In this document: positions 1-64,000 of the stretch, piece after piece
How the letters are laid out: each line of letters starts with the position of its first letter
Numbering within the stretch: the first letter of the stretch is position 1
Assembly: GCF_016925495.1 (NCBI RefSeq)
Contig: NZ_CP070491.1
Location: 2,604,001-2,668,000, forward strand
Direction: 5' to 3'
Source: Methylococcus sp. EFPC2
GTDB taxonomy: Bacteria > Pseudomonadota > Gammaproteobacteria > Methylococcales > Methylococcaceae
DNA length: 64,000 nt
Notes under the pieces: model-generated
Told to the model about the DNA's origin: nothing
Seen by the model: the letters and a program-made list of their open reading frames with translations, nothing else
The model's database searches: none
Made by a program: the position numbers and the translations under genes

Positions 1-345
1 CACGACACCATACCCTGGGCCGGGCACGCCAATTATGCTGCCTCCAAGGGCGGGGTGCACATGTTGATGAAGACTCTGGCGCAGGAACTGGCCATGCACA
101 AGATCCGGGTCAACGGCATCGCGCCGGGCGCCATCAAGACGCCGATCAATGTCAACGCCTGGGCCACGCCGGAGAAGGAAGCCCAGTTGCTGGAGCTGAT
201 TCCCTACGGCCGCGTCGGCTATTCCGAGGACGTCGCCAAGGCCGCGGTCTGGCTCGCGTCCGACGAGTCCGACTATGTCACCGGCGCCACCCTTTACGTG
301 GACGGCGGCATGACCCTGTACCCCGGCTTCGAGAGCGGGGGCTGA
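1..345 (+). CDS. SDR family oxidoreductase, C-terminal part (5' end outside window)
   Basis: This is the C-terminal half of a short-chain dehydrogenase/reductase, probably an NAD(P)-dependent sugar or alcohol dehydrogenase in the cytoplasm. The frame is open from base 1 and shows the catalytic YAASK (YxxxK) motif, then the RVNGIAPGAIKTP segment and the family's C-terminal signature DYVTGATLYVDGGM. This is the classical glucose 1-dehydrogenase-like subgroup, but the substrate cannot be read from the sequence. Its stop lies 33 bases before a GMC oxidoreductase on the same strand, so the two were probably cotranscribed and may act on one oxidation pathway. The Rossmann nucleotide-binding half is not in the window. 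Confidence 0.93.
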   Translation, partial: HDTIPWAGHANYAASKGGVHMLMKTLAQELAMHKIRVNGIAPGAIKTPINVNAWATPEKEAQLLELIPYGRVGYSEDVAKAAVWLASDESDYVTGATLYVDGGMTLYPGFESGG

Positions 346-378
346 GATGAGCCCGTCGCGATCCCGGAGGCTGCCATC

Positions 379-1809
379 ATGATTTACGACTACCTCGTCA
401 TAGGCTCGGGTGCCGGCGGTTCGGCGGCGGCCTACCGCCTCGCCGAGACCGGCCGCTCGGTGCTGCTGGTCGAAAAGGGCGAAGCGCTGCCGACCGACGG
501 TTCGACGCTGGATTTCCGCCAGGTGATGGGCGACGGCCGCTTCAAGAGCCGGGAAAACTGGCTGGACCGGAAGAACCGGCCCTTCGCCCCGGAGGAATAT
601 TTCAACCTGGGCGGCAAGACCAAATGGTACGGCGCCGCGCTGCTGCGCTTCGATCCCCGGGAATTTGAGGCCGATCCCGCTTTTCGATGCCCGGCATGGC
701 CCATCGCCTACCCGGAACTGGAGCCCTGGTACGCGCAAGCCGAAGAATTGCTGGGCTTGCGGGAATTTCCCGTCGAACCCGATTTGCTGGATATCCAGCG
801 TAAGATCGAGCGGCCCGGCGGCTGGCGTAGCCGGCCTCTGCCCTTGGCGCTGAAGCCCGAAATACGGGAATACGAGGCCGAGGCGCGCCATTTCGACGGC
901 TTCGCCTCGCTGCGCGGTTTGAAGGCGGACGGGCAGAATGCCTTGCTGGCCCGGGTCGCGCAAAGGGACACGCTGACCGTCACACTGGGCCGGCCGGTGC
1001 GCGAGCTGCTCGGCGACGACGCGGATCCCCGGCACATCGTCGGCGTCAGGCTGGCCGACGGCCAGGTCCACCGCGCCGACCAGATCTTGCTCGCCGCCGG
1101 CGCCCTGCATAGCCCCAGGCTGCTGCAACGCTATCTCGCGGCCCACGACCTGATCGGCACATTGCCCGGCACCCGTAGCGTGGGGCGCCATTTCAAGCGC
1201 CACATCCTGACCGCCCTGGTCGCGGTTTCGCCGACGCGCAAGACCGACGTGCTGCGCAAGACCGCGCTCTGGCTGCACGAAGATTTTCCGCACGGCAGCA
1301 TCCAGCCGCTGGGCTTCGGCGCCGACGTGCTCGCCTCGCTGCTTCCGCATCGGGTGCCGCGACCTCTGGCCCTAGCCTTCGGAACCCGCGCCTACGGATT
1401 CTTCCTGCAGACCGAGGACGGCTCCCACGCCGACAACCGCGTGCTGGCCGAAGCCGGCGGCAGGCCGCCCCAGCTCGACTACGACACGGCCCGGTTGCCA
1501 GAAGCCGAACGGGAGCATGGGGCCATGGTCAAAAGCTTTCGTCGCGCGCTGTTCAAGGCGGGCTATCCGAGTGTCACGCGGCCCATCCCGCTGGCCGGCA
1601 CCGCCCATGCCTGCGGCACCCTGGTCAGCGGCGACGATCCGGCGCGCTCCGCGGTCGACCGCCACGGCAAGGTGCACGGGCTGGAGAACCTCTACGTGGC
1701 GGACGGCAGCATCCTGCCGCGCATCGGCCGGGTCAATCCGGCCCTGACCATCTACGCCTGGGCGTTACGGCTGGCCGATCACCTGATCGCCGGCCCCATG
1801 AAGCGATAG
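379..1809 (+). CDS. GMC family FAD-dependent oxidoreductase
   Basis: A 476-residue flavoprotein of the glucose-methanol-choline oxidoreductase family, which oxidises alcohols or sugars. The N-terminus carries the FAD-binding motif IGSGAGG at about residues 8-14, followed by LLVEKG. The C-terminal GMC domain has the HACGT segment holding the catalytic histidine (about residue 414), the VADGSILP motif and NPALTIYAWA near residue 455, with the second catalytic position (Asn). The start has a GGAGG ribosome-binding site eight bases upstream. It lies between an SDR dehydrogenase and a GH63-like glucosidase, which suggests oxidation of a released sugar. The electron acceptor is not evident. No Tat or Sec signal is seen. 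Confidence 0.9.
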   Translation: MIYDYLVIGSGAGGSAAAYRLAETGRSVLLVEKGEALPTDGSTLDFRQVMGDGRFKSRENWLDRKNRPFAPEEYFNLGGKTKWYGAALLRFDPREFEADPAFRCPAWPIAYPELEPWYAQAEELLGLREFPVEPDLLDIQRKIERPGGWRSRPLPLALKPEIREYEAEARHFDGFASLRGLKADGQNALLARVAQRDTLTVTLGRPVRELLGDDADPRHIVGVRLADGQVHRADQILLAAGALHSPRLLQRYLAAHDLIGTLPGTRSVGRHFKRHILTALVAVSPTRKTDVLRKTALWLHEDFPHGSIQPLGFGADVLASLLPHRVPRPLALAFGTRAYGFFLQTEDGSHADNRVLAEAGGRPPQLDYDTARLPEAEREHGAMVKSFRRALFKAGYPSVTRPIPLAGTAHACGTLVSGDDPARSAVDRHGKVHGLENLYVADGSILPRIGRVNPALTIYAWALRLADHLIAGPMKR

Positions 1810-1821
1810 GGGAGACACCCG

Positions 1822-4536
1822 ATGAACACGAAAACGACAGCACTCGGCGCCGAACCGCAGCGACTGGAGAACCTGAGGCAAGGAAGGGAAAACTGGCGAT
1901 TGTGGGGGCCTTACCTGGCCGAGCGGGCCTGGGGCACGGTACGCGAGGACTACAGCGCGGACGGCACGGCCTGGGAGCATTTCTCCCACGATCAGGCCCG
2001 CTCCCGCGCCTATCGCTGGAGCGAGGACGGCCTGGGCGGCATCTGCGACGAGCGGCAGCGCCTGTGCTTCGCGCTGGCCTTGTGGAACGGGCGCGACCCC
2101 ATCCTCAAGGAGCGCGCATTCGGCCTCACGGGTAAGCAGGGCAACCACGGCGAGGACGTCAAGGAGTATTACTTCTACGACGACGCCACGCCCAGCCACG
2201 CCTGGCTGAGTTATCTCTACAAATACCCCCAGGCCGAATACCCCTACACCCGGCTGGTGGAGGAAAACGCCCGCCGCGGGAGGGAACAGCCGCCCTTCAG
2301 CCTGCTGGACACCGGCGTGTTCGCCGAGAACCGTTACTGGGACGTGCGGGTGGAATACGCCAAGGCCGGCCCGGAAGAAATCCACATCCGCATCACCGCG
2401 ACCAACCGCGGTCCGGAGCCGGCCGTGCTGCATCTGCTGCCCAGCCTGTGGTTCCGCAACACCTGGAGTTGGGGAGACGAAGCGCGGGAGCGGCCCGTGC
2501 TGCGCGAAGCAGCAGCCCCGGACGGCGCGGCCTGGGCCGTGCAAGCGGCCCATCCCGAACTCGGCGACTACCGTCTGTACGGGCGCCAGCCGGCGGAACT
2601 GCTGTTCACCGAAAACGAGAGCAATAGCAAACGGCTTTGGGGTAGCGACTCTCCCTCGCCTTATGTGAAAGACGCCTTCCATCGCCGGGTGATAGGACGC
2701 GAGGAAGCCGCGGTCAATCCGGCCTACACCGGCAGCAAGTTCGCCGCGTGGCACATCCTGATCGTCCCCGCCGGCGGCAGCGAGCGGGTGGATCTGGTAC
2801 TGACTTCGAGTGAAGCGAGCCAGCCCTTCGCCGGCGGCGACGAGTGGTTTCGGCGACGCCGGGCGGAAGCCGACGATTTCTACGACGCGCTATTGCCGCA
2901 GGCCGACGCGCACGACCGCCGCATCGTGCGCCAGGCTATGGCCGGCATGATCTGGTCCAAGCAATTCTTCCATTACGACGTGTTGCGCTGGCTGGGAGGC
3001 GACGGCCATCCGCCGCCGGAAAGCCGCAAATCCGGGCGCAACGGGCGCTGGAAACATCTGCGCGCGGCCGATGTCATCTCCATGCCCGACACCTGGGAAT
3101 ATCCCTGGTTCGCCGCCTGGGACCTGGCCTTTCACTGCATGGCCTTCAGCCTGATCGACGTGGATTTCGCCAAGGACCAGATTGAACTGCTGCTGAAGGA
3201 AACCTACCTCCATCCCTGCGGGCAGATACCGGCTTACGAATGGGCCTTCGGCGACGTCAATCCGCCGGTGCAGGCGCTGGGCGCCTTGCAGGTGTTCCGC
3301 GAGGAACGGCGGCAACGCGGCGTGGGCGACCGCAGCTTCCTGCAGCGGGTCTTCCACAAGCTGCTGATGAATTACGCCTGGTGGATCAGCACCAAGGACG
3401 CCGACGGTCTCGACGTGTTCGAAGGCGGCTTCCTGGGGCTGGACAACATCTCGGTGTTCGACCGCTCCATGCCGCTGCCGGCCGGCTACCGGCTCAAGCA
3501 GTCCGACGCCAGCGGCTGGATGGCCATGTTCGCCCTGAACATGACGGTCATCGCGCTGGAGCTGGCGGTCGAGGACCGCGACTACGAGGACGTTGCGCTG
3601 CAGACCTACGAGCAATTCCTCAACATCGCCGACAGCATGGCCGGCCACACCGGCACCGGCATTTCCCTCTGGGACGACGAGGACGGCTTCTACAAGGATT
3701 TGTGGGTGGAACCCGACGGGCGCCATCATCGGGTCAACGTCTATTCCTGGGTGGGCCTGATCCCGCTGTTCGCTTGCGAAGTGGTCGACGAACGCCTGCT
3801 GCGCAACGTGCCGCGCTTCCGCAGGCTGATCGACAGCCACATCGGCGGCGTGTTCCAGGGCAACACCATCTGCGCCTGCCCCTATCATCGCAACGCGCGC
3901 GGCGAACATCTGCTGTCCCTGGTGGATCACACCCGGCTACCGGCCATCGTGCGGCGTTTGTTCGACGCGAACGAGTTCCTCTCACCGCATGGCATCCGCA
4001 GCCTCAGCCGCGTCCACGCCGAGCGCCGCGATCTGGGCAGCCTGCCGGGGCTGGGGCGGGCCTTGATCGAATACGTGCCGGGTGAATCCAATTCCGGTCT
4101 GTTCGGCGGCAACTCCAACTGGCGCGGGCCGGTGTGGCTGCCGACCAATTACGCCCTGATCCTGACCCTGGAAAAATTCCACCGCTTCCTCGGCGACGGC
4201 TACACGGTGACGGCACCCGGCCTGGCGGATCACGAACTGACACTCGGCGAAGTGGTCGCCTGCCTGGCCCGGCGGATGAGCGGTTTGTACCGTCCGGATG
4301 CGGACGGCCGCATCCCGGCTTTCGCCCCGGACAGTCCCTGGCAGCACGACGAACACTGGCGCGATCATCTGCTGTTCTTCGAATATTTCCACGGCGATTC
4401 CGGCCTGGGGTTGGGCGCGGCCCATCAGACCGGTTGGACCGGACTGCTCGCCAACCTGGTATTGCGCGCCAACGGACGGGACATCGCCGGCCTGGGCGCC
4501 GGGGAAGAAAGCGCAAGACCGGCCCTGGCGGCATGA
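1822..4536 (+). CDS. GH63-like (MGH1-type) glucosidase family protein
   Basis: A 904-residue protein resembling bacterial members of the glycoside hydrolase 63 / mannosyl-oligosaccharide glucosidase-like group, with an (alpha/alpha)6 barrel in the C-terminal half. Typical sequence features are the opening RLWGPYLAERAWGTVREDYS, the DVISMPDTWEYPWFAAWDLAFH stretch (read here as two pieces around residues 415-435), GGFLGLDNISVFDRS and the WRGPVWLPTNY motif near residue 768. These proteins hydrolyse alpha-glucosides or glucosylglycerate/mannosylglycerate-type compounds; the substrate here is unknown. There is no signal peptide, so it is probably cytoplasmic. It starts 12 bases after the GMC gene with a GGGGAG ribosome-binding site. 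The next gene follows nine bases later, so the three appear to form one operon. Confidence 0.85.
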   Translation: MNTKTTALGAEPQRLENLRQGRENWRLWGPYLAERAWGTVREDYSADGTAWEHFSHDQARSRAYRWSEDGLGGICDERQRLCFALALWNGRDPILKERAFGLTGKQGNHGEDVKEYYFYDDATPSHAWLSYLYKYPQAEYPYTRLVEENARRGREQPPFSLLDTGVFAENRYWDVRVEYAKAGPEEIHIRITATNRGPEPAVLHLLPSLWFRNTWSWGDEARERPVLREAAAPDGAAWAVQAAHPELGDYRLYGRQPAELLFTENESNSKRLWGSDSPSPYVKDAFHRRVIGREEAAVNPAYTGSKFAAWHILIVPAGGSERVDLVLTSSEASQPFAGGDEWFRRRRAEADDFYDALLPQADAHDRRIVRQAMAGMIWSKQFFHYDVLRWLGGDGHPPPESRKSGRNGRWKHLRAADVISMPDTWEYPWFAAWDLAFHCMAFSLIDVDFAKDQIELLLKETYLHPCGQIPAYEWAFGDVNPPVQALGALQVFREERRQRGVGDRSFLQRVFHKLLMNYAWWISTKDADGLDVFEGGFLGLDNISVFDRSMPLPAGYRLKQSDASGWMAMFALNMTVIALELAVEDRDYEDVALQTYEQFLNIADSMAGHTGTGISLWDDEDGFYKDLWVEPDGRHHRVNVYSWVGLIPLFACEVVDERLLRNVPRFRRLIDSHIGGVFQGNTICACPYHRNARGEHLLSLVDHTRLPAIVRRLFDANEFLSPHGIRSLSRVHAERRDLGSLPGLGRALIEYVPGESNSGLFGGNSNWRGPVWLPTNYALILTLEKFHRFLGDGYTVTAPGLADHELTLGEVVACLARRMSGLYRPDADGRIPAFAPDSPWQHDEHWRDHLLFFEYFHGDSGLGLGAAHQTGWTGLLANLVLRANGRDIAGLGAGEESARPALAA

Positions 4537-4545
4537 GGAGGAGCA

Positions 4546-5091
4546 ATGACGATGACAGCGCACGATAGCGAACGTATCGGTCTTACGGCCGGTCCGATTT
4601 CGGCTGCGAACGGTGTGATCTGCCCCGCCTGCGGTGGCGCGAATCCCGACGACGCCGTATTCTGCGGCCACCCCGGCTGCCACAAGGCGCTGGGCGAATT
4701 TAAGTATGTGCTGGAGGAGTTGCTGGCCGCGCGGAGCCGTATCGAGCGCCTGGCCGACGGCGTGGCGCAGTTCGCCGGCAAGCCGCCTTTCATCGCCGTG
4801 CACGCAATCTGGTTCGGTCTTTGGGTGCTGGCCAATGGCCGGGTGTTTGGAGCCTTGCCGGTATTCGACGAGTATCCGTACAGCCTGCTGGGACTGGTCC
4901 TCGCCGTCGAGGCCATCTTCATCACGGGCTTCGTGCTGATCAGCCAGAACCACCAGACGGCCTATTCGGAGAAGCGGGCGGAACTGGATTATGAGATCAC
5001 CATCCGTTCCTACCGCAAGCTCATGGAACTGGAACGGCGCCTGGAAACACTAAAGCCGGCCCCATCATCTGAAGGAAAACAGACACCATGA
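4546..5091 (+). CDS. DUF1003 membrane protein with N-terminal zinc ribbon
   Basis: A 181-residue protein. Residues 25-50 hold a compact cysteine cluster (CPACGG...[11 protein letters not shown]) that looks like a zinc ribbon. It is followed by a DUF1003-type domain with two membrane segments (about residues 84-100 and 108-130), the typical SQNHQ motif just after the second one, and a C-terminal coiled-coil-like helix. The function of DUF1003 proteins is unknown. The start is supported by an AGGAGG site directly after the glucosidase stop. The last four bases overlap msrP (ATGA), so translation is coupled with the methionine sulfoxide repair gene. Confidence 0.85.
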
Positions 5092-6023
5092 AAAGACCTT
5101 TACTCATACCCGCCATCCCGTCTTCAGAAATCACCCCGCGCGAGGTTTTCCACCAGCGCCGGCGTTTCATGCAATTGGCCGCCGGCGCCTCCGTCGCCGC
5201 CCTGCTGCCCGGTTGGTCCGAGGCGGGCGAGCGGCTGGCGGCCGAAAAATCCAGGGATTACCAGGTGCCGGACAAGCTGACGCCCTTGGTGGACGTGACC
5301 CACTACAACAACTTCTATGAATTCGGCACCGGCAAGGAAGATCCGGGGCAAAACGCGGGATCGCTGAAGACCCGGCCCTGGACGGTGGCGGTGGAAGGCG
5401 AGGTACACAAGCCCAAGGTGTTCGACATCGATGAGCTGCTCAAGCTGGCCCCGCTGGAGGAGCGCGTCTACCGGCTGCGCTGCGTCGAGGCTTGGTCCAT
5501 GGTCATCCCCTGGATAGGTTATTCGCTGGCGGAACTGATCAAGCGGGTCGAGCCCACCGGCAACGCCAAATACGTCGAATTCGTCACCCTGTTCGACCCG
5601 CAGCAGATGCCGGGCCAAAACTCGCCGGTGCTGGACTGGCCTTACCGCGAAGGCCTGCGCCTGGACGAGGCCATGCATCCGCTCACCCTGCTGACCCTGG
5701 GACTGTACGGCGAAGTGCTGCCCAACCAGAACGGCGCGCCGGTGCGCCTGGTGGTGCCGTGGAAATACGGCTTCAAGAGCGCCAAATCCATCGTCAAGAT
5801 ACGCCTGACCGAGAAGCCGCCGGTGACTTCCTGGATGGCGGCGGGTCCGCGCGAATACGGCTTCTACTCCAACGTCAACCCGGAAGTCGACCATCCGCGC
5901 TGGAGTCAGGCCAAGGAGCGCCGCATTGGCGAATTCCTCAAGCGTCCGACCCTGCCCTTCAACGGCTACGCCGAACAGGTGGCCTCGCTCTACGCCGGCA
6001 TGGATTTACAGAAAAACTTCTGA
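5088..6023 (+). CDS. msrP: Protein-methionine-sulfoxide reductase catalytic subunit MsrP
   Basis: MsrP (YedY) is a periplasmic molybdopterin enzyme that reduces oxidised methionines in envelope proteins, with electrons from the haem membrane partner MsrQ. The 311-residue product has a Tat-type signal (RRRFMQLA at about residues 24-31 followed by a hydrophobic stretch). It also has the [16 protein letters not shown] motif and the Mo-ligand cysteine in [12 protein letters not shown] (about residue 134). [14 protein letters not shown] and the C-terminal GFYSNVNP motif are also typical. Length matches the family. msrQ follows downstream but is separated by a 147-bp dispersed repeat, instead of the tight spacing or overlap usual for this pair. 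Confidence 0.96.
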
Positions 6024-6038
6024 TGCGCGACAAAATTG

Positions 6039-6185
6039 TAGGGTGGATGCCCGAAAGGGCGATCCGCCAAGCATCCAACAAACGGCGAAGACGCCGGCTC
6101 GTTCGCATCAGCCGGTGCGGAAATCCGCTGTCGTTTATCCCGTATCCTTGCGGCGGAACCCGGTGGAGCCGGTTCCGCCCTACGG
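6039..6185 (+). repeat. Dispersed repeat R1, copy a (palindrome-ended)
   Basis: A 147-bp non-coding element between msrP and msrQ. Its left end is a hairpin (GGATGCCC-GAAA-GGGCGATCC, starting at about 6044) and its right end a second one (GGCGGAACC...GGTTCCGCC, about 6152-6179). Both ends recur in copy b (10821-10965, opposite strand), and the right end also in copy c (32147-32269). Two imperfect palindromes bounding a short non-coding body is the layout of REP/BIME and IS200/IS605-derived non-autonomous elements. The right hairpin ends about ten bases before the msrQ start and could influence its translation. Confidence 0.75.
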
Positions 6186-6195
6186 TCTACGGCCG

Positions 6196-6873
6196 ATGAG
6201 CACCGTCGGTGGAAGCCCGCTCGCGGGCGGCCGTTTGCTGGTGATCCTCAAGGTAATTATGTTCGCCGCCGCCCTGATACCGTTGGGCAAGCTGGTCTAC
6301 GAAGGCTTGAACGACGGTCTGGGCGCCAATCCCATCGAAAAGATCACCCACGTCACCGGCTGGTGGGCGCTGAGTTTCCTGCTGCTCTCCCTGTCCATCA
6401 CTCCGCTGCGGCGCATCACCGGCTGGTCGTGGTGGATGAGACTACGCCGCATGCTGGGGCTGTACGCCTTCTTCTACGCCGGCCTGCACTTCCTCACCTA
6501 TTTGGTGCTGGACCAGTTCTTCGACTGGCCGGCCATCGTCAAGGACATCGCCAAGCGGCCCTATATCACCGTCGGTTTCCCCGCTTTCATGCTGATGATC
6601 CCCCTGGCCATCACCTCCACCGACGCCATGATCCGCCGACTGGGCGGGAAGCGCTGGCGGCTTCTGCATCGACTGATCTATCCGATCGCCGTCGGCGGCG
6701 TCGTGCATTTCTGGTGGCTGGTGAAAAAAGACATCCGCGAGCCCGCCCTGTTCGCCGCGCTGCTCGCCGGTCTGCTGATCATACGCGCCGGCTATTGGCT
6801 GCGCGGCCGGATGAGACGGAACCTTCCGGCCGGCGCCATGAACGCCGCCCCCGCACACCGAACGGATGGCTAA
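6196..6873 (+). CDS. msrQ: Haem-containing membrane subunit MsrQ
   Basis: MsrQ (YedZ) is the cytochrome b-type inner membrane protein that passes electrons to MsrP. The 225-residue product has about six hydrophobic segments, and candidate haem ligands lie in GLHFLTY, LLHRLIYP and VHFWW. The frame stays open upstream into the repeat, but the ATG at 6196 gives the normal family length and N-terminus (short polar start, then LLVILKVIMFAAALIPL). The ribosome-binding site is poor, and the region just before it is the terminal hairpin of repeat R1a. The stop overlaps the GFA gene. Confidence 0.93.
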   Translation: MSTVGGSPLAGGRLLVILKVIMFAAALIPLGKLVYEGLNDGLGANPIEKITHVTGWWALSFLLLSLSITPLRRITGWSWWMRLRRMLGLYAFFYAGLHFLTYLVLDQFFDWPAIVKDIAKRPYITVGFPAFMLMIPLAITSTDAMIRRLGGKRWRLLHRLIYPIAVGGVVHFWWLVKKDIREPALFAALLAGLLIIRAGYWLRGRMRRNLPAGAMNAAPAHRTDG

Positions 6874-7276
6874 AATGTTGACGGGCGGTTGCCACTGCGG
6901 CGCGATCCGCTACGAGGCGGACGGCGTGCCCTTTCACGAAACGAATTGCCATTGCTCGATCTGCCGCCGCACCACCGGCGCGCCCTTTGTGGCGTGGTTC
7001 AGCGTGGCGCGGTCCGACTTCCGCATCGTGCAAGGCACGCCGCAACGATACCGGTCATCGGAAAAAGGAAGGCGTAGCTTCTGCCCGACCTGCGGCACGC
7101 AACTGACTTTCGAGCATGAGGACATGCCGGACGAAATCGACATCACGACCTGCAGCCTCGACGACCCCGAGCGCTTGCCGCCGCGGGACCATACCCGCAC
7201 CCGCAGCAAGCTGTCCTGGGTCGAGCTGGGCGACGGCCTGCCCGAGCATCCCGAGTCCAGAAACCCGGATCGCTAG
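6866..7276 (+). CDS. GFA family (glutathione-dependent formaldehyde-activating-like) protein
   Basis: A 136-residue zinc protein of the GFA/CENP-V family. The zinc ligands are recognisable as GGCHCGAIRYE near the start, CHCSICRR at about residues 30-37 and FCPTCGTQL at about 70-78. Family members include a glutathione S-(hydroxymethyl) lyase, but most are uncharacterised and the annotation gives only the fold. It overlaps the msrQ stop by eight bases. An alternative ATG at 6875 gives the common family start MLTGGCHCG and may be the true one. Confidence 0.9.
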   Translation: MAKMLTGGCHCGAIRYEADGVPFHETNCHCSICRRTTGAPFVAWFSVARSDFRIVQGTPQRYRSSEKGRRSFCPTCGTQLTFEHEDMPDEIDITTCSLDDPERLPPRDHTRTRSKLSWVELGDGLPEHPESRNPDR

Positions 7277-7535
7277 GCGCGAGCACGAACCGAGCATATT
7301 GGTGGCGGCCACGACCCCTCGTCACTAATTTCGGTGGAAATAGCGGCCCATCGTAAACGAAACCCTTGCGAAAACGCGGCCCATGCCCGTCGATCGGCCG
7401 GACGGCCGGGATCGAGCGAGATCGGGCCGACCGGACCTTGGCGGGCACGGTCCATGCTGGATTATCAGCGAGCACGGAATGCACGGACTCGGACCCGGGA
7501 CGGTCGGGAAACGCCACAGATTCGGGAGCACGGCC

Positions 7536-7718
7536 ATGAACACCCACGAACATAATCTTGCCAAGCACACGGTCGAACGCCAGCTCGAAGAAGGCATGTT
7601 CGCGGCGCTGGTGAAATACGCCGGTTACATCCTCTGGCTGCATTATTCGGGATTGCTCGCCGAAGCGAACGCTGCGACAGCGGCTTCGGCCATGAGCCGT
7701 GAGACGGCCCGCTATTGA
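7536..7718 (+). CDS. Small hypothetical protein (60 aa)
   Basis: I do not recognise this product. The ATG at 7536 follows GGGAG at a suitable distance. The peptide starts with a charged helix-like stretch (HNLAKHTVERQLEEG), then has one hydrophobic stretch (MFAALVKYAGYILWLHY) and a short alanine-rich tail. This could be a small membrane-associated peptide. It stands alone between the GFA gene and the convergent sigma-54 regulator. The 259 bases before it (7277-7535) contain GC-rich inverted repeats around 7393-7430 but no recognisable gene. Confidence 0.45.
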   Translation: MNTHEHNLAKHTVERQLEEGMFAALVKYAGYILWLHYSGLLAEANAATAASAMSRETARY

Positions 7719-7798
7719 CGGCGAGGAACCCTGGCCCGCCCAGGCCGCGCGGACGCCGGCCTCACCGGCTCCGGGTTGAAACTCAAGCGGCGCGGGAC

Positions 7799-9700
<1,902 letters not shown>

Positions 9701-9711
9701 AAGGCGGTTGC

Positions 9712-9831
9712 GTGATCGATGTGGGCTGGCGGGAACTTTTTTACGCCTGTTTCGGGGCGAAAGGAATCACCCCGGTTTTCGTCGGCGCGGTGTTCGTCTA
9801 TAAAGCGCTGGAACGGGAAATCGGAATCTGA
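9712..9831 (+). CDS. Possible 39-aa small ORF
   Basis: A GTG-initiated frame of 39 codons just upstream of, and divergent from, the sigma-54 regulator. The translation looks protein-like: a polar start with two aromatic residues, a central hydrophobic GITPVFVGAVFVY segment, and a charged end. There is no clear ribosome-binding site and I know no family. It may be a remnant or chance. Confidence 0.25.
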   Translation: MIDVGWRELFYACFGAKGITPVFVGAVFVYKALEREIGI

Positions 9832-9896
9832 GGTTTGCTGACAAGACAACGACGTTGAATTCTTGAACCGAACGCCTTCACGATTAGATTTCACAA

Positions 9897-9925
9897 TTGA
9901 CGCTGGGAAAGGTGTGAAATATCGT
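9897..9925 (+). promoter_or_regulatory. Candidate sigma-70 promoter for the VOC gene
   Basis: TTGACG at 9897-9902 and TATCGT at 9920-9925 are separated by 17 bases, about 60 bases upstream of the VOC start. An inverted repeat, GGCCTC-GATAGT-GAGGCC, follows at about 9938-9955 and could be an operator or leader hairpin. The assignment is by eye. Confidence 0.35.
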
Positions 9926-9987
9926 TCAAATCCAGATTCGGCCTCGATAGTGAGGCCGACTACACGTTAGGTCTCTCAGGAACCTCA

Positions 9988-10368
9988 ATGAATCTCGCCG
10001 CCGTCGAAATCAAAGCCTTCGTGCCCGCAACAAACTTCGAGTTGTCGAAGCAGTTCTACGTCGCGCTTGGGTTCGAGATTCCGTGGTCCTCCGAAAATCT
10101 GGCCTACGTTCGTCACGGGAACACAAGCTTTCTCCTTCAAGCATTCAACTACCCCGAGTTCATCAAGAACTTCCAGATGCATCTCCTGGTAGAGAACGTC
10201 GATGATTGGTACGCCAGCATCACGGCCAGCAAGGTGAGTGAGCGGTTCGGCGTCAGGATCGATGCCCCTCAAAATCAACCCTGGGGTATGAGAGACTTCC
10301 CGCTATTCGATCCCAGTGGGGTTCTGTGGCGGGTCGCCCAAAACATCCCGACGCATGCAACGGCATGA
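9988..10368 (+). CDS. VOC (glyoxalase/bleomycin resistance) family protein
   Basis: A 126-residue vicinal-oxygen-chelate fold protein. The paired beta-alpha-beta-beta-beta motifs are recognisable from FYVALGFEI near residue 25, the LLVENVDDWY segment at about 72-81, and the closing FPLFDPSGVLWRVAQ, which is typical of the bleomycin-resistance-like subgroup. Such proteins bind or modify small toxic compounds; no substrate can be assigned. Base composition of this gene and its upstream region is visibly lower in GC than the neighbours, which suggests recent acquisition. Confidence 0.85.
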   Translation: MNLAAVEIKAFVPATNFELSKQFYVALGFEIPWSSENLAYVRHGNTSFLLQAFNYPEFIKNFQMHLLVENVDDWYASITASKVSERFGVRIDAPQNQPWGMRDFPLFDPSGVLWRVAQNIPTHATA

Positions 10369-10378
10369 GTTGCCCTTC

Positions 10379-10738
10379 ATGGAGGCGGGTCCGTCAGCGG
10401 ACTTGATAAGGGAAAAGTGCATTACCAAAGACGGCCGCGCCATTTACGGAAAGGTTCCGGACGGTGTGGTCTGCAAAAGAACGGAACCGGTCAAAAACCT
10501 ATTGACCGTGCTTCCTGGGGGAACCCAAAGCAAAAATTCCGCCGTACCCGCTCCATCTGCGGTCGGCTCGGGAAAGGAAAACATTGCGCTGAGCCGCTAC
10601 ACGTGCGACGGCAGGACTTACTGCTCGCAGATGACGTCCTGCGAAGAGGCCGTTTTCTTTTTGAAAAACTGTCCCGACGTCAATATGGATGGAAACAACG
10701 ACGGCGTTCCGTGCGAAAAACAATGGTGCGGACAGTAA
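10379..10738 (+). CDS. Excalibur calcium-binding domain protein, apparently lacking its signal peptide
   Basis: The C-terminal 45 residues form an excalibur-type domain: YTCDGRTYCSQMTSC, then FLKNCP and the calcium-loop-like DVNMDGNNDGVPCE. Before it lies a DUF4124-like segment (CITKDGRAIYGKV...VCK), usually found right after a signal peptide in secreted proteins. Here the frame has no signal peptide: it is open upstream only by overlapping the VOC gene (possible start at 10316) or starts at the internal ATG 10379. The 5' end was probably lost when the VOC segment arrived, so this may be a pseudogene. The assignment of the domain is firm; the start is not. Confidence 0.6.
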   Translation: MEAGPSADLIREKCITKDGRAIYGKVPDGVVCKRTEPVKNLLTVLPGGTQSKNSAVPAPSAVGSGKENIALSRYTCDGRTYCSQMTSCEEAVFFLKNCPDVNMDGNNDGVPCEKQWCGQ

Positions 10739-10820
10739 TACCCCCAAAAACCTAACTATCGGGGCATACCGGGTTACACAGGATATTCGCACAAGCTTTA
10801 GGCTGGAAACCTTATAAACG

Positions 10821-10965
10821 CCATAAGGTATAACCGGCTCTATCGGGCTCCGCCGTATGGGAAACGGGATTATCACGCCGGATATCGGCATGGGCTGGTT
10901 CGATAAGGCAAGCATTTATTCCCGCCTGGATTTTTGGCGGATCGCCCTGGCGGGCATCCGCCCTA
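10821..10965 (-). repeat. Dispersed repeat R1, copy b
   Basis: Reverse-oriented copy of R1, 145 bp. Read on the minus strand it begins TAGGGCGGATGCCCG-CCA-GGGCGATCCGCC, matching the left hairpin of copy a. It continues with a body close to copies c and d (AATAAATGCTTGCCTTATCGA...GATATCCG...ATCCCGTTTC) and ends with the CGATAGAGCCGG motif. It sits between the excalibur gene and the GNAT gene and interrupts neither. Confidence 0.75.
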
Positions 10966-10995
10966 TGTGACTACGCTCTCCATGAGATAGCAGGA

Positions 10996-11463
10996 ATGAA
11001 CATCGTCGATCTTAGATACGAGCAAGACTACATACCCACGCTGGCCGAATGGCATCACCGGGAATGGGCGCATTTGAATCCCGGCGGCAGCGTTGAGAAG
11101 CGCGTGGAGAAAATGCAGGCCTATCTGAGCGACGAACTCATGCCCAGCATGTACGTGTGCAAGGAGGGCGATACCCTGCTGGGATCGGCCGGCCTGTTGA
11201 GGAACGACATGGATACCAAGATGGAGCTTACGCCGTGGCTGGCCAGCGTCTACGTGGCCGAAGAACACCGAAACCGTGGTATCGGCACGGCCCTGGTCCA
11301 ACATGTGGTCAATGTGGCAAGAGCAGCGGGATACCCGAACCTGTATTTGCTCACGCCGAACAAGGAAAGCTTTTATCAAGCGAGGGGATGGTTCACTATT
11401 TCCAAGGAACCGTACCGTGAAGAACCGGTCACCGTCATGCAGCTTCAATTGCAAGATCGCTAA
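10996..11463 (+). CDS. GNAT family N-acetyltransferase
   Basis: A 155-residue acetyltransferase. The central strand LTPWLASVYVAEEHRNRGIGTAL (read in two parts at about residues 78-100) contains the acetyl-CoA pyrophosphate-binding motif RNRGIG. The C-terminal part has the FYQARGWF segment typical of the GNAT fold. The substrate is unknown. The ATG lies just downstream of repeat R1b. Cytochrome b561 follows 24 bases later on the same strand, but no functional link is evident. Confidence 0.88.
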   Translation: MNIVDLRYEQDYIPTLAEWHHREWAHLNPGGSVEKRVEKMQAYLSDELMPSMYVCKEGDTLLGSAGLLRNDMDTKMELTPWLASVYVAEEHRNRGIGTALVQHVVNVARAAGYPNLYLLTPNKESFYQARGWFTISKEPYREEPVTVMQLQLQDR

Positions 11464-11487
11464 GGCGTAGCCTCTCGGAGCAATACC

Positions 11488-12036
11488 ATGAACTGGCGAA
11501 ATAACGCAGACCGCTACGGCGCGCTGTCCATAGGACTCCACTGGCTGATGGTGCTGTTGCTCGCAGCGGTTTATGCCTGCATAGAACTGCGCGAGCTGTT
11601 CCCCAAAGGCAGCGATCCGCGCGAGGCGCTGAAAACCTGGCACTTCATGCTGGGCTTGTCGGTTCTGGCCTTGGTCCTGCTGCGTTTGGGGATGCGCATG
11701 ACGGGGCCCATCCCCCGCATCGTGCCCGAGCCGCCGGCCTGGCAGAAAGCATCCGGCAAGCTGATGCACTTCGCGCTCTACGCGCTCATGATCGCCATGC
11801 CGCTGGGCGGGTGGCTGATACTCGGCGCGGAAGGCAAGCCGATTCCATTCTTCGGCCTGCAATTGCCGGCGCTCACCGATGCGAACAAACAACTCGCGGA
11901 ATTGGCCGAGGAAATCCACGAGGCCGGCGGCACGATCGGATACGTCCTCGTCGGCCTGCATACGGTGGCCGCCTTGTTTCACCACTACGTACTGCGGGAT
12001 AACACGCTCCGGCGCATGCTTCCGAACAGGGATTGA
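11488..12036 (+). CDS. Cytochrome b561 family protein
   Basis: A 182-residue inner-membrane di-haem b cytochrome of the bacterial CybB type. It has four hydrophobic segments. Candidate haem-ligand histidines are in GLHWLMVLL (about residue 18), KTWHFMLG (about 52), LMHFALYALM (about 92) and VGLHTVAALFHHYV (about 157-166). The MHFALYALMIAMPLGGW segment and the LHTVAALFHHY ending are characteristic. Such proteins transfer electrons between quinol and periplasmic acceptors such as superoxide. Confidence 0.92.
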   Translation: MNWRNNADRYGALSIGLHWLMVLLLAAVYACIELRELFPKGSDPREALKTWHFMLGLSVLALVLLRLGMRMTGPIPRIVPEPPAWQKASGKLMHFALYALMIAMPLGGWLILGAEGKPIPFFGLQLPALTDANKQLAELAEEIHEAGGTIGYVLVGLHTVAALFHHYVLRDNTLRRMLPNRD

Positions 12037-12245
12037 AGCGGCAGCCCATCTGCGCCGCCCTCACCTGCTCCGCAACTCGGCGGCTCGTAGACCGAGCTGC
12101 CGGACGGCCGCTGAACTCCACATCACTGCGGGCTTAACGGCTCCATCGACTCACTGGACGAACGACGCCGGGCTGAGTGACTATTAGCCTGGGAAGGACC
12201 GGCTGGCGGTCATCAAACTACTCATCCGTATCCAGGGACACTCGC

Positions 12246-13220
12246 ATGCGCAACGCCACGCTTGTTCGCTTGTTCGCCGCGCTGGCCGTCATCCTTATCG
12301 TCGGCGCGATATCGTGGTCTTTATGGAATCAGCATCAACAGGATGCCGGGTTGCAAGGCTTCGCCGTCGGAAACGGCCGGCTGGAAGCCCGCCAAGTGGA
12401 CGTGGCTCTCAAATTTGCCGGCAAACTGATGTCCGTCGTGCCCAAAGAGGGCGACGACGTCAAGGCCGGAGACGAACTGGCGCGGGTGGAAAGCTTCGAA
12501 CTGCAGGCCCAGTTGCGCGCTGCCGAGGCCGCGAAAGACGCGGCGACCGAAGCCATGCACGGCGCGCAGGAGCAGGTGCGGCTGCGTCAGGTCGAAGTGG
12601 GCTTCGCACAGCGCGACATGGAACGGGTGCAGGAACTGGCGGACAAGAACCTGGCACCCCGGCAACTGCTGGACCAGAACCGGACGGCCTGGCAACGCGC
12701 GGTGCAGGAACAACTGGAAGCCAGCGAGGCATTGCAGAAAAGCATGGCGGCGATCGCCGAGGCCGATGCCAGGATCGCCGAAGTCCGCTCCCTCCTCCAA
12801 GACACCCAGCTCACCGCCCCGCGCGACGCCCGCGTGCTCTACCGATTGGCCGAGCCCGGCGAAGTGCTGAAGGAAGGCGGCAAGGTATTCACCCTGATCG
12901 ACTTGGCGGACGTCTACATGATCGTCTACCTCCCCGAAAAGGAAGCCGGCCGCATCGCCGTCGGCGCGGAGGCCCAGATACGGATCGACGCCTGGCCCGA
13001 CCAACCACTGCGGGCGCATGTGAGCTTCGTCTCACCGCAAGCGCAGTTCACCCCCAAACAGGTGGAAACCCGGGCCGAGCGGGAAAAGCTGAGCTTCCGC
13101 GTGAAAGTTCAACTGGACACCGATCCGATGAATCAACTTCAGGCCTGGATCAAGCCCGGCCTGCCGGGCGTCGCGCTGATACGCCTGGATCCGGAGCGCC
13201 CGTGGCCTAAGACCCCATGA
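12246..13220 (+). CDS. yhiI: HlyD/YhiI-type membrane fusion protein of an ABC exporter
   Basis: A periplasmic adaptor anchored by one N-terminal membrane segment (FAALAVILIVGAISWSLW). After the anchor come a biotinyl-lipoyl-like half (GRLEARQVDVALKFAGKL), a long alpha-helical hairpin (about residues 85-195), and a second lipoyl half with LTAPRDARVLYRLAEPGEVL. I take ATG 12246, with AGGGA upstream; a GTG at 12177 would add 23 non-conserved residues. The stop overlaps the next gene by four bases. The order adaptor, double-ATPase/permease, permease equals yhiI-rbbA-yhhJ of E. coli. Confidence 0.9.
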   Translation: MRNATLVRLFAALAVILIVGAISWSLWNQHQQDAGLQGFAVGNGRLEARQVDVALKFAGKLMSVVPKEGDDVKAGDELARVESFELQAQLRAAEAAKDAATEAMHGAQEQVRLRQVEVGFAQRDMERVQELADKNLAPRQLLDQNRTAWQRAVQEQLEASEALQKSMAAIAEADARIAEVRSLLQDTQLTAPRDARVLYRLAEPGEVLKEGGKVFTLIDLADVYMIVYLPEKEAGRIAVGAEAQIRIDAWPDQPLRAHVSFVSPQAQFTPKQVETRAEREKLSFRVKVQLDTDPMNQLQAWIKPGLPGVALIRLDPERPWPKTP

Positions 13221-15946
13221 CGGATACCTGTGCCGTCGCGGTATCCGACGTCGGCCATCGCTATCGGCGCAGGCCGGTATTAGACGGCATTACGCTCGAG
13301 TTCACACGGGGCGAACTGGCCTGCTTCGTCGGCCCGGACGGCGTGGGCAAATCCACCCTGCTGGGCCTGATCGCCGGGGTGCGCCGACTGCAGCGGGGAC
13401 GCATCGAAATACTGGGCACCGACTTGGCGCGCACGCCCGGCGGCACCCTCGCCCAGCGCATCGCCTACATGCCGCAGGGATTGGGGCAGAATCTCTATCC
13501 ATCCTTGTCGGTGCGGGAAAACGTCGAGTTCTTCGGCCGTTTGTTCGGGCTGCCGTCCGCCATCCGCGCCCGGCGCATCGCCATCCTGCTGGCGGCCACC
13601 GGCATGGAAGCCTTCGCCGACCGCGCGGCCGGCCAGTTGTCCGGCGGCATGAAACAGAAGCTGGGGCTGTGCTGCGCCCTGATCCACGATCCGGACTTGC
13701 TGATCCTCGACGAGCCCACCACCGGCGTCGATCCGTTGTCGCGCCGGCAATTCTGGGAGCTGATCGATCGCATACGCGGGCAGCGACCGGACATGACCGT
13801 GCTGGCGGCAACGGCCTATATGGAAGAGGCCGAGCGCTTCGACCGCATCGCCGCCATGAACGCTGGCCGGGTATTGGCTTGCGGCACGCCGGCCGAGCTG
13901 AAGGCGCGAACCGGTGCGGCAACGATGGAGGAAGTTTTCATCGCCCTGCTGCCGGAACAACCGCGCGGCGGCAGCCGGCGGCCGCCCCCGCCACGCTGCT
14001 ACTACGACGGTGAAGTCGCCATCGAAGCGCGCGGGCTGGCGAAAAGCTTCAACGGCTTCACGGCCGTGCAGGACGTGAGTTTTTCCATCCAGAAAGGCGA
14101 GATCTTCGGCTTCCTGGGGTCCAACGGCTGCGGCAAGACCACCACCATGAAGATGCTCACCGGCCTCCTGCCGCCGAGCGCCGGCACCGCCCTGCTGTTC
14201 GGCAAGACCCTGGACGCCGCGGACCAGGCCACGCGGCGGCGGGTGGGATTCATGTCGCAGTCGTTCTCGCTCTACGGCGAGCTCAGCGTCGCCGCCAACC
14301 TGGCGCTGCATGCCCATTTGTTCGGCTTGCCGCCGGCCGGGGTCCGGGAACGCGTCGCGGAACTGTGCCGGGAAATGGATCTGAGCCGGCATCTGGACAC
14401 GCGGGCGGAAGACCTGCCGCTGGGTATACGCCAGAGATTGTCGCTAGCCGTGGCCTGGATACACCGCCCGGAGCTGCTGATCCTGGACGAACCCACCTCC
14501 GGGGTGGACCCGCTCGCGCGGGATCGCTTCTGGGAATTGCTGATCGGGCTGTCCAGACGGCAAGGGGTGACCATCTTCCTATCCACGCATTTCATGAACG
14601 AGGCGGCGCGCTGCGACCGCATATCCTTCATGCACGCCGGGCGGGTGCTGGCCCAGGGCACCGTCGAAGAGCTGACCCGCGGATTCGGCGCGCACGGCCT
14701 GGAAGCGGCTTTCATCGACGCGTTGGAGCGGGCGCAGACGCCGACCAGGCCCCGGCAGACCGGCGAGGACGCGACGGCCTTTCGGCCGGCCGGACAAGCC
14801 GGGGTCGAGGCTAGCGCCCGGTTCAGCCCCCGCCGCTGGTGGGCTTTCGCCCGGCGGGAGGGTCTGGAAGTGCGGCGCGACACCATCCGCCTGTCTTTCG
14901 CTCTGCTCGGCCCCTTGCTGCTGATGGTGGTCATGGGCTACGGCATCTCCCTCGATGTGGAGAAGCTCCCCTATGCGGCGCTGGATTACGACCGCAGCCC
15001 GGAAAGCCGCCGCTATCTCGATCAGTTCGGCGCCTCGCGCTATTTCCGCCAGGAACCGGAGCTGCGCGACGAGCCGGACCGGCAAAGCCGGCTCCAAGCG
15101 GGACAAATCGCGCTGGCCGTGGAAATACCCGCCGGCTTCGGGCGAGACATCCATGCCGGCCGCGAACCGGAAGCGGGTTTGTTCATCGACGGGGCGATAC
15201 CATTCCGGGCCGAGACACTGAAGGGTTACGCGGAGCAGATCCATGCCGGCTACCTGGACGAGCTGGCGCGGGACGGCGTCGTGCCCGAACCGGCGGAAGC
15301 ACCTTACCGGCTGGAAACGCGGTTCTGGTACAACCCGGACTTCAAAAGCCGGATCGCGCTCACGCCCGGCGTCATCGGCATCCTGCTGGCGGTCATCCCC
15401 GCCATCCTGACGGCCGTCGGCATCGTGCGGGAAAAGGAGTTGGGCAGCATCGTCAATCTTTATGCGACGCCGGCCACCAAGATCGAATTCCTGCTCGGCA
15501 AGCAATGGCCTTATCTACTGCTGGGCCTGATCAATGCGTCGAGCATGACGGCCCTGGCCGTGAGCCTGTTCGGCATATCGATCCGCGGCGATCCCTGGGC
15601 CCTGGCGCTGGGAACGTCCCTGTATGTGGCGGCCACCAGCGGCTTCGGTCTGCTCGTTTCCTGCTTCACGCGCACCCAGATCGCCGCCTTGTTCGCCGCC
15701 CTGCTGCTGACGCTCTTGCCCGCCATCAACTTCTCCGGCTTCCTGTCCCCGGCCTCGTCGCTCGTGGGCGGAGCCAGGGTGTTCGGAACCCTCATGCCGG
15801 CCAGTTATTTCCTCAGGATCGCCAACGGGGTTTACACCAAAGGCTTGGGCTTGGCCGATTTGGGGTCTGATTTCCTGGCCCTCGGCGGTTTCTACCTCGT
15901 ATTCCTGGGCTTGAGCTGGGCCTTGCTGCAGAGCCGGCAGGCATGA
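13217..15946 (+). CDS. rbbA: RbbA-like ABC exporter: two ATPase domains fused to a permease
   Basis: A 909-residue fusion. The first ABC domain (about 5-235) has Walker A GPDGVGKST, signature LSGGMKQ and Walker B LLILDEPTTGVDP. The second (about 265-505) has Walker A GSNGCGKTT and Walker B LLILDEPTSGVDP, but its signature is degenerate (LPLGIRQRL). The remainder (about 545-909) is an ABC-2 type permease with one N-terminal membrane helix, a large periplasmic domain and about five C-terminal helices. RbbA in E. coli has been described as ribosome-associated, but this architecture and its neighbours fit an exporter partnered with the adaptor before it and the permease after it, both overlapping by four bases. 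Confidence 0.92.
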   Translation: MTDTCAVAVSDVGHRYRRRPVLDGITLEFTRGELACFVGPDGVGKSTLLGLIAGVRRLQRGRIEILGTDLARTPGGTLAQRIAYMPQGLGQNLYPSLSVRENVEFFGRLFGLPSAIRARRIAILLAATGMEAFADRAAGQLSGGMKQKLGLCCALIHDPDLLILDEPTTGVDPLSRRQFWELIDRIRGQRPDMTVLAATAYMEEAERFDRIAAMNAGRVLACGTPAELKARTGAATMEEVFIALLPEQPRGGSRRPPPPRCYYDGEVAIEARGLAKSFNGFTAVQDVSFSIQKGEIFGFLGSNGCGKTTTMKMLTGLLPPSAGTALLFGKTLDAADQATRRRVGFMSQSFSLYGELSVAANLALHAHLFGLPPAGVRERVAELCREMDLSRHLDTRAEDLPLGIRQRLSLAVAWIHRPELLILDEPTSGVDPLARDRFWELLIGLSRRQGVTIFLSTHFMNEAARCDRISFMHAGRVLAQGTVEELTRGFGAHGLEAAFIDALERAQTPTRPRQTGEDATAFRPAGQAGVEASARFSPRRWWAFARREGLEVRRDTIRLSFALLGPLLLMVVMGYGISLDVEKLPYAALDYDRSPESRRYLDQFGASRYFRQEPELRDEPDRQSRLQAGQIALAVEIPAGFGRDIHAGREPEAGLFIDGAIPFRAETLKGYAEQIHAGYLDELARDGVVPEPAEAPYRLETRFWYNPDFKSRIALTPGVIGILLAVIPAILTAVGIVREKELGSIVNLYATPATKIEFLLGKQWPYLLLGLINASSMTALAVSLFGISIRGDPWALALGTSLYVAATSGFGLLVSCFTRTQIAALFAALLLTLLPAINFSGFLSPASSLVGGARVFGTLMPASYFLRIANGVYTKGLGLADLGSDFLALGGFYLVFLGLSWALLQSRQA

Positions 15947-17073
15947 GCCGGCCGCGTCTGCGCACGATATTCCACTTGGGACTCAAGGAATTGCGGGCTT
16001 TGAGGCACGACTTGGCCATGCTGGTGCTGATCGTTTACGGCTTCACCGTGATGATTTACGTCCCGGCGCGCAACGGCATGCTGGAACTGCGCAACGCGAC
16101 CGTCGCGGTGGTGGACGAAGACCGCTCACAGCTCGCCGCGCGACTGACCGACGCCCTGCGTCCGCCTTTTTTCCGGCCCCCGGTGCACTTGGACGACAGG
16201 CGGATGTCCGAAGCGCTGGACCGGGGGCGGTTTTCCTTCGTGCTGGACATACCACCCCGTTTCGAAGCGGATGTGCTGGCCGGACGGCAGCCCGCCTTGC
16301 AGCTAAATGTCGACGCCACAGCCATGAGCCATGCCGGGATAGGCTCGTATTACATCGCCTCCATCCTCAAACAGGAGGTCGCGGCCTATCTGCATCCGGG
16401 CGAACACGAGCCGTCCGCCGCCACCGCGGCGATACGGCTGGAGTTCAACGAAAACCGCTATGACAGCTGGTTTCTGGGCGTCATGATGATGATCAACGTC
16501 ATCAACCTCCTGGCCATCGTCATCACCGGGGCGGCACTGATACGCGAGCGCGAGCACGGCACGCTGGAGCATTTGCTGGTCATGCCGGTTTCCCCGCTGG
16601 AAATCATGCTGGCCAAGATTTGGGCGAACGGCCTGGTCGTCCTGCTGGCCGTCGGCGTCGCGCTGCAAGTCATTGTGCGCGGCGCCCTCGGCGCCCCGCT
16701 TCTGGGCTCGACCCCACTGTTCATGGCGGCCACCGCGCTCTATCTGTTCGCCGCCACCTCCATCGGCATATTCCTCGCGACCGTGGCCCGCTCCATGCCG
16801 CAACTCGGCCTGCTGAGCATACTCGTGGTTTTTCCCATCACCACGCTGTCCGGCAACACCACGCCGCTGGACAGCATGCCCGAAGCGATCCAGCGCATCA
16901 TGGCCTGCTCGCCCTCCACGCATTTCGTGAAAATCGCCCAGGCCGTGCTTTACCGGGGCGCGGGCGTCGATCTGGTCTGGCAGGAAATGGCTTGGGTGGC
17001 CGGCATAGGCTCGGTGTTCTTCCTCGCCGCGCTGCTGCGCTTCCGGCGCACGGTGAGCGTGGCCATCGGGTAG
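15943..17073 (+). CDS. yhhJ: ABC-2 type permease, YhhJ-like
   Basis: A 376-residue transporter permease with one membrane helix near the N-terminus (LAMLVLIVYGFTVMIYV), a periplasmic domain of about 140 residues, and five C-terminal helices including the ABC-2 signature around LIREREHGTLEHLLVMPVSP. It overlaps the fused ATPase/permease gene by four bases and completes the exporter, presumably pairing with the permease half of the fused protein. The exported compound is unknown. The 288 bases after it contain no gene I can recognise. Confidence 0.92.
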   Translation: MSRPRLRTIFHLGLKELRALRHDLAMLVLIVYGFTVMIYVPARNGMLELRNATVAVVDEDRSQLAARLTDALRPPFFRPPVHLDDRRMSEALDRGRFSFVLDIPPRFEADVLAGRQPALQLNVDATAMSHAGIGSYYIASILKQEVAAYLHPGEHEPSAATAAIRLEFNENRYDSWFLGVMMMINVINLLAIVITGAALIREREHGTLEHLLVMPVSPLEIMLAKIWANGLVVLLAVGVALQVIVRGALGAPLLGSTPLFMAATALYLFAATSIGIFLATVARSMPQLGLLSILVVFPITTLSGNTTPLDSMPEAIQRIMACSPSTHFVKIAQAVLYRGAGVDLVWQEMAWVAGIGSVFFLAALLRFRRTVSVAIG

Positions 17074-17361
17074 CGAGCGGGCGGCTGTCCACGCGAAGAG
17101 CTGCGGTGAAATTGACGCTGAAGCCGGTGGCGGGCTACGATCACGGCTCCGCCAAGGATTTAGGAAATCATCATCCGGATCGGCAAGGTGGGATGAGCAC
17201 GCAGCGGAGCCCGGGACAGAGTCGGTTTCCACGGCGCGCGCCTGTCCGCTAGCCCGCGCGTTTGTTTCAGCGGGTGTCTTCTTGCCCATCACCGGGCCGC
17301 ATTTCCGTCCTTCCGGAACCTAGTTCATCCGGTCCCTTACCCTTCCCCTACTGGAGCTACC

Positions 17362-18144
17362 GTGGCCCAATTGATGTTTTACGAGCGCCCCATCGCACTG
17401 AACCGCGAGCGGCACAAGGATCTGCGCCTAAAGGTCGTGGAGAACCATTACGCCTTCGCCCGGAATACCAACGCCCTTCCCATCACCAGCACGGAGTTCG
17501 CCGAGGCCTCGCGCGACTATCCCATCGTGTTCGTCGGAGGCGCGGACGGCTCGTTCAATGTCGCCGCACTCGTCGGTCTGCGCGACAATGAAAACCTGCT
17601 GGTCGACGAAAACGGCCATTGGGAGTCCGGCACCTACATCCCGGCCTTCGCACGCCGCTATCCCTTCGTGCTGGCGACGACCGACCATGACGAGCAACTG
17701 ACCGTGTGCGTCGACGAGGTCTATCCCGGCTTGTCGCACGAAGAAGGGCAAGCCTTGTTCGACGAGCACGGCGCCGAATCGGATTACCTGAAGCAGTTGC
17801 TGCAATTCCTGCAACTCTTCCATGCCGAGGCGCAACGGACTTCGGTGTTCGCCAACCGGCTCAAGGAACTGGGACTGCTGGAACCCAAGGTCATCCATGT
17901 CGAACGTAATGGCAAGAAACAGACCATACAGGGCTTATGGACCGTGGACGCACAGCGGCTGCGCGGCATCGACGACGCGCGCGTGACAGAACTGTTCCGC
18001 TCGGGGTATCTGAGCTGGATCGAAGCCCATTTGATCTCGCTGGGCAGCCTGCCCCGCCTGGTGGCGCGGCTGGACGAACACACCCAGGTCAGCGACGAGG
18101 CAGGCCCCGTCGCCCCGCCGGAAGCCCCTGTCGTTACCCACTAG
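17362..18144 (+). CDS. SapC family protein
   Basis: A 260-residue protein of the SapC family, named after a Campylobacter S-layer-associated protein; the role in other bacteria is unknown. Family hallmarks are FVGGADGSFNVAALVGLRDNENL, the segment ending in YIPAFARRYPFVLA, and LWTVDAQRLRGIDDARV...LFRSGYLSWIEAHLISLGSL near the C-terminus. There is no signal peptide. The start is GTG at 17362; an ATG four codons later is also possible. It is monocistronic and convergent with queE. A CCCGG-TTT-CCGGG hairpin right after the stop may be a weak terminator. Confidence 0.88.
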   Translation: MAQLMFYERPIALNRERHKDLRLKVVENHYAFARNTNALPITSTEFAEASRDYPIVFVGGADGSFNVAALVGLRDNENLLVDENGHWESGTYIPAFARRYPFVLATTDHDEQLTVCVDEVYPGLSHEEGQALFDEHGAESDYLKQLLQFLQLFHAEAQRTSVFANRLKELGLLEPKVIHVERNGKKQTIQGLWTVDAQRLRGIDDARVTELFRSGYLSWIEAHLISLGSLPRLVARLDEHTQVSDEAGPVAPPEAPVVTH

Positions 18145-18330
18145 CCCGGTTTCCGGGTTCGGCGCAACTCTCGTGGATTCCGGTTGCCGCAGCCGGTTCC
18201 GCGGGGGCTCCGTCGCCGAGCGGCATCATCCCGGCGATGGATTTCGAGCGTCGCTGGCTGAGGGATACGGGAGCGGGGAACGCTCTTCCGAGGGTGGCCT
18301 TAAAATCACCTAGCGCGGGCTAATCCAGTG

Positions 18331-18972
18331 TCATCTGCCGACCTGATTCCCCCACAGGATTTTGTGCAGCTGAATTTGGAATCTTACCGGCAAGCGGTCG
18401 CGCAAGACCTTTTCCGCCAATTCGGTGGGATCCTGGTAGCCCACGGCCGGTGAAAACAAGACCTCGCACCGGGCGGGGAGATCGTACTGCTGCAGCTTGT
18501 CGATCGCCCAGCGGTAATCCTCGTCGTTCAGAATGACGAACTTGATCTGATCCTTCGGCCCCAGCAGCGCCAGGTTTTCGTAGCGATTGCGCTCGACCTC
18601 GCCCGACGAGGGCGTTTTCAAATCGACGACCTTGACGACACGCGGGTCCACTTCGGAGACGTCGAAGGCCCCGCTGGTTTCCAGCGAAACTTCGTAGCCC
18701 TCGTCGGCCAGGGCCCTCAGCAATTCCGGGCAAGCTTTCTGCGCCAGCGGTTCGCCGCCGGTCACGCAGACGTAGTGCGCACCATGGCTACGCACGCGGT
18801 CCAGTATTTCGGCGATCGACATCTTAGCCCCGCCGCTGAAGGCATACTCGGTGTCGCAGTAGACGCAGCGCAGCGGACAGCCCGTCAGGCGCACGAACAC
18901 CGTGGGCCAGCCGGCGCTGCGGCTTTCGCCCTGCAGGGAGTGGAAAATTTCGGTGATGCGGAGGAGTTGCAA
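18331..18972 (-). CDS. queE: 7-carboxy-7-deazaguanine synthase QueE
   Basis: A radical SAM enzyme that makes 7-carboxy-7-deazaguanine from carboxy-tetrahydropterin in queuosine and 7-deazapurine synthesis. It shows ITEIFHSLQGES at the N-terminus, the 4Fe-4S cluster motif CPLRCVYC, the CVTGGEPL stretch and SLETSG. Family length is about 210 residues. I chose the TTG at 18972 (213 residues), which yields the canonical LRITEIF start. An ATG at 19050 would add 26 arginine- and proline-rich residues and overlap cpoB by 56 bases. Translation is probably coupled to cpoB, whose stop lies 22 bases upstream. Neither queC nor queD is in the window. Confidence 0.9.
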   Translation of the reverse strand: MQLLRITEIFHSLQGESRSAGWPTVFVRLTGCPLRCVYCDTEYAFSGGAKMSIAEILDRVRSHGAHYVCVTGGEPLAQKACPELLRALADEGYEVSLETSGAFDVSEVDPRVVKVVDLKTPSSGEVERNRYENLALLGPKDQIKFVILNDEDYRWAIDKLQQYDLPARCEVLFSPAVGYQDPTELAEKVLRDRLPVRFQIQLHKILWGNQVGR

Positions 18973-18994
18973 GGAAGGAAAGCGCGGGAAGGGC

Positions 18995-19855
18995 TTAATG
19001 CCCTTCCTGCTTGATCTTGGCCAGTTTCTTCTGCGCCTGGGTGGCGGCATTGGTGCCGGGGAAACGCTTGACGACGTCGTTCAGCAGATCGCGCGCCCTG
19101 ACCCATTGTCCGCCGTCGTACTCGATGTAGCCGATTTTGAGCAGGGCGTCCGCGACTCGGCTGCTTTGCGGGTAGTCCCGTATCAGCTTGCGGTAGGCAT
19201 CGCGAGATGCCGTGAAATCGCGTAGCACGTAGTAAGCCTCGCCCATCCAGTAAAGCGCGTTGTCCGCGTTTTCGCCGCCGGGATTGGCCGCCAGGAAGCC
19301 CTTGAACTCGCGTATGGATTCCGGGTATTTGCCGTCCTTGAGCAGATTGAGGCCTTTTTGATAAGCCGCCTGCTTGGCCGCGTTGGGATCCACGGCGGGC
19401 GCCGCGGGAGCCGCCGGCGCTGGAGCGCGTGGTGGCGCCTGAACGACGGGTGGCGGAGGCGGCGCAGCCCCAGCCGGTTCCTCCGCCGGAGCCGGATTCG
19501 GATTCTCCGTCGCAGGCGGCTGCTGACCGGGCGGCAGGCTACCCCTCAGGCGCTGGTCCAGGTCGGTGTACATGGCCGCCTGCTGCTGCTTGGCCAGATC
19601 CAACGCGTGGCTCAGCTCCTCGATCTCGCCGCGCATTCTGAGCACGTCGCCCTGCAACTGCTCGATGCGATTGAGCATTTCCGCCATGGATTCGCCGGAC
19701 AGCCTTTTTTCGAGCTTGGCCACCCGCTCATCCAGGGTGCCGGCGCCGTAGGCCTGATCGAGCACGGGATCGAAGCCTCCGGGACCGGCGGCCTGGACCG
19801 CCGGTCCCGCCAGCAAACCAGCCGCCAAGACGGCGATGGAAATGCGCGGGCTCAT
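18995..19855 (-). CDS. cpoB: Cell division coordinator CpoB (YbgF)
   Basis: A 286-residue periplasmic protein that links TolA-driven outer membrane constriction to peptidoglycan synthesis. It has a signal peptide ending near AVQAAG, an N-terminal coiled coil (about 45-95, with AKLEKRLSGESMAEMLNRIEQ) that mediates trimerisation, a proline/alanine-rich linker (about 110-150), and three TPR repeats (about 160-280) with YQKGLNLLKDGKYPESI and ALYWMGEAYYVLRDF. It starts three bases after the pal stop, as usual at the 3' end of the tol-pal cluster. Confidence 0.95.
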   Translation of the reverse strand: MSPRISIAVLAAGLLAGPAVQAAGPGGFDPVLDQAYGAGTLDERVAKLEKRLSGESMAEMLNRIEQLQGDVLRMRGEIEELSHALDLAKQQQAAMYTDLDQRLRGSLPPGQQPPATENPNPAPAEEPAGAAPPPPPVVQAPPRAPAPAAPAAPAVDPNAAKQAAYQKGLNLLKDGKYPESIREFKGFLAANPGGENADNALYWMGEAYYVLRDFTASRDAYRKLIRDYPQSSRVADALLKIGYIEYDGGQWVRARDLLNDVVKRFPGTNAATQAQKKLAKIKQEGH

Positions 19856-19858
19856 GGC

Positions 19859-20434
19859 TTAGTGTCCCGGATAGGCGAGTTCGACCCGGCGATTCTGCTG
19901 GTAGGCCGATTCGTCGTGGCCGGATACGGCCGGCTTTTCCTCGCCGAAGCTGACGATCTGCAGTTGGCTGTCGGACACGCCCTGCAGCTTCAGCAGCTTG
20001 GCCACGGCCTTAGCGCGTTGCTCGCCCAGGGCCACGTTGTATTCGGACGAGCCGCGCTCGTCGGCATGACCTTCCAGCACGACGGTCTTGCCGGAATTGG
20101 AGGCCAGGAAAGCGGCGTGGTTGTTGACGACGGAAACGTATTCCGGCGCGACCTCGCTGCTGTCGTAATTGAAATAGATCACGCGCTTGGACAAGGGGCT
20201 GTTGGGGTCGTCCAGGGCCGCATCGCCGCCGCCTGCGCCGTAAGCACCGCCCGAGCCAGCGCCGTAAGCGCCGCCGTTCTGGCCCGCACCGTATTTGTTG
20301 ATTTCGGGGCCGCCGGCACCGATCACGGCGGAATCTGCGTTTTCGCCTTCCCCGTTGACGCCGCCCTTGGAGCTGCAACCCGCGGCCGCCAGAGCGGCCA
20401 CCAGCAATACCATGCCGAATTTCATCTTATTCAT
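19859..20434 (-). CDS. pal: Peptidoglycan-associated lipoprotein Pal
   Basis: An outer-membrane lipoprotein that binds peptidoglycan through a C-terminal OmpA-like domain and interacts with TolB. The signal peptide ends in a lipobox (AAAGC, lipidated Cys at about residue 20). The OmpA domain shows VIYFNYDSSEV, VVLEGHADERGSSEYNVALGE (in two parts) and RAKAVAKLL. At 191 residues it is longer than usual because of a glycine/alanine/tyrosine-rich insert at about residues 47-70 (repeats of AYGAGS/GG) between the lipid anchor and the folded domain. Confidence 0.97.
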   Translation of the reverse strand: MNKMKFGMVLLVAALAAAGCSSKGGVNGEGENADSAVIGAGGPEINKYGAGQNGGAYGAGSGGAYGAGGGDAALDDPNSPLSKRVIYFNYDSSEVAPEYVSVVNNHAAFLASNSGKTVVLEGHADERGSSEYNVALGEQRAKAVAKLLKLQGVSDSQLQIVSFGEEKPAVSGHDESAYQQNRRVELAYPGH

Positions 20435-20519
20435 TCGTTTTCCTCATAAATCAGTGACTAGAAACTTTTCATGCGCTTAATCGCCCGGATCAGCGCGCTT
20501 AGGCGGTCTGCGGTCCGCC

Positions 20520-21809
20520 CTAGGGCGACCAGGCCGGTTGCCGCACCGAGCCGGCATCGACGCGCAGGCTTTGTCTGACCTTGCCGTCGATGGAAACCGC
20601 CGCCAATTGTCCGCCGTTGGCGGCATAAAGAATCATGCTGCCGTTCGGCGCGAAACCGGGCGATTCATCCTGCGGCCCCTTGGTCAGGATGCGCAGCTGA
20701 CGGTTGGCCAGGTCCAACACCGCGATGCGGTAGCTGCCGCCGACGCCGTGCACCATAGCGATGCTCTTGCCGTCCGGCGAATAAACGCCGCGGGCGTTGT
20801 ATTCGCCTTCGTAGGTGACGCGCTGCGGCTGGCCGCCCGCGCTGGAAACCAGATAGAGCTGCGGCTTGCCGCCCCGGTCGGAGGTGAACAGGATGCTGCG
20901 GCCGTCGCGCGACCAACTGGGTTCGGTGTCGATGGCGAAATGGTCGGTGATCCGTTGCAGCGAACGGCTGCCCAGGTCCATCACGTAGATGTCGGGATTG
21001 CCGTCCTTGGACAGGGTCATGGCCAGCCGGCTGCCGTCCGGCGACCAGGCCGGCGCGCCGTTGATGCCGGGTGCCTCGGACACCTTCTGCCGCTCGCCGC
21101 TGGACAGCGTCTGGGTAAAGACCGCCGCGGTCTTGTTCTCGAAAGACACATAGGCCACCTGACGGCCGTCGGGCGACCAGGACGGCGACATGATGGGCTC
21201 GCGCGAGGTGATGATGCTTTGCGGATTCGCTCCGTCGGTGTCGGCGACCTGTAGCTGGTAACGGCGGTTCGGGCCCTGACCGTTTACCGTGACATAGGCG
21301 ACCCGGGTGGCGAACGCGCCGGCTTCGCCGGTGAGCTGCTGGTAAATGATGTCGGCGATACGGTGCGCCGCCTTGCGCGCTTCCGGGGCGGCGAAAGGGA
21401 TGCTCAGCGTCGTGATGAGATTGCCCCGCACCGCATCGAACAAATGAAACTGGGCGACGAACTGGCCGCCCCCCGTGGGCCGTATCTGACCGATGACCAG
21501 ATCGTCCTGGGACAGGGCTTGCCAGGCGGGGAATTGCACCTGTTCCGGCGCGGTCGGGCGCTGCGGCATGGATTCCAGCGGCAGGGTGCGGAAGCGCCCG
21601 CTGCGGGCCAAGTCGGCCGAAATGATGGAGCCGAGGTTTTCCCCGCCCAGTATTTCCTGGCCGCCGAAAGGCGCGATGGCGATGGGGATGCCGCCGTCGG
21701 CCCCTTGGGTGATCTGCACCGTCAACTCCGCCCGTACGGCCAGGGCGGCGAGGGCCAATAACGTTCCGAAAATTGCGGCGATGAATTTGTTTGTTCTCAC
21801 AGTCGGCAC
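20520..21809 (-). CDS. tolB: Tol-Pal system beta-propeller protein TolB
   Basis: Periplasmic partner of Pal and of TolA/CpoB. The 429-residue product has a signal peptide (LLALAALAVRA), an N-terminal alpha/beta domain (about 30-165) and a C-terminal six-bladed propeller made of repeats of the form SPDGRQVAYVS, SPDGSRLAMTLSKDGNPDIYV and SRDGRSILFTSDRGGKPQLY. Length and motifs are normal. The gap of 85 bases to pal holds no gene. Confidence 0.97.
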   Translation of the reverse strand: MPTVRTNKFIAAIFGTLLALAALAVRAELTVQITQGADGGIPIAIAPFGGQEILGGENLGSIISADLARSGRFRTLPLESMPQRPTAPEQVQFPAWQALSQDDLVIGQIRPTGGGQFVAQFHLFDAVRGNLITTLSIPFAAPEARKAAHRIADIIYQQLTGEAGAFATRVAYVTVNGQGPNRRYQLQVADTDGANPQSIITSREPIMSPSWSPDGRQVAYVSFENKTAAVFTQTLSSGERQKVSEAPGINGAPAWSPDGSRLAMTLSKDGNPDIYVMDLGSRSLQRITDHFAIDTEPSWSRDGRSILFTSDRGGKPQLYLVSSAGGQPQRVTYEGEYNARGVYSPDGKSIAMVHGVGGSYRIAVLDLANRQLRILTKGPQDESPGFAPNGSMILYAANGGQLAAVSIDGKVRQSLRVDAGSVRQPAWSP

Positions 21810-21820
21810 CTAGACCGGTT

Positions 21821-23422
21821 CTAATCCGGCTTAAATTCGAAATCGAATGACCTTAACTCCTGCGCTACCCGGGCATCGGGTGGCATGGGTAGAGGGGCCG
21901 CCTTATGCACGGCATCCACGGCGGATCGGTCGAAAATTGGATCGCCGCTGCTGCGGACCACCTGCGCGCTTTGCACCCCTCCGCCCGGTAACGTGGTTAC
22001 GCGGATTTTACAGGACAGCCCGCTTTTCGCGCCAACCCAACGGCTCTCCACCCGCGGTCGGATGTAGGTATTGGCCCAGGCCTGGGCGTCCCTCTTGGCC
22101 TTTTGAGACAGATCGGCCTGGCGTTCCGCTTCGAGTTGTTCCTTGAGCTCGGATTCGGCCTCCGCCTTGCGCCGGGCGGCCGCCGCCGCGGCATCGGCTT
22201 CCGCCTTGGCTTGCCGCTTGAGATCCTGCTCCGCCTGTTTGCGCGCTTCGGCTTCGGCCTGGCGCTTCAGTTCCTGCTCGGCCTGCTTCTTGGCTTCGGC
22301 CTCGGCCTTCTTGCGCGCTTCCAGCTCGGCTTGTTTCTTCGCCTCCGCGTCGGCTTTCTTCTTCGCTTCGAGTTCCGCCTGCTTCTTGGCCTCAACCGCC
22401 GCCTGCCGTTTGGCTTCTTCCTCGGCCTTTTTGCGGGCTTCCAGTTCGGCTTGCCTGCGCGCCTCGGCTTCCGCCTTTTTCTTTTCCTGCTCGGCCGCTA
22501 GCCGCACTTCTTCTTCGGCCTTGCGCTTGGCTTCCGCCTCGGCTTTTTTCTTTTCGGCCTCGGCCTGCCGTTTCGCTTCCAGCTCGGCTTGCTTCCTGGC
22601 TTCGGCTTCGGCCTTTTTGCGAGCTTCCAGTTCCGCCTGCCGCTTCTCTTCCTCTTCGGCTTTTTTGCGTGCTTCCAACTCGGCCCGTTTCTTGGCTTCT
22701 TCCTCGGCCTTCTTCTTGGCCGCGGTTTCCGCCTGCTGTTTGGCGGCGAGTTCGGCCTGGCGCTTTTCGTCCTCCAGACGCTGCTTTTCGGCGAGCAGCT
22801 TTTGTTGCTCGGCTTTCTTCTGCGCTTCCAGCTTGCGGGCTTCCTCCTGCTGCTTGCGCTCCGCCTGCTGCCTCGCTTCTTCTTCGGCCCGCTTTTTGGC
22901 CTCGGCGTCGGCCTGCGCCTTGGCTTCCCGTTCGGCTTTCAGCCGGGCTTCCTGCTCGGCCTGCTTCTTGGACTCCGCTTCGGCCTTCTTGCGGGCATCC
23001 TGCTCCGATTGCCGTTTGGCTTCTTCCTCGGCTTTTTCCCTCGCGGCCTCGGCCTGGCGTTTTTCTTCTTCCAGGCGCTTGCGCTCGGCGGCTTCCTGTT
23101 GCTGCTCGAGGCGCTGCCGTTCTTCTTCCCGCCTTTCCTCGACCAACTGGGCTTGCTTGCGGGCCTCCGCCGCTTCCTGCGCGCGCTTTTCCTCCTGCGC
23201 CTTTTGCGCTTGCTGTTCGGCTTGCTTCTGCTCGGCGACCTGCCGCTTTTGCGCTTGGGCGTCGACCTCGGCGCTTTCCATCAGCACGGCTTCCATCGTT
23301 TCCGGCTGGGCCGGCATTTCCGGGGGAGTGGCCGAATCGAAGTGAAAGGCGAACAGCAGGAACAGGACGAGGTGCAGCAGCAGCGATAAGCCCAGCGGAC
23401 CCCGTTGACCTCTCGGCAACAT
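21821..23422 (-). CDS. tolA: Tol-Pal system protein TolA with a very long helical linker
   Basis: TolA spans the periplasm and couples the TolQR motor to Pal-TolB. It has a single N-terminal membrane helix (about residues 11-27), a central alanine/lysine/glutamate-rich helical domain (about 45-430), and a C-terminal globular domain (about 440-533) with the conserved ANTYIRPRVESRWVG and LSCKIRVTTLPGGGV stretches. At 533 residues it is clearly longer than the 421 of E. coli. The excess is all in the linker, built of many near-identical units such as AEAKKQAELEARKKAE. The DNA of the linker is therefore internally repetitive (about 22150-23240). Confidence 0.96.
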   Translation of the reverse strand: MLPRGQRGPLGLSLLLHLVLFLLFAFHFDSATPPEMPAQPETMEAVLMESAEVDAQAQKRQVAEQKQAEQQAQKAQEEKRAQEAAEARKQAQLVEERREEERQRLEQQQEAAERKRLEEEKRQAEAAREKAEEEAKRQSEQDARKKAEAESKKQAEQEARLKAEREAKAQADAEAKKRAEEEARQQAERKQQEEARKLEAQKKAEQQKLLAEKQRLEDEKRQAELAAKQQAETAAKKKAEEEAKKRAELEARKKAEEEEKRQAELEARKKAEAEARKQAELEAKRQAEAEKKKAEAEAKRKAEEEVRLAAEQEKKKAEAEARRQAELEARKKAEEEAKRQAAVEAKKQAELEAKKKADAEAKKQAELEARKKAEAEAKKQAEQELKRQAEAEARKQAEQDLKRQAKAEADAAAAAARRKAEAESELKEQLEAERQADLSQKAKRDAQAWANTYIRPRVESRWVGAKSGLSCKIRVTTLPGGGVQSAQVVRSSGDPIFDRSAVDAVHKAAPLPMPPDARVAQELRSFDFEFKPD

Positions 23423-23860
23423 TTATTCTTCCGCGGGTTGGGTCATCAATCCGACGGCAGGCACGCCGGCCTGCTTGAGTGCGGCCATGACCGTGATGAC
23501 CTTGCCGTAATCGACCGACTTGTCGCCGCGTATCAGCACGGACCTGCCCGGCTTGCCCTGCACCGCCCCTAGGACCTTGCCGCTGAGAGCGGCGGCATCC
23601 ACTTCGACGTCCTCGTGATCGCCGACATCGACGAACAGCTTACCCTCGGCGTTGATCGAGACCACGATGGGCGGTTCCTCCTTGGGATCCACCGCCTTGG
23701 CTTCGGCCTGGGGCAAATCGACGTCCACGCCGGTCTGCAGCAGGGGCGTGGTGATCATGAAGATGATCAACAGCACCAGGGAAACGTCGATGTACGGAAC
23801 GACATTGATCTCGGCCATGGGTTTGCGCCGGCCGCCGCGCCCTCCTCCGGATACGTTCAT
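23423..23860 (-). CDS. tolR: Tol-Pal system motor subunit TolR
   Basis: A 145-residue ExbD/TolR protein with one N-terminal membrane helix (VPYIDVSLVLLIIFMITTPL, about 25-44). The helix contains the conserved proton-path aspartate in YIDVSLVLL, and a periplasmic dimerisation domain follows. It starts with four bases overlapping tolQ and ends one base before tolA starts. Confidence 0.97.
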   Translation of the reverse strand: MNVSGGGRGGRRKPMAEINVVPYIDVSLVLLIIFMITTPLLQTGVDVDLPQAEAKAVDPKEEPPIVVSINAEGKLFVDVGDHEDVEVDAAALSGKVLGAVQGKPGRSVLIRGDKSVDYGKVITVMAALKQAGVPAVGLMTQPAEE

Positions 23861-24534
23861 TGCGCGTGCGCCTGCCGGTGCAAGAGGCTCAGGAACTCCT
23901 CGGTGAAGGCTTCGTAGCGATTGGCCAGACGGCCGATGTTGGTCGAATAGCGGTTATAGGCCATGACCGCCGGGATGGCCGCGAACAGGCCCATGGCGGT
24001 GGCGACCAGGGCTTCGGAGATGCCCGGCGCGACCATGGCCAGGGTCGCCTGCTTGACGCTGCCCAGCGAACGGAAAGAGTTCATGATGCCCCATACGGTG
24101 CCGAACAGGCCGATGTAAGGGCTGGTCGAGCCGACCGTGGCGAGGAAAGGCAGACGCTCGTCGAGCTTGTCCAGCTCGCGCGAGAGGGCCACCCGCATGC
24201 CCCGCTGCGCGCCCTCGATCACCGCGTCGGGGGTGATGCCGGCCTGCTGGCGCAAGCGGGCAAACTCCTTGAAACCGGACAGGAAGATGTTTTCCATGCC
24301 TTCGCTCGCGTAGTCCTCGGCGGCGAGTTGACGGTAAAGGTCGGCCAGGTCTATGCCGGACCAGAAGCGCTCTTCGAATTCGTCCGAAGTCTGCTCGGCG
24401 CGTCGGATTTCGCGGTACTTGGAAAAAATGTAGGTCCAGGAAACCACGGAAGCCATCATGAGGATGAACATCACGATCTGGACAACCAGGCTCGCTTCCT
24501 GGATGAGGGTGATGATGGAAAGTTCAGAGGACAT
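23857..24534 (-). CDS. tolQ: Tol-Pal system proton channel subunit TolQ
   Basis: A 225-residue MotA/TolQ/ExbB family protein. It has three membrane helices (about 17-36, 132-155 and 166-190) with the conserved LATVGSTSPYIGLFGTVWGIMNSF and LVATAMGLFAAIPAVMAYN signatures. With TolR it forms the pmf-driven motor acting on TolA during division. It overlaps ybgC by 11 bases, showing the ybgC-tolQRA operon structure. Confidence 0.97.
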   Translation of the reverse strand: MSSELSIITLIQEASLVVQIVMFILMMASVVSWTYIFSKYREIRRAEQTSDEFEERFWSGIDLADLYRQLAAEDYASEGMENIFLSGFKEFARLRQQAGITPDAVIEGAQRGMRVALSRELDKLDERLPFLATVGSTSPYIGLFGTVWGIMNSFRSLGSVKQATLAMVAPGISEALVATAMGLFAAIPAVMAYNRYSTNIGRLANRYEAFTEEFLSLLHRQAHAQ

Positions 24535-24949
24535 CTTTGATCCGTTGCATTAAGTCGTCGGGAATGGCGGTGGGTTTCAGTTCGCCGTCGGTCAGACAGG
24601 CGATGCGAATCGCGGCCTCGCAGATCAGCTCGTCACCGCGCAGAATTTGCTGACTGAAGCTGATACTGGCCCGCCGCAGTTCGCTGATTTCGGCGCTGAC
24701 GCGCAAGGCATCGTTGAAGCGGGCCGGCTTGAGATATTCCGCCTGCACCGAGCGCACGGCGAACAGCACGCCGGACCGTTCGCGCAACTCGTCCTGCTCG
24801 AAGCCGATCTCGCGCAGGCGTTCGGTGCGGGCGCGTTCGAAGAAGCGGAGATAGTTGGCGTAGTAAACCACGCCGCCGGCATCGGTGTCTTCGTAATACA
24901 CCCGTACCGGCCAGAAAAAACGTGTTTCCGATGGTGCCGTATCGGCCAT
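24524..24949 (-). CDS. ybgC: Tol-Pal system-associated acyl-CoA thioesterase YbgC
   Basis: A 141-residue hot-dog fold thioesterase acting on short-chain or malonyl-type acyl-CoA esters. The active-site region VYYEDTDAGGVVYYANYLRFFERARTE (two overlapping stretches, about 15-41) has the catalytic aspartate and the YANYL motif. I start at ATG 24949, four bases after ruvB stops; a longer start at 24970 lies inside ruvB and is unlikely. Confidence 0.95.
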   Translation of the reverse strand: MADTAPSETRFFWPVRVYYEDTDAGGVVYYANYLRFFERARTERLREIGFEQDELRERSGVLFAVRSVQAEYLKPARFNDALRVSAEISELRRASISFSQQILRGDELICEAAIRIACLTDGELKPTAIPDDLMQRIKDVL

Positions 24950-24953
24950 GGCG

Positions 24954-25987
<1,034 letters not shown>

Positions 25988-25991
<4 letters not shown>

Positions 25992-26590
25992 TTTTTGGCC
26001 GCGCCTTGCAGAGCCAGACGGATCAAGTCTTCGCTGCTCTTGCCTTCGGCCGGTATGGCCTTAACCATGCCGGCGGCCTCTTGGGGCTTGAAGCCCAGGG
26101 CGATCAGCGCGCTGACCGCTTCCTGCGCGGGCGTTTCGACGGACGACAACTTCGCCCCGGAGGATGCCGGCAGCGCGCCGGACTCGAATGCAGGCAGGCG
26201 GTCGCGCAGTTCGATCACCAGCCGCTCGGCGGTCTTCTTGCCTATACCGGGCAGGCGGGTCAGGGTCGCGGAGTCGCCGTTCTGCACGCTGCGCTGGAAA
26301 TCTTCCGCGCTGATGCCGGACAGGACCCCCAAGGCCAGCTTGGCGCCGACCCCGCTGACCTTGATGAGACTGCGGAACAGGGCACGCTCGGACTCGGAGT
26401 GAAAACCGAACAGGCTGTGAGCGTCTTCGCGTACCACGAGATGGGTGTGCAGCAAAACTTCCTCGCCCACGGCCGGCAGCCTGAAAAACGTCGACATGGG
26501 CGCATCCAGTTCGTAGCCGACACCGCGCACGTCCAACAGTAGCGACGGGGCTTTCTTGCTGACCAACACGCCGCGCAGAAAACCTATCAT
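25988..26590 (-). CDS. ruvA: Holliday junction DNA-binding protein RuvA
   Basis: A 200-residue protein with the N-terminal OB fold (MIGFLRGVL...[12 protein letters not shown]), two helix-hairpin-helix motifs ([15 protein letters not shown] and [19 protein letters not shown]) and a C-terminal RuvB-binding domain ([16 protein letters not shown]). The correct start is ATG 26590, overlapping the ruvC stop by four bases; the frame is open 23 codons further but those residues are not conserved. Confidence 0.97.
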
Positions 26591-27102
26591 CGGACACCCA
26601 GCCTGCGCCCTTGCATGGATTCCATGCGGCGCTGAGTCTCGCGGGTATGGATGTGGCACAGCGCGATCCCCAAGGCATCGCCGGCATCGGCCTGCAGATT
26701 TTCGGACAAGCCCAGCAGTATCTTCACCATGTGCTGCACCTGGATCTTGTCCGCGCTGCCCTTGCCGACCAAGGCCAGCTTGACCTCGCGCGCGGCATAT
26801 TCATAAACCGGCAGGCCGGCCGCCAACACGCCGCAGATGGCCGCGCCGCGGGCCTGGCCCAGTTTCAATGCGGAATCGGCGTTCTTGTGCACGAAGACCT
26901 GCTCGATGGCGAGCTCGTCGGGGCGGTATTGGCGGGCGATCGCGTGGATGCCGTCGTAGATTTGCCGCAGCCGCTCTGGAAAAGTCTCGGTTTCGGTGCG
27001 TATGCAGCCCTGGGCCACCAGGCGCGGACTGCCCGTGCCGGTGTCCACCAAGCCATAACCGGTGCAGCGGGAGCCGGGATCGATGCCGAGTACGCGTGTC
27101 AC
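26587..27102 (-). CDS. ruvC: Crossover junction endodeoxyribonuclease RuvC
   Basis: A 171-residue RNase H-fold Holliday junction resolvase. The catalytic acidic residues are seen in VLGIDPGSRCTGYG (Asp at about 7), AIEQVFVHKN (Glu at about 67) and the C-terminal DAGDALGIALCH pair. It begins one base after the yebC stop and overlaps ruvA by four bases. Confidence 0.98.
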   Translation of the reverse strand: MTRVLGIDPGSRCTGYGLVDTGTGSPRLVAQGCIRTETETFPERLRQIYDGIHAIARQYRPDELAIEQVFVHKNADSALKLGQARGAAICGVLAAGLPVYEYAAREVKLALVGKGSADKIQVQHMVKILLGLSENLQADAGDALGIALCHIHTRETQRRMESMQGRRLGVR

Positions 27103-27849
27103 TCAGGCGATCTTGGCGAGTATGTCTTCGCTGATGTCGGCATTGGAATAGACGTTCTGCACGTCGTCCAGATCTTCCAGCCGTTCCAGCAGACGTATCA
27201 TCTTTTCCGCATCGTCCTGCTCCAGCGAGGAACTGGTGCTGGCGCGCTGGGTGATCTCGGCGTTTTCGGGATTCAGGCCGGCACCGGCCAGGGCCTCCTT
27301 GACGGCGAGAAACGATTCCGGCGAGGTCAGCACGTCGAACGAACCGTCGTCGTTGCCGACCACGTCTTCCGCGCCGGCTTCCAGGGCCGCCTCCATCAAG
27401 GCGTCTTCATTGGCACCGGCCGGATAGCTGAGAATGCCGATCTTGCTGAACAGATAGGCCACGGAGCCATCGGTGCCCAGGTTGCCGCCCGCCTTGCTGA
27501 AGGCATGGCGCACCTCGGAGACGGTGCGGTTGCGATTGTCGGTGAGGCAATCGACCATCACGGCCACGCCGCCGGGGCCGTAACCTTCGTAGCGCACTTC
27601 CTCGTAGTTGTCGGTGTCGCCCGCGCCTATGCCTTTCTTGATGGCGCGCTCTATCACATCCTTGGACATGTTGTTGGACAAACCCTTGTCGATCGCGGCC
27701 CGAAGACGGGGATTGTTGGAAGGGTCGCCGCCGCCCATGCGGGACGCCACGGTGATTTCACGTATCAACTTGGTGAACAACTTGCCGCGACGGGCGTCCT
27801 GGGCTCCCTTGCGGTGCTGGATGTTGGCCCACTTACTATGACCTGCCAT
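27103..27849 (-). CDS. yebC: YebC/PmpR family DNA-binding protein
   Basis: A 248-residue TACO1/YebC family protein. The N-terminus [25 protein letters not shown] (two stretches) and [16 protein letters not shown] are diagnostic. Members act as transcriptional regulators, and some as translation factors for proline-rich stretches. It is the first gene of the yebC-ruvCAB run, a conserved arrangement in gammaproteobacteria. Confidence 0.97.
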
Positions 27850-27960
27850 GATTGCCGATTAGCCTCGTAAAGTCCTGAAACAATTCGAATTAATGGAAAT
27901 ATTAACATCTATGTCCGTCGCGATCGACGTCCCGCGACCGGGCACCGCTGACCCGCGGGC

Positions 27961-27997
27961 AAATAAAAAACCCCGGCGGGCGTGGCCAACCGGGGTT
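27961..27997 (-). terminator. Rho-independent terminator of the Lpp-like gene
   Basis: On the minus strand AACCCCGG, a 13-base loop and CCGGGGTT are followed by TTTTATTT. It lies about 38 bases after the stop of the Lpp-like lipoprotein gene, as expected for a highly expressed short transcript. Confidence 0.85.
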
Positions 27998-28034
27998 CGT
28001 TGAATAACTCTCGCGGCCCGAACGGGCCGAAGAA

Positions 28035-28313
28035 TTATTTCAGCTGGGACTTCTTGAACAGGCGATCCAGCTTGCTGTTGACTTCCTCAGCAGCGGCAGC
28101 AGCGCGACGAGCGGAAGCGTCGGCGCTGGCAGCCTTGGATTCGGCGGCCTGAGCGGCGGACAGTGCTTCGTCAGCAGTGCTCTTGATGGAAGAAGTTTCA
28201 GCCTTCAGACCGTCGATCTGGGTCTGCAGATTGCTGATGTCGCCCTTGGTGGCGCAACCAACGGTCAGGCCAGCGGCCACGAGTACAACTGCGAACTTAG
28301 CGGCTTTCATCAT
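28035..28313 (-). CDS. lpp: Lpp-like (alanine-zipper) outer membrane lipoprotein
   Basis: A 92-residue small lipoprotein with a signal peptide and lipobox TVGCATKG (Cys at about 20). The mature part is one long helix with heptad repeats (ISNLQTQIDGLKAET, then alanine-rich AADASARRAAAAAEEV) ending in LFKKSQLK. It is the OprI/Lpp class that trimerises in the periplasm; a C-terminal lysine could be attached to peptidoglycan. The ATG at 28313 has AAGGAG seven bases upstream; the frame is open further but not as a signal sequence. An L,D-transpeptidase gene lies just upstream on the same strand. Confidence 0.9.
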   Translation of the reverse strand: MMKAAKFAVVLVAAGLTVGCATKGDISNLQTQIDGLKAETSSIKSTADEALSAAQAAESKAASADASARRAAAAAEEVNSKLDRLFKKSQLK

Positions 28314-28350
28314 TAGTATTCTCCTTAACTGAAGGGTGAACGAAAACTGA

Positions 28351-28359
28351 ATTATATCA
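28351..28359 (-). promoter_or_regulatory. Extended -10 promoter for the Lpp-like gene
   Basis: The minus strand reads TGATATAAT, an extended -10 element with a perfect TATAAT, 37 bases upstream of the start codon. No good -35 is seen, which fits an extended -10 promoter. Confidence 0.6.
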
Positions 28360-28436
28360 TCCATTCCGGGGAATGAACGGCTCCCGAGACTTAGTGTGCC
28401 GGGATTCCCGCGAGTTTTCCACTCTTTTTTTCGCAA

Positions 28437-29003
28437 TCAGCGAATGACTACCAGCGTGCCTTTTTTGACCCACTGGCTGAGGCGATCGATCTGTTGGTTG
28501 GTCATGGCGATGCAGCCGTGCGTCCAATCGAAATTTTCGTGCACCGCCAAGCTTGCGGCGCCCAGGCCATGTATACCGATCTGCCCGCCCAGCGGCGTGT
28601 TCTGCGGCGGTACGCTATCTGCGAGGCTGGCCCGCACGATCGCATTGAACTGCTCTTCGCCGATCAGACCGTCCTGATAGGCGCGCTTGGCGTTCTCGGA
28701 ATTCGGATAGGTCATGCCGAAGAAGCGATGATATTTGCTCTTGTCGTTGACCCAGCCGATGCGGTATTCGCCCAGTGGGGTCTTGTTGTCGTCACGCATC
28801 TTCTCGAAACCGGCACCTTTGCTTCCGATGGCGATGTGGTCGAACACTTCCTTGGCGTCATCGCCTTCCATGACCCGCAATTCGCGTGATCCGGTGTCCA
28901 CGAGCAACCAGACATCACGCTCGCTGGCGCAGGCCGCTGCGCTGGAGATGAATAACAAGATCGATAAGAAAAAGTGCCGATTCACTTTCACACTCCCGGC
29001 CAA
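28437..29003 (-). CDS. L,D-transpeptidase family protein (YkuD domain)
   Basis: A 188-residue secreted YkuD-domain protein with a signal peptide (FFLSILLFISSAAACAS). The catalytic signature is IGIHGLG followed by THGCIAMTN (Cys at about 165); TPLGEYRIGWVNDKSKYH is typical of the ErfK/YafK-type group. These enzymes form or cut L,D-linkages in peptidoglycan or attach lipoproteins to it. The gene precedes the Lpp-like gene, so attachment of that lipoprotein is a reasonable but unproven role. Confidence 0.9.
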   Translation of the reverse strand: MAGSVKVNRHFFLSILLFISSAAACASERDVWLLVDTGSRELRVMEGDDAKEVFDHIAIGSKGAGFEKMRDDNKTPLGEYRIGWVNDKSKYHRFFGMTYPNSENAKRAYQDGLIGEEQFNAIVRASLADSVPPQNTPLGGQIGIHGLGAASLAVHENFDWTHGCIAMTNQQIDRLSQWVKKGTLVVIR

Positions 29004-29048
29004 AAAATTAAACTGGGCACTAGGTTTCGCAAAAGCGTATATAGATAA

Positions 29049-30713
<1,665 letters not shown>

Positions 30714-30820
30714 GCGGAAAGCTTGGCAGGCGGAGCTCGTGCACGGAGATCGCCGGCGCGAGCCCTTCCCTAGGTCCATGCCCCCTCACGCGAGGTGGCG
30801 CGTGGAGAATTCGGGGGAAA

Positions 30821-31348
30821 TCAATCTGACGCCGCGCAATGTGCGCACAAGCCGTGAATTTCCACGGCCTTGCGATGCGCCTGGAAACCGGCCTCCCGAA
30901 TTTCGACCGCCAGGGCAGCCATTACGACCTTGGCGGGCCGCTCCTCGACCTCATGACAACGCTCGCAAATCAGCAGCAACAACTCATGCTCGCTTTCCGA
31001 GGAAACGCAACCGACGAATGCGTTGAGACTTTCGACGCGGTGGACCAATCCCTGTTCGATCAGGAATTCCAGGGCACGATACACGGTCACCGGCTTGGCG
31101 GCGCACTCGAAAGGGCGGATTTTGTCCAGAAGGTCGTAGGCCTTGACCGCGCGGTGACTTTCCCAGATCAGCTCGAGCACCTTCCGCCGTATCGGCGTCA
31201 GGCGCACGCCTCTTAGGCCGCAAAGGCGCTCGGCGATATCTAACGCCCTCTCTATGCAGCCGGCATGGTTGTGCGGGTTAGCGGTGGCGGCCTCACTCCC
31301 TGAAAAGGGAGTGCCATCCGCCGTTGGCTGGGCTTCGAATTTGGACAT
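30821..31348 (-). CDS. zur: Fur family zinc uptake regulator Zur
   Basis: A 175-residue Fur-family repressor. The N-terminal winged helix contains LTPIRRKVLELIWES and KPVTVYRALEFLIEQGLVHRVES. The structural zinc site is formed by CERC (about 128-131) and CAHC near the C-terminus, a pattern typical of Zur. It would repress zinc uptake and spare-ribosomal-protein genes when zinc is plentiful. No znu genes are in the window. It is divergent from ssrA; no clear Zur box was found in the gap. Confidence 0.88.
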   Translation of the reverse strand: MSKFEAQPTADGTPFSGSEAATANPHNHAGCIERALDIAERLCGLRGVRLTPIRRKVLELIWESHRAVKAYDLLDKIRPFECAAKPVTVYRALEFLIEQGLVHRVESLNAFVGCVSSESEHELLLLICERCHEVEERPAKVVMAALAVEIREAGFQAHRKAVEIHGLCAHCAASD

Positions 31349-31509
31349 GCCCGATCGAGCGCTTTACAGATGATGAAACACTGTAACATCGATATCGCCC
31401 GCGTACCAAGGGCGTCGCGGCTGGTTTCACGGTCCACCCAGAAGGACTCCGCCACCTCGGAAGCGGAGGTGCTGCGAAAATTCTTAGCATCCCCCGTATG
31501 AAATTCTGG

Positions 31510-31515
31510 TAGAAT
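31510..31515 (+). promoter_or_regulatory. Promoter -10 box of ssrA
   Basis: TAGAAT ends 12 bases before the mature 5' end of tmRNA, so transcription would begin close to it. A -35 candidate (TTAGCA, 20 bases upstream) is poor. Confidence 0.5.
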
Positions 31516-31527
31516 TATGTCAACTGA

Positions 31528-31886
31528 GGGGGCGACATGGCTTCGACGTGGATCGCGAAACCCGAGGTGCATGCCGAGGTGCAGAGGACCTCGTAAAACC
31601 ATCTGCAAACAACATAGTTGCCAACGACGACAACTACGCTCTAGCTGCTTAAGTCAGCTAGCCTTCGGCCGGTAGCCCGCTTATAGGCGACCGGTACCGG
31701 GGGTAACCCAATTGTAAGCTCGCGCAGAGGCTCGTCCGGGGCCAAAGCGCTAAACAACACCGGAACCGCCGTATGTCTTCCCTGCCGCTCGGGCAGTGTA
31801 CGGTTAAATCAATAGAGTCGGATACGCATGTAGAGCCAACGGCAGAGGATTTGCGGACGCGGGTTCAATCCCCGCCGCCTCCACCA
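31528..31886 (+). ncRNA. ssrA: Transfer-messenger RNA (tmRNA)
   Basis: A 359-nt one-piece tmRNA that rescues stalled ribosomes with SmpB. The 5' GGGGGCG pairs with CGCCTCC before the encoded ACCA end. The 3' part has the T-arm GCGGGTTCAATCCCCGC, and the 5' part the family signature GACATGGCTTCGACG. The tag frame at 31620-31652, preceded by TAGTT, encodes ANDDNYALAA and a stop, differing from E. coli ANDENYALAA at one residue. Pseudoknot-forming GC segments follow. It is the left border of the accessory island. Confidence 0.97.
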
Positions 31887-31893
31887 TCAAAAC

Positions 31894-31924
31894 AAAGCCC
31901 AACCCGCCATGGTTGGGCTTTTTT
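31894..31924 (+). terminator. Rho-independent terminator of ssrA
   Basis: AAGCCCAACC, loop CGCCAT and GGTTGGGCTT followed by TTTT, directly after the tmRNA CCA end. Confidence 0.9.
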
Positions 31925-32059
31925 CTTGGCTGAGTTCCGGCCAAATATCGGTTTGTCTCGAGTGGGCTTTCGTCGGCTGTTAGATCGGCTTCGGTGTGTC
32001 TTGCGACGAGACTAAAAAAAGACCAAACGTAATCTTGCTTGAACCTCTGGAGCACGACC

Positions 32060-32170
32060 ATGCGTTACTCGTCTCAAGTCAAACCGATCAGCTACGTCAA
32101 GACCAACGCCGCCGAAGTGCTGACGCGCCTTGCCGAGCAGCGCGAGCCACCAAAATTCGACCGGGTATAA
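32060..32170 (+). pseudogene. Phd/YefM-type antitoxin, N-terminal remnant
   Basis: An ATG with GGAG upstream opens a frame whose first 30 codons match the N-terminus of Phd/YefM-family antitoxins (QVKPISYVKTNAAEVLTRL, the DNA-binding part). The frame then runs into repeat R1c and stops after six foreign codons. The rest of the antitoxin is missing. About 100 bases further on, the end of a RelE/ParE toxin appears, so this is the 5' stump of a toxin-antitoxin operon. Confidence 0.8.
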
Positions 32171-32269
32171 GTGCTTGGCTTATCGAACAAGCCTATGCGG
32201 ATATCCGAGTCGTGATCCCGTTTCTCATTCGGCGGAACCCGATAGAGCCGGTTCCGCCTTACGGCCTTG
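32147..32269 (+). repeat. Dispersed repeat R1, copy c, at a deletion junction
   Basis: About 123 bp, closely similar to copy d and to the reverse copy b, with the right palindrome GGCGGAACC...GGTTCCGCC intact (32231-32258) but without the left hairpin. It lies exactly between the antitoxin stump and the toxin tail. It therefore replaced, or mediated loss of, the antitoxin C-terminus and toxin N-terminus. Confidence 0.8.
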
Positions 32270-32384
32270 TTCAAACCTTACCGTGTGATCTACCGCGTAG
32301 TGGGCGATCAGGTCATCATCTACCTGATCGCCGACGGCCGGCGTGACATGCGCGGTATTGGCGCGCAGACTGCTTGGCGCCTGA
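32270..32384 (+). pseudogene. RelE/ParE-type toxin, C-terminal remnant with frameshift
   Basis: The translation FKPYRVIYRVVGDQVIIYLIADGRRDM (here cited in parts: FKPYRVIYRV, IYLIADGRRDM) is the C-terminal core of RelE/ParE toxins. Shifting frame by one base after 32350 gives AVLARRLLGA and a stop at 32382-32384, the usual family ending. So an indel follows the loss of the N-terminal half. It cannot encode an active toxin. Confidence 0.8.
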
Positions 32385-32468
32385 ACCCCAGCAGCCTGTA
32401 CCGGTAGCTCAATGGGATCATGTTCCCCGATTCCCGCACCCGGCGATCTTGGAAAAAGGCAGGTAGAT

Positions 32469-32567
32469 CCGCCAAAATTCGACCGGCTATAAATACTTGT
32501 CTTGTCGAACAAGCCTATGTGGATATCCGAGTCGTGATCCCGTTTCCCATTACACCTTACGGCCTTG
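32469..32567 (+). repeat. Dispersed repeat R1, copy d (lacking the right palindrome)
   Basis: About 99 bp, nearly identical to copy c over the body (TTCGACCGG.TATAA, TCGAACAAGCCTATG, GGATATCCGAGTCGTGATCC). The palindrome is deleted and only CACCTTACGGCCTTGG remains. Its right end supplies the last codons and stop of the converging unknown gene. Confidence 0.75.
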
Positions 32568-33813
32568 GCCAATACACAGCCTCGGGTGGCGGTTCTAGTT
32601 CGAGGACAACCTTTGGCGCCTCCCCCTTTTCTATGTCTCCATTTTTGAACGAACATGATCTAACCACCCACCCTTCGTAAAGGCATCTGAGCATCCAATC
32701 ATCCTTTCCATCTCCGTACTCGTTTTGAAGGCTTGTCTTGCCAGCCAAAGAATCTATCAACAGGTTGGCTGGAACCTCTAGGACTATACCAGAAGCTTTG
32801 GTTGACATTATGAGCTCACCCGTAACGCGCCTGAATACTTCATTCTTATTTGGCTCGACCTTGTCCATTCGGAAGAAATACCTCCATCGATTGAAGTTAA
32901 GCTTGCCAATAGTAGCCAGATCGTCGTCAACCAGAGGCACCCTAGCCTTGGAATTTACGTATATGCCACCTCTTGCCACACGTTCAAATCTTCCGAATAT
33001 GTTATTTGTGTCCTCGATGCGCAAAACAATTGCACCCGAAATACTACGCGTGGTTTGAAAGGCCGCAAATACCGCATTTTCAATGGTCGGATTTCCCGGA
33101 CCGACCAGTGTTGACAGTGCCGGACTTTGATCGCTTCCTACGCAGATCAATCTCACACCGGTGACATCGTGCTGCTTTGATTTTGCCCGAAGTACTCGAT
33201 ATAAAGCGTGTTGCTTAACATCTTTCGGAGCCTCTTGAACCAAACCGCCTCCAGTCGATAAATACGGTCCAGATCGGTTCGGTAAATACGAAAAATCGAT
33301 AGAATACGTAGAATGCTTGATGTGTAAAGGTGAATCAGGTTCCCGCGCGATATATTCGAAGAACACGGAAACGTCGTAACCTGCCAGGAATTGTTTTTTT
33401 TGATGTAATCCGGGAAGAGAACGCACTGGCCCGGCCATGTTCGTTCTGTCTCCATCGAATTGGCACGACACCTTGAACGGAGAAATTTCGCGACGAATTG
33501 CCTCCTGTGTAATCCATTCAGCAACTGCGCGTGATTGACGCTCCTCCCTCCAAAACCGTGGGTACAGAAAGGCAACCTCGATCTAAATTGTCTTACCACT
33601 CGAAAGAGTAAGGCGAATGTCTGGACTCGCGCCCTCTTCGGGTTCGTATTCGACCTTGCCGATTCTGGAAACCTCTTCGAGAACAATTAGCTCCCAAACA
33701 GCAGCAGTTCTTGTTTCGGAATTTCTGAGGTTTCCTCGAACCTGATCCAGCCGATATCCAACAATAGACTCACAGCGTCTAAGCAACTCGGCCGCTTGCT
33801 CCTCCCGTAACAT
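32557..33813 (-). pseudogene. Unknown AT-rich gene with one in-frame amber codon
   Basis: I do not recognise the family. One frame of 418 codons runs from ATG 33813 to 32557, broken only by a TAG at 33583-33585 (codon 77). Translation continues sensibly on both sides (LTLSSGKTI, stop, IEVAFLYPRFWREER), so a CAG-to-TAG change is likely. An ATG at 33471 would give 304 residues without the N-terminal part. The stretch helix-SPDIRLTLSSGKTI-x-IEVAF resembles the PDx(n)E core of PD-(D/E)xK nucleases, but the lysine is not visible. Composition is clearly lower in GC than the flanks, so it was probably acquired. The C-terminus runs into repeat R1d and is probably truncated. Confidence 0.55.
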
Positions 33814-34008
33814 TTACTTGTTCCCGCACTTAACATACTAAATAGAATCTATATCCACCGTGCTATCCAGATTGTATCTAGCACGGAACTAAGCATCCCC
33901 CGGTAACTGGGGGCTTTGGATACAGGCTGTTAGCCATTCTACAGAGCTTTTTTACCCATCAACAGGCTCATGCCGACGTGCTACCGCCTACAAGAACCGC
34001 CGCGCATC

Positions 34009-34473
34009 CTAGAGTAGCAAGAGCATTTGCCGCTCGCGCAAGGGCGACGCGACAAAACCGAAACGTTGGTAGAACGCTTCCGTCTCGGCGTCGATGGGGT
34101 GAGTGAGCAGCGCGCAGATGCCGGCCTGCTCGGCAATCATGAGTGTGCGGCGAATGGCATCCTGCAACATACCTACGCCGATACTCCGCCCCTGGTAAGC
34201 GCGATCTACCGCCAAGCGTGCAAGGATGACCACAGGAATGGGGTATTGCCCCATACCCTTGCGGATGCGCTCGGGAACTTCGAAGGTGTCGACCTGACCC
34301 ACCGTCAGGCTGAAGTAGCCGACGACTCGGTTATCCTCGCAAACCACGAAAGTCTTGGCCGAGCCGCCTGCCTGCGCCTGCCGCAACAGCCAGCCGTTTA
34401 ATGTGGGCTTGCTGCAGTCAAAGCCTTCCAGAACGTGTGTCGAATCGAGCGGTGCGGGTTCCGTCAGATTCAC
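34009..34473 (-). CDS. GNAT acetyltransferase toxin (TacT-like)
   Basis: A 154-residue GNAT protein of the DUF1778-paired type. Such toxins acetylate the amino group of aminoacyl-tRNA and block translation. Family features are LEGFDCSKPTLNGWLLRQAQ, the FSLTVGQV strand, ILARLAVDRAYQGRSIGVGML with the acetyl-CoA-binding QGRSIG, and FYQRFGFV near the end. The reading frame is intact. It overlaps the antitoxin gene by four bases in the usual antitoxin-toxin order, but the antitoxin is damaged (next entry), so this toxin should be poorly neutralised, poorly expressed or inactive. Confidence 0.88.
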   Translation of the reverse strand: MNLTEPAPLDSTHVLEGFDCSKPTLNGWLLRQAQAGGSAKTFVVCEDNRVVGYFSLTVGQVDTFEVPERIRKGMGQYPIPVVILARLAVDRAYQGRSIGVGMLQDAIRRTLMIAEQAGICALLTHPIDAETEAFYQRFGFVASPLRERQMLLLL

Positions 34474-34759
34474 TTATCAGCCCAGGGCGGGCGCCGGGCG
34501 AACAGGTCGGCCAAGCTGGCGTTGTCGGACTCGGGGCGCTCCAGCATCTCCATCCGGCTCTGGTATTGGCTGCCGGAAACTATGAAAAGACGCTGGTCGA
34601 GCAAAGTCTGTTCGGCGGCTTGGCAGGCAGCATCCAGAACGAAGTCGGTAAGCGATTTGTGAGCTACTTCGGCGGCGCGACGTAACACGGCTTACTGCTC
34701 GGGTGTGGCGCGCAACCCCAGGGGGCGGAACGTGTGGTGGATGTGGTGGCGGCAGTCAT
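34470..34759 (-). pseudogene. DUF1778 antitoxin with frameshift and in-frame stop in its DNA-binding end
   Basis: The original start is ATG 34759 behind a strong AAGGAGG site and reads MTAATTSTTRSAP. The frame then needs a one-base shift to continue as LRATPEQ, followed by TAA where a glutamine is expected, then VLRRAAEVAHKSLTDFVLDAA, the DUF1778 core. A GTG at 34688 could still give a 72-residue product lacking the N-terminal ribbon-helix-helix strand. That product would keep the C-terminal toxin-binding tail but probably not bind DNA. Confidence 0.8.
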
Positions 34760-34916
34760 GGCGGCCCTCCTTGCATAAGCACTGCTTCGGCGATGTTAGT
34801 ACGCGAGGCGCACATCGTCCAGTTGAATACCAGGTTCGGCGTTAGAAAGGCGACCGAGCTTTTGCCGTGGCTCTGATAACATGAAACATCCAGAACTATC
34901 ATGATGGAGAAGCTCT

Positions 34917-35147
34917 ATGGCTGCCGCTGTCAGCGAAAAGTTTTCTTTCCAAGCCTCGCCTGAGGTACTTGCTGCACTTAGACGGATTGCCGAGGTGGAG
35001 GGGAGGGAGTTTCAGGCCGTGCTTGATGAAGCCTTGCGGGAGTACATCGAACGCAAGGAAAACGGCCGGCCTCGTCGCCAGGTCGTGGACGCCTTCGCGC
35101 AAAGCTTGGAGGAGTTCGATAGCCTGTACCGGGAACTCGCGAAGTGA
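34917..35147 (+). CDS. Antitoxin of a Doc-type module (RHH/CopG-like)
   Basis: A 76-residue protein with a short N-terminal beta strand (EKFSFQASPEVLAALRRIAEVEG) and helices typical of ribbon-helix-helix antitoxins, then a charged C-terminal tail (RQVVDAFAQSLEEFDSLYRELAK) likely to cap the toxin. GGAG lies upstream of the ATG. Its stop overlaps the doc start (GTGA), so the two are translationally coupled. The antitoxin is intact, unlike its toxin. Confidence 0.8.
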   Translation: MAAAVSEKFSFQASPEVLAALRRIAEVEGREFQAVLDEALREYIERKENGRPRRQVVDAFAQSLEEFDSLYRELAK

Positions 35148-35825
35148 CGGAGCGGGATTATTTGACCGTCGCTGATGTGCTGGCGATGCATTCCCACCTG
35201 GTGCAGCGATACGGTGGAGCATCAGGCATCCGTGACCCCGGCACACTTGAGGCCGCATTGTTTCGCCCACAAACGGGTTACTACGACGATATTGTCGCCG
35301 AGGCGGCCACACTGCTGGAAAGCCTGGCCATCAATCATCCCTTCGTCGACGGCAACAAGCGGATAGCCTTCGCCGCTACCGATATATTCCTACGCATCAA
35401 CGGTTATCGCATTAACCACGCACCGATGGCTATTTACGCCGATATGATGAGGATGTTTGAAACCGGGACTTTCGATGCAGCGTGTCCCACGACGTGCTGT
35501 GCCTAACGGCGTTCCCTACGCCGCACGGCCGCACTTGCGGGACGGTTATTGCCTTCGGCGCCCCAGCCGTCCCCCGTCGACTCGCTCCAGCGACCTTAGA
35601 GCCGTCGCCTCCGCATCGCTCCGAGATGACTCTACGGCCTGTTCGGGATGCCTTGCAGGTCACCTACGGACGCAATAAAGCCTGCGCCCTGCGGTGCCCC
35701 GCCCGGCCCTGGGCCTTCTGGGGGGCATGGAAAACATCCCGGTCTACCCGCTGCGCGGCTGACCTTTGTTTTCCAGCATTGCCCACCTGGAGCCGTGGCT
35801 TCGAGAGAGGGTGGTCGAAAAATAA
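35144..35825 (+). pseudogene. doc: Doc/Fic-type toxin split by a 301-bp insertion
   Basis: Doc phosphorylates EF-Tu and stops translation. Codons 1-111 (35144-35476) read LTVADVLAMHSHLVQRYGG, IRDPGTLEAALFRPQ and the Fic motif HPFVDGNKR, ending with MRMFETGTFD. The frame then enters foreign sequence and stops after nine codons at 35506. At 35778 the missing end appears: IAHLEPWLRERVVEK and TAA (35823-35825). Joining 35476 to 35778 is exactly in frame and gives 126 residues, the length of phage P1 Doc. The shortened 120-residue product keeps the catalytic motif but loses the last helix. Start is GTG overlapping the antitoxin stop. Confidence 0.85.
35477..35777 (+). mobile_element. R2 element: 301-bp non-coding insertion in doc
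   Basis: Bounds are set by the in-frame rejoining of doc. It carries no sensible reading frame but several inverted repeats: CAGC...GCTG close to the left end, GGCG-TTCCCTA-CGCC at about 35508, GGGACGG...CCGTCCC at about 35536, and GGAAAAC...GTTTTCC (about 35728 to 35774) at the right end. No target duplication is evident under the in-frame model. Its right 128 bp recur at 38469-38596 with about eight differences. Terminal structure without target duplication resembles IS200/IS605-derived non-autonomous elements; this is inference. Confidence 0.75.
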
Positions 35826-36009
35826 TCGGCAGGTATCGAAGCCGTTTTTAAAAACCTATAGGCCGAGACTCAAGGCGCTTCGCTGTGAGCATGGCAATAC
35901 TGAGTAATGACACCCATATGGCACAGGTAAAATCCAGGTGATTCAAATTCCGATTTGTCCATGATCGCTCGGGGTGCCTTTAAACACGCCCCCCTTGCTC
36001 ACGATGACG
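35826..36009. other. Gap between doc and fic, no gene seen
   Basis: The 184 bases after the true doc stop hold AT-richer sequence with no convincing frame on either strand. CACGCCCCCCTTGCTCACGATGACGTCACC lies just before the fic stop; no terminator with a T-run is visible. Confidence 0.5.
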
Positions 36010-37428
36010 TCACCCACCTAAGCTTTCAGTACTTCCTTCTTGCCTAGTCCCTTCCTGCCACTGCGCATATTCCAGAGGCCGCAAACCGAAACGAATAGCG
36101 TTGCCCGCGTGCAGACCTTTGAACTCCGTCAAGACCAGTTCGACGAAACGCTCTCGGTCGTTCTCCGCAACAGTGGCGGGAATAGTGGTCCGGATCGACC
36201 CTTCGCTGACCGGCATTCCCCCGCGCACAACGGCAACGACGGCCTCCGTCAATGAATTGCGATAACGCAAACGGAAGGTGTCCGGCGGCACCAGATGCTG
36301 TTGCACGGCAACGTACTGCTGGCAAGACCGTTCATAAGCCCACACGAACACATCGCGCAGCAACTCGATGCGAGTAAGTTCATACACGCCCAGAACGCCA
36401 TCGACGTAGGCTTGCTGCGGCACATCAATGAAGGAAAGCGGACAGAGATTGTGGCGAATGAAAGGAATATTGGCGGCCAGGCGCGAGACTCGTTTGTTCA
36501 CATCCTCGAACGGTTGCAGGTAAGGGAGATGCACCATCAGGAAAAAAGCCTGTTCGAAGGGATCGCGAATTTCCGACGCCATAATGACCACGATGCCAAA
36601 TAACTCTTCCAGCCGCTGCGGCATAGCGATCGGCAGATAGACGCTGCCGCCGATATCCACCGGATGGTTGCGAATGCGGCCACAAGCCAGCGGGTCAGGC
36701 AGCAAGCCATCGGAAAGGAATGCGTGCAGCGCGACGATGGTTTCCGCATTGACTCCGGCATGTTCGGTATCACGGACCAAATATTCGATCGCGGCTTTGT
36801 GGTTGAGGATCATCTGGGTTTCGAGCGCATCCTTGCCTTCTGCGGCCTGGCCGAATTCGATCAGTCGCTCGGTATCGAGCCGACTGTAGGTGTTGCCTTC
36901 CAGACGCGAGGACGCCCATGAAAGATCAATCATCAGGCGGTTCAAAATGTCACGTGCGAAGGTTCCGGCACGCTGTTGGCTTGCCGAGGAACGCCCCAGC
37001 AGGTGCAGTTGGGCGCGCAACGATTCCGGGAGATAGTAGGTCAGGTTGGGGTGATACCGCTCCAGAAACTCGACTTTGTAACTGACGGGCTGTCTTTGCT
37101 GGCGTGGCTGGCGGATGTACGCCCTGATCTCTGCGCCTTCTGGTGAGGTGGGAACATACACCTCGCTGTTGGCCTGGACTATATCGGCTGCCTCGGCAAT
37201 CACCGAGACGCCATTGACTGGCGAAATCCGATACTTTATCGCGCGTCCCTCGCCTTCTAGCTTGACCCGCATCTGCTCAACCAGTGTGGCCAGGCGGCGC
37301 TGCAGAGTGCGGCGGGACATGACCATAGCCATTGCCTGTGAAAGCCTGTCGATGCCAATGCCATCCGGGTACTGGCCGATCAGTTCGACGAGTCGATCCA
37401 AATCCTGTGCTGAAACGAGCTTGGGCAT
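36010..37428 (-). CDS. Fic family protein with winged helix and self-inhibitory motif
   Basis: A 472-residue intact Fic protein, probably an AMP-transferase for an unknown target. The N-terminal 100 residues look like a winged helix (GIDRLSQAMAMVMSRRTLQRRLATL). At about 175-182 the inhibitory-helix motif SSRLEGN appears, which in class II Fic proteins blocks ATP binding. The catalytic segment at about 298-318 is HLPYLQPFEDVNKRVSRLAAN, where HxxYL-PFEDxNKR replaces the usual HPFxxGNGR. This DUF4172-free subgroup is known in bacteria, but the target is not. An inverted-repeat operator directly upstream suggests autoregulation by its own DNA-binding domain. Confidence 0.88.
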   Translation of the reverse strand: MPKLVSAQDLDRLVELIGQYPDGIGIDRLSQAMAMVMSRRTLQRRLATLVEQMRVKLEGEGRAIKYRISPVNGVSVIAEAADIVQANSEVYVPTSPEGAEIRAYIRQPRQQRQPVSYKVEFLERYHPNLTYYLPESLRAQLHLLGRSSASQQRAGTFARDILNRLMIDLSWASSRLEGNTYSRLDTERLIEFGQAAEGKDALETQMILNHKAAIEYLVRDTEHAGVNAETIVALHAFLSDGLLPDPLACGRIRNHPVDIGGSVYLPIAMPQRLEELFGIVVIMASEIRDPFEQAFFLMVHLPYLQPFEDVNKRVSRLAANIPFIRHNLCPLSFIDVPQQAYVDGVLGVYELTRIELLRDVFVWAYERSCQQYVAVQQHLVPPDTFRLRYRNSLTEAVVAVVRGGMPVSEGSIRTTIPATVAENDRERFVELVLTEFKGLHAGNAIRFGLRPLEYAQWQEGTRQEGSTESLGG

Positions 37429-37444
37429 ATCAGGCGTATTGTTG

Positions 37445-37484
37445 TGGCGCGTACCCGCAGTATCGCGCCACTTTAGTTGGCGCG
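37445..37484 (-). promoter_or_regulatory. Candidate operator of the fic gene: three TGGCGCG half-sites
   Basis: TGGCGCG at 37445-37451, its reverse complement CGCGCCA at 37464-37470 and TGGCGCG again at 37478-37484 lie 17 to 56 bases upstream of the fic start. Adjacent pairs form perfect 7-bp inverted repeats with 12- and 7-base spacers. The placement fits autorepression by the Fic protein's winged helix. Confidence 0.6.
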
Positions 37485-37584
37485 CAAAAAATATTCGTGC
37501 CAGAACACTTCAACAATCGCAAAAAGGCCAAACGCCGGAATTCTTACTCATCGGCCCGAAGCGTTCCTATCCTGTTGAGAGAAT

Positions 37585-37617
37585 GGGTTCGGGTTCAGTT
37601 CCCTGATCCGACCACCA
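37585..37617 (+). other. tRNA/tmRNA 3'-end-like fragment
   Basis: GGGTTCAGTTCCC followed by a short acceptor-like stretch and CCACCA, directly ahead of a strong terminator. It resembles the T-arm and CCA end of a tRNA or of ssrA, but the T-loop deviates, spacing is one base off and no 5' half exists upstream. It could be a decayed attachment site of the island that begins after ssrA. Confidence 0.3.
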
Positions 37618-37622
37618 TACAC

Positions 37623-37655
37623 AAGGGCTCGGAAATTCTCCGGGCCCTTCTTTTT
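37623..37655 (+). terminator. Strong rho-independent terminator with no intact upstream gene
   Basis: AAGGGCTCGG, loop AAATTCT, CCGGGCCCTT, then CTTTTT on the plus strand. No plus-strand gene precedes it; only the tRNA-like fragment does. A second hairpin CCCCGCG-TGG-CGCGGGG follows at about 37665-37681. From there to 37879 I see no gene. Confidence 0.7.
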
Positions 37656-37879
37656 GCCTGGAGTCCCCGCGTGGCGCGGGGTTCTGGCCCTCAGTGCTGC
37701 GGGGATCGCCTGTCGAAATGCCCGGAATCGGCCACTTTCTCGGCCAGAGCCGTCTCTTTTCTCCGTTTGGCCTGCGGGTAGGCGCAGTGGGCACTCTTTT
37801 ACAATCAACAACTTATGAGCTTGTGTTCATAGTCAACTATGCCCACCAAGGCAGAAAGGGCGGGCGCGTCTCCTGCCCG

Positions 37880-38452
37880 TTACTCGGTATCACCCACTTC
37901 GTCAGCGGCGCTTTCAAGTTCGCCTTCCCGGTACTTATGCGCTGGAACAGCAATGAAGTCCAATGCCGATAGGCAAACAAAAATCGAGCGGTGATACCCC
38001 TCGGGGGCAAGGTAAAGAAGTTCTTGCTCGTCAGCCATCGATAGGTTGCAGAAAGTCTCGTACACAATCTTGTTATCGATAAGTGAAATTTGGCGACTGC
38101 GGCTGCCCCGCAATTGCCAAGTGATGTCGTGGGCTCTCGAAGCGTACAGTTCCGTTGTTTCGTTAGCTTCTTGCTGTAATTTGGTGCGATCTTCTGGCTT
38201 GACGCGGCCATTCGCGATCAATTCGTCTAGAACTGCATCGTCGAGGGAAACCTTCTTGAGTACGGTCTGGATTTCTTGTTCGCTGAACTCGTCGTCCAGA
38301 AACTCTGGGCACTCCAGATGCTCCACGATCTTCCAGAATCTCTCGTCGGGATGCACATCAAGGTGCTGTCCACCATAGTCCTCTGGCCCATAGTCGTCGT
38401 AAGCATCACTCGAAAAATATGCATCTGCGATGGCTTTGCGACGAACAAACAC
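37880..38452 (-). pseudogene. Hypothetical protein, N-terminus probably lost next to repeat R2
   Basis: I do not recognise this protein. From the GTG at 38452 it would have 190 residues, acidic overall, with DAYDDYGPEDYGGQHLDV near the start, two helical stretches (EFSEQEIQTVLKKVSLDDAVLDEL, in two parts) and a C-terminal half with alternating strands (LIDNKIVYETFCNLSM, RSIFVCLSALDFIAV). Further upstream codons in this frame belong to repeat R2, so the natural start is missing. Beyond the repeat, on the same strand, MATVVAPETIHH (from 38636) could be the original N-terminus. No ribosome-binding site is seen at the GTG. Confidence 0.5.
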
Positions 38453-38468
38453 TATTCGGTTGTCAGAG

Positions 38469-38596
38469 GCCTTGCAGGTCACCTGCGGACGCAATAAAGC
38501 CTGCACCCTTCGGTGCCCCACCCGGCCCTGCGCCTTCTGGGGGGTATGGAAAGTATCCCGGTCTACCCGCTGCGCGGCTGACCTTTGTTTTCCAGC
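38469..38596 (+). repeat. Repeat R2, partial copy (right 128 bp)
   Basis: Same orientation and nearly the same sequence as 35650-35777 (about eight differences in 128 by eye), ending at the identical TTTTCCAGC. The left 173 bp of the full element are absent. It abuts the first codons of the converging hypothetical gene. The two direct copies bracket the fic region and could support its loss by recombination. Confidence 0.85.
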
Positions 38597-38825
38597 CATG
38601 ATGGATGGTTTCCGGTGCCACGACGGTTGCCATCGGCTTTCGCTTCGGTACCCTGCGATTGTTGGCTATTCCCGACAAATCTCCGCGCCTCTGAGTCTAA
38701 CGAGGACCGGAAAGCCGGCCGGCAGGCAGCTTGATAGGGCATGCCATAAGGCCCACTCGGTACCTGGCCGAGGGTGGCCCGGCATTTGCTTAGTCAAACT
38801 TATCCAAATATCAGGTTCGGCCACG

Positions 38826-40127
38826 ATGTATTCATTTCCCTTTCGCCTCTCACTCCTGCTTCCCCTAGCTTTGCTCGCCGCCTGTTCCTGGCAACCGGTC
38901 GTTCGCGAACAAGCTGCGCCGGTGCCGGTAACTCCGGAAACGGTCGAAAGCCATGACTTCGGCCTGAATACCGAAAACAGCGTCGTGGGCCGTTTGGCCA
39001 CGGTGCCAGTGCAGGAGGGCGATACCTTGCTGGACATCGCACGACATTACGGCCTGGGTCACAGCCATATCGCCGAAGCCAATCCGGGCATCGACGTCTG
39101 GCTGCCGCAGCCCGATGCTCGCGCGGTCTTGCCCCTGCAGTTCATCCTGCCCGACGCGCCGCGCAAAGGCGTGGTGATCAACCTGGCCACCATGCGGCTG
39201 TTTCGCTACACCAAGAGCGGCGAACTGCGGACCTACCCGGTCGGCATAGGGCGGGAAGGTCGCTCGACACCCACCGGCGCGATGGCCATAGACCGCAAGG
39301 CCGAACACCCGACCTGGCATGTGCCCGAGTCGATCCGCAAGGATCATCAGGCCAAGGGCGATCCGCTGCCGGCCGTCGTGTCTCCGGGCCCCGACAATCC
39401 CCTGGGCGACTATGCCTTCTACCTCAACAAGCCGAACTACCTCATCCACGGCACCAACAAGCCCTACAGCATCGGCTTTCGCGCCAGCAACGGCTGCCTC
39501 CGGCTGTATCCGGAAGACATCGAAAAGCTCTATGGCGACGTCGCGGTCAAAACGCCGATCCGCATCGTCAACCAGCCTTACCTGATCGGCTGGCTGGACG
39601 GCGAACCCTATCTGGAAGCCCACGAACCGTTCGAGGAGGCCGACGCCAAACGCCTGGTGAAAGAACTGAACGCCAAGCTCAAGCAGATCGAGAAAAAGCA
39701 GGGCATCAAACTGGATTGGCCCAAGATCGACGCCACCCTCACCCAGGCGCGCGGCTTGCCCACACCGATACGCATCGGCTCGCAAAATCTGGAACAGACC
39801 CTGGCCGGAGCGCTAGCCCTGCAACGCCCGGCTCGTTTAGTCGGACAGCCGCAGCCCGTGGCGGACAAGACCCCGGCCTGGTACGTAAAAATCGAGGAAA
39901 CCGAAAACGCGCGCGATGCCGAGCGTTTGGCCGCCATGCTCAACCACCAGGGTCCGCGCATACCCGCGAAAGCCGTGGTCGACGGCCCACGTCAACACGT
40001 GCTGGCGGGCCCCTACGACGATGCCAAGAGCGCGAACGAAGCCATCAAACGCTTGCGTGTCGATCTGGAAATGAAAGGAAAAATCGTCGCCCCGGACACT
40101 ACACTGAAGCTGGGCGACACGCGCTGA
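38826..40127 (+). CDS. LysM-containing L,D-transpeptidase lipoprotein (ErfK/YbiS type)
   Basis: A 433-residue peptidoglycan enzyme that cross-links stem peptides or attaches Lpp-type proteins. It has a lipoprotein signal (LLPLALLAACSW, Cys at about 21), a LysM domain (about 62-108, VQEGDTLLDIARHYGLGH) and a YkuD catalytic domain (about 115-250) with YLIHGTNKP and catalytic cysteine in FRASNGCLRLYPED. It ends in an SPOR-like C-terminal region (PAWYVKIEETENARDAERLAAML). The true start is the ATG at 38826; the open frame further upstream runs through the repeat region and is not coding. The 229 bases before it hold no other gene. Confidence 0.92.
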   Translation: MYSFPFRLSLLLPLALLAACSWQPVVREQAAPVPVTPETVESHDFGLNTENSVVGRLATVPVQEGDTLLDIARHYGLGHSHIAEANPGIDVWLPQPDARAVLPLQFILPDAPRKGVVINLATMRLFRYTKSGELRTYPVGIGREGRSTPTGAMAIDRKAEHPTWHVPESIRKDHQAKGDPLPAVVSPGPDNPLGDYAFYLNKPNYLIHGTNKPYSIGFRASNGCLRLYPEDIEKLYGDVAVKTPIRIVNQPYLIGWLDGEPYLEAHEPFEEADAKRLVKELNAKLKQIEKKQGIKLDWPKIDATLTQARGLPTPIRIGSQNLEQTLAGALALQRPARLVGQPQPVADKTPAWYVKIEETENARDAERLAAMLNHQGPRIPAKAVVDGPRQHVLAGPYDDAKSANEAIKRLRVDLEMKGKIVAPDTTLKLGDTR

Positions 40128-40206
40128 AGCGGACGCTTGCCTCCAGCGCCTGCCGACACTCTAGAACCCGCTATCGGCCGTACACCAGGATTACGGGCAA
40201 AGCCAC

Positions 40207-41352
40207 TCAGTCCGCTGTAGCTCGCAGCGCCTGCTCCAGGTCGTTAATCAGATCCTGGACATTCTCGATGCCGACCGAGACACGCAGCAGGTCGACCGGG
40301 CAGCGGGTTCCCGAACCTTCGACGCTGGCGCGGTGTTCGATCAGGCTTTCCACCGAACCGAGCGAGGTCGCCCGCCTGAAGAGCCGGACCCGCGCCGCCA
40401 CGGCTCTGGCGGCGTCTTCGCCGCCGCGTATGCGCAGCGACAGCATGGCGCCGTAGCCGCCCTCCATTTGGCGCGCGGCGATGTCGTGGCCGGGATGGGA
40501 AGGCAGGCCGGGGTAGAGCACGGCGGCGATCGCCGGATGATGCTCGAAATGGGCCGCGATGGACGCGGCGGAATCGGCCGCGGCGCGCACACGCGGAAAC
40601 AGCGTGCGCAGCCCGCGGTTCAACAGCCAGGCCTCGAAGGGGCCGAGGATCGCGCCGCCCGAGGCGCGCGTGGACTTGATCCTCGCCCATAACTCATCTT
40701 CGACCCGAGCCACGAGCACGCCGGCCACGACGTCGGAGTGGCCGTTCAGATACTTGGTGGCGGAATGCATCACGATGTCGGCGCCCAGGTTCAGCGGGCG
40801 GGTGAACACCGGCGTGGCCACCGTCGAGTCGACGACCAGGCGTGCCCCGGCCGCGTGGGCGAGGTCAGCGGCACGGGCGATGTCGGTGATTTCCCAGGTC
40901 GGATTGGCCGGCGTCTCCACCCACACCAGATCGGCCGGCCGTCCCAGTAGCTCGGCGAGTTCGTCGCCGTCGGCGTAGAAATCGAGCGTGATCTGCCAGT
41001 TCGTACTGAATTCGATCAGCCAGCGCCGCAAAGCCCAGTACATGGCCTGCGGAGCCACTACGCGCGCGCCGGGCCTGAGCGCCAGAAGCACCGCCGTTGC
41101 GGCGGCCATGCCCGAGGCGAAAAGCGCCGCCGCCGCGCCCTGCTCGAGCCGGCACAGCAGGGCCTCGGCGGCGTCGTAGGCCGGGCTCGCGTCGCGCGCA
41201 TAAACCCGCCCGCCGGGGTAGCCGCCGTCGGCGGCGCGCTCGAACGTGGAGGCGAGGTGCAGCGGCGGCACGATGTCGTAATAGGGTGGCTCCGCGTCGC
41301 CCAGGCCTCGGGCGGCCAGGGTATCGGGGTGACAGTGCTCGTCGTGCGGCAT
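40207..41352 (-). CDS. Trans-sulfuration PLP enzyme (cystathionine gamma-synthase/lyase type)
   Basis: A 381-residue Cys/Met metabolism PLP-dependent enzyme. The family motifs are VYARDASPAYDAAEALLCRLEQGAAAALFASGMAA (two parts), the PLP-aspartate stretch GARLVVDSTVATP, the lysine motif HSATKYLNGHSDVVAG (about residue 200) and SLGSVESLIEHRA near the C-terminus. Cystathionine gamma-synthase, beta/gamma-lyase or O-acetylhomoserine sulfhydrylase activity cannot be separated by eye. I start at ATG 41352, since the open frame upstream has no family similarity. It is divergent from metNIQ, so a role in methionine supply is likely. Confidence 0.87.
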   Translation of the reverse strand: MPHDEHCHPDTLAARGLGDAEPPYYDIVPPLHLASTFERAADGGYPGGRVYARDASPAYDAAEALLCRLEQGAAAALFASGMAAATAVLLALRPGARVVAPQAMYWALRRWLIEFSTNWQITLDFYADGDELAELLGRPADLVWVETPANPTWEITDIARAADLAHAAGARLVVDSTVATPVFTRPLNLGADIVMHSATKYLNGHSDVVAGVLVARVEDELWARIKSTRASGGAILGPFEAWLLNRGLRTLFPRVRAAADSAASIAAHFEHHPAIAAVLYPGLPSHPGHDIAARQMEGGYGAMLSLRIRGGEDAARAVAARVRLFRRATSLGSVESLIEHRASVEGSGTRCPVDLLRVSVGIENVQDLINDLEQALRATAD

Positions 41353-41452
41353 GATCCGGTTTCCTGCGTTGAGTGAGAGGTCGGGCGATCCGCCGCCCGT
41401 CGCCGCGAGCCTAACAAGACGCCGACGATGGTGTCGAGTGCGCGGGATTGAT

Positions 41453-41471
41453 AGACTCGAAGCCATAGTCT
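41453..41471. promoter_or_regulatory. Inverted repeat between the PLP gene and metN
   Basis: AGACT, nine bases, AGTCT lies 28 bases before the metN start, in the divergent promoter region. It is not the AGACGTCT tandem recognised by MetJ, so the regulator is unknown. Confidence 0.3.
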
Positions 41472-41498
41472 GTAGTCCCAGGGTAGGGCGCTCCCGTC

Positions 41499-42524
41499 GT
41501 GATCCGCATCGAAAACCTGCACAAGACCTATCGCGTCGATGGGCGTGAAATCTGCGCGCTGAACGGAATCGACCTGCACATCGGCGAGGGCGAGATATTC
41601 GGCATCATCGGCCGTTCCGGTGCGGGCAAGAGCACGCTGATCCGCAGCTTGAACCTGCTCGAACGTCCGAGCGCCGGCCGCGTGTTGATAGCCGGCGAGG
41701 ACATCACGCAGTTCGACCACCACCGGCTGTATGCGCTGCGCCGGCGTACCGGCATGATCTTCCAGCACTTCAACCTGCTCAACGCGAAGACGGTGGCCGA
41801 CAACATAGCCTGGCCGCTGAAGGCCACCGGGCGCCATACCGCCGCGCAACGCGCCGCGCGGGTCGCCGAGCTGCTGGACCTGGTGGGGCTGGCCGACCAG
41901 GGCGGGAAATACCCGGCGCAATTGTCGGGCGGACAGAAGCAGCGCGTGGGCATCGCGCGTGCGCTGGCCAATCATCCGCAATTACTGCTGTGCGACGAGG
42001 CGACCTCCGCGCTCGATCCCGAAACCACACAGTCCATCCTCAAGCTGCTGCTCGACATCAACCGCCAGCTCGGCCTCACCATCGTGCTGATCACCCACGA
42101 GATGCAGGTCATTCGCACACTGTGCGACCGGGTCGCGGTCATCGAGGCCGGGCGCATCGTCGAGTGCGGCACGGTCGCCGAGGTGTTTTTGCATCCGCGG
42201 CATCCCGTGACGCGCAGCCTGGTGACGCAGAGCGATCCACTGATCGCGGCAACGCCGGCCCCGTTCCCAGCGTACCCGAGTGACAAACCGCGCGGTACCC
42301 GGGTGCGCCTGACCTATCTCGGCGACGTCGTTTACCAGCCCATCCTGAGCCATCTCGCCGCGGCGACGCCGGCACGGATCACCCTGTTGCAGGGCGAGGT
42401 GTCGACCATCAAGGACGTACCTTTCGGCCAACTACTGCTGGAGCTGCAAGGCAGCACGGACGAAATCGGCCGGGTATACGCCGAACTCGACCGCTTGCAG
42501 ATCCACCGCGAGGTTCTATTGTGA
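41499..42524 (+). CDS. metN: Methionine ABC transporter ATP-binding protein MetN
   Basis: A 341-residue ATPase of the methionine importer. It has Walker A GRSGAGKST (about 38-46), Q-loop, signature LSGGQKQR, Walker B LLLCDEATSALDP and H-loop VLITHEM, then a C-terminal NIL domain (about 265-341) that binds methionine and inhibits transport. The start is GTG, and the stop overlaps metI by four bases. Confidence 0.96.
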   Translation: MIRIENLHKTYRVDGREICALNGIDLHIGEGEIFGIIGRSGAGKSTLIRSLNLLERPSAGRVLIAGEDITQFDHHRLYALRRRTGMIFQHFNLLNAKTVADNIAWPLKATGRHTAAQRAARVAELLDLVGLADQGGKYPAQLSGGQKQRVGIARALANHPQLLLCDEATSALDPETTQSILKLLLDINRQLGLTIVLITHEMQVIRTLCDRVAVIEAGRIVECGTVAEVFLHPRHPVTRSLVTQSDPLIAATPAPFPAYPSDKPRGTRVRLTYLGDVVYQPILSHLAAATPARITLLQGEVSTIKDVPFGQLLLELQGSTDEIGRVYAELDRLQIHREVLL

Positions 42525-43183
42525 TCGACCTGTCCGTCATCGACTGGGCCGACATCGGTGCCGCGACCTGGGAGACGCTGGTGATGACCGGGGTTTCCCT
42601 GCTATTCACCGTGCTGATCGGCCTGCCGCTGGGCATCCTGCTTTACCTGACCGCCAGCAAACAGTTGCTGGACAGGCCCGGCGTGTACCGGGCGCTGTCA
42701 TTCGTCGTCAACGTGCTGCGATCGGTGCCTTTCCTGATCCTGCTGATCGTGATGATACCGGTGACGGTGATCCTGATAGGCACCTCGCTGGGCGTCGAAG
42801 GCGCGATACCGCCGCTGGTCGTCGGCACGGCGCCGTTTTTCGCCCGCTTGGTGGAAAACGTGCTGCGCGAGGTGGACCGCGGCGTCATCGAGGCCTGCCA
42901 GGCGATGGGCATACGCACCCACCGCATCATTTTCGGCGCGCTCTTGCCCGAGGCGCTGCCGGGGCTGATCGCCGCCACCACCGTGACCGCGATCACGCTG
43001 ATGTCTTACGCAGCGATGTCGGGCGTGATCGGCGGCGGCGGCCTGGGCGATCTCGCCATCCGTTTCGGCTATCAGCGCTTTCAGACCGAGGTGATGGTGA
43101 TCACCGTCGCCCTGCTGGTGGTGCTGGTTCAACTCATCCAGTACGCCGGCGACCGCCTGGTGCTTTATTTCACCCGCCATTGA
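42521..43183 (+). CDS. metI: Methionine ABC transporter permease MetI
   Basis: A 220-residue permease with five membrane segments. The EAA-like loop region EACQAMGIRTHRIIFGALLPEALPGL (two parts) contacts MetN, and SYAAMSGVIGGGGLGDLAIRFGYQRF is diagnostic of MetI. It is followed by metQ after 22 bases. Confidence 0.96.
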   Translation: MIDLSVIDWADIGAATWETLVMTGVSLLFTVLIGLPLGILLYLTASKQLLDRPGVYRALSFVVNVLRSVPFLILLIVMIPVTVILIGTSLGVEGAIPPLVVGTAPFFARLVENVLREVDRGVIEACQAMGIRTHRIIFGALLPEALPGLIAATTVTAITLMSYAAMSGVIGGGGLGDLAIRFGYQRFQTEVMVITVALLVVLVQLIQYAGDRLVLYFTRH

Positions 43184-43205
43184 TTACCCAACGCAGGAGC
43201 GTTCC

Positions 43206-44000
43206 ATGTCCACCCCGATACGCAGGTTTTTGATCGCCGCGCTGTTCACCCTCGTGCTTGCTCCGGCCGCTCAGGCCGCCGACAAGCTGGTGATCGCCGC
43301 CACGCCCGTGCCGCACGCCGAGATCCTCGAATTCGTCAAGCCGATCCTGGCGAAAGAAGGCGTGGCGCTGGAGGTGAAGGTGTTCACCGACTATGTGCAG
43401 CCGGCGGTGCAGACCAACGAGAAGCGGGTCGACGGCAACTACTACCTGCACCAGCCCTTTCTGGACGAACTCAAGAAGAAACAGAAAAACGACATCCAGG
43501 TCGCGGTGGCCAAGGTCCATGTCGAGCCTTTCGCCGCGTATTCCAGCAAGCATAAGAGTCTGGCCGAGCTTCCCGCCGGCGCCACCGTGGCGCTGCCGAA
43601 CGACCCGTCCAACTCCGGCCGCGCGCTCCTGCTGCTGGCGAAACAAGGCCTGATCACGCTGAAGGGCGCCGACAACATCTCGGCGACCACCAAGGACATC
43701 GTGGCGAACCCCAAGAAGCTGAAGTTCCGCGAACTGGAGGCCGCCACGCTGCCGCGCATCCTGAACCAGGTCGACCTTGCCCTGATCAACACCAATTACG
43801 CGATAGCCGCCAAGCTGAATCCGCTCAAGGACTCGCTGTTCATCGAGGACGCCCGCTCGCCTTACGCCAACCTGCTGGTGGCGCGCACCGATAACGTCGA
43901 CAGCCCGGCGATCAAGAAGCTGGCGGCGGCGCTGACCTCGCCGGAAGTGAAGCAATTCATCGCCGACAAATACCAGGGCGCGGTGGTGCCGGCGTTCTGA
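43206..44000 (+). CDS. metQ: Methionine-binding protein MetQ (non-lipidated signal)
   Basis: A 264-residue substrate-binding protein of the NlpA/MetQ family, with VIAATPVPHAEILEFVKP, NEKRVDGNYYLHQPFLDE, VALPNDPSNSGRALLLL and LINTNYAIAAKLNP. The N-terminus is an ordinary signal peptide ending APAAQAAD without a lipobox cysteine. E. coli MetQ is a lipoprotein, so this one is probably released into the periplasm. GCAGGAG supports the start. Confidence 0.95.
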   Translation: MSTPIRRFLIAALFTLVLAPAAQAADKLVIAATPVPHAEILEFVKPILAKEGVALEVKVFTDYVQPAVQTNEKRVDGNYYLHQPFLDELKKKQKNDIQVAVAKVHVEPFAAYSSKHKSLAELPAGATVALPNDPSNSGRALLLLAKQGLITLKGADNISATTKDIVANPKKLKFRELEAATLPRILNQVDLALINTNYAIAAKLNPLKDSLFIEDARSPYANLLVARTDNVDSPAIKKLAAALTSPEVKQFIADKYQGAVVPAF

Positions 44001-44159
44001 TCCATGAACGATGCCGCAACGCCCTGACGGCCGTTATCTCATCGCGCTCGGTCGGCCGATGGATGCCCGACTCAAAAGAAACCGGCGGGCCGCGTCGGGT
44101 TTCCCTCCGAGCGACGGACTTGCCGATCGCCCGCGCCAGATGGCTGGCCCTTTCATCCG

Positions 44160-44666
44160 ATGGCTTCAAGACCCATGATCGCCGTCCTGTCGGGGGTGTC
44201 CGGCTCCGGGAAAACCACCGTTGGGCGCTTGCTTGCGCAGGCCTTGAGCTGGCCTTATATCGAGGGCGACGATTTACACCCTGCGGCCAATATCGAGAAG
44301 ATGAGCAAGGGCGTCCCTCTCACCGACTACGATCGTCAGTCCTGGCTTGTAGAACTATCCCGCGTGTTTGCCGAATACCTGCACGGCGAAAAATCGGCCG
44401 TGGCGAGTTGTTCCGCCCTGAAACGGTCCTATCGGGATCGGCTCAGGGCCGCGGGCCCGGGAGTCGTATTCGTTCAGTTAAGCACAACGCCCGAAATCAT
44501 TCGTTTGCGCCTCACGACTCGCCAGGCTCATTTCGCGGGTGTCGGACTCATGGCAAGCCAATTCGCAGCCCTGGAACCGCTCGATTCCGATGAAGGCATG
44601 ATCATCGAGGCGTCGACCGATCCCGCCGACATTGTGCTTACCATCCGGCAGCGCTGGGCACTTTAG
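44160..44666 (+). CDS. gntK: Gluconokinase
   Basis: A 168-residue kinase that phosphorylates gluconate to 6-phosphogluconate. It has the P-loop GVSGSGKTT (about 12-20), YIEGDDLHPAANIEKMSKGVPLTD (two parts) and CSALKRSYRDRLR, with FVQLSTTPEIIRLRL and a conserved HFAGVGLMASQFAALEPL end, all characteristic. An ATG five codons later is an alternative start. It could act on gluconate made by the sugar oxidation genes at the left of the window, though they are far apart. Confidence 0.93.
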   Translation: MASRPMIAVLSGVSGSGKTTVGRLLAQALSWPYIEGDDLHPAANIEKMSKGVPLTDYDRQSWLVELSRVFAEYLHGEKSAVASCSALKRSYRDRLRAAGPGVVFVQLSTTPEIIRLRLTTRQAHFAGVGLMASQFAALEPLDSDEGMIIEASTDPADIVLTIRQRWAL

Positions 44667-44779
44667 ACCATCGCCGGAATTTACCGCCCGAAGCCGCGCC
44701 CGAGGTAGGACGGCATCGGGTGCGGAAGGCCATGGGCTATCCGAACCCTGTAAGGGCCAGTAAACGGACTGAGCAGGGC

Positions 44780-46285
44780 TCAGCGGGATTTCGGCGGGTA
44801 CTTGGTCGCCGGTACTGGGCGGCGCTCCTCGCCATAGCCGACCGGAACGGCTCGCGCTTGGTTCTTGGCAGCGCTTTTGGGCGCGTTTGCCTGTCGGGGA
44901 ACAAGCTGTGGACGGGTTTCTCCCCGCCGAGCGCCGGCAAGAGCCTGGGCTTTCGGTGATACGGACGGCCGCGACTTGCTGTATTCCACCAAGACGGCTT
45001 TCTTCGGTTCGGCCCTCACCGTACTGACGCCTTTGAAAGATACCGGCTGAACCCGTGCCGCGCCGGCGAGTTGCCGTGGATATGCGGCCTTCGGCGCCAG
45101 GATTGGGACAACGGGCGCGGACGTGGCCGCGCTGGCGACTTTCAGCGTTGCGGGGACAGGTTGTGGCACCGTGGATGCGGCGCTAAACGCGGATTTTCTG
45201 GCTGACGCGTCGGCCGTCCAGATAGCGTCACCCTCATAATTCAGACCTTCCGGGAAAAAACGCTGCGGCTCGCTGGCGATCTCCCGCGCCGCCAGAAATT
45301 CGGCGTAATAGTTGCGAGAGGCGAAGCCGAATTGCGGGTGGTCGTATTCCTTGACGATCCGCGGGAAGTCGTGGCCAAAGCGGTTCTTGGCCCTTTGCAT
45401 GCCGCCTATGCCGTGATTGTACGAGGTCACGGCGAGCGGCCAACTGCCCAGTTTGTGGTAGGCATGGCTCAGGTAGCGGGCGGCGCCATACGTCGAGGCG
45501 ATAGGATCGAGCCGGGCCTCCGCGCTGTCGTCGCCGTCCATGAAGATGCGGGCCGCCCCGGCGGTGAATTGCCAGACGCCCAACGCGCCAGCCGAGGAAT
45601 GCGCGTTAAACTGAAACGAAGACTCCACGTGGGGCAGATACGCCAAGTCCTCCGGCAAACCGGCGTTGCGGAAGATTTCCCGATACTTGCGGTCGTAGCG
45701 ACTGCCGATGGCCAGCCCCTTCTTGAACCGTTCCCGGAGTCCGCGCTGCTGGCGCAGGCGCTGACTGGCGCCATAAATGGCATTGCGGTCGCCGGTGATC
45801 TGCCCCACCTGCTCCACCAGCCCTTGTTCATCGCCGTTCAACGCCGCCCCCGAGGCTAGCTTATATTCCAAATCGCCCAACCGGCGCTTCCAGCCATCGA
45901 GGCGCGACTGGATGTATTCCTTCTGTTCGGGAGTCAGGCTCTCGCCTACCCCATCCGGCAACTGCACGACCTCATAGATCACATTCATGTGAAGCTTGTC
46001 ATGAATGGCTACTTGGGACCGGCTCCAGCTGGCGTAGACCTTGCGCCAGAATTTCACCTGGGGCTCGATCTCCCTGGGCCTGGGAAACACCTCCGACGGG
46101 TGGTATGCCGGCTCCGGTGTATCGTCGGGGTAAGCCAGGATCGGGTTGGACGGAGCAATGGGCTCGCGTGGCGGAGTTGCCTGTGACCTCCCGTTAGTCT
46201 TATGGACCACGGGTTTCGTGCTACAGGCGGCCATCAAGATAAGTGGAACCACGGTGAATAAAACTTGGAGCAGTCTGCTGGACAT
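44780..46285 (-). CDS. MltD-like membrane-bound lytic murein transglycosylase
   Basis: A 501-residue lipoprotein (signal LFTVVPLILMAACST, Cys at about 20) with an SLT domain at about 195-320. Catalytic glutamate lies in LPHVESSFQFNAHSSAGALGVWQF, followed by YGAARYLSHAYHKLG and VTSYNHGIGGM. It cleaves peptidoglycan glycan strands to anhydromuropeptides. E. coli MltD ends in LysM domains; here the last 130 residues are instead a basic, alanine/proline-rich unstructured tail that may bind the wall nonspecifically. ATG 46285 is preferred to a frame-open start at 46399, because it gives the lipoprotein signal. Confidence 0.88.
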   Translation of the reverse strand: MSSRLLQVLFTVVPLILMAACSTKPVVHKTNGRSQATPPREPIAPSNPILAYPDDTPEPAYHPSEVFPRPREIEPQVKFWRKVYASWSRSQVAIHDKLHMNVIYEVVQLPDGVGESLTPEQKEYIQSRLDGWKRRLGDLEYKLASGAALNGDEQGLVEQVGQITGDRNAIYGASQRLRQQRGLRERFKKGLAIGSRYDRKYREIFRNAGLPEDLAYLPHVESSFQFNAHSSAGALGVWQFTAGAARIFMDGDDSAEARLDPIASTYGAARYLSHAYHKLGSWPLAVTSYNHGIGGMQRAKNRFGHDFPRIVKEYDHPQFGFASRNYYAEFLAAREIASEPQRFFPEGLNYEGDAIWTADASARKSAFSAASTVPQPVPATLKVASAATSAPVVPILAPKAAYPRQLAGAARVQPVSFKGVSTVRAEPKKAVLVEYSKSRPSVSPKAQALAGARRGETRPQLVPRQANAPKSAAKNQARAVPVGYGEERRPVPATKYPPKSR

Positions 46286-46462
46286 GATAATGCCTCGGTT
46301 TCCAGGCCACCGGCCAAGGCCGCGATCGGCCGCACATCTACGGAATCCCCGGCGCTCATTCTGAGCCGGCCTGGGCATTGTAGTCCACCCTACCGCCAAC
46401 GATTGGGTGATATCCGCATTATCGGCCTTCTGGGGTGTGGCTGCGGACTATAACGGCAAAGT

Positions 46463-46798
46463 CTACGAATCCCAAGGCGGGTCTACACCGCAGTAAGGCA
46501 CGAAACTCGGATCCGTTGGTTCGATCGTCGCGAGAGTGACGACCCCATGCTCGTCCGCGGCGGGCCGGGGTGATTTGCGCCCGCCCCTCGCGTAAGACGA
46601 CTTTTCATTTCCTTTCACGGCGCCGGGCGAGTTGGCCTCACCGCCCGCGTCTGCAGGCTGCCACCTCTGGAACAGGGCGCTCTCGATCCCGTTCGGGATG
46701 TACCACTTCTTCCGCGCGGCATCCCAGCGCGCGCCAAGCGCCTTCGCCTGATCCTTCTCCGCATAAGGCACGTCCAAGTATCGTTTCTGGTTGCTCAT
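46463..46798 (-). CDS. DUF5710 domain protein
   Basis: A 111-residue protein whose first 40 residues match the DUF5710 domain (YLDVPYAEKDQAKALGARWDAARKKWYIP), often found in plasmid- and phage-borne DNA primases and in stand-alone small proteins. The rest is hydrophilic with a basic patch (SYARGGRKSPRP) and a C-terminal segment of unknown role. No function is known. Confidence 0.8.
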   Translation of the reverse strand: MSNQKRYLDVPYAEKDQAKALGARWDAARKKWYIPNGIESALFQRWQPADAGGEANSPGAVKGNEKSSYARGGRKSPRPAADEHGVVTLATIEPTDPSFVPYCGVDPPWDS

Positions 46799-46933
46799 GT
46801 CTGCTTGAATGTGGGGTAGTCTGGAAAAACAGCCCGGTTATCCGCCGGGGATTGCATGTGCCGTATGACGGGGCTACAAGGAAGCTCGTTGCCAAGACGA
46901 AAGCCGGCACGCTTTTACAAGCATCCGTCGACC

Positions 46934-46974
46934 ATAAAAAAAGGTTTACCTGCACGAAGCAGGTAAACCTTTTG
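46934..46974 (-). terminator. Rho-independent terminator after tRNA-Gln
   Basis: On the minus strand AAGGTTTACCTGC, loop of about five bases (TTCG-centred) and GCAGGTAAACCTT run into seven T. It directly follows the tRNA and ends the rplM-rpsI-tRNA unit. The hairpin is nearly symmetric, with three A/T on the other side. Confidence 0.92.
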
Positions 46975-46977
46975 TAT

Positions 46978-47051
46978 TGGCTGGGGGACTAGGATTCGAA
47001 CCTAGGTTGATGGAGTCAGAGTCCATAGTCCTGCCGCTAGACGATCCCCCA
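46978..47051 (-). tRNA. tRNA-Gln (anticodon CTG)
   Basis: A 74-nt cloverleaf: acceptor TGGGGGA/TCCCCCA with discriminator G and encoded CCA; D-arm with TAGCGGCAGGA; anticodon stem ATGGA/TCCAT with loop CTCTGAC (anticodon CTG); and T-arm CTAGG-TTCGAAT-CCTAG. It is cotranscribed with rpsI. Confidence 0.97.
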
Positions 47052-47095
47052 ATAGCCTGTGTAGCGGACGCCGAGCAGGAAGCGTCCGAAAACGA

Positions 47096-47488
47096 TTAAC
47101 GCTTGGAGAACTGCGGGCGTCTTCTCGCCTTGTGCAGACCGACCTTCTTACGTTCCACTTCGCGAGCGTCGCGGGTGACGTAGCCGGCCTTGCGCAGCGC
47201 GGGACGCAGGGTCTCGTCGAGGTCGATCAGGGCGCGGGTCAAACCATGGCGTATCGCGCCAGCCTGACCGGACGGGCCACCGCCAACGACCTTGACGTTC
47301 ACGTCGATCTTGTCGCCCAACTCCAGGGTTTCGAGCGGCTGACGCACGATCATGCGGTCCGTCTTTCTGCCGAAGTAATCGTCGAGCGCCTTGTTGTTGA
47401 CGGTGATGAGACCCGTGCCGGACTTGGCGTAAACCCGTGCAATCGCACTCTTGCGACGACCGGTTCCGTAATTCTGAGCTTGTGCCAT
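47096..47488 (-). CDS. rpsI: 30S ribosomal protein S9
   Basis: A 130-residue S9/uS9 with [20 protein letters not shown] near the start, [19 protein letters not shown] in the middle and the invariant basic C-terminal tail ending in RRPQFSKR, which reaches the P site. It follows rplM by 20 bases. Confidence 0.99.
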
Positions 47489-47508
47489 GGTTGACCTGAC
47501 TTAACTGT

Positions 47509-47937
47509 TTAGATTTCCAACAACTTCGGCTGTTGTGCCTGATGACCGTGCTCGGCGCCAGCGTAGATCTTCAACTTCTTGAACATCGCGCGACCCAGCG
47601 GATTCTTCGGCAGCATGCCCTTCACGGCGGTCTGGATGATGCGTTCCGGGTGAGTCTGGCGCAGCTTGCCGAGAGCAACCGACTTCATGTTACCGATATA
47701 GCCGGTGTGCTTGTAATAAATCTTGTCTTTTTCCTTGTTTCCCGTCACATGCACTTTTTCTGCATTGATGACGATGATGTAATCGCCGGTATCAACATGC
47801 GGCGTATACTCCGCTTTGTGCTTGCCGCGCAGACGGCGCGCAATCTCGGTGGAGAGTCGACCGAGCGTCTTGCCATCGGCATCGATGACATACCAGTCGC
47901 GTTTTACTTCGGCCGGCTTCGCGCTAAAGGTTTTCAT
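47509..47937 (-). CDS. rplM: 50S ribosomal protein L13
   Basis: A 142-residue L13/uL13 with [20 protein letters not shown], the [22 protein letters not shown] stretch (two parts) and [21 protein letters not shown]. It is the first gene of the rplM-rpsI operon. The translation start is ATG 47937. Confidence 0.99.
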
Positions 47938-47981
47938 GCTGCTCGAGCTCCAAAATTTGGCTTTCTTCTATAAAGCGGCGC

Positions 47982-48010
47982 ATATTACCTGAGGCTATCG
48001 CTCAAGACAA
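47982..48010 (-). promoter_or_regulatory. Sigma-70 promoter of rplM-rpsI
   Basis: On the minus strand TTGTCT (48010-48005), a 17-base spacer and TAATAT (47987-47982) lie about 45 bases upstream of the rplM start. The pump gene before it ends at 48086. Confidence 0.65.
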
Positions 48011-48085
48011 GCCCGAACATGACCTTCCGACTAAGCCCAGCGGCGATGTCGAATGCGAGGCCCATGATATCACGAGTGCGCATCC

Positions 48086-51000
48086 TCATCCTGCAACCTT
48101 GGCCGCGCGGAACGTGGCGTAGCGCTGCCATAGTCCTCGGGAAAAGCCTTTCAGGTCGTCCAGGTAGGTGTAAGCGACCGGTATGACCAGCAAACTCAAC
48201 ACCGTGGAAGTTACCAGGCCGCCGATGACGGCGATGGCCATGGGGCTGCGGAAGGACAGGTCGGCCGTGCCGGTCCCCACGGCGATCGGCAGCATGCCGG
48301 CGCCCATGGCGATCGTGGTCATGACGATGGGCCGGGCGCGCTTGCGACAGGCATCGAGCAGCGCCTCGGTGCGGCTCATGCCATGGTCGCGCCGCGCCAC
48401 GATGGCGTATTCGACCAGCAGGATGGAATTCTTGGTGGCGATACCCATGAGCATGACTAGCCCGATGAGGGAGGGCATGGAAAACGCCTTGCCGGTCAAC
48501 AGCAACGCCACGAAGCCGCCGCCGAACGACAGGGGCAAGGCAACCAGGATGGTGACGGGCTGGATGAAGTCCTTGAACAGCAGCACCAGCACGATGAAGA
48601 TGCACAGCGCACCGGTCAGCATGGCGAGGCCGAAGTTGGCGAACAACTCGCCCATCATCTCGGCGTCGCCGATGTTGATCTGCTTAACACCCGCCGGCAG
48701 GTTTCGGATGCTGGACAGATTTTGCACCGCGCGCGCCACGTCGCCCAGTGGCAAGTCGGAGAGCTCGATTTCGAAATTGATGTTGCGCGACCGATCGTAG
48801 CGGTCGATGACGGCCGGTCCGCTGGAAAGCTCCAGCCGCGCGACCTGCCCCACCATCACCGCGCCTCCCTTGCCCGAGGGCACGGCCAGACGCTCCAGCA
48901 CCGACAGGTCGCGCCGTCCGTCCGAGGCCAGGCGGACCACCACGGGCACTTGGCGCTGGGCCAGGTTGAGCTTGGGCAGGGAGATGTCGTAATCCCCCAC
49001 CGTCGCGATGCGTAGCGTTTCTCCGATGGCGGCGGTGGTCACGCCCAGATCGGCGGCGCGGGCGAAATCGGGCCGCACGGCGATCTCGGGGCGGACCAGG
49101 GCGGCGCTGGAAGCAATGCTGCCCAAACCGGGTATGGTCCTCAAGTCCTTTTCCACCGCGCGGGCGGCCGTCGCGAGGGACTTGGGATCTTCGCCGCTCA
49201 GCACCAGGATGTATTTTTCGCCCGAACCGCCCAATCCGACCTTGGTCCGCACACCCGGCAGAGATTGCAGAGCCCGGCGGATGTCCTGCTCGATAACCTG
49301 CTTACGCACCGGCCGATCCTGGCGGTTGGCGAGCACTATCGTCAGCGTGGCCTTGCGCACCTCGCCGCCGGATTGCGGAGCCATGGGGTCGCTGCCGGCG
49401 CTGCCGCCACCTATCGTTGTGTAGACGCTCTTGACGTAGGACACTCCGGCCACCCGTGCGCGGGCGGCCTCCGCCGCCGCCCGCGTTTGGGCCAGGGTCG
49501 CGCCCGGCGGCAATTCGACGAAGACCTGGGTCTGCGGATTGTCGTCCGGCGGGACGAAACCGGTGGGCAGCAGCGGTATCAAGAACAGCGAGCCGACGAA
49601 AAACCCCGTCGCGCCGGCGACCGTGATCAGCCGGTGCCTCAGGCACCAGGCCGCCAGCCGCATGTAGGCGCGCATGCCCCAACCTTCGCGCGCTTCGGAG
49701 CGCCCGGTATTTTTCAGCATATAGGCCGCCATCATGGGCGTGAGCATGCGAGCGACCACCAGCGAAGCGAGTACGGCCAGGGCGGCGGTCCAGCCGAACT
49801 GGATGAAAAAACGTCCGGCTACGCCGCTCATGAAAGCCGTGGGCAGAAATACCGCGACCAGCGCGAAAGTCGTTGCGATCACCGCCAGGCCGATTTCGTC
49901 GGCCGCCTCCATCGCCGCCTGGTAGGGCGTCTTGCCCATGTGCAGGTGGCGCATGATGTTTTCCACCTCCACGATGGCGTCGTCCACCAGGATGCCGACC
50001 ACCAGGGACAAGGCGAGCAAACTCACCACATTGAGACTGAATCCGAAATAATGCATGCCCAAAAACGCCGGGATGGCGGACAGAGGCAGGGCCACGGCCG
50101 ATATGAAGGTGGCTCTAACATCCTTCAGGAACAGCCAGACGACCAGCACGGCCAGCAAGGCGCCTTCGTACAGCAGGCTCATGGACCCCTGGAACTCCTC
50201 TTCCACGGGCGTCACGAAATTGAAGGCCTCGGTGAACGTCAGGTCCGGATGGGCGGCGCGCAAGTCGGCGAGCGCTTTCTGCACTCCGGCACCGACCTCC
50301 ACTTCCCCCGCGCCGCGGCTGCGGGTGATTTCGAAGCCCACCACCGGTTTGCCGTCGAGCAGAGCCAAAGAACGCGGTTCGGCGACCGTGTCGCTGACCG
50401 TGGCCACTTGCTCCAGGCGGATATGCCGCCCGTCGGAAAGGGACAGCTCCAAGGGCCTCAATTCCTCCACCGAGGACGCGTTGGCCAGCGTGCGCACCGG
50501 CTGCTCGCCGCTGCCCAGATCGGTGCGACCTCCGGCGCTTTCCCTTTGCACCTGCCGCAACTGGCGTGAAATGTCGGCGGCCGTCGCTCCGAGGGCCTGC
50601 AGCTTGACGGGATCCAGGGCGATGGTGATTTCCCGGCTGACCCCGCCCACCCGGTTCACCGCGCCGACGCCCTTCACGGCGAGCATCCGCCGGGTCACGG
50701 TGTCGTCCACCAGCCAGGACAGGGCCTCATCGTCGCGCTGAGCGGAGCTGACCGTATAGGCCAGCACGGGCGAGCGGGCCAGATCCAGCTTGGTGACGAT
50801 GGGATCGCGCAACTCCGCCGGCAGATCGGCGCGTACCCTGGAGACGGCCGAGCGCACGTCGTCCACTGCTTCCTGCACCGGTTTTTCCAGACGGAACTCC
50901 ACCGTCAGGGTGACGCTGCCGTCCTGTATCTTGGTGCCGACATGCTTGAGTCCCTGCAGCGTGGCGATGGCATTTTCGATCTTGCGCGCCACATCCGTTT

Positions 51001-51178
51001 CCAACTGGGGCGGCGAGGCGCCCGGCAGGCTGCAAGTGACCGTGACGGTGGGGAGATCCAGATCGGGGAAGTTCTGGATCAGCATGGACTTGAAACTCAT
51101 CAGTCCTCCCAGGGTCAGGGCCACGAACAGCATCACGGCCGGGACGGGATTGCGGATGCACCAGGCCGAAACGTTCAT
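48086..51178 (-). CDS. RND efflux pump, inner membrane subunit (HAE1 family)
   Basis: A 1030-residue proton-driven transporter. It has 12 predicted membrane helices in two halves and two large periplasmic loops. TM4 carries the proton-relay aspartate pair in LVVGILVDDAIVEVEN (about 400-415), and TM10 the lysine in LMGIATKNSILLVEYA (about 935-950). The GYDISLPKLNLAQ-like docking segments and FDRS-type hydrophobe/amphiphile features place it in the HAE1 group, which exports drugs rather than metals. It overlaps the adaptor gene by four bases. No outer-membrane channel gene is adjacent, so it probably uses a TolC encoded elsewhere. Confidence 0.94.
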   Translation of the reverse strand: MNVSAWCIRNPVPAVMLFVALTLGGLMSFKSMLIQNFPDLDLPTVTVTCSLPGASPPQLETDVARKIENAIATLQGLKHVGTKIQDGSVTLTVEFRLEKPVQEAVDDVRSAVSRVRADLPAELRDPIVTKLDLARSPVLAYTVSSAQRDDEALSWLVDDTVTRRMLAVKGVGAVNRVGGVSREITIALDPVKLQALGATAADISRQLRQVQRESAGGRTDLGSGEQPVRTLANASSVEELRPLELSLSDGRHIRLEQVATVSDTVAEPRSLALLDGKPVVGFEITRSRGAGEVEVGAGVQKALADLRAAHPDLTFTEAFNFVTPVEEEFQGSMSLLYEGALLAVLVVWLFLKDVRATFISAVALPLSAIPAFLGMHYFGFSLNVVSLLALSLVVGILVDDAIVEVENIMRHLHMGKTPYQAAMEAADEIGLAVIATTFALVAVFLPTAFMSGVAGRFFIQFGWTAALAVLASLVVARMLTPMMAAYMLKNTGRSEAREGWGMRAYMRLAAWCLRHRLITVAGATGFFVGSLFLIPLLPTGFVPPDDNPQTQVFVELPPGATLAQTRAAAEAARARVAGVSYVKSVYTTIGGGSAGSDPMAPQSGGEVRKATLTIVLANRQDRPVRKQVIEQDIRRALQSLPGVRTKVGLGGSGEKYILVLSGEDPKSLATAARAVEKDLRTIPGLGSIASSAALVRPEIAVRPDFARAADLGVTTAAIGETLRIATVGDYDISLPKLNLAQRQVPVVVRLASDGRRDLSVLERLAVPSGKGGAVMVGQVARLELSSGPAVIDRYDRSRNINFEIELSDLPLGDVARAVQNLSSIRNLPAGVKQINIGDAEMMGELFANFGLAMLTGALCIFIVLVLLFKDFIQPVTILVALPLSFGGGFVALLLTGKAFSMPSLIGLVMLMGIATKNSILLVEYAIVARRDHGMSRTEALLDACRKRARPIVMTTIAMGAGMLPIAVGTGTADLSFRSPMAIAVIGGLVTSTVLSLLVIPVAYTYLDDLKGFSRGLWQRYATFRAAKVAG

Positions 51179-52314
51179 TTCGCGACCACCTGAACGCTAT
51201 CGCCGTCGCCCAGGAAGGAAGCCCCGCTGGCCACCAGGCGATCCTGCGGATCGAGCCCGGAAACTATTTCCACCCGATCGCCGGCTCGGCGGCCCAGTTG
51301 CACCTTGACCAAGGCGACCTTGGCCACATCGCCGCTGGCCTCCCCCACGCGGAACACATAGCTGAAGCCTTCGCGCAGACTCAAAGCCTCCTGCGGCACC
51401 GTGAGGGCCGGGCTGCTACCGAGTTGAAACTCGCCGCGGGCGAACATCCCCGGCCGCAGGCCGGCCTGCCCGGCTTGCGGGAGGTCGACGTAAACCAGCG
51501 CGTTGCGGTTCTGCGCGTCCAGGACCGGCCCCACCGCACGCACCGTGCCGGACACCGTGGAGGCACCGGCCACCGCGACGGTGACATCGAGACCGGGCTT
51601 GATCTTGAGCAATTCGTCGGCGGTCACCTCGGCCCGCCATTCGAGGCGGTTCTGGCGGATCAGGCGGAACAGCTCCTGGCCTTCCGAGGGGACCGCACCC
51701 AGGGTGGCGTTGCGGGCGGAAATCACGCCATCGTCGCCGGCCACGACCTTGGTATGCCGCAGCCTCAGCAATTGAATGTCGAGCTGGGCCTGGGCCGACT
51801 GCACCCTCGCCTCGGCGGTTTTCTCGCCGGTCAGGTACTGACCCACCTGCTGCGCGCTCATGGCGCCGGACTTGATCACCCGGCGGGCGCGTTCGGCATT
51901 GGCGCGGGCTTCCGCCAAATTGGCGTCCGCCTCGGCCAGGATGGCGCGGGCCTGCGCAACGTCGGCGGCCACGCGGGAATCGTCGAGGAGCGCCAAGACC
52001 TGCCCCTTCTTCACCACATCGCCCACCTGGGCACGGATATCCGCCAGGCGCAAGCCGCTGACCTCGGCGCCCATCACGGCCTCCTGCCAGGCGGCGATCG
52101 AGCCGTTGGCCGACAAGGCGATGGGAATTTCCTGTCGCTCGGGCCGGGTGAGCGTCACACTCAAGGCCGGTCGGGTTTGCGGGGCGGAGACCGTCGCGGA
52201 CGAGCGGCCGCCGGGAGCCAGCACTATGCCGAGGCCCACGAGCAGGACGACCGCCGCGATTGCGGCGCCCAATTTTCCTTTAATCACCGGCTTCCTCCTG
52301 GAAGTTCGTATCAA
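51175..52314 (-). CDS. RND efflux periplasmic adaptor (membrane fusion protein)
   Basis: A 379-residue adaptor with one N-terminal hydrophobic anchor (LGAAIAAVVLLVGLGIVLAPG), lipoyl half motifs (EVSGLRLADIRAQVGDVVKKGQVLALLDDSRV in parts), an alpha-hairpin (about 115-180) and beta-barrel domain, ending in VVASGASFLGDGDSVQV. It links the pump to an outer-membrane channel. It lies between the TetR regulator (nine bases) and the pump (four-base overlap). Confidence 0.93.
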   Translation of the reverse strand: MIRTSRRKPVIKGKLGAAIAAVVLLVGLGIVLAPGGRSSATVSAPQTRPALSVTLTRPERQEIPIALSANGSIAAWQEAVMGAEVSGLRLADIRAQVGDVVKKGQVLALLDDSRVAADVAQARAILAEADANLAEARANAERARRVIKSGAMSAQQVGQYLTGEKTAEARVQSAQAQLDIQLLRLRHTKVVAGDDGVISARNATLGAVPSEGQELFRLIRQNRLEWRAEVTADELLKIKPGLDVTVAVAGASTVSGTVRAVGPVLDAQNRNALVYVDLPQAGQAGLRPGMFARGEFQLGSSPALTVPQEALSLREGFSYVFRVGEASGDVAKVALVKVQLGRRAGDRVEIVSGLDPQDRLVASGASFLGDGDSVQVVAK

Positions 52315-52323
52315 CGATGGGGC

Positions 52324-53004
52324 TCAAGAGCCCGGCAACGGGGACTGCTGGGCGCTCAGCCGCCTATGCTCGGCTTCGCCTTCGATCATGGAAACGGCGT
52401 AAGCCGCCAGGCGGTCGGCCAGCGCGTCGACGGCCTTGGGGGTCGCCAGCAGTTGGGGCGCGATGGCGGAGACGACTTCCTGGCCCACATAGAAATGCAC
52501 CGCCATACCGATGATGGCGAAGGCCAGCCTGTGAATGTCCGCGTCGACGCGCGACAGCTCCAAATGCCTTTTCAGTGCGGAGACCAGGGCATCGTGCTGG
52601 GGCTTGATTCCGGTGTCGATTTCCTCGCGCCACACTCCGGTCGGCTCGGCCATTTCCCGGAAGTGCAGCTTCATGACCCAGCGCAACTCTTCGCCCCTTT
52701 TCAAGGGTTCCAGGAAATCGCGAAACATGCGGTTCAAGGCGGCCGGCAGGGGCAGTCCGTCGTAGGCATCGATGCTGACGTGGCAGGGCTTGTCTCCCAT
52801 GGGCTCGGTGAATGCCGCGCGATAGAGACCGGCCTTGTCACCGAAGTAGTAGCGTATGGCGGACACGTTGGCTCCCGCCCGCTCACAGATCTCCCGCGTG
52901 GTCGCCCCTTCGTAACCCTTCTCGGCGAACAGCCGCAAGGCCGCGAGCACCAGCCGGCTGCGCGCGTCGCCGTTTTCCACCACGCCCTCCTCAGCCCTGG
53001 CCAT
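52324..53004 (-). CDS. TetR family regulator with CecR-type C-terminal domain
   Basis: A 226-residue repressor. The helix-turn-helix (about 17-62) reads ALRLFAEKGYEGATTREICERAGANVSAIRYYFGDKAGLY (in parts). The ligand domain has LRWVMKLHFREMAEPT, typical of the CecR/YbiH (DUF1956) group that controls drug efflux and permeability. It is the first gene of the regulator-adaptor-pump operon and lies directly downstream of two matching palindromes, which implies autoregulation with drug-type induction. Confidence 0.92.
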   Translation of the reverse strand: MARAEEGVVENGDARSRLVLAALRLFAEKGYEGATTREICERAGANVSAIRYYFGDKAGLYRAAFTEPMGDKPCHVSIDAYDGLPLPAALNRMFRDFLEPLKRGEELRWVMKLHFREMAEPTGVWREEIDTGIKPQHDALVSALKRHLELSRVDADIHRLAFAIIGMAVHFYVGQEVVSAIAPQLLATPKAVDALADRLAAYAVSMIEGEAEHRRLSAQQSPLPGS

Positions 53005-53039
53005 GCCGCCTCATGAAACCGATCTCCGGACGCATTGAA

Positions 53040-53078
53040 TCAAACGATTGACTGGAATGATGTTAATCAAACGTTTGA
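53040..53078 (-). promoter_or_regulatory. Two palindromic operators of the TetR/RND operon
   Basis: TCAAACGATTGA at 53040-53051 and the perfect palindrome TCAAACGTTTGA at 53067-53078, centres 27 bp apart, lie 36-74 bases upstream of the TetR start. They differ in one base and are the obvious binding sites of the regulator. Confidence 0.8.
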
Positions 53079-53081
53079 GTG

Positions 53082-54971
53082 TCAAGCGCGAGCGATCAAA
53101 ACGGGCGCGAGCGCGCCGCCCTCGCCGGCTTCCGCGACATCATCCGACGGCCGAAACTCGGGCACCAATGCGCGCAGCCGCGATTCGATCAGCGCCTCGT
53201 CGAACGTCGCGCAGCCGGATTCGAGTTGTTCCAGCACCGGGCGGAACTCCCACGGCTTCAGCGGACGCGCCTGCGCGAGCAGCAACTTGGCGATCCCGGT
53301 CGGCGTCAGCGGCTCCTCGTCATGGAACAACTCCTCGTACAGCTTCTCGCCGGGACGCAAACCGATGTATTCGATCCGGATGTCCACGCCCGGCCGCTTG
53401 CCGCTGAGCCGTATCATTTGCTCGGCGAGATAGCTCACCTTGACCGGCTCCCCCATGTCCAGCACGAAAACCTCCCCTCCCCGCCCCACAGCGCCGGCCT
53501 GCAGGATGAGCTGGCAGGCTTCGGGTATGGTCATGAAATAGCGGGTGATGTCCGGGTGCGTGACGGTCAAGGGTCCGCCCGCCCGGATCTGGGCGCGGAA
53601 CAAAGGCACCACGCTGCCGGCGGAGTCCAGCACGTTGCCGAAGCGCACGGTGACGAAGCGCGTGGCGCCGGCTCCGACCAGGCTCTGCACCACCATTTCG
53701 GCGGCCCGCTTGGTCGCGCCCATGACATTGGTCGGATTGACCGCCTTGTCGGTGGAAATCAGCACGAAGCTTCCGACGCCGACGGCCACCGCGGCCTCGG
53801 CGACGGTACGCGTGCCCGCCACGTTGTTGAGCACGGCGGCCCGCGCCTGCTGTTGGAGCAAGGGCACGTGTTTGTAGGCGGCGGCATGGAAGATGACATC
53901 CGGCCGGTATTGCGCGAGCGTGTGTTCCACCACCGCCCGGTCCGTCACGTCGCCCAGCAAGGGGACGAAAGCGAGGTCCGGATTCAACCTACGCAGGTCG
54001 CCTTCGATCTGATAGAGGTTGAATTCGCAGCGCTCGAAAACTATCAGCTCCGACACCGGGAAACGGGCGATCTCGCGACAAAGCTGCGAGCCTATCGAGC
54101 CGCCGCCACCGGTGACCAGCACCCGCCTGCCGCGCAGACGATCCGCGACGGCCCGGTGGTCCAGGCTGACCGGCGCCCGGCCCAGCAGGTCTTCGATGGA
54201 GACGTCGCGCAGGCTGTGGGGCAGCCCGCCGGCGAGCAGTTCGTGCACGGAAGGCAAGGTCAGGAAAGGAGCTTCGGCGGTTTCGCAGATTTCCACGATG
54301 CGGCGCATGTGCTTCTCGTCCGCCGACGGGGTGGCGATCAAGACGGTTTCTATCTCCAGGCTGCGGACGAGCTGGGGGATGCGCTCGCAGCCGCCGCGCA
54401 CGCGCAGGCCGTGTATCTCGCGTCCTTTCTTGCGCGCATCGTCGTCGACGAAGGCCACCGGCAGAAACTCGGCGTTGCGCTCCCGCCGCAGGTCGCGCAC
54501 CAGCATCTCGCCGGCACAGCCGGCGCCTACGACCAGGGCCCGCTTGCCGCTCCCGGACAATCGGCCGCGGTCCTTGTACATGCGATAAGCGATGCGCGGA
54601 CCGCACAACAACATCAACAGCAAGACGGCATAGAGCGGTAATACCGAGCGCGGCACGCCTTCCAGGCGGTTGTAGAGAAATGCCGTCACGCCCGCGGCCA
54701 GGGCGCCCAAGGACACCGACTTGCCGATGAGCACCAGGTCGGGCAGCGAGGCGAAGCGCCAAACGCCCCGGTAAAGGCCGAACAAACGGAACAATCCGCC
54801 CTGCAGAACCAAGACCACGGGCAACCAGGACAAGGCGGAACGGAGGTAGGAGGCCGGTATTACGCTCAGGTTGAAGCGCAGCCAGTAGGCCCCGATCCAG
54901 GCCAGGGCAACCATGATCAAATCGTGCGTGAAGATGACGGTGCGTGATCGCAGCCGTGGGAATCGTTCCAT
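53082..54971 (-). CDS. Membrane-bound UDP-sugar 4,6-dehydratase (PglF/WbpM/CapD type)
   Basis: A 629-residue nucleotide-sugar dehydratase/epimerase that starts synthesis of a modified amino sugar for surface polysaccharide. Four N-terminal membrane helices (about 12-135) precede two Rossmann domains with VVGAGCAGEM (about 150) and VLVTGGGGSIGSQL (about 295). The active site reads STDKAVNPTNVMGATKR, with Met in place of the usual Tyr of the SDR triad, as is normal in this FlaA1/PglF group. The same frame stays open upstream over the next gene, but only ATG 54971 gives a family N-terminus. It overlaps nothing; the operator region lies right after the stop. Confidence 0.93.
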   Translation of the reverse strand: MERFPRLRSRTVIFTHDLIMVALAWIGAYWLRFNLSVIPASYLRSALSWLPVVLVLQGGLFRLFGLYRGVWRFASLPDLVLIGKSVSLGALAAGVTAFLYNRLEGVPRSVLPLYAVLLLMLLCGPRIAYRMYKDRGRLSGSGKRALVVGAGCAGEMLVRDLRRERNAEFLPVAFVDDDARKKGREIHGLRVRGGCERIPQLVRSLEIETVLIATPSADEKHMRRIVEICETAEAPFLTLPSVHELLAGGLPHSLRDVSIEDLLGRAPVSLDHRAVADRLRGRRVLVTGGGGSIGSQLCREIARFPVSELIVFERCEFNLYQIEGDLRRLNPDLAFVPLLGDVTDRAVVEHTLAQYRPDVIFHAAAYKHVPLLQQQARAAVLNNVAGTRTVAEAAVAVGVGSFVLISTDKAVNPTNVMGATKRAAEMVVQSLVGAGATRFVTVRFGNVLDSAGSVVPLFRAQIRAGGPLTVTHPDITRYFMTIPEACQLILQAGAVGRGGEVFVLDMGEPVKVSYLAEQMIRLSGKRPGVDIRIEYIGLRPGEKLYEELFHDEEPLTPTGIAKLLLAQARPLKPWEFRPVLEQLESGCATFDEALIESRLRALVPEFRPSDDVAEAGEGGALAPVLIARA

Positions 54972-54988
54972 AAAAACTCGAATCCGGA

Positions 54989-55990
54989 TTAGATAGCCCG
55001 CCCGGCCTTCAAGCGCCAGGCGAGAACGAGCAGGGGCAGCCAGGCTGCAAGCAGGCAGATCGGTGCCGCGAGCGGCCAGCGCGCACCCCCCCAGGCCAGA
55101 GGTGCCAGCCAGATCAGGTTGAGGCCCGTCACAGCGAGGGTGACCCGCCGGTGGCCCCAGCGCGCGGCGGCATGCTGGTAGGCATGGCTGCGATGAGCCT
55201 CCCACCAGCGCTCGCGAGCCAGCACGCGGCGGAAGAGCGTCAAACTGGCGTCGATCAGAAACACGCCCCCCAGTATCAGCCACGGAAGAAATCCGGTCGC
55301 GCCGGACACCGCCGACATCAGCGCGAATACGCCCAGCGCGTAACCGAGAAAACCGCTGCCCACATCGCCCATGAAGATTTTCGCCGGCGGCCAGTTCCAG
55401 ATCAGAAAACCGGCGGTGGAGGCGGCGAAAACGGCATAAATCGGTGCTTGCCCGCCGACCGGAGCCAGCAGCGCGGCGGCGGCGGCGATGACGATCGCCT
55501 CGGCCCCGGCGAGGCCGTCGATGCCATCCATGAAATTGAACAGATTGATCATCCAGACCACCCCAAGCGTCGCCAAAACCACACCGATCCAGCCAGGCAG
55601 CGGGGCGAACACCTGTGACAAGGACTCCGTGCCGCCGAGCCAGGAGAGCGCCCAAACGGCGGCCAGCCCGTGCGCCAACAGGCGCCAGCGGGCCGCGACA
55701 TGGCCGTGATCGTCCCAGAAACCGACTCCGGCCACCAGCAGCCCTCCGCCCAGCAAGGCCACCAACTCGTCGCCGACCAGCTTGCCGGATGTCCACAAGC
55801 CCAGCAGGGCGGCGGCGAAAGCCAGGACGAAACCCACCCCGCCGCCGCGTGGTGTGGGTACGGCGTGGGAGCTTCGACCATTGGGCGTGTCCAGCAGGTG
55901 AGCCAGGGCGTAGCGCCGCACCCGACTGGTGACGAACCAGGCCAGGCCGGCGGACGCGGCCAGCAAGGCACCGGCAGACAGATAAGCCAT
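54989..55990 (-). CDS. Undecaprenyl-phosphate sugar-1-phosphate transferase (WecA/WbpL type)
   Basis: A 333-residue polyprenyl-phosphate glycosyl-1-phosphate transferase of the MraY/WecA superfamily with about ten membrane helices. Signature stretches are DTPNGRSSHAVPTPRGGGVGF (two parts), GVGFWDDHG (Mg-binding acidic pair), MINLFNFMDGIDGLAG, FMGDVGSGFLGY and HRSHAYQH. It transfers a sugar phosphate to the lipid carrier, the first membrane step for O-antigen or capsule. It precedes the dehydratase gene by 17 bases, and together they supply and load the initiating sugar. GAGGGAAG supports the start. Confidence 0.93.
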   Translation of the reverse strand: MAYLSAGALLAASAGLAWFVTSRVRRYALAHLLDTPNGRSSHAVPTPRGGGVGFVLAFAAALLGLWTSGKLVGDELVALLGGGLLVAGVGFWDDHGHVAARWRLLAHGLAAVWALSWLGGTESLSQVFAPLPGWIGVVLATLGVVWMINLFNFMDGIDGLAGAEAIVIAAAAALLAPVGGQAPIYAVFAASTAGFLIWNWPPAKIFMGDVGSGFLGYALGVFALMSAVSGATGFLPWLILGGVFLIDASLTLFRRVLARERWWEAHRSHAYQHAAARWGHRRVTLAVTGLNLIWLAPLAWGGARWPLAAPICLLAAWLPLLVLAWRLKAGRAI

Positions 55991-56022
55991 GCTCTTCCCT
56001 CAAAAAGCCGGGTATTATCCCT

Positions 56023-57270
56023 TCAGAACGCGATGCGGTAAAAACCCGTAGCGGACAAGTGTATTTTCACGTCGTTGTATCCCGGCTTCACCGGCGACAC
56101 CTCGGCCGTACGATAAGGCCCGACCGCCGAAGTCGCCGTTTCCAGACGCAGGGTCTTCCATTCCGGTGAAAACAACTGCAGCGAAGGTTCCTGGTTGGCA
56201 GCCGGCTTCCAGCGGGGCGCGAAGGGGCGGGCCAGGGGCTCGCCGATGAACACGCCTTCGCCCGGCCAGGCCACGCTTTTCCAATACGCTTCGATCAAGG
56301 GCTCGCCTTCGGCATAACGCCACATCAGCACCCCGGGATGTGGAAATTTGGTCACGTGGTTGCAGGGTTCGACCACCGCGCCATAACTGCCGGTCGCGCC
56401 GGCCTCCAGCCAGCGCAGGCTGCTCATCTGCTTGGTGTCGGTGAGTGCCCCGCCCACTGAAGTCAAATGATCGGCCACGGCCCCCGGCAAAAAGCGCAGA
56501 CTGGGCAAATCGGGCACCTTGGCCAGCCCGGTGAAATAAAAAAGCACGTCTTTCTTGCCCTTGATGGAATCGGCGTCCAGCCGTTCCAGATGAAAAGCGT
56601 CCCCCAATGCCTTGACGGTCTCCGGAAAGAAAATGCTGCGTACGCTACGGTGCTTGTCCGAGGTGTTCAGCAAATACCCCACGCCTGCCGGATAGCTGTA
56701 GTCGGACGCCACGCCGCGTTCGATGAGTTGCTTGACGTCCTGGAAAGTCTGGCCGGCCAGGAGCATGGCGGGGCGTATCTTGAGATCGGTCCAGGGCGCA
56801 TGACTGGCCGAGTTGAAGTAGCCCGAAGGTTTGGTGGCGCCGCATTGTTTCGAGCAATAGGCCGGATCGAAGCCCAATGCAACCGCCGAGGTGACGGACA
56901 TGCAGTCGACCCGGTAGGGCCGCGTCCACGCGAGGGCGTAAGCCTGCACGCGGGCGGGGGTAAGGCGGTCGAGTTCCGCCTTGAATTCGGCGAAGCGCTC
57001 GCGCGCCAGCACCGACTGATTGGGCGGCAGATGGACGCGGATCAGGTTTTCCTCGGGTATGCCGCGCCGTGCCCGGTAATAATCGCCGACGCGCACGCTG
57101 AGCGGATCGTCGAGGTTGACCACCACCGCCAATTCGCTCGCCTCCAGCCCGGCCTTGGGCAGTTCGGGCAAACCCTCGCCGGCCTGAGCCCGCACCTCAC
57201 TTCCGATCAGCCACAGCAGGCCGACCGCTATCGCCCCATACCTCGTCATCATCACTCGCATCACCGTCAT
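56023..57270 (-). CDS. TIGR03790 family protein
   Basis: A 415-residue secreted protein of unknown function with a signal peptide (AIAVGLLWLIGSEVRAQAG). The family is defined by VVVNLDDPLSVRVGDYYRARRGIPEENLI (in parts), YALAWTRPYRVDCMSVTSA, the cysteine-containing FDPAYCSKQCGATK and GATGSYGAVVEPCNHVTKFP. The last 80 residues form a separate, less conserved segment that ends the protein with beta-strand-rich sequence. It stands upstream of the polysaccharide genes on the same strand, separated by 32 bases, so a cell-surface role is possible. Confidence 0.88.
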   Translation of the reverse strand: MTVMRVMMTRYGAIAVGLLWLIGSEVRAQAGEGLPELPKAGLEASELAVVVNLDDPLSVRVGDYYRARRGIPEENLIRVHLPPNQSVLARERFAEFKAELDRLTPARVQAYALAWTRPYRVDCMSVTSAVALGFDPAYCSKQCGATKPSGYFNSASHAPWTDLKIRPAMLLAGQTFQDVKQLIERGVASDYSYPAGVGYLLNTSDKHRSVRSIFFPETVKALGDAFHLERLDADSIKGKKDVLFYFTGLAKVPDLPSLRFLPGAVADHLTSVGGALTDTKQMSSLRWLEAGATGSYGAVVEPCNHVTKFPHPGVLMWRYAEGEPLIEAYWKSVAWPGEGVFIGEPLARPFAPRWKPAANQEPSLQLFSPEWKTLRLETATSAVGPYRTAEVSPVKPGYNDVKIHLSATGFYRIAF

Positions 57271-57482
57271 TTCGAAATTCCCAGCACATAATAGGCCAAG
57301 CCGGGACGTGGTGTTTTTGCCCAGACGCTTGGTTCAAAACAACCGCCACGCCGACCCAACGGCCCTCAGCAGGCTTCAGCCTCACTAAAAAAATCTTCAA
57401 TATCAACAAACTGCGCGCGATTTAATACATGGCACGATATGTGTCTCGACTACCCAGGTATCACTCACCGCGGCGTAAAACC

Positions 57483-59153
57483 ATGAGCAATTCCACCCTC
57501 GGCACTCCAGTCCCCCGCACCGGCCTGGCCGGCTTACGCGAAAACTGGCGCAGCGACGTCATGTCGGGCTTCCTCGTATTCCTGATCGCATTGCCCTTGT
57601 GTCTCGGCATCGCGATGGCCTCCGGCTTTCCGCCGATGGCGGGCATCATCTCGGCCATCATCGGCGGCCTGCTCGTCTCGCGCTTCAACGGCTCCTTCGT
57701 CACCATCAATGGCCCGGCCGCCGGCTTGATCGTGGTCATCCTCGATTCCGTTCAGGAACTGGGGCAAGGCAATTCCATGGCCGGCTACCGCTACACCCTG
57801 GCCGCCATCGTTGTCGCCAGCCTGCTACAAACCCTGATGGGCTTTTTGAAAGCGGGCAAGCTGAGCGCCTTTTTCCCCTCGTCCGTGGTCCACGGCATGC
57901 TGGCCGCGATCGGCATCATCATCATGTCCAAGCAGATCCACACCCTGCTGGGGGTGAAACCGGACGCGGAGACCTTGTTCCAGACCATAGGCGCGATTCC
58001 CCGCAGCTTCGTGGATCTGAACCCGGAAGTGGCGATCATCGGCTTCATCAGTCTGGCGTTGATGGTAGGCTGGGGATTCCTGAAAAACGGCTACCTCAGG
58101 ATGATACCGGCGCCGCTGCTGGTGGTGCTGACCGGGCTCGCGCTGGGTCAATATTTCGACCTGGAACACGAGCATGTCTACCTGTTCCTACCCAACGACC
58201 CGGTTCTGCCGCACCACGAATTCACGATAGGGCCCCGGTTTCTGGTGGCCATCCCGGAGCATTTCCTGTCGGGCTTCGCATTTCCCGATTTCGACCTGAT
58301 CGGCACCTTCGCTTTTTGGCAGCAGGTCGTCGCCATCTGCCTGGTCGGCAGCCTGGAAAGCCTGATCAGCGCCGCGGCGGTGGACAAGCTCGATCCGCAC
58401 AAGCGCTATTCCGATTTGAATCGCGACCTGACCGCCGTCGGCCTGGGCAACACCCTGGCCGGCCTGGTCGGCGGCCTGCCCATGATCGCGGAAATCGTGC
58501 GCTCCTCGGCCAACATCAACAACGGCGCCAAGACCGGCTGGTCCAATTTCTTCCACGGCGCGTTCCTGCTGATCTTCGTCGCGCTGTTCCCGCACCTGAT
58601 CCACGAAATTCCGCTGGCTTCGCTAGCCGCCCTGCTGGTCTACACCGGTTTCCGGCTGGCGTCTCCCAAGGAATTCATGAAGACCCTGGCGATCGGCTAC
58701 GAACAATTAATCGTGTTCGTCATCACCATCATCGGTGTGATCGCCACCGACCTGCTGGTCGGCGTCGCGATCGGCATGGCGACCGAGTTTCTGGTCCATC
58801 TGCTGCGCAGCGTCGACTGGAAACAGGTGCTCAGGCTTTATTTCAAGGTGGAGGAAATCGAGCCCGGCGAGTTCCACATCCGCGTGGACGGCGCCGCTTT
58901 CTTCGCCAACTTCCTGTCGCTGAAAAGCGAACTCGCCGCCCTGCCCGAGCGCAAGAAACTGGTATTCGACCTGTCCGAGGCGGAAACCATAGATCACACG
59001 GTGATGGAGTTCATCCACCATTACTGCGAAGATTACGAACGGCGAGGGGGTAGCTGCCGGATCCAGGGCCTGCACAGGCATACGGCTACCTCGGACCACC
59101 CGTTGGCCGCCCGGCGGCGTGTGCACGGCCGACTGGCCTCGTCGGCACAGTGA
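57483..59153 (+). CDS. SulP family anion transporter with STAS domain
   Basis: A 556-residue inner-membrane transporter. The membrane domain (about 20-440) has LPLCLGIAMASGFPPMAGIISAIIGG, NGPAAGLIVVIL and AVDKLDPHKRYSDLNRDL...GLGNTLAGLVGGLPMIAEIVRSSANINNGAKT. The last stretches are the ones shared with the bicarbonate/sulfate SulP transporters of proteobacteria and cyanobacteria. A short STAS domain follows (about 470-540, LVFDLSEAETIDHTVMEFIH). Bicarbonate, sulfate or another anion may be the substrate. ATG 57483 is preferred over an in-frame ATG at 57429. Confidence 0.88.
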   Translation: MSNSTLGTPVPRTGLAGLRENWRSDVMSGFLVFLIALPLCLGIAMASGFPPMAGIISAIIGGLLVSRFNGSFVTINGPAAGLIVVILDSVQELGQGNSMAGYRYTLAAIVVASLLQTLMGFLKAGKLSAFFPSSVVHGMLAAIGIIIMSKQIHTLLGVKPDAETLFQTIGAIPRSFVDLNPEVAIIGFISLALMVGWGFLKNGYLRMIPAPLLVVLTGLALGQYFDLEHEHVYLFLPNDPVLPHHEFTIGPRFLVAIPEHFLSGFAFPDFDLIGTFAFWQQVVAICLVGSLESLISAAAVDKLDPHKRYSDLNRDLTAVGLGNTLAGLVGGLPMIAEIVRSSANINNGAKTGWSNFFHGAFLLIFVALFPHLIHEIPLASLAALLVYTGFRLASPKEFMKTLAIGYEQLIVFVITIIGVIATDLLVGVAIGMATEFLVHLLRSVDWKQVLRLYFKVEEIEPGEFHIRVDGAAFFANFLSLKSELAALPERKKLVFDLSEAETIDHTVMEFIHHYCEDYERRGGSCRIQGLHRHTATSDHPLAARRRVHGRLASSAQ

Positions 59154-59550
59154 TGTTGCCGGACTGTTCGCAACCGGACAGAGCCTCCGTCAGCCGGCCG
59201 CACGGGCGGCCGGCTACGCTGTCCCAGGTCCCGCCGGACATGACGTTCACCCGCGTGCGTTCGCCGGAGCAGGCGTGTCCTCTTAGCCCCCTGAGCCGTC
59301 TGGGGCACAGGACGTAGGCTCGATATTTGCTCCTCGTATAGCAGCCCCTAGACCGGGATGTCCCCGCCTGATGAAGCGCCTGCGGGGCGGCTACCCACCC
59401 CGATCGACGTACCGGGAATGCGGCGCGGCCAGGGGAATGAGCGCAACGGCTGCGCGATCTGACCGGCCCGCACGGACGACACGGGCGCAAACACACCGAA
59501 TCTTCCTCGTTCGCCTTCGAGCGCGACTTAACCTTAAAGCTGCCAGCCTT
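59154..59550. other. Gap with a terminator-like hairpin; no gene seen
   Basis: A perfect 10-bp inverted repeat (AGCCGGCCGC, loop ACGG, GCGGCCGGCT) at 59192-59215, 39 bases after the SulP stop, could end that transcript although no T-run follows. The rest has high GC and no convincing frame; the frame upstream of the next gene is open from 59371 but arginine-rich and not conserved. Confidence 0.6.
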
Positions 59551-61467
59551 ATGTCTTTGATCCTGCAACGCCGCGCCTACGGAGGCGTATTATTCCTGCT
59601 GACCTTTCTCGCGATTGCCGCGCTCACCCGACTGGCATTGTCAGCCCGCGCGGTTTTCGAAAGCGGCCTCGAGCCGGCCTTGCTGCCCAAGGCGTTCTTC
59701 ATCGGACTGCTTTACGACACCCTCACCGCGTGTTATTTCGCCCTGCCCTTTACCCTGTATTGGCTCGTCGTCCCTGACCGCATCTACCTGCATCGCTGGC
59801 ATAAACCCGTAATCTATGCCGGTCATATCGCGGCATTGTTCATCCTGCTGTTCACCGCGGCGGCGGAATGGGTCTTCTGGGACGAGTTCGGCACGCGCTT
59901 CAACTTCATCGCGGTCGACTACCTCGTTTATACCCACGAAGTCATCGGCAATATCCAGGAATCCTATCCCTTGCCGGCGATATTCGCCGCCCTGTTCGCC
60001 CTCACCCTGCTGGTGTTTTTCGCGCTCAAGGGCCCCATAGACCGGAGCCTGAGGAACACCAGCACGCTGGGGCGTCGGGCACCGGCCGCCGCCATCTTCC
60101 TGCTGATCCCGGCCGTCGGGATCGTCGCGGTCGACGGCTCGGGAGCCCAGATCGGCGACAACCGCTACGCCAACGAGTTAGCGGGCAACGGCATCTACGA
60201 TTTCTTCGCCGCCTTCCGCAACAATCAGCTCGATTACCCGAGTTTCTACCGCACCGTCGACTCGACGGAAGCGCTGGACCGACTGAAAGGCCTGCTGGCG
60301 GAAAAACACGCCCGTTTCGTCGGCCAGGAAAACGAGGACATACGCCGGGATATCGTCGCTCAAGGTCCGGAAAAACGCTTGAACGTGGTGTTGATCACCG
60401 TGGAGAGCCTCAGCGCGTCCTATCTGGGCAGCTTCGGCAACCCGGGCAATCTGACCCCCAACCTGGACAAGCTGGCGCAGGAAAGCCTGCTGTTCACCAA
60501 CCTCTACGCCACCGGCACCCGCACGGTGCGCGGACTGGAGGCGTTGACCCTGTCCTTGCCGCCGACCCCCGGTCAGTCCATCGTCAAGCGCCCGAACAAC
60601 GGCAACCTGTTTTCCACCGGCTTCATCTTCCGCGAAAAGGGCTACGACACCCGCTTCATCTACGGCGGATTCGGCTATTTCGACAACATGAACGAATTCT
60701 TCGCCGGCAACGGCTTCGACATCGTCGACCGCGCCAGCATGGACAAGGACGAAATCCATTTCGCCAACGTCTGGGGCATCGCCGACGAAGACCTCTTCGC
60801 GAAAACCCTCAAGGAAATGGACGCCTCCTACGCCCGCGGCAAACCGTCCTTCAACATGTTGATGACCACCTCCAACCACCGGCCGTACACCTATCCGGAA
60901 GGGCGCATCGACATCCCCTCGCATACCGGCAAATTCGGCGGGGTGAAATACACGGACTACGCCATCGGCCAATTCATCGAACAGGCGCGCAGCAAACCCT
61001 GGTTCGACGACACCGTCTTCGTGATCGTCGCCGACCACTGCGCCAGCAGCGCGGGCAAGACCAAGCTGCCGGTGGACAAATACCAAATTCCTCTGATCGT
61101 CTACAGCCCCAAGCATATTCAACCGGGCCGGGTGACTCAGCTGGCCAGCCAGATCGATGTCCCACCCACCCTGCTGGGCCTGCTGAACTTCAGCTATCAG
61201 ACCAAGTTTTACGGCCACGACATCCTGCAATCCGACGACAGCCAGGCGCGGGCCTTCATCAGCAACTACCAGGAACTGGGCCTGCTGAAAAACGGCAAGC
61301 TGACGGTCCTGAGCCCCAAGGAGAATAGCGAAACCTTGGCTGTCGACGCCGGCTCCCGGGAAAGCACCCTTACCACGCCCGATCCCGGTCTGCTACAAGA
61401 AGCGATCACTTACTACCAGACCGCCAGCGACTTGTATAACCATCATCACTATGGCCGGCTGAACTGA
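59551..61467 (+). CDS. LTA synthase/phosphoglycerol transferase-like sulfatase family membrane protein
   Basis: A 638-residue protein with about five N-terminal membrane helices (about 10-190) and a periplasmic alkaline-phosphatase-fold domain (about 300-600). Metal and catalytic motifs are NVVLITVESLSASYLG, the catalytic threonine region ATGTRTVRGLEALTLS, and FVIVADHCASSAGK. Homologues transfer phosphoglycerol (MdoB/OpgB, LtaS) or phosphoethanolamine onto glucans, lipids or polysaccharides. The substrate here is unknown. ATG 59551 gives a membrane-start protein. A two-component system follows 22 bases later and may control it. Confidence 0.9.
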   Translation: MSLILQRRAYGGVLFLLTFLAIAALTRLALSARAVFESGLEPALLPKAFFIGLLYDTLTACYFALPFTLYWLVVPDRIYLHRWHKPVIYAGHIAALFILLFTAAAEWVFWDEFGTRFNFIAVDYLVYTHEVIGNIQESYPLPAIFAALFALTLLVFFALKGPIDRSLRNTSTLGRRAPAAAIFLLIPAVGIVAVDGSGAQIGDNRYANELAGNGIYDFFAAFRNNQLDYPSFYRTVDSTEALDRLKGLLAEKHARFVGQENEDIRRDIVAQGPEKRLNVVLITVESLSASYLGSFGNPGNLTPNLDKLAQESLLFTNLYATGTRTVRGLEALTLSLPPTPGQSIVKRPNNGNLFSTGFIFREKGYDTRFIYGGFGYFDNMNEFFAGNGFDIVDRASMDKDEIHFANVWGIADEDLFAKTLKEMDASYARGKPSFNMLMTTSNHRPYTYPEGRIDIPSHTGKFGGVKYTDYAIGQFIEQARSKPWFDDTVFVIVADHCASSAGKTKLPVDKYQIPLIVYSPKHIQPGRVTQLASQIDVPPTLLGLLNFSYQTKFYGHDILQSDDSQARAFISNYQELGLLKNGKLTVLSPKENSETLAVDAGSRESTLTTPDPGLLQEAITYYQTASDLYNHHHYGRLN

Positions 61468-61489
61468 CCCGTAGGCCGCAATACGCCCC

Positions 61490-62947
61490 ATGCGACTCGG
61501 CGCAGCGCCCCATCAGACACTGCTGGACCGCCCGGCCCGCCTGCGGGGCATGGCCCTGCTGGCCCTGCTGCTGTCGGTGCTGTTCATATTGGGCTGGATG
61601 ATCTGGCGAAATCTGGAGCGGCTGGACACCATCCACGCCTATGTGGGCTATTCCCACCGCATACAAAACGCCGGGCTCGATCTGCAGCAGGCGCTGATGG
61701 ATCAGATAGCGAGCGGACGCCCGCTCAAAGCCGAAAGGTTGCGGGAGATCGCCAAGAAAATCCGCGACCTGGCCGGTGAAGAAGCCCATCTATCCCCCGA
61801 CACCCCGGAGCACCTCCGGCAAGTGAACGACGCCCTCAGCCGCGCCGGCGGTCTCGCACCGCTGCCTGAGGAAACCGAGCTGTTCCAGGCCCTGCGCGCC
61901 ATGAACCAGATCCTGAACAGCGAGACGGACCAGCGCGAAACGGTACTCGAAGGCATCAATCGCAACACCCTGGGCGAATTGGAACTGGCTACCGCGACGC
62001 TGGCCGGGATACTGCTTCTGGCCTGGGTTTTCCTGCGCCGGCGTATACTCGCGCCCTTGCACGACCTGCGCCGCTTGCTGCTGAACCTGGCCGACGAGGA
62101 TTATTCCCCGATCGAAACGGAAGGCCTGGACCCCTTGCTGCTGCCGGTGTTCAACAGTTACAACGTGATGGTGAAGAATCTGGGCGAGCTGGAGGAAACC
62201 AAACGCCGTTACGCGGAATCGTTGGAGGCCGAAGTGCGCTCGGCCACCCGCGCCCTGCTGGAGCAGCAACGCAGCCTGGCGCGCGCGGAGAAGCTGGCCG
62301 CCGTAGGCGAGCTGGCCGCCAGCCTGGCGCACGAATTGCGCAATCCGCTGGCGGGCATCCAGATGAGCTGCGCCAACCTGCGCAGCGAGATCGGCGACCC
62401 GGATCAGGCCGAACGGCTGGATCTGATCGGTGAGGAGTTGAAACGCATGACCCGCCTGCTCAACGAATTGCTGGCCCAGGGCCGGCAGGTCCCCACGCCG
62501 CCCAGCGAATTCCAGCTCGCCCCCCTGGTGCGCGAACTGCTCGCCCTTACCCGCTACCAGCTGCCCCCGCAGATCGCGCTCGATTACGACATACCCGATG
62601 ACCTGGCCTGCTTCCTGCCCGAATCCAACCTGCGCCAGGCCTTGCTCAATCTGGTGCTCAACGCGGCCCAGGCCCTGGACGGCGCGAGCGGCCACATTCG
62701 CCTTTCGGCACGCATCGAGGACGGCACCCTGAGCATCGAGGTGTACGACGACGGTCCCGGCTTCGGCGACCAGATACTGACCCTCGGCATCCGGCCCTTC
62801 GGCACGGGGCGGGCCAGCGGCACCGGGCTGGGACTGGCGATGGTCCAGCGCTTCGCGCGCGAACTGGGCGGCCAGCTGCGGCTGGCCAACCACTTGCCGC
62901 ACGGCGCCTGCGTATCCCTCACCCTGCCCGCGGGAAAACCCTCATGA
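61490..62947 (+). CDS. Sensor histidine kinase
   Basis: A 485-residue kinase with two membrane helices (about 20-40 and 165-185) around a periplasmic sensor of about 125 helical residues, a HAMP-like linker (LAPLHDLRRLLLNL), and a HisKA/HATPase core. The phospho-accepting histidine is in LAASLAHELRNPLAGIQ (about 283). N-box is LRQALLNLVLNAAQAL, and G-boxes are YDDGPGFGD and GTGLGLAMVQRF. It overlaps the response regulator by four bases. The signal is unknown. Confidence 0.93.
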   Translation: MRLGAAPHQTLLDRPARLRGMALLALLLSVLFILGWMIWRNLERLDTIHAYVGYSHRIQNAGLDLQQALMDQIASGRPLKAERLREIAKKIRDLAGEEAHLSPDTPEHLRQVNDALSRAGGLAPLPEETELFQALRAMNQILNSETDQRETVLEGINRNTLGELELATATLAGILLLAWVFLRRRILAPLHDLRRLLLNLADEDYSPIETEGLDPLLLPVFNSYNVMVKNLGELEETKRRYAESLEAEVRSATRALLEQQRSLARAEKLAAVGELAASLAHELRNPLAGIQMSCANLRSEIGDPDQAERLDLIGEELKRMTRLLNELLAQGRQVPTPPSEFQLAPLVRELLALTRYQLPPQIALDYDIPDDLACFLPESNLRQALLNLVLNAAQALDGASGHIRLSARIEDGTLSIEVYDDGPGFGDQILTLGIRPFGTGRASGTGLGLAMVQRFARELGGQLRLANHLPHGACVSLTLPAGKPS

Positions 62948-64000
62948 GCGCCAGCAGCCTGTTGATCATCGAAGACGAATCCCTGCTGGGAGCGGAAATC
63001 AGCCGCCACTACCGCAAGAAAGGATATGAGGTCGAATGGGCCGAGAACCTGGCCCGGGCGCGTGAAATCCTGCTGACGCAGCGCTGGGAACCGCTGCTGA
63101 TCCTCTCCGACATGAATCTGCCGGACGGCAATGCCCTGGACTTCATGGAAGACATCAAGCCCAAGCAAACCGCCCATGCCGAATGGATCTTTCTGACCGG
63201 CTACGGCAACGTGCCCGACTCAGTACGCGCACTCCGCCTGGGCGCCTACGAGTTCCTGGAAAAACCCTGCAACCTGGAACAACTCGATCTGGCCGTCGCC
63301 AGCGCCACGCGCGGTGCCATGGCCCAGCGCCGGCTGATCGAGCAGACCCAGCAGCGCCACCGGCGCTACCTGCCGGATGCCTATGTGGGCAGCAGCGCCG
63401 CCGCGCAAAACGTGCGCAACATGCTGGAGAAGCTGACCCAGGTTCCGTTCAGCGCCTTGGTCATCGGCGGGGAAACCGGCACCGGCAAGGGACTGGTCAC
63501 CCGCATCCTCCACTATGCCGGCGCGCGCGCGCAAAATCCCCTGATCGAACTAAATTGCGCCGCGCTGCCGCGCGAACTGCTGGAATCGGAGTTGTTCGGC
63601 CACGAAGCCGGCGCCTTCACCGGCGCCAGCGGGCGCCACCGCGGCCTGATCGAGCAGGCCGACGGCGGCACGCTGTTTCTGGACGAAATCGGCGAGATGT
63701 CGCCGGACCTGCAGGCCAAACTGCTTAAGGCCATCGAAGACCGCAAATTCCGCCGGCTGGGCGGCGAGCGCGAGATCGCGGTGGACGTGCAAATCGTCGC
63801 CGCCAGCCACCGCAACCTCGAACAAATGGTGCGCGAGGGGGAGTTCCGCGGCGATCTTTTCCACCGCCTCAGCGTATTCCGCCTCACCCTGCCACCGCTG
63901 CGCGAATCGCGGGAAGATCTGGACGAACTGGTGCCCTTGTTCGTGGCCGAATTCAACGCCAAATCCGGCAAACGCGTCCGGACCATACCGGCGGACGCCT
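62944..64000 (+). CDS. Sigma-54-dependent response regulator, NtrC family (3' end outside window)
   Basis: The first 352 residues of an NtrC-type activator. The receiver domain (about 1-120) has phospho-acceptor aspartate in LILSDMNLPDG and conserved lysine in FLEKPC. The AAA+ domain has Walker A GGETGTGKG, GAFTGA, GGTLFLDEIGE and LPPLRESREDLDEL. The P-loop GETGTGKGL has Gly where the motif usually has Glu/Ser, with no expected loss of function. The Fis-type DNA-binding end lies beyond the window. With its overlapping kinase it would activate sigma-54 promoters, perhaps that of the upstream phosphotransferase gene. Confidence 0.94.
   Translation, partial: MSASSLLIIEDESLLGAEISRHYRKKGYEVEWAENLARAREILLTQRWEPLLILSDMNLPDGNALDFMEDIKPKQTAHAEWIFLTGYGNVPDSVRALRLGAYEFLEKPCNLEQLDLAVASATRGAMAQRRLIEQTQQRHRRYLPDAYVGSSAAAQNVRNMLEKLTQVPFSALVIGGETGTGKGLVTRILHYAGARAQNPLIELNCAALPRELLESELFGHEAGAFTGASGRHRGLIEQADGGTLFLDEIGEMSPDLQAKLLKAIEDRKFRRLGGEREIAVDVQIVAASHRNLEQMVREGEFRGDLFHRLSVFRLTLPPLRESREDLDELVPLFVAEFNAKSGKRVRTIPADA

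What the first reader, a model, noticed from the sequence alone, without database searches (positions are those of the whole stretch)
32557..33813. AT-rich orphan gene with a single amber codon, possible decayed nuclease-type defence gene
Both sides of TAG 33583-33585 read as one continuous protein (418 codons). The N-terminal piece has an SPDI...IEVAF arrangement reminiscent of the PD-(D/E)xK core. Its composition differs from the neighbours, and it sits in a TA-rich island. The family is unknown to me.
Basis: partly seen in the sequence, partly recalled or inferred. Interest (0 to 1): 0.55.

Follow-up and report, generated by a model that had tools for sequence, protein, structure and literature searches.

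The report
Broken nuclease-like gene in island
A gene cut short by one stop codon belongs to a rare, unstudied family of mobile proteins that look like DNA-cutting enzymes, some of which lie near known or suspected anti-virus genes in other bacteria; this copy is probably dead.

Summary
Window 32557-33813 (-) is one 418-codon gene with a single in-frame TAG at 33583-33585 (codon 77), not expected by chance. An intact relative on a Polaromonas plasmid (39% identity) starts at the equivalent first codon, so the gene does not begin at 33471. Two branches are joined by profile comparison; branch 2 matches PHROG 33687 (function unknown). All nine proteins share W-E, P-D, an acid and K-x-x-Q. Residues 1-129 fold, at moderate confidence, in the helix/strand order of restriction-endonuclease-like domains, but no solved structure matches significantly and the motif III lysine is absent in nine of nine. 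Strong defence-gene matches lie near three of five plasmid copies whose neighbours I scanned. Best reading: a decayed copy of a restriction-endonuclease-like family without the motif III lysine, probably a defence effector when intact. The stop separates motif II from motif III, so the product should be inactive. Fold, nuclease activity and defence role are inferred.

The parts
32557..33813 (-). Whole broken gene, 418 codons plus TAA, one in-frame TAG
   Evidence: intact full-length relative on a Polaromonas plasmid
33583..33585 (-). Amber codon 77, between motif II and motif III
33586..33813 (-). 5' piece, 76 codons: helix A (motif I) and PD strand (motif II)
33691..33696 (-). Trp40-Glu41, motif I, same in 9 of 9 aligned proteins (this copy included)
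33619..33624 (-). Pro64-Asp65, motif II, same in 9 of 9
33577..33579 (-). Glu79, motif III acid (E in 3, D in 6 of 9); where the lysine is expected (residue 81) there is T in 7 and A in 2
33172..33183 (-). Lys211-x-x-Gln214, same in 9 of 9; candidate replacement lysine (guess)
32557..33471 (-). 304-codon open piece after the stop (first listed start GTG); lacks motifs I-III
32459..32572 (.). Copies of repeats (32459-32551 and 32550-32572) that abut and overlap the last codons of the gene; the larger one belongs to a dispersed genomic repeat
31528..31886 (+). tmRNA gene (tag ANDDNYALAA) about 0.7 kb from the gene's 3' end (context)
34009..34688 (-). Neighbouring TacA/GNAT toxin-antitoxin pair (context)

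Best explanation
The locus is a decayed copy of a small, mobile, uncharacterised protein family with an N-terminal restriction-endonuclease-like domain. In intact members Glu41 (helix A), Asp65 (PD strand) and Glu/Asp79 (third strand) would bind metal, and the lysine missing from motif III (Thr or Ala there) would be supplied from elsewhere, best candidate the invariant Lys211-x-x-Gln214 after the first domain. The intact protein would act as a nucleic-acid-cutting effector of plasmid and island defence loci. Here one amber codon separates Asp65 from Glu79, so neither piece holds the whole active site. Shown: the gene, the stop, the family, the invariant residues, the neighbours. Inferred: the fold (one moderate model plus motifs), nuclease activity, the migrated lysine, the defence role, loss of function.
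For: One frame with one internal stop. Intact relative of similar length and the same start. Branch 1 against branch 2 by hhalign: probability 96.6, E 7e-10, 0 of 60 column-shuffled controls as good. Motif residues kept in 9 of 9 apart from the E/D exchange at 79. N-terminal model pLDDT 79, pTM 0.74, core order helix-strand-strand-strand-helix-strand. 33 of the 50 listed Foldseek PDB rows are nucleases with this or a shared fold (by printed name or my recall; about 14 different proteins), none significant. Threonine in place of the motif III lysine, with probable migration to a later helix, is described for other families (PMC1913061, passages only). Neighbours of relatives: Mokosh MkoA and MkoB beside the Agrobacterium copy, PDC-S31 next to the Sphingobium copy, a SIR2 protein and HEC-05 about 2 and 4 kb from the Allorhizobium copy, a weak TIR-effector match upstream of the Polaromonas copy. 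A more distant family (hhalign probability 89.6, E 1.9e-6, 0 of 60 controls) is the last gene of a tight gene run that begins with an annotated CBASS cyclase on an Acinetobacter plasmid.
Against: Motif III lysine absent in 9 of 9. Foldseek has no PDB or viral match with E of 0.001 or less; the nuclease rows in the PDB list have TM-scores under 0.4 and rmsd of about 8 to 18 angstrom, so they do not superpose well. VIA-align's best rows are ClpB/ClpC C-terminal domains (Z 4.3), with restriction-like folds at Z 2.7 to 3.9. The N-terminal model rests on one of five single-sequence AF2 models (the others have pLDDT 43-50); the full-length model was useless (pLDDT 33). K211 lies about 130 residues after motif III, so its role is a guess. 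The 12 neighbours scanned were chosen by me from annotation, in five plasmid loci, without a control; 5 of the 12 matched nothing. Pfam saw nothing in the TIR-like protein. G368 has metabolic neighbours (3 scanned).
Confidence: 0.55

Rival explanations
1. The family has a restriction-endonuclease-like fold but is not a nuclease: it is a non-catalytic binding or partner protein.
For: No motif III lysine in 9 of 9; residue 81 is Thr or Ala. No significant nuclease fold match.
Against: Motif I, II and III acids are kept in 9 of 9, from Pseudomonadota plasmids to a cyanobacterial one, which a purely structural role would not need; lysine-to-threonine exchange with migration is described elsewhere (PMC1913061, passages).
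Confidence: 0.25
2. The gene is mobile cargo with a role other than phage defence (for example plasmid competition, or partner of a toxin-antitoxin system).
For: The window copy sits among toxin-antitoxin modules; none of three G368 neighbours scanned with Pfam is a defence gene; the Sinorhizobium copy lies near mobC, parA and recombinase genes.
Against: Strong PADLOC matches (E below 1e-30) in three of the five plasmid loci where neighbours were scanned.
Confidence: 0.25
3. The stop is a sequencing or assembly error and the gene is intact.
For: One stop is the only lesion seen; the rest of the frame is clean.
Against: The host assembly has 3 contigs and is rated 100% complete. The neighbouring TacA frame also carries an in-frame stop, and the Leptolyngbya relative is broken as well. 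No reads could be checked.
Confidence: 0.1
4. The stop is tolerated: amber read-through, or two separate working pieces with re-initiation near 33471.
For: The 304-codon piece has a listed start at 33471; similarity continues after the stop (121 of 338 identical).
Against: None of the 8 relatives begins at 33471; all carry the N-terminal domain. The stop splits the active-site motifs. Read-through signals were not searched for, and suppressor tRNAs were looked for only in the window (none among 2 genes found).
Confidence: 0.06

Closest known systems
PHROG 33687 (function unknown)
   Same: Branch 2 relatives match it; G1311's over most of its length (E 1e-34); 5 of the 8 members of alignment A3 match, best E 2e-45
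   Different: The window protein does not match it at E of 1 or less; it belongs to branch 1
PD-(D/E)XK nuclease superfamily, lysine-migrated families such as DUF1626 (PMC1913061, passages only)
   Same: Motif I Glu, motif II PD, motif III acid, Thr at the lysine position in 7 of 9, predicted core order
   Different: No Pfam match in the 5 of 9 members scanned; the candidate lysine is about 130 residues later
Unnamed 'RPDF...YLEA...K' hypothetical proteins on plasmids of Pseudomonas, Acinetobacter, Cellulosimicrobium and Mycolicibacterium (alignment A6)
   Same: Profile similarity over about 165 columns covering helix A, PD and the acid strand; E38, P65-D66, E79 and K209 invariant in the 4 aligned
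   Different: Very divergent; hhalign's alignment ends before the K motif; branch 2 alone is only weakly similar (probability 22); one member ends a gene run with a CBASS cyclase, not seen for the present family
Mokosh, HEC-05, PDC-S31, SIR2 proteins
   Same: In the neighbourhood of relatives
   Different: The window protein matches no PADLOC model; a neighbour of, not shown to be part of, these systems

Membership tests
[quoted passage not shown]
   Order H32-49 E53-57 E65-69 E75-82 H91-108 E113-120 fits, but only one of five single-sequence models is confident and no solved structure matches significantly
PD-(D/E)XK superfamily | Motif I acid, motif II PD, motif III acid | tested here: met
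   E41 and P64-D65 in 9 of 9; residue 79 is E in 3 and D in 6
PD-(D/E)XK superfamily | Lysine two residues after the motif III acid | tested here: not met
   T in 7, A in 2 of 9; so it is not filed as a canonical member
PD-(D/E)XK superfamily | Metal-dependent nuclease activity | not testable with these tools
   Needs an assay on an intact relative
PHROG 33687 | Match to the PHROG profile | tested here: not met
   Window protein: no match at E up to 1. 5 of the 8 members of A3 do match; G368 was not scanned
One family with branch 2 | Profile-profile similarity beyond controls | tested here: met
   hhalign probability 96.6, E 6.8e-10 over 221 columns; reversed and 60 shuffled controls far lower. 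With single-branch HMMs P0001 and P0002 and five branch 2 proteins stand above shuffles, but the Leptolyngbya protein and G368 do not
Known anti-phage defence systems (PADLOC-DB 2.0.0) | Match of the protein to a model | tested here: not met
   No match for the 4 of 9 members scanned: window, Polaromonas, Leptolyngbya, G368; the other 5 were not scanned
Known anti-phage defence systems (PADLOC-DB 2.0.0) | Location with defence genes | tested here: inconclusive
   7 of 12 chosen neighbours in 5 plasmid loci match at E of 0.001 or less, 4 of them below 1e-30; choice not random, no control

The most novel reading that the evidence does not exclude
The two branches and the distant CBASS-linked plasmid family are one undescribed superfamily of restriction-endonuclease-like effectors whose catalytic lysine moved out of motif III into a later K-x-x-Q (or K-x-x-x-Y-G) helix; they are interchangeable nuclease effectors of plasmid and island immunity, some driven by cyclic-oligonucleotide signalling, and the window shows one being lost.
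Probability: 0.25. Interest if true: 0.6.

Novelty: new variant of a known kind. Interest (0 to 1): 0.4.

Why it matters
No credible Pfam (5 of 9 members scanned), NCBIfam (8 of 9) or PADLOC (4 of 9) match was found for the family, it is rare in the genomes searched, it is mobile, and several copies lie near recognised or candidate defence genes. If intact relatives cut nucleic acid, they add an effector family with an unusual active site, and the more distant CBASS-linked relatives would place it in signalling-based immunity. The window copy itself matters mainly as the lead to the family and as an example of decay in a toxin-antitoxin island.

Tried and rejected
Family libraries gave no credible match for the window protein: Pfam, PADLOC, NCBIfam, PHROGs; PDB by sequence gave none for it or for the profiles (one exosialidase row at E 1.8). 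Chance-level rows were dropped: TMEM117, PadR, papilin, and an acylphosphatase model that one of 8 members matched at E 0.008. Two genome-contig scans and seven viral-contig scans found no relative; phage records gave none by tblastn; E. coli genomes gave none for the G368 copy by DNA.

Weak rows in genome searches (loci L003-L009, L012, L014, L015; E 0.0012-0.1, short stretches) were judged chance and dropped. L013 (G904, E 3e-4) is a 96-residue protein that shares only the first about 30 residues (45% identity over 31) and was left out of the family.

The full-length single-sequence AF2 model was useless (pLDDT 33). In the viral fold library 17 of the 50 listed rows carry a nuclease, resolvase or YqaJ-type name, none significant; the one row with low rmsd (2.5 over 72 columns) is an uncharacterised 79-residue phage protein.

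Synteny at the tmRNA gene was sought in eight relatives (one stretch only 4.3 kb long). None of 13 window proteins from around it matched there at E 1e-6, so the empty site could not be shown. No second copy of the tmRNA 3' end was found in the window or, at E 0.001, in the host genome, so tmRNA-targeted integration is not shown.

A Shine-Dalgarno-like AGGAGG lies 29 bases before GTG 33471 and was rejected as too far. A promoter/terminator scan gave counts no higher than shuffles. The first all-against-all BLAST used gapped rows for three proteins and was repeated cleanly. There a branch 2 profile found P0001 (1.4e-7) and P0002 (3.4e-5) but not the Leptolyngbya protein (2.9, within shuffles), and a branch 1 profile found five branch 2 proteins (6.5e-13 to 2.1e-5) but not G368 (0.044, best shuffle 0.049).

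Papers: searches (terms on tmRNA islands, DUF2971, Mokosh/HEC-05, DUF6602, restriction-endonuclease-like lysine migration, PDC-S31) listed no description of the family; no search named PHROG 33687 or the relatives' accessions, so this does not show that none exists. Only PMC1913061 was opened (passages found by term); all others were seen as listings with the start of the abstract.

Full report
What is there. The minus-strand frame 33813-32557 is one gene of 418 codons with one TAG at codon 77 (33583-33585). Composition predicts about 23 stops in such a frame; 0 of 20,000 shuffles had so few, and the other five frames hold 10-22 stops each. GC is 48% against 60-69% in most 1-kb steps of the window. 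The gene's 3' end lies about 0.7 kb after the tmRNA gene (31528-31886), in an AT-rich stretch with a TacA/GNAT pair, a Doc/Fic gene after a small RHH-like gene (weak matches only) and a Fic protein; the Fic protein also matches PADLOC's PDC-S04 and SoFic models. The host assembly has 4.56 Mb in 3 contigs and holds one copy.

Relatives. Only the host matched among 61 genomes of its family and order. The single protein gave no credible second match in 398 genomes of the phylum (7 rows at E 0.028-0.1). tblastn on plasmids found an intact 424-residue protein on Polaromonas sp. JS666 plasmid 1, identical at 164 of 420 aligned positions and starting at the equivalent first codon, and a Leptolyngbya plasmid gene whose frame also holds one in-frame TAG, at another place, and ends about 100 residues earlier than the others. 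That protein's own search gave full-length proteins on plasmids of Sphingobium, Allorhizobium, Agrobacterium and two Sinorhizobium plasmids (5 records). The joint profile found one more in G368 (E 1.1e-59; with the host, 2 of 398 genomes). The family as aligned has nine proteins; the second Sinorhizobium record was not used.

Two branches, one family. Branch 1 (window, Polaromonas, Leptolyngbya) against branch 2 (G1311, Sphingobium, Allorhizobium, Agrobacterium, Sinorhizobium) gives hhalign probability 96.6 and E 6.8e-10 over 221 columns. The reversed profile scored 16.8 and the best of 60 column-shuffled profiles 24.0, against 78.6 observed. Plain HMM tests agree for most members but do not separate the Leptolyngbya protein or G368 from shuffles across branches; these two are tied in through their own branch. 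Branch 2 matches PHROG 33687, function unknown (5 of 8 members of A3). No credible match was found to Pfam (5 of 9 members scanned), NCBIfam (8 of 9) or PADLOC (4 of 9).

Anatomy. All nine share W40-E41, P64-D65, an acid at 79 (E in 3, D in 6), P134, K211 and Q214; residue 81, where a PD-(D/E)XK enzyme has its lysine, is T in 7 and A in 2. Residues 1-129 alone gave a model with pLDDT 79 and pTM 0.74 and the order helix 32-49, strands 53-57, 65-69, 75-82, helix 91-108, strand 113-120, which is the order PMC1913061 gives for this fold (passages). Against it: the other four models had pLDDT 43-50. Foldseek found no PDB match with E of 0.001 or less. 33 of its 50 listed rows are nucleases with this or a shared fold (printed names, plus my recall for CinB, RecU, AddAB/AdnAB and the tRNA-splicing enzymes), but these are about 14 different proteins, many rows repeat one protein, TM-scores are under 0.4 and rmsd about 8-18 angstrom, and I did not check which domain of the large chains was aligned. 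VIA-align ranked ClpB/ClpC C-terminal domains first at Z 4.3 and restriction-like folds at 2.7-3.9; its notes call Z under 8 common. No control for these proportions was run. The fold is therefore likely, not proved.

Missing lysine. PMC1913061 (passages) reports families in which the motif III lysine is often replaced by threonine and has probably moved to a later helix (DUF1626 and others). The present family has the same threonine in 7 of 9. Its only invariant lysine is K211, in K-x-x-Q, about 130 residues downstream; whether it reaches the active site is unknown.

Neighbours. Twelve neighbours in five plasmid loci, chosen by me from the annotation, were scanned with PADLOC; 7 matched at E of 0.001 or less and 5 did not. 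Strong: MkoB (2e-83) and MkoA (3e-207) beside the Agrobacterium gene, HEC-05 (1e-218) about 4 kb from the Allorhizobium gene, PDC-S31 (5e-38) next to the Sphingobium gene. Weaker: a SIR2 protein (2e-8) about 2 kb from the Allorhizobium gene, a TIR-effector match (1e-6; nothing in Pfam) 1.2 kb upstream of the Polaromonas gene, and an E2 match (3e-4) next to the Sinorhizobium gene. The G1311 copy follows genes that match phage endolysin, HNH and tail-chaperone families. Three G368 neighbours are a racemase, an NmrA-like and a LysR protein. Neighbours of the Leptolyngbya, G1311 and G368 copies were not scanned with PADLOC, and no control loci were run.

A wider family. From memory I knew hypothetical proteins with an RPDF...YVEA...K pattern; a typed consensus found real ones on plasmids (8 records). 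An alignment of four of them matches the family alignment A3 with hhalign probability 89.6, E 1.9e-6, 0 of 60 shuffled controls as good; against branch 1 alone the probability is 77.1 and against branch 2 alone 22.2. On one A. baumannii plasmid this gene is the last of a tight run that begins with a CBASS cyclase by the record's annotation, and the same order with a shortened copy recurs on an A. chinensis plasmid. Of 20 plasmid records with a match, 7 cover at least 80% of the protein. A second A. baumannii copy is annotated as two pieces between transposases, and the Pseudomonas, Cellulosimicrobium and Mycolicibacterium copies have no annotated CBASS gene in the stretches read.

How it probably works, and what is lost here. 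In intact members the first domain would bind metal through E41, D65 and E/D79 and cut nucleic acid when a defence signal or partner calls for it. In the window the stop falls between D65 and E79; the 76-residue piece lacks motif III and the 304-codon piece lacks all three motifs, so neither should work. The frame after the stop is otherwise clean, which suggests a recent event. The neighbouring TacA frame also contains a stop, and two of the nine family genes are broken. Whether the stop is real in the host cannot be checked without reads.

Verdict. Observation confirmed; 'decayed' well supported; 'nuclease-type' likely; 'defence' plausible from neighbours of relatives. The window copy is modest in interest; the undescribed family is the more interesting part.

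Noticed in passing
window 34470-34775 (-): The TacA-like antitoxin frame has an in-frame TAA just before its first usable start (Pfam match begins at model position 13 of 80), so its N-terminal end seems cut off while its GNAT partner is open.
   Followed up: partly
window 32137-32229 and 32459-32551: Two copies (87% identical) of a repeat; parts of the 32137-32580 stretch match 16 further places in the host genome. The second copy abuts the 3' end of the broken gene.
   Followed up: partly
window 35647-35777 and 38466-38596: A 131-base direct repeat (93%) on either side of the Fic gene region.
   Followed up: no
window 36010-37428 (-): Fic-domain protein with matches to PADLOC SoFic and PDC-S04 models in the same island.
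   Followed up: no
L013 1492-1782 (+): A 96-residue protein shares only the first about 30 residues of the family, perhaps a separate small N-terminal module.
   Followed up: partly
L050 8506-8532: In relative G001 a 27-base copy of the tmRNA 3' end lies about 7 kb downstream of the tmRNA gene, as expected of an inserted element.
   Followed up: no
L059 2115-6433 (-): Gene run annotated as CBASS cyclase, hypothetical, AAA ATPase, DUF6602 protein, ending in a distant relative of the family; no paper in the library holds the term DUF6602.
   Followed up: partly

What the first reader, a model, noticed from the sequence alone, without database searches (positions are those of the whole stretch)
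35144..35825. A Doc toxin gene split precisely by a 301-bp structured element
Doc codons 1-111 end at 35476. The missing last 15 codons (IAHLEPWLRERVVEK, stop) resume at 35778. Rejoining is in frame and gives 126 residues, the P1 Doc length. The 301 bp between have no coding content but several palindromes, including ones near both ends, and no evident target duplication. That pattern fits a non-autonomous ssDNA-type (IS200/IS605-like) element. Toxin inactivation by such an element is a clear snapshot of TA decay while the antitoxin stays intact.
Basis: partly seen in the sequence, partly recalled or inferred. Interest (0 to 1): 0.8.

Follow-up and report, generated by a model that had tools for sequence, protein, structure and literature searches.

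The report
Widespread structured mobile element splits doc
The 301 bases that split this toxin gene are one copy of a previously unlisted family of small, gene-less, intricately folded jumping DNA elements that is common in methane-eating bacteria and scattered through other Gammaproteobacteria, and that lands three bases before a G at essentially every site checked.

Summary
In detail: doc codons 1-111 end at 35476, a 301-bp gene-less insert follows, and the last 15 codons resume at 35778. A 73%-identical Cupriavidus Doc reads GTFD-IAHLEPWLR without a break, so nothing was gained or lost. The insert is mobile: 8 identical copies plus three degenerate ones in this genome. Relatives, about 250-320 bp and without a gene, occur in 146 of 301 Methylococcales genomes and 21 of 369 sampled Gammaproteobacteria. 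They share a covariation-supported fold with long-range stems (33 of 60 pairs changed on both sides). Insertion makes no target duplication and leaves the left flank unconstrained, but the base at +4 of the right flank is G at all 112 intact-ended sites and +5 is almost never G. No Rfam family matches. IS200/IS605 membership is not supported: no conserved left tetranucleotide, no strand bias, no linked transposase. Full-length IscB, TnpB and IS91-type Y2 genes are missing from this genome and most other element-rich genomes; only Y1/RAYT-type genes are in all 17 tested. Most likely such an enzyme moves it in trans, but the mobiliser is not identified. Toxin inactivation is plausible, not shown.

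The parts
34917..35147 (+). antitoxin gene of the pair, 76 aa, intact frame, overlaps the doc start
   Evidence: ORF list; weak Pfam match to PSK_trans_fac below its cut-off; the same two-gene order in Methylocella and Acetobacter plasmids
35144..35476 (+). doc codons 1-111 (Fic/DOC domain with the catalytic motif kept)
35477..35506 (+). nine codons plus stop read from the element onto the interrupted doc frame
   Evidence: ORF 35144-35506, 120 aa
35477..35777 (+). the element, 301 bp, no gene; one of 8 identical copies
35484..35544 (+). 5' hairpin of the element (P1)
   Evidence: consensus fold of two alignments; single-sequence folds
35558..35726 (+). long-range stem that closes the centre of the element (arms 35558-35573 and 35711-35726)
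   Evidence: inverted repeat I2; helices 5 and 6 with double changes; same stem in the second alignment
35728..35775 (+). 3' terminal hairpin TGGAAAACA...TGTTTTCCA
   Evidence: inverted repeat I4
35778..35782 (+). target motif on the right flank, ATTGC = NNNGH, G at +4 (35781)
   Evidence: flank counts over 97 sites, probability below 1e-50
35778..35825 (+). doc codons 112-126 and stop, out of reach of the upstream frame
   Evidence: contiguous in the Cupriavidus relative
38466..38596 (+). second, 5'-truncated copy of the element (positions 171-301, 93% identity); right flank catG also fits NNNG

Best explanation
The insert is one copy of a family of small, gene-less mobile elements whose whole length folds into a conserved multi-stem structure. 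Shown: it multiplies (8 identical copies here), inserts precisely without target duplication, and enters three bases 5' of a G that is not followed by G (NNNGH on the right flank). Inferred: because no copy examined carries a gene, it is moved in trans by a chromosomal enzyme that recognises the folded single strand and cuts next to a very short motif (5'-DCNNN on the other strand). Of the families tested, Y1 HUH transposases of the domesticated RAYT/TnpA-REP type are the only ones present in every element-rich genome. Doc was hit by chance; the Fic core is kept but the last 15 residues are replaced. The identity as a trans-moved, structured, target-motif-bound element I hold at about 0.95; the Y1 step alone at about 0.4.
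For: 8 identical copies; relatives in 18 of 38 family, 146 of 301 order and 21 of 369 class genomes; no gene inside any full match; fold with 33 of 60 pairs changed on both sides, 0 of 500 shuffles as good, slid controls collapse, z -15 to -23 on either strand; +4 = G in 97 of 97 sites and +5 = G in 1 of 97, 14 more in two distant genomes and one on a Methylobacter plasmid; Y1 in 17 of 17 rich genomes, Y2 in 6 of 17, TnpB in 6 of 17, full IscB in 13 of 301 order genomes. TnpA-REP enzymes cut at a mere dinucleotide, CT or CA (PMC8266576), so a very short cut motif is not foreign to them.
Against: Y1 genes are nearly universal in the group (35 of 38 family genomes), so their presence says little. 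The RAYT loci tested carry no element-like sequence. There is no strand bias by local GC skew, which IS200-type single-strand transposition would predict. A conserved base four positions from the cut with three free bases between is unlike any Y1 target I know. Three low-copy genomes with elements (G008, G018, G036) show no Y1 gene.
Confidence: 0.42

Rival explanations
1. A HEARO-like (IscB/IsrB) omega-RNA element of a new type: the plus strand is a guide RNA whose guide is the left flank, and NNNGH on the right is its target-adjacent motif; the copies are RNA-only derivatives.
For: About 300 nt, structured, gene-less, free left flank, and a short right-flank motif that begins with free bases: IsrB uses a roughly 300-nt RNA and a right-side NTG, NTGA or NTGG motif (PMC9581776). 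Fold with long-range stems.
Against: No HEARO (RF02033) match even at E up to 5 in eight sampled element loci, whereas 65% of HEARO loci match it (PMC9755519). No full-length RRXRR/IscB gene in this genome or most element-rich ones. The model finds nothing convincing beside iscB or isrB genes (best E 0.3). Wobble counts show no strand preference, 18 G-T against 19 A-C.
Confidence: 0.28
2. A reduced relative of an element moved by another enzyme not tested here (serine or tyrosine recombinase, IS110-type, reverse transcriptase), with a three-base offset set by its cut geometry.
For: The fixed three-base offset looks like a cut at a set distance from a recognised base; the mobiliser is unknown; several enzyme families were not searched.
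Against: IS110-type bridge-RNA targeting fixes a longer target (general knowledge), unlike here. Classical DDE transposases leave target duplications, absent here. Group I or II intron models in Rfam do not match.
Confidence: 0.25
3. A self-splicing or intron-like insert that leaves the host gene working.
For: Precise insertion into coding frames and a conserved fold.
Against: No intron family in Rfam matches; insertions lie in either orientation to the long frame they enter, 14 same against 10 opposite; the left-flank base is free, unlike group I introns.
Confidence: 0.04
4. Assembly artefact or a conserved part of doc.
For: None found.
Against: Eight identical copies at unrelated sites; uninterrupted Doc relatives; relatives with the same rule in many genomes.
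Confidence: 0.01

Closest known systems
HEARO / IscB-IsrB omega-RNA elements (IS200/IS605 superfamily, Rfam RF02033)
   Same: About 300 nt, strongly structured, free left flank, short right-flank motif starting with free bases, no target duplication
   Different: No sequence or covariance-model match, no IscB or IsrB gene nearby or in most host genomes, G at +4 instead of +3, strand not settled
IS200/IS605 non-autonomous derivatives (PATE-like)
   Same: Gene-less, hairpins at both ends, no target duplication, moved in trans
   Different: No conserved left tetranucleotide, no strand bias, no matching transposase, one fold spans the whole element rather than two subterminal hairpins
REP / REPIN elements with RAYT (TnpA-REP)
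   Same: Gene-less palindromic repeats moved in trans in Gammaproteobacteria; RAYT-like Y1 genes in every element-rich genome tested
   Different: REPs are 20-65 nt with GT[AG]G at the stem foot; these are about 290 bp without that pattern, and lie inside genes too
IS91 / Y2 rolling-circle elements
   Same: Short target motif at the right end only, no target duplication
   Different: The known motif is a full tetranucleotide; Y2 genes absent from 11 of 17 element-rich genomes, this one included

Membership tests
IS200/IS605 family | Conserved tetranucleotide flanking the left end | tested here: not met
   All four bases occur at every left-flank position over 97 sites; on the opposite strand only one base, four positions out, is fixed
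IS200/IS605 family | No target-site duplication | tested here: met
   Left-right identity at chance over 360 tests
IS200/IS605 family | Lagging-strand orientation bias | tested here: not met
   Mean oriented GC skew -0.001, s.e. 0.007, 71 sites; a weak proxy, no replichore map available
IS200/IS605 family | Y1 TnpA carried by, or sharing ends with, the element | tested here: not met
   Y1 loci lack the element's sequence apart from two chance insertions of one element in the other
HEARO / IscB-IsrB omega-RNA | Match to the HEARO covariance model | tested here: not met
   E up to 5
HEARO / IscB-IsrB omega-RNA | IscB or IsrB gene (RRXRR/PLMP) next to the RNA in some member | tested here: not met
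   No convincing model hit at 20 iscB-type loci
HEARO / IscB-IsrB omega-RNA | Right-flank target-adjacent motif with free left flank | tested here: met
   NNNGH, 112 intact-ended sites
HEARO / IscB-IsrB omega-RNA | Transcribed as a guide RNA that includes the left flank | not testable with these tools
   No expression data
REP/REPIN with RAYT | GT[AG]G tetranucleotide at the foot of a 20-65-nt hairpin | tested here: not met
   No GT[AG]G at the element starts listed; element length 250-320
REP/REPIN with RAYT | Copies flanking a RAYT gene | tested here: not met
   14 RAYT loci of four genomes compared with their own elements
IS91 / Y2 elements | Y2 transposase in the host genome | tested here: not met
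   6 of 17 genomes, not this one
Group I or II introns | Intron covariance-model match | tested here: not met

The most novel reading that the evidence does not exclude
A new class of mobile element that consists of a folded nucleic acid only and is inserted by a chromosomal, possibly RNA-guided machinery that reads a minimal NNNGH motif, unrelated to the known IscB, TnpB, IS110 and HUH families.
Probability: 0.25. Interest if true: 0.92.

Novelty: new variant of a known kind. Interest (0 to 1): 0.72.

Why it matters
A structured, gene-less element present in about half of the sampled Methylococcales genomes, found in several other gammaproteobacterial families, and not in Rfam is a sizeable blind spot. 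Its strict right-flank rule and covarying fold give a testable handle on an unknown transposition machinery; if that machinery is guided by RNA or by the DNA fold, it would add to the small set of programmable insertion systems. For the finding itself it shows one way in which toxin-antitoxin genes are broken, although loss of function remains to be tested.

Tried and rejected
Palindromic target sites: two of eight sites in this genome look like hairpins, but 34 sites do not exceed random positions and flank complementarity is at chance over 97. IscB-linked RNA: no model hit. Autonomous version with a gene inside: none among full-length matches; the partial left-end matches turned out to be other gene-less subfamilies of the same length. 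Y1 genes next to elements: three cases seen; one is an IS200 that had jumped into an element (L109), one is an element inside an IS200 gene (G013), one lies 40 bp from a RAYT-like gene (L057); no shared ends. Strand of the fold: energies, shuffles and wobble counts do not choose a strand. Rfam: no match at the element; weak hits in L272 lie on a flanking terminator-like hairpin. Plasmid, phage and viral collections: only four Methylococcales plasmids with one query, one more with another, no phage, three weak viral hits near E 0.007. Literature: nothing found that describes the family, but the library lacks most subscription papers and ISfinder could not be searched. The joined-flank open-frame test was uninformative in GC-rich DNA.

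Full report
What is in the window. Doc codons 1-111 occupy 35144-35476 (Fic/DOC, 8.7e-16) and the last 15 codons 35778-35825. Between them lie 301 bp without a convincing gene. The interrupted frame runs nine codons into the insert and stops at 35506. Intact relatives read straight through the junction: Cupriavidus necator pBB1, 73% identical, has GTFD-IAHLEPWLR, and Methylocella and Acetobacter homologues have the same layout of antitoxin then toxin. The insertion therefore neither removed nor added a codon.

It is a repeat. The 301 bp occur eight times at 100% identity in this 4.56-Mb genome, at unrelated sites and in both orientations, with three degenerate copies, one of which, 5'-truncated, lies in the same window at 38466-38596. 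Identity ends at exactly the same base on both sides in all eight, which fixes the boundaries.

It is a family. DNA search of the 38 genomes of the bacterial family found relatives in 18, with up to 17 matches in one genome; one of the genomes (G004) carries 14 full 289-bp copies, nearly all identical. The host is a methanotroph: MAG titles and contig lengths identify sister genomes as Methylococcus and Candidatus Methylocalor cossyra. Several subfamilies with different ends share a core. A covariance model of the 102-position core (R1; nearly a pure sequence profile, four base pairs) hits 146 of 301 Methylococcales genomes in 36 of 50 genera and 21 of 369 genomes drawn from the class, several with ten or more copies. 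A draw of 299 genomes at phylum level, whose listed members are of the same class, added none beyond this genome, so the limits outside Gammaproteobacteria are not known. Named plasmids of Methylobacter, Methylomonas and Methyloprofundus also carry copies.

No gene. Full-length matches are 250-320 bp everywhere. I found no longer, gene-bearing version.

The target rule. In 97 distinct sites with intact ends from 19 genome/subfamily sets, the base at +4 of the right flank is G in 97 of 97 and the base at +5 is G in one. With a G frequency of 0.29 this has a probability near 5e-53 before, and 4e-51 after, correction for the positions looked at. Two distant gammaproteobacterial genomes add 9 of 9 and 5 of 5 by inspection of the aligned ends, and a Methylobacter plasmid one more. 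The left flank shows no preference, and there is no identity or complementarity between flanks beyond chance, so no target duplication and no palindromic target. Sites were chosen by intact element ends, not by flank. Degenerate copies can deviate: L009 in this genome (tttA) and one site in G034/G036 (AACC).

The fold. Two independent alignments give the same architecture: a 5' hairpin, a long-range stem closing a central region that holds two further helices, and a 3' terminal hairpin. In the first, 92.8% of cells pair against 78.1% in shuffles, 33 of 60 pairs carry double changes, the covariation score is 0.403 against 0.149 (0 of 500 shuffles), and sliding the partners by one column collapses it to 0.05-0.10. 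Column-shuffled controls give z of -15 to -23 on both strands; on pairs common to both strands G-T and A-C cells are equal, 18 and 19, so I cannot say which strand, or whether RNA or DNA, is the folded form. A single strand of the whole element must fold, because the long-range stem encloses other helices.

Who moves it. Of the families tested in 17 element-rich genomes, Y1 transposases are in all 17, IS91-type Y2 in 6 and TnpB in 6; this genome has neither Y2 nor TnpB. Full-length RRXRR (IscB/IsrB) genes occur in 13 of 301 order genomes and not in this one, and the model finds nothing beside them. Y1 genes are so common (35 of 38 family genomes) that this is weak support; no RAYT locus tested carries element-like sequence; and a lagging-strand bias, expected for IS200-type transposition (PMC6006769), is not seen with local GC skew as a proxy. 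TnpA-REP enzymes cut at dinucleotides (PMC8266576), which makes a minimal motif conceivable. The anatomy also recalls HEARO/IsrB elements: a roughly 300-nt RNA and a right-side motif NTG, NTGA or NTGG (PMC9581776), but the HEARO model does not match. An intron-like reading is unlikely: no Rfam intron match and no sense bias.

Verdict. Filing it under IS200/IS605 is not justified. The mobiliser is unknown; a Y1 enzyme in trans is my first choice at about 0.4. The claim of a dead toxin needs an assay.

Noticed in passing
window 38466-38596: A second, 5'-truncated copy of the same element (93% identity to positions 171-301) lies 2.7 kb downstream, and its right flank (catG) also obeys the rule.
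   Followed up: partly
L093 around 1411-1665 (G000:C1:1035196-1035327, minus): An 84-aa protein that is only the N-terminal PLMP/RRXRR piece of IscB, beside a small membrane protein that looks conjugation-related to me; similar short RRXRR-only frames (64-118 aa) occur in nine of 38 family genomes. Function unknown.
   Followed up: no
window 36010-37428, minus: A 472-aa Fic-domain protein (Fic/DOC 2.8e-8) lies just downstream of the interrupted doc, on the other strand.
   Followed up: no
window 31528-31886: tmRNA gene with tag ANDDNYALAA, 3 kb upstream of the pair.
   Followed up: no
L281/L064 (G013 around 1945058-1945701) and L109: IS200-type elements and this family have jumped into each other: an element splits a Y1 gene in G013, and an IS200 truncates an element in G010.
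   Followed up: partly
L305 and L313: Degenerate copies in two genomes share one insertion context and break the G rule (AACC); possibly an inherited old site in a conserved repeat.
   Followed up: no
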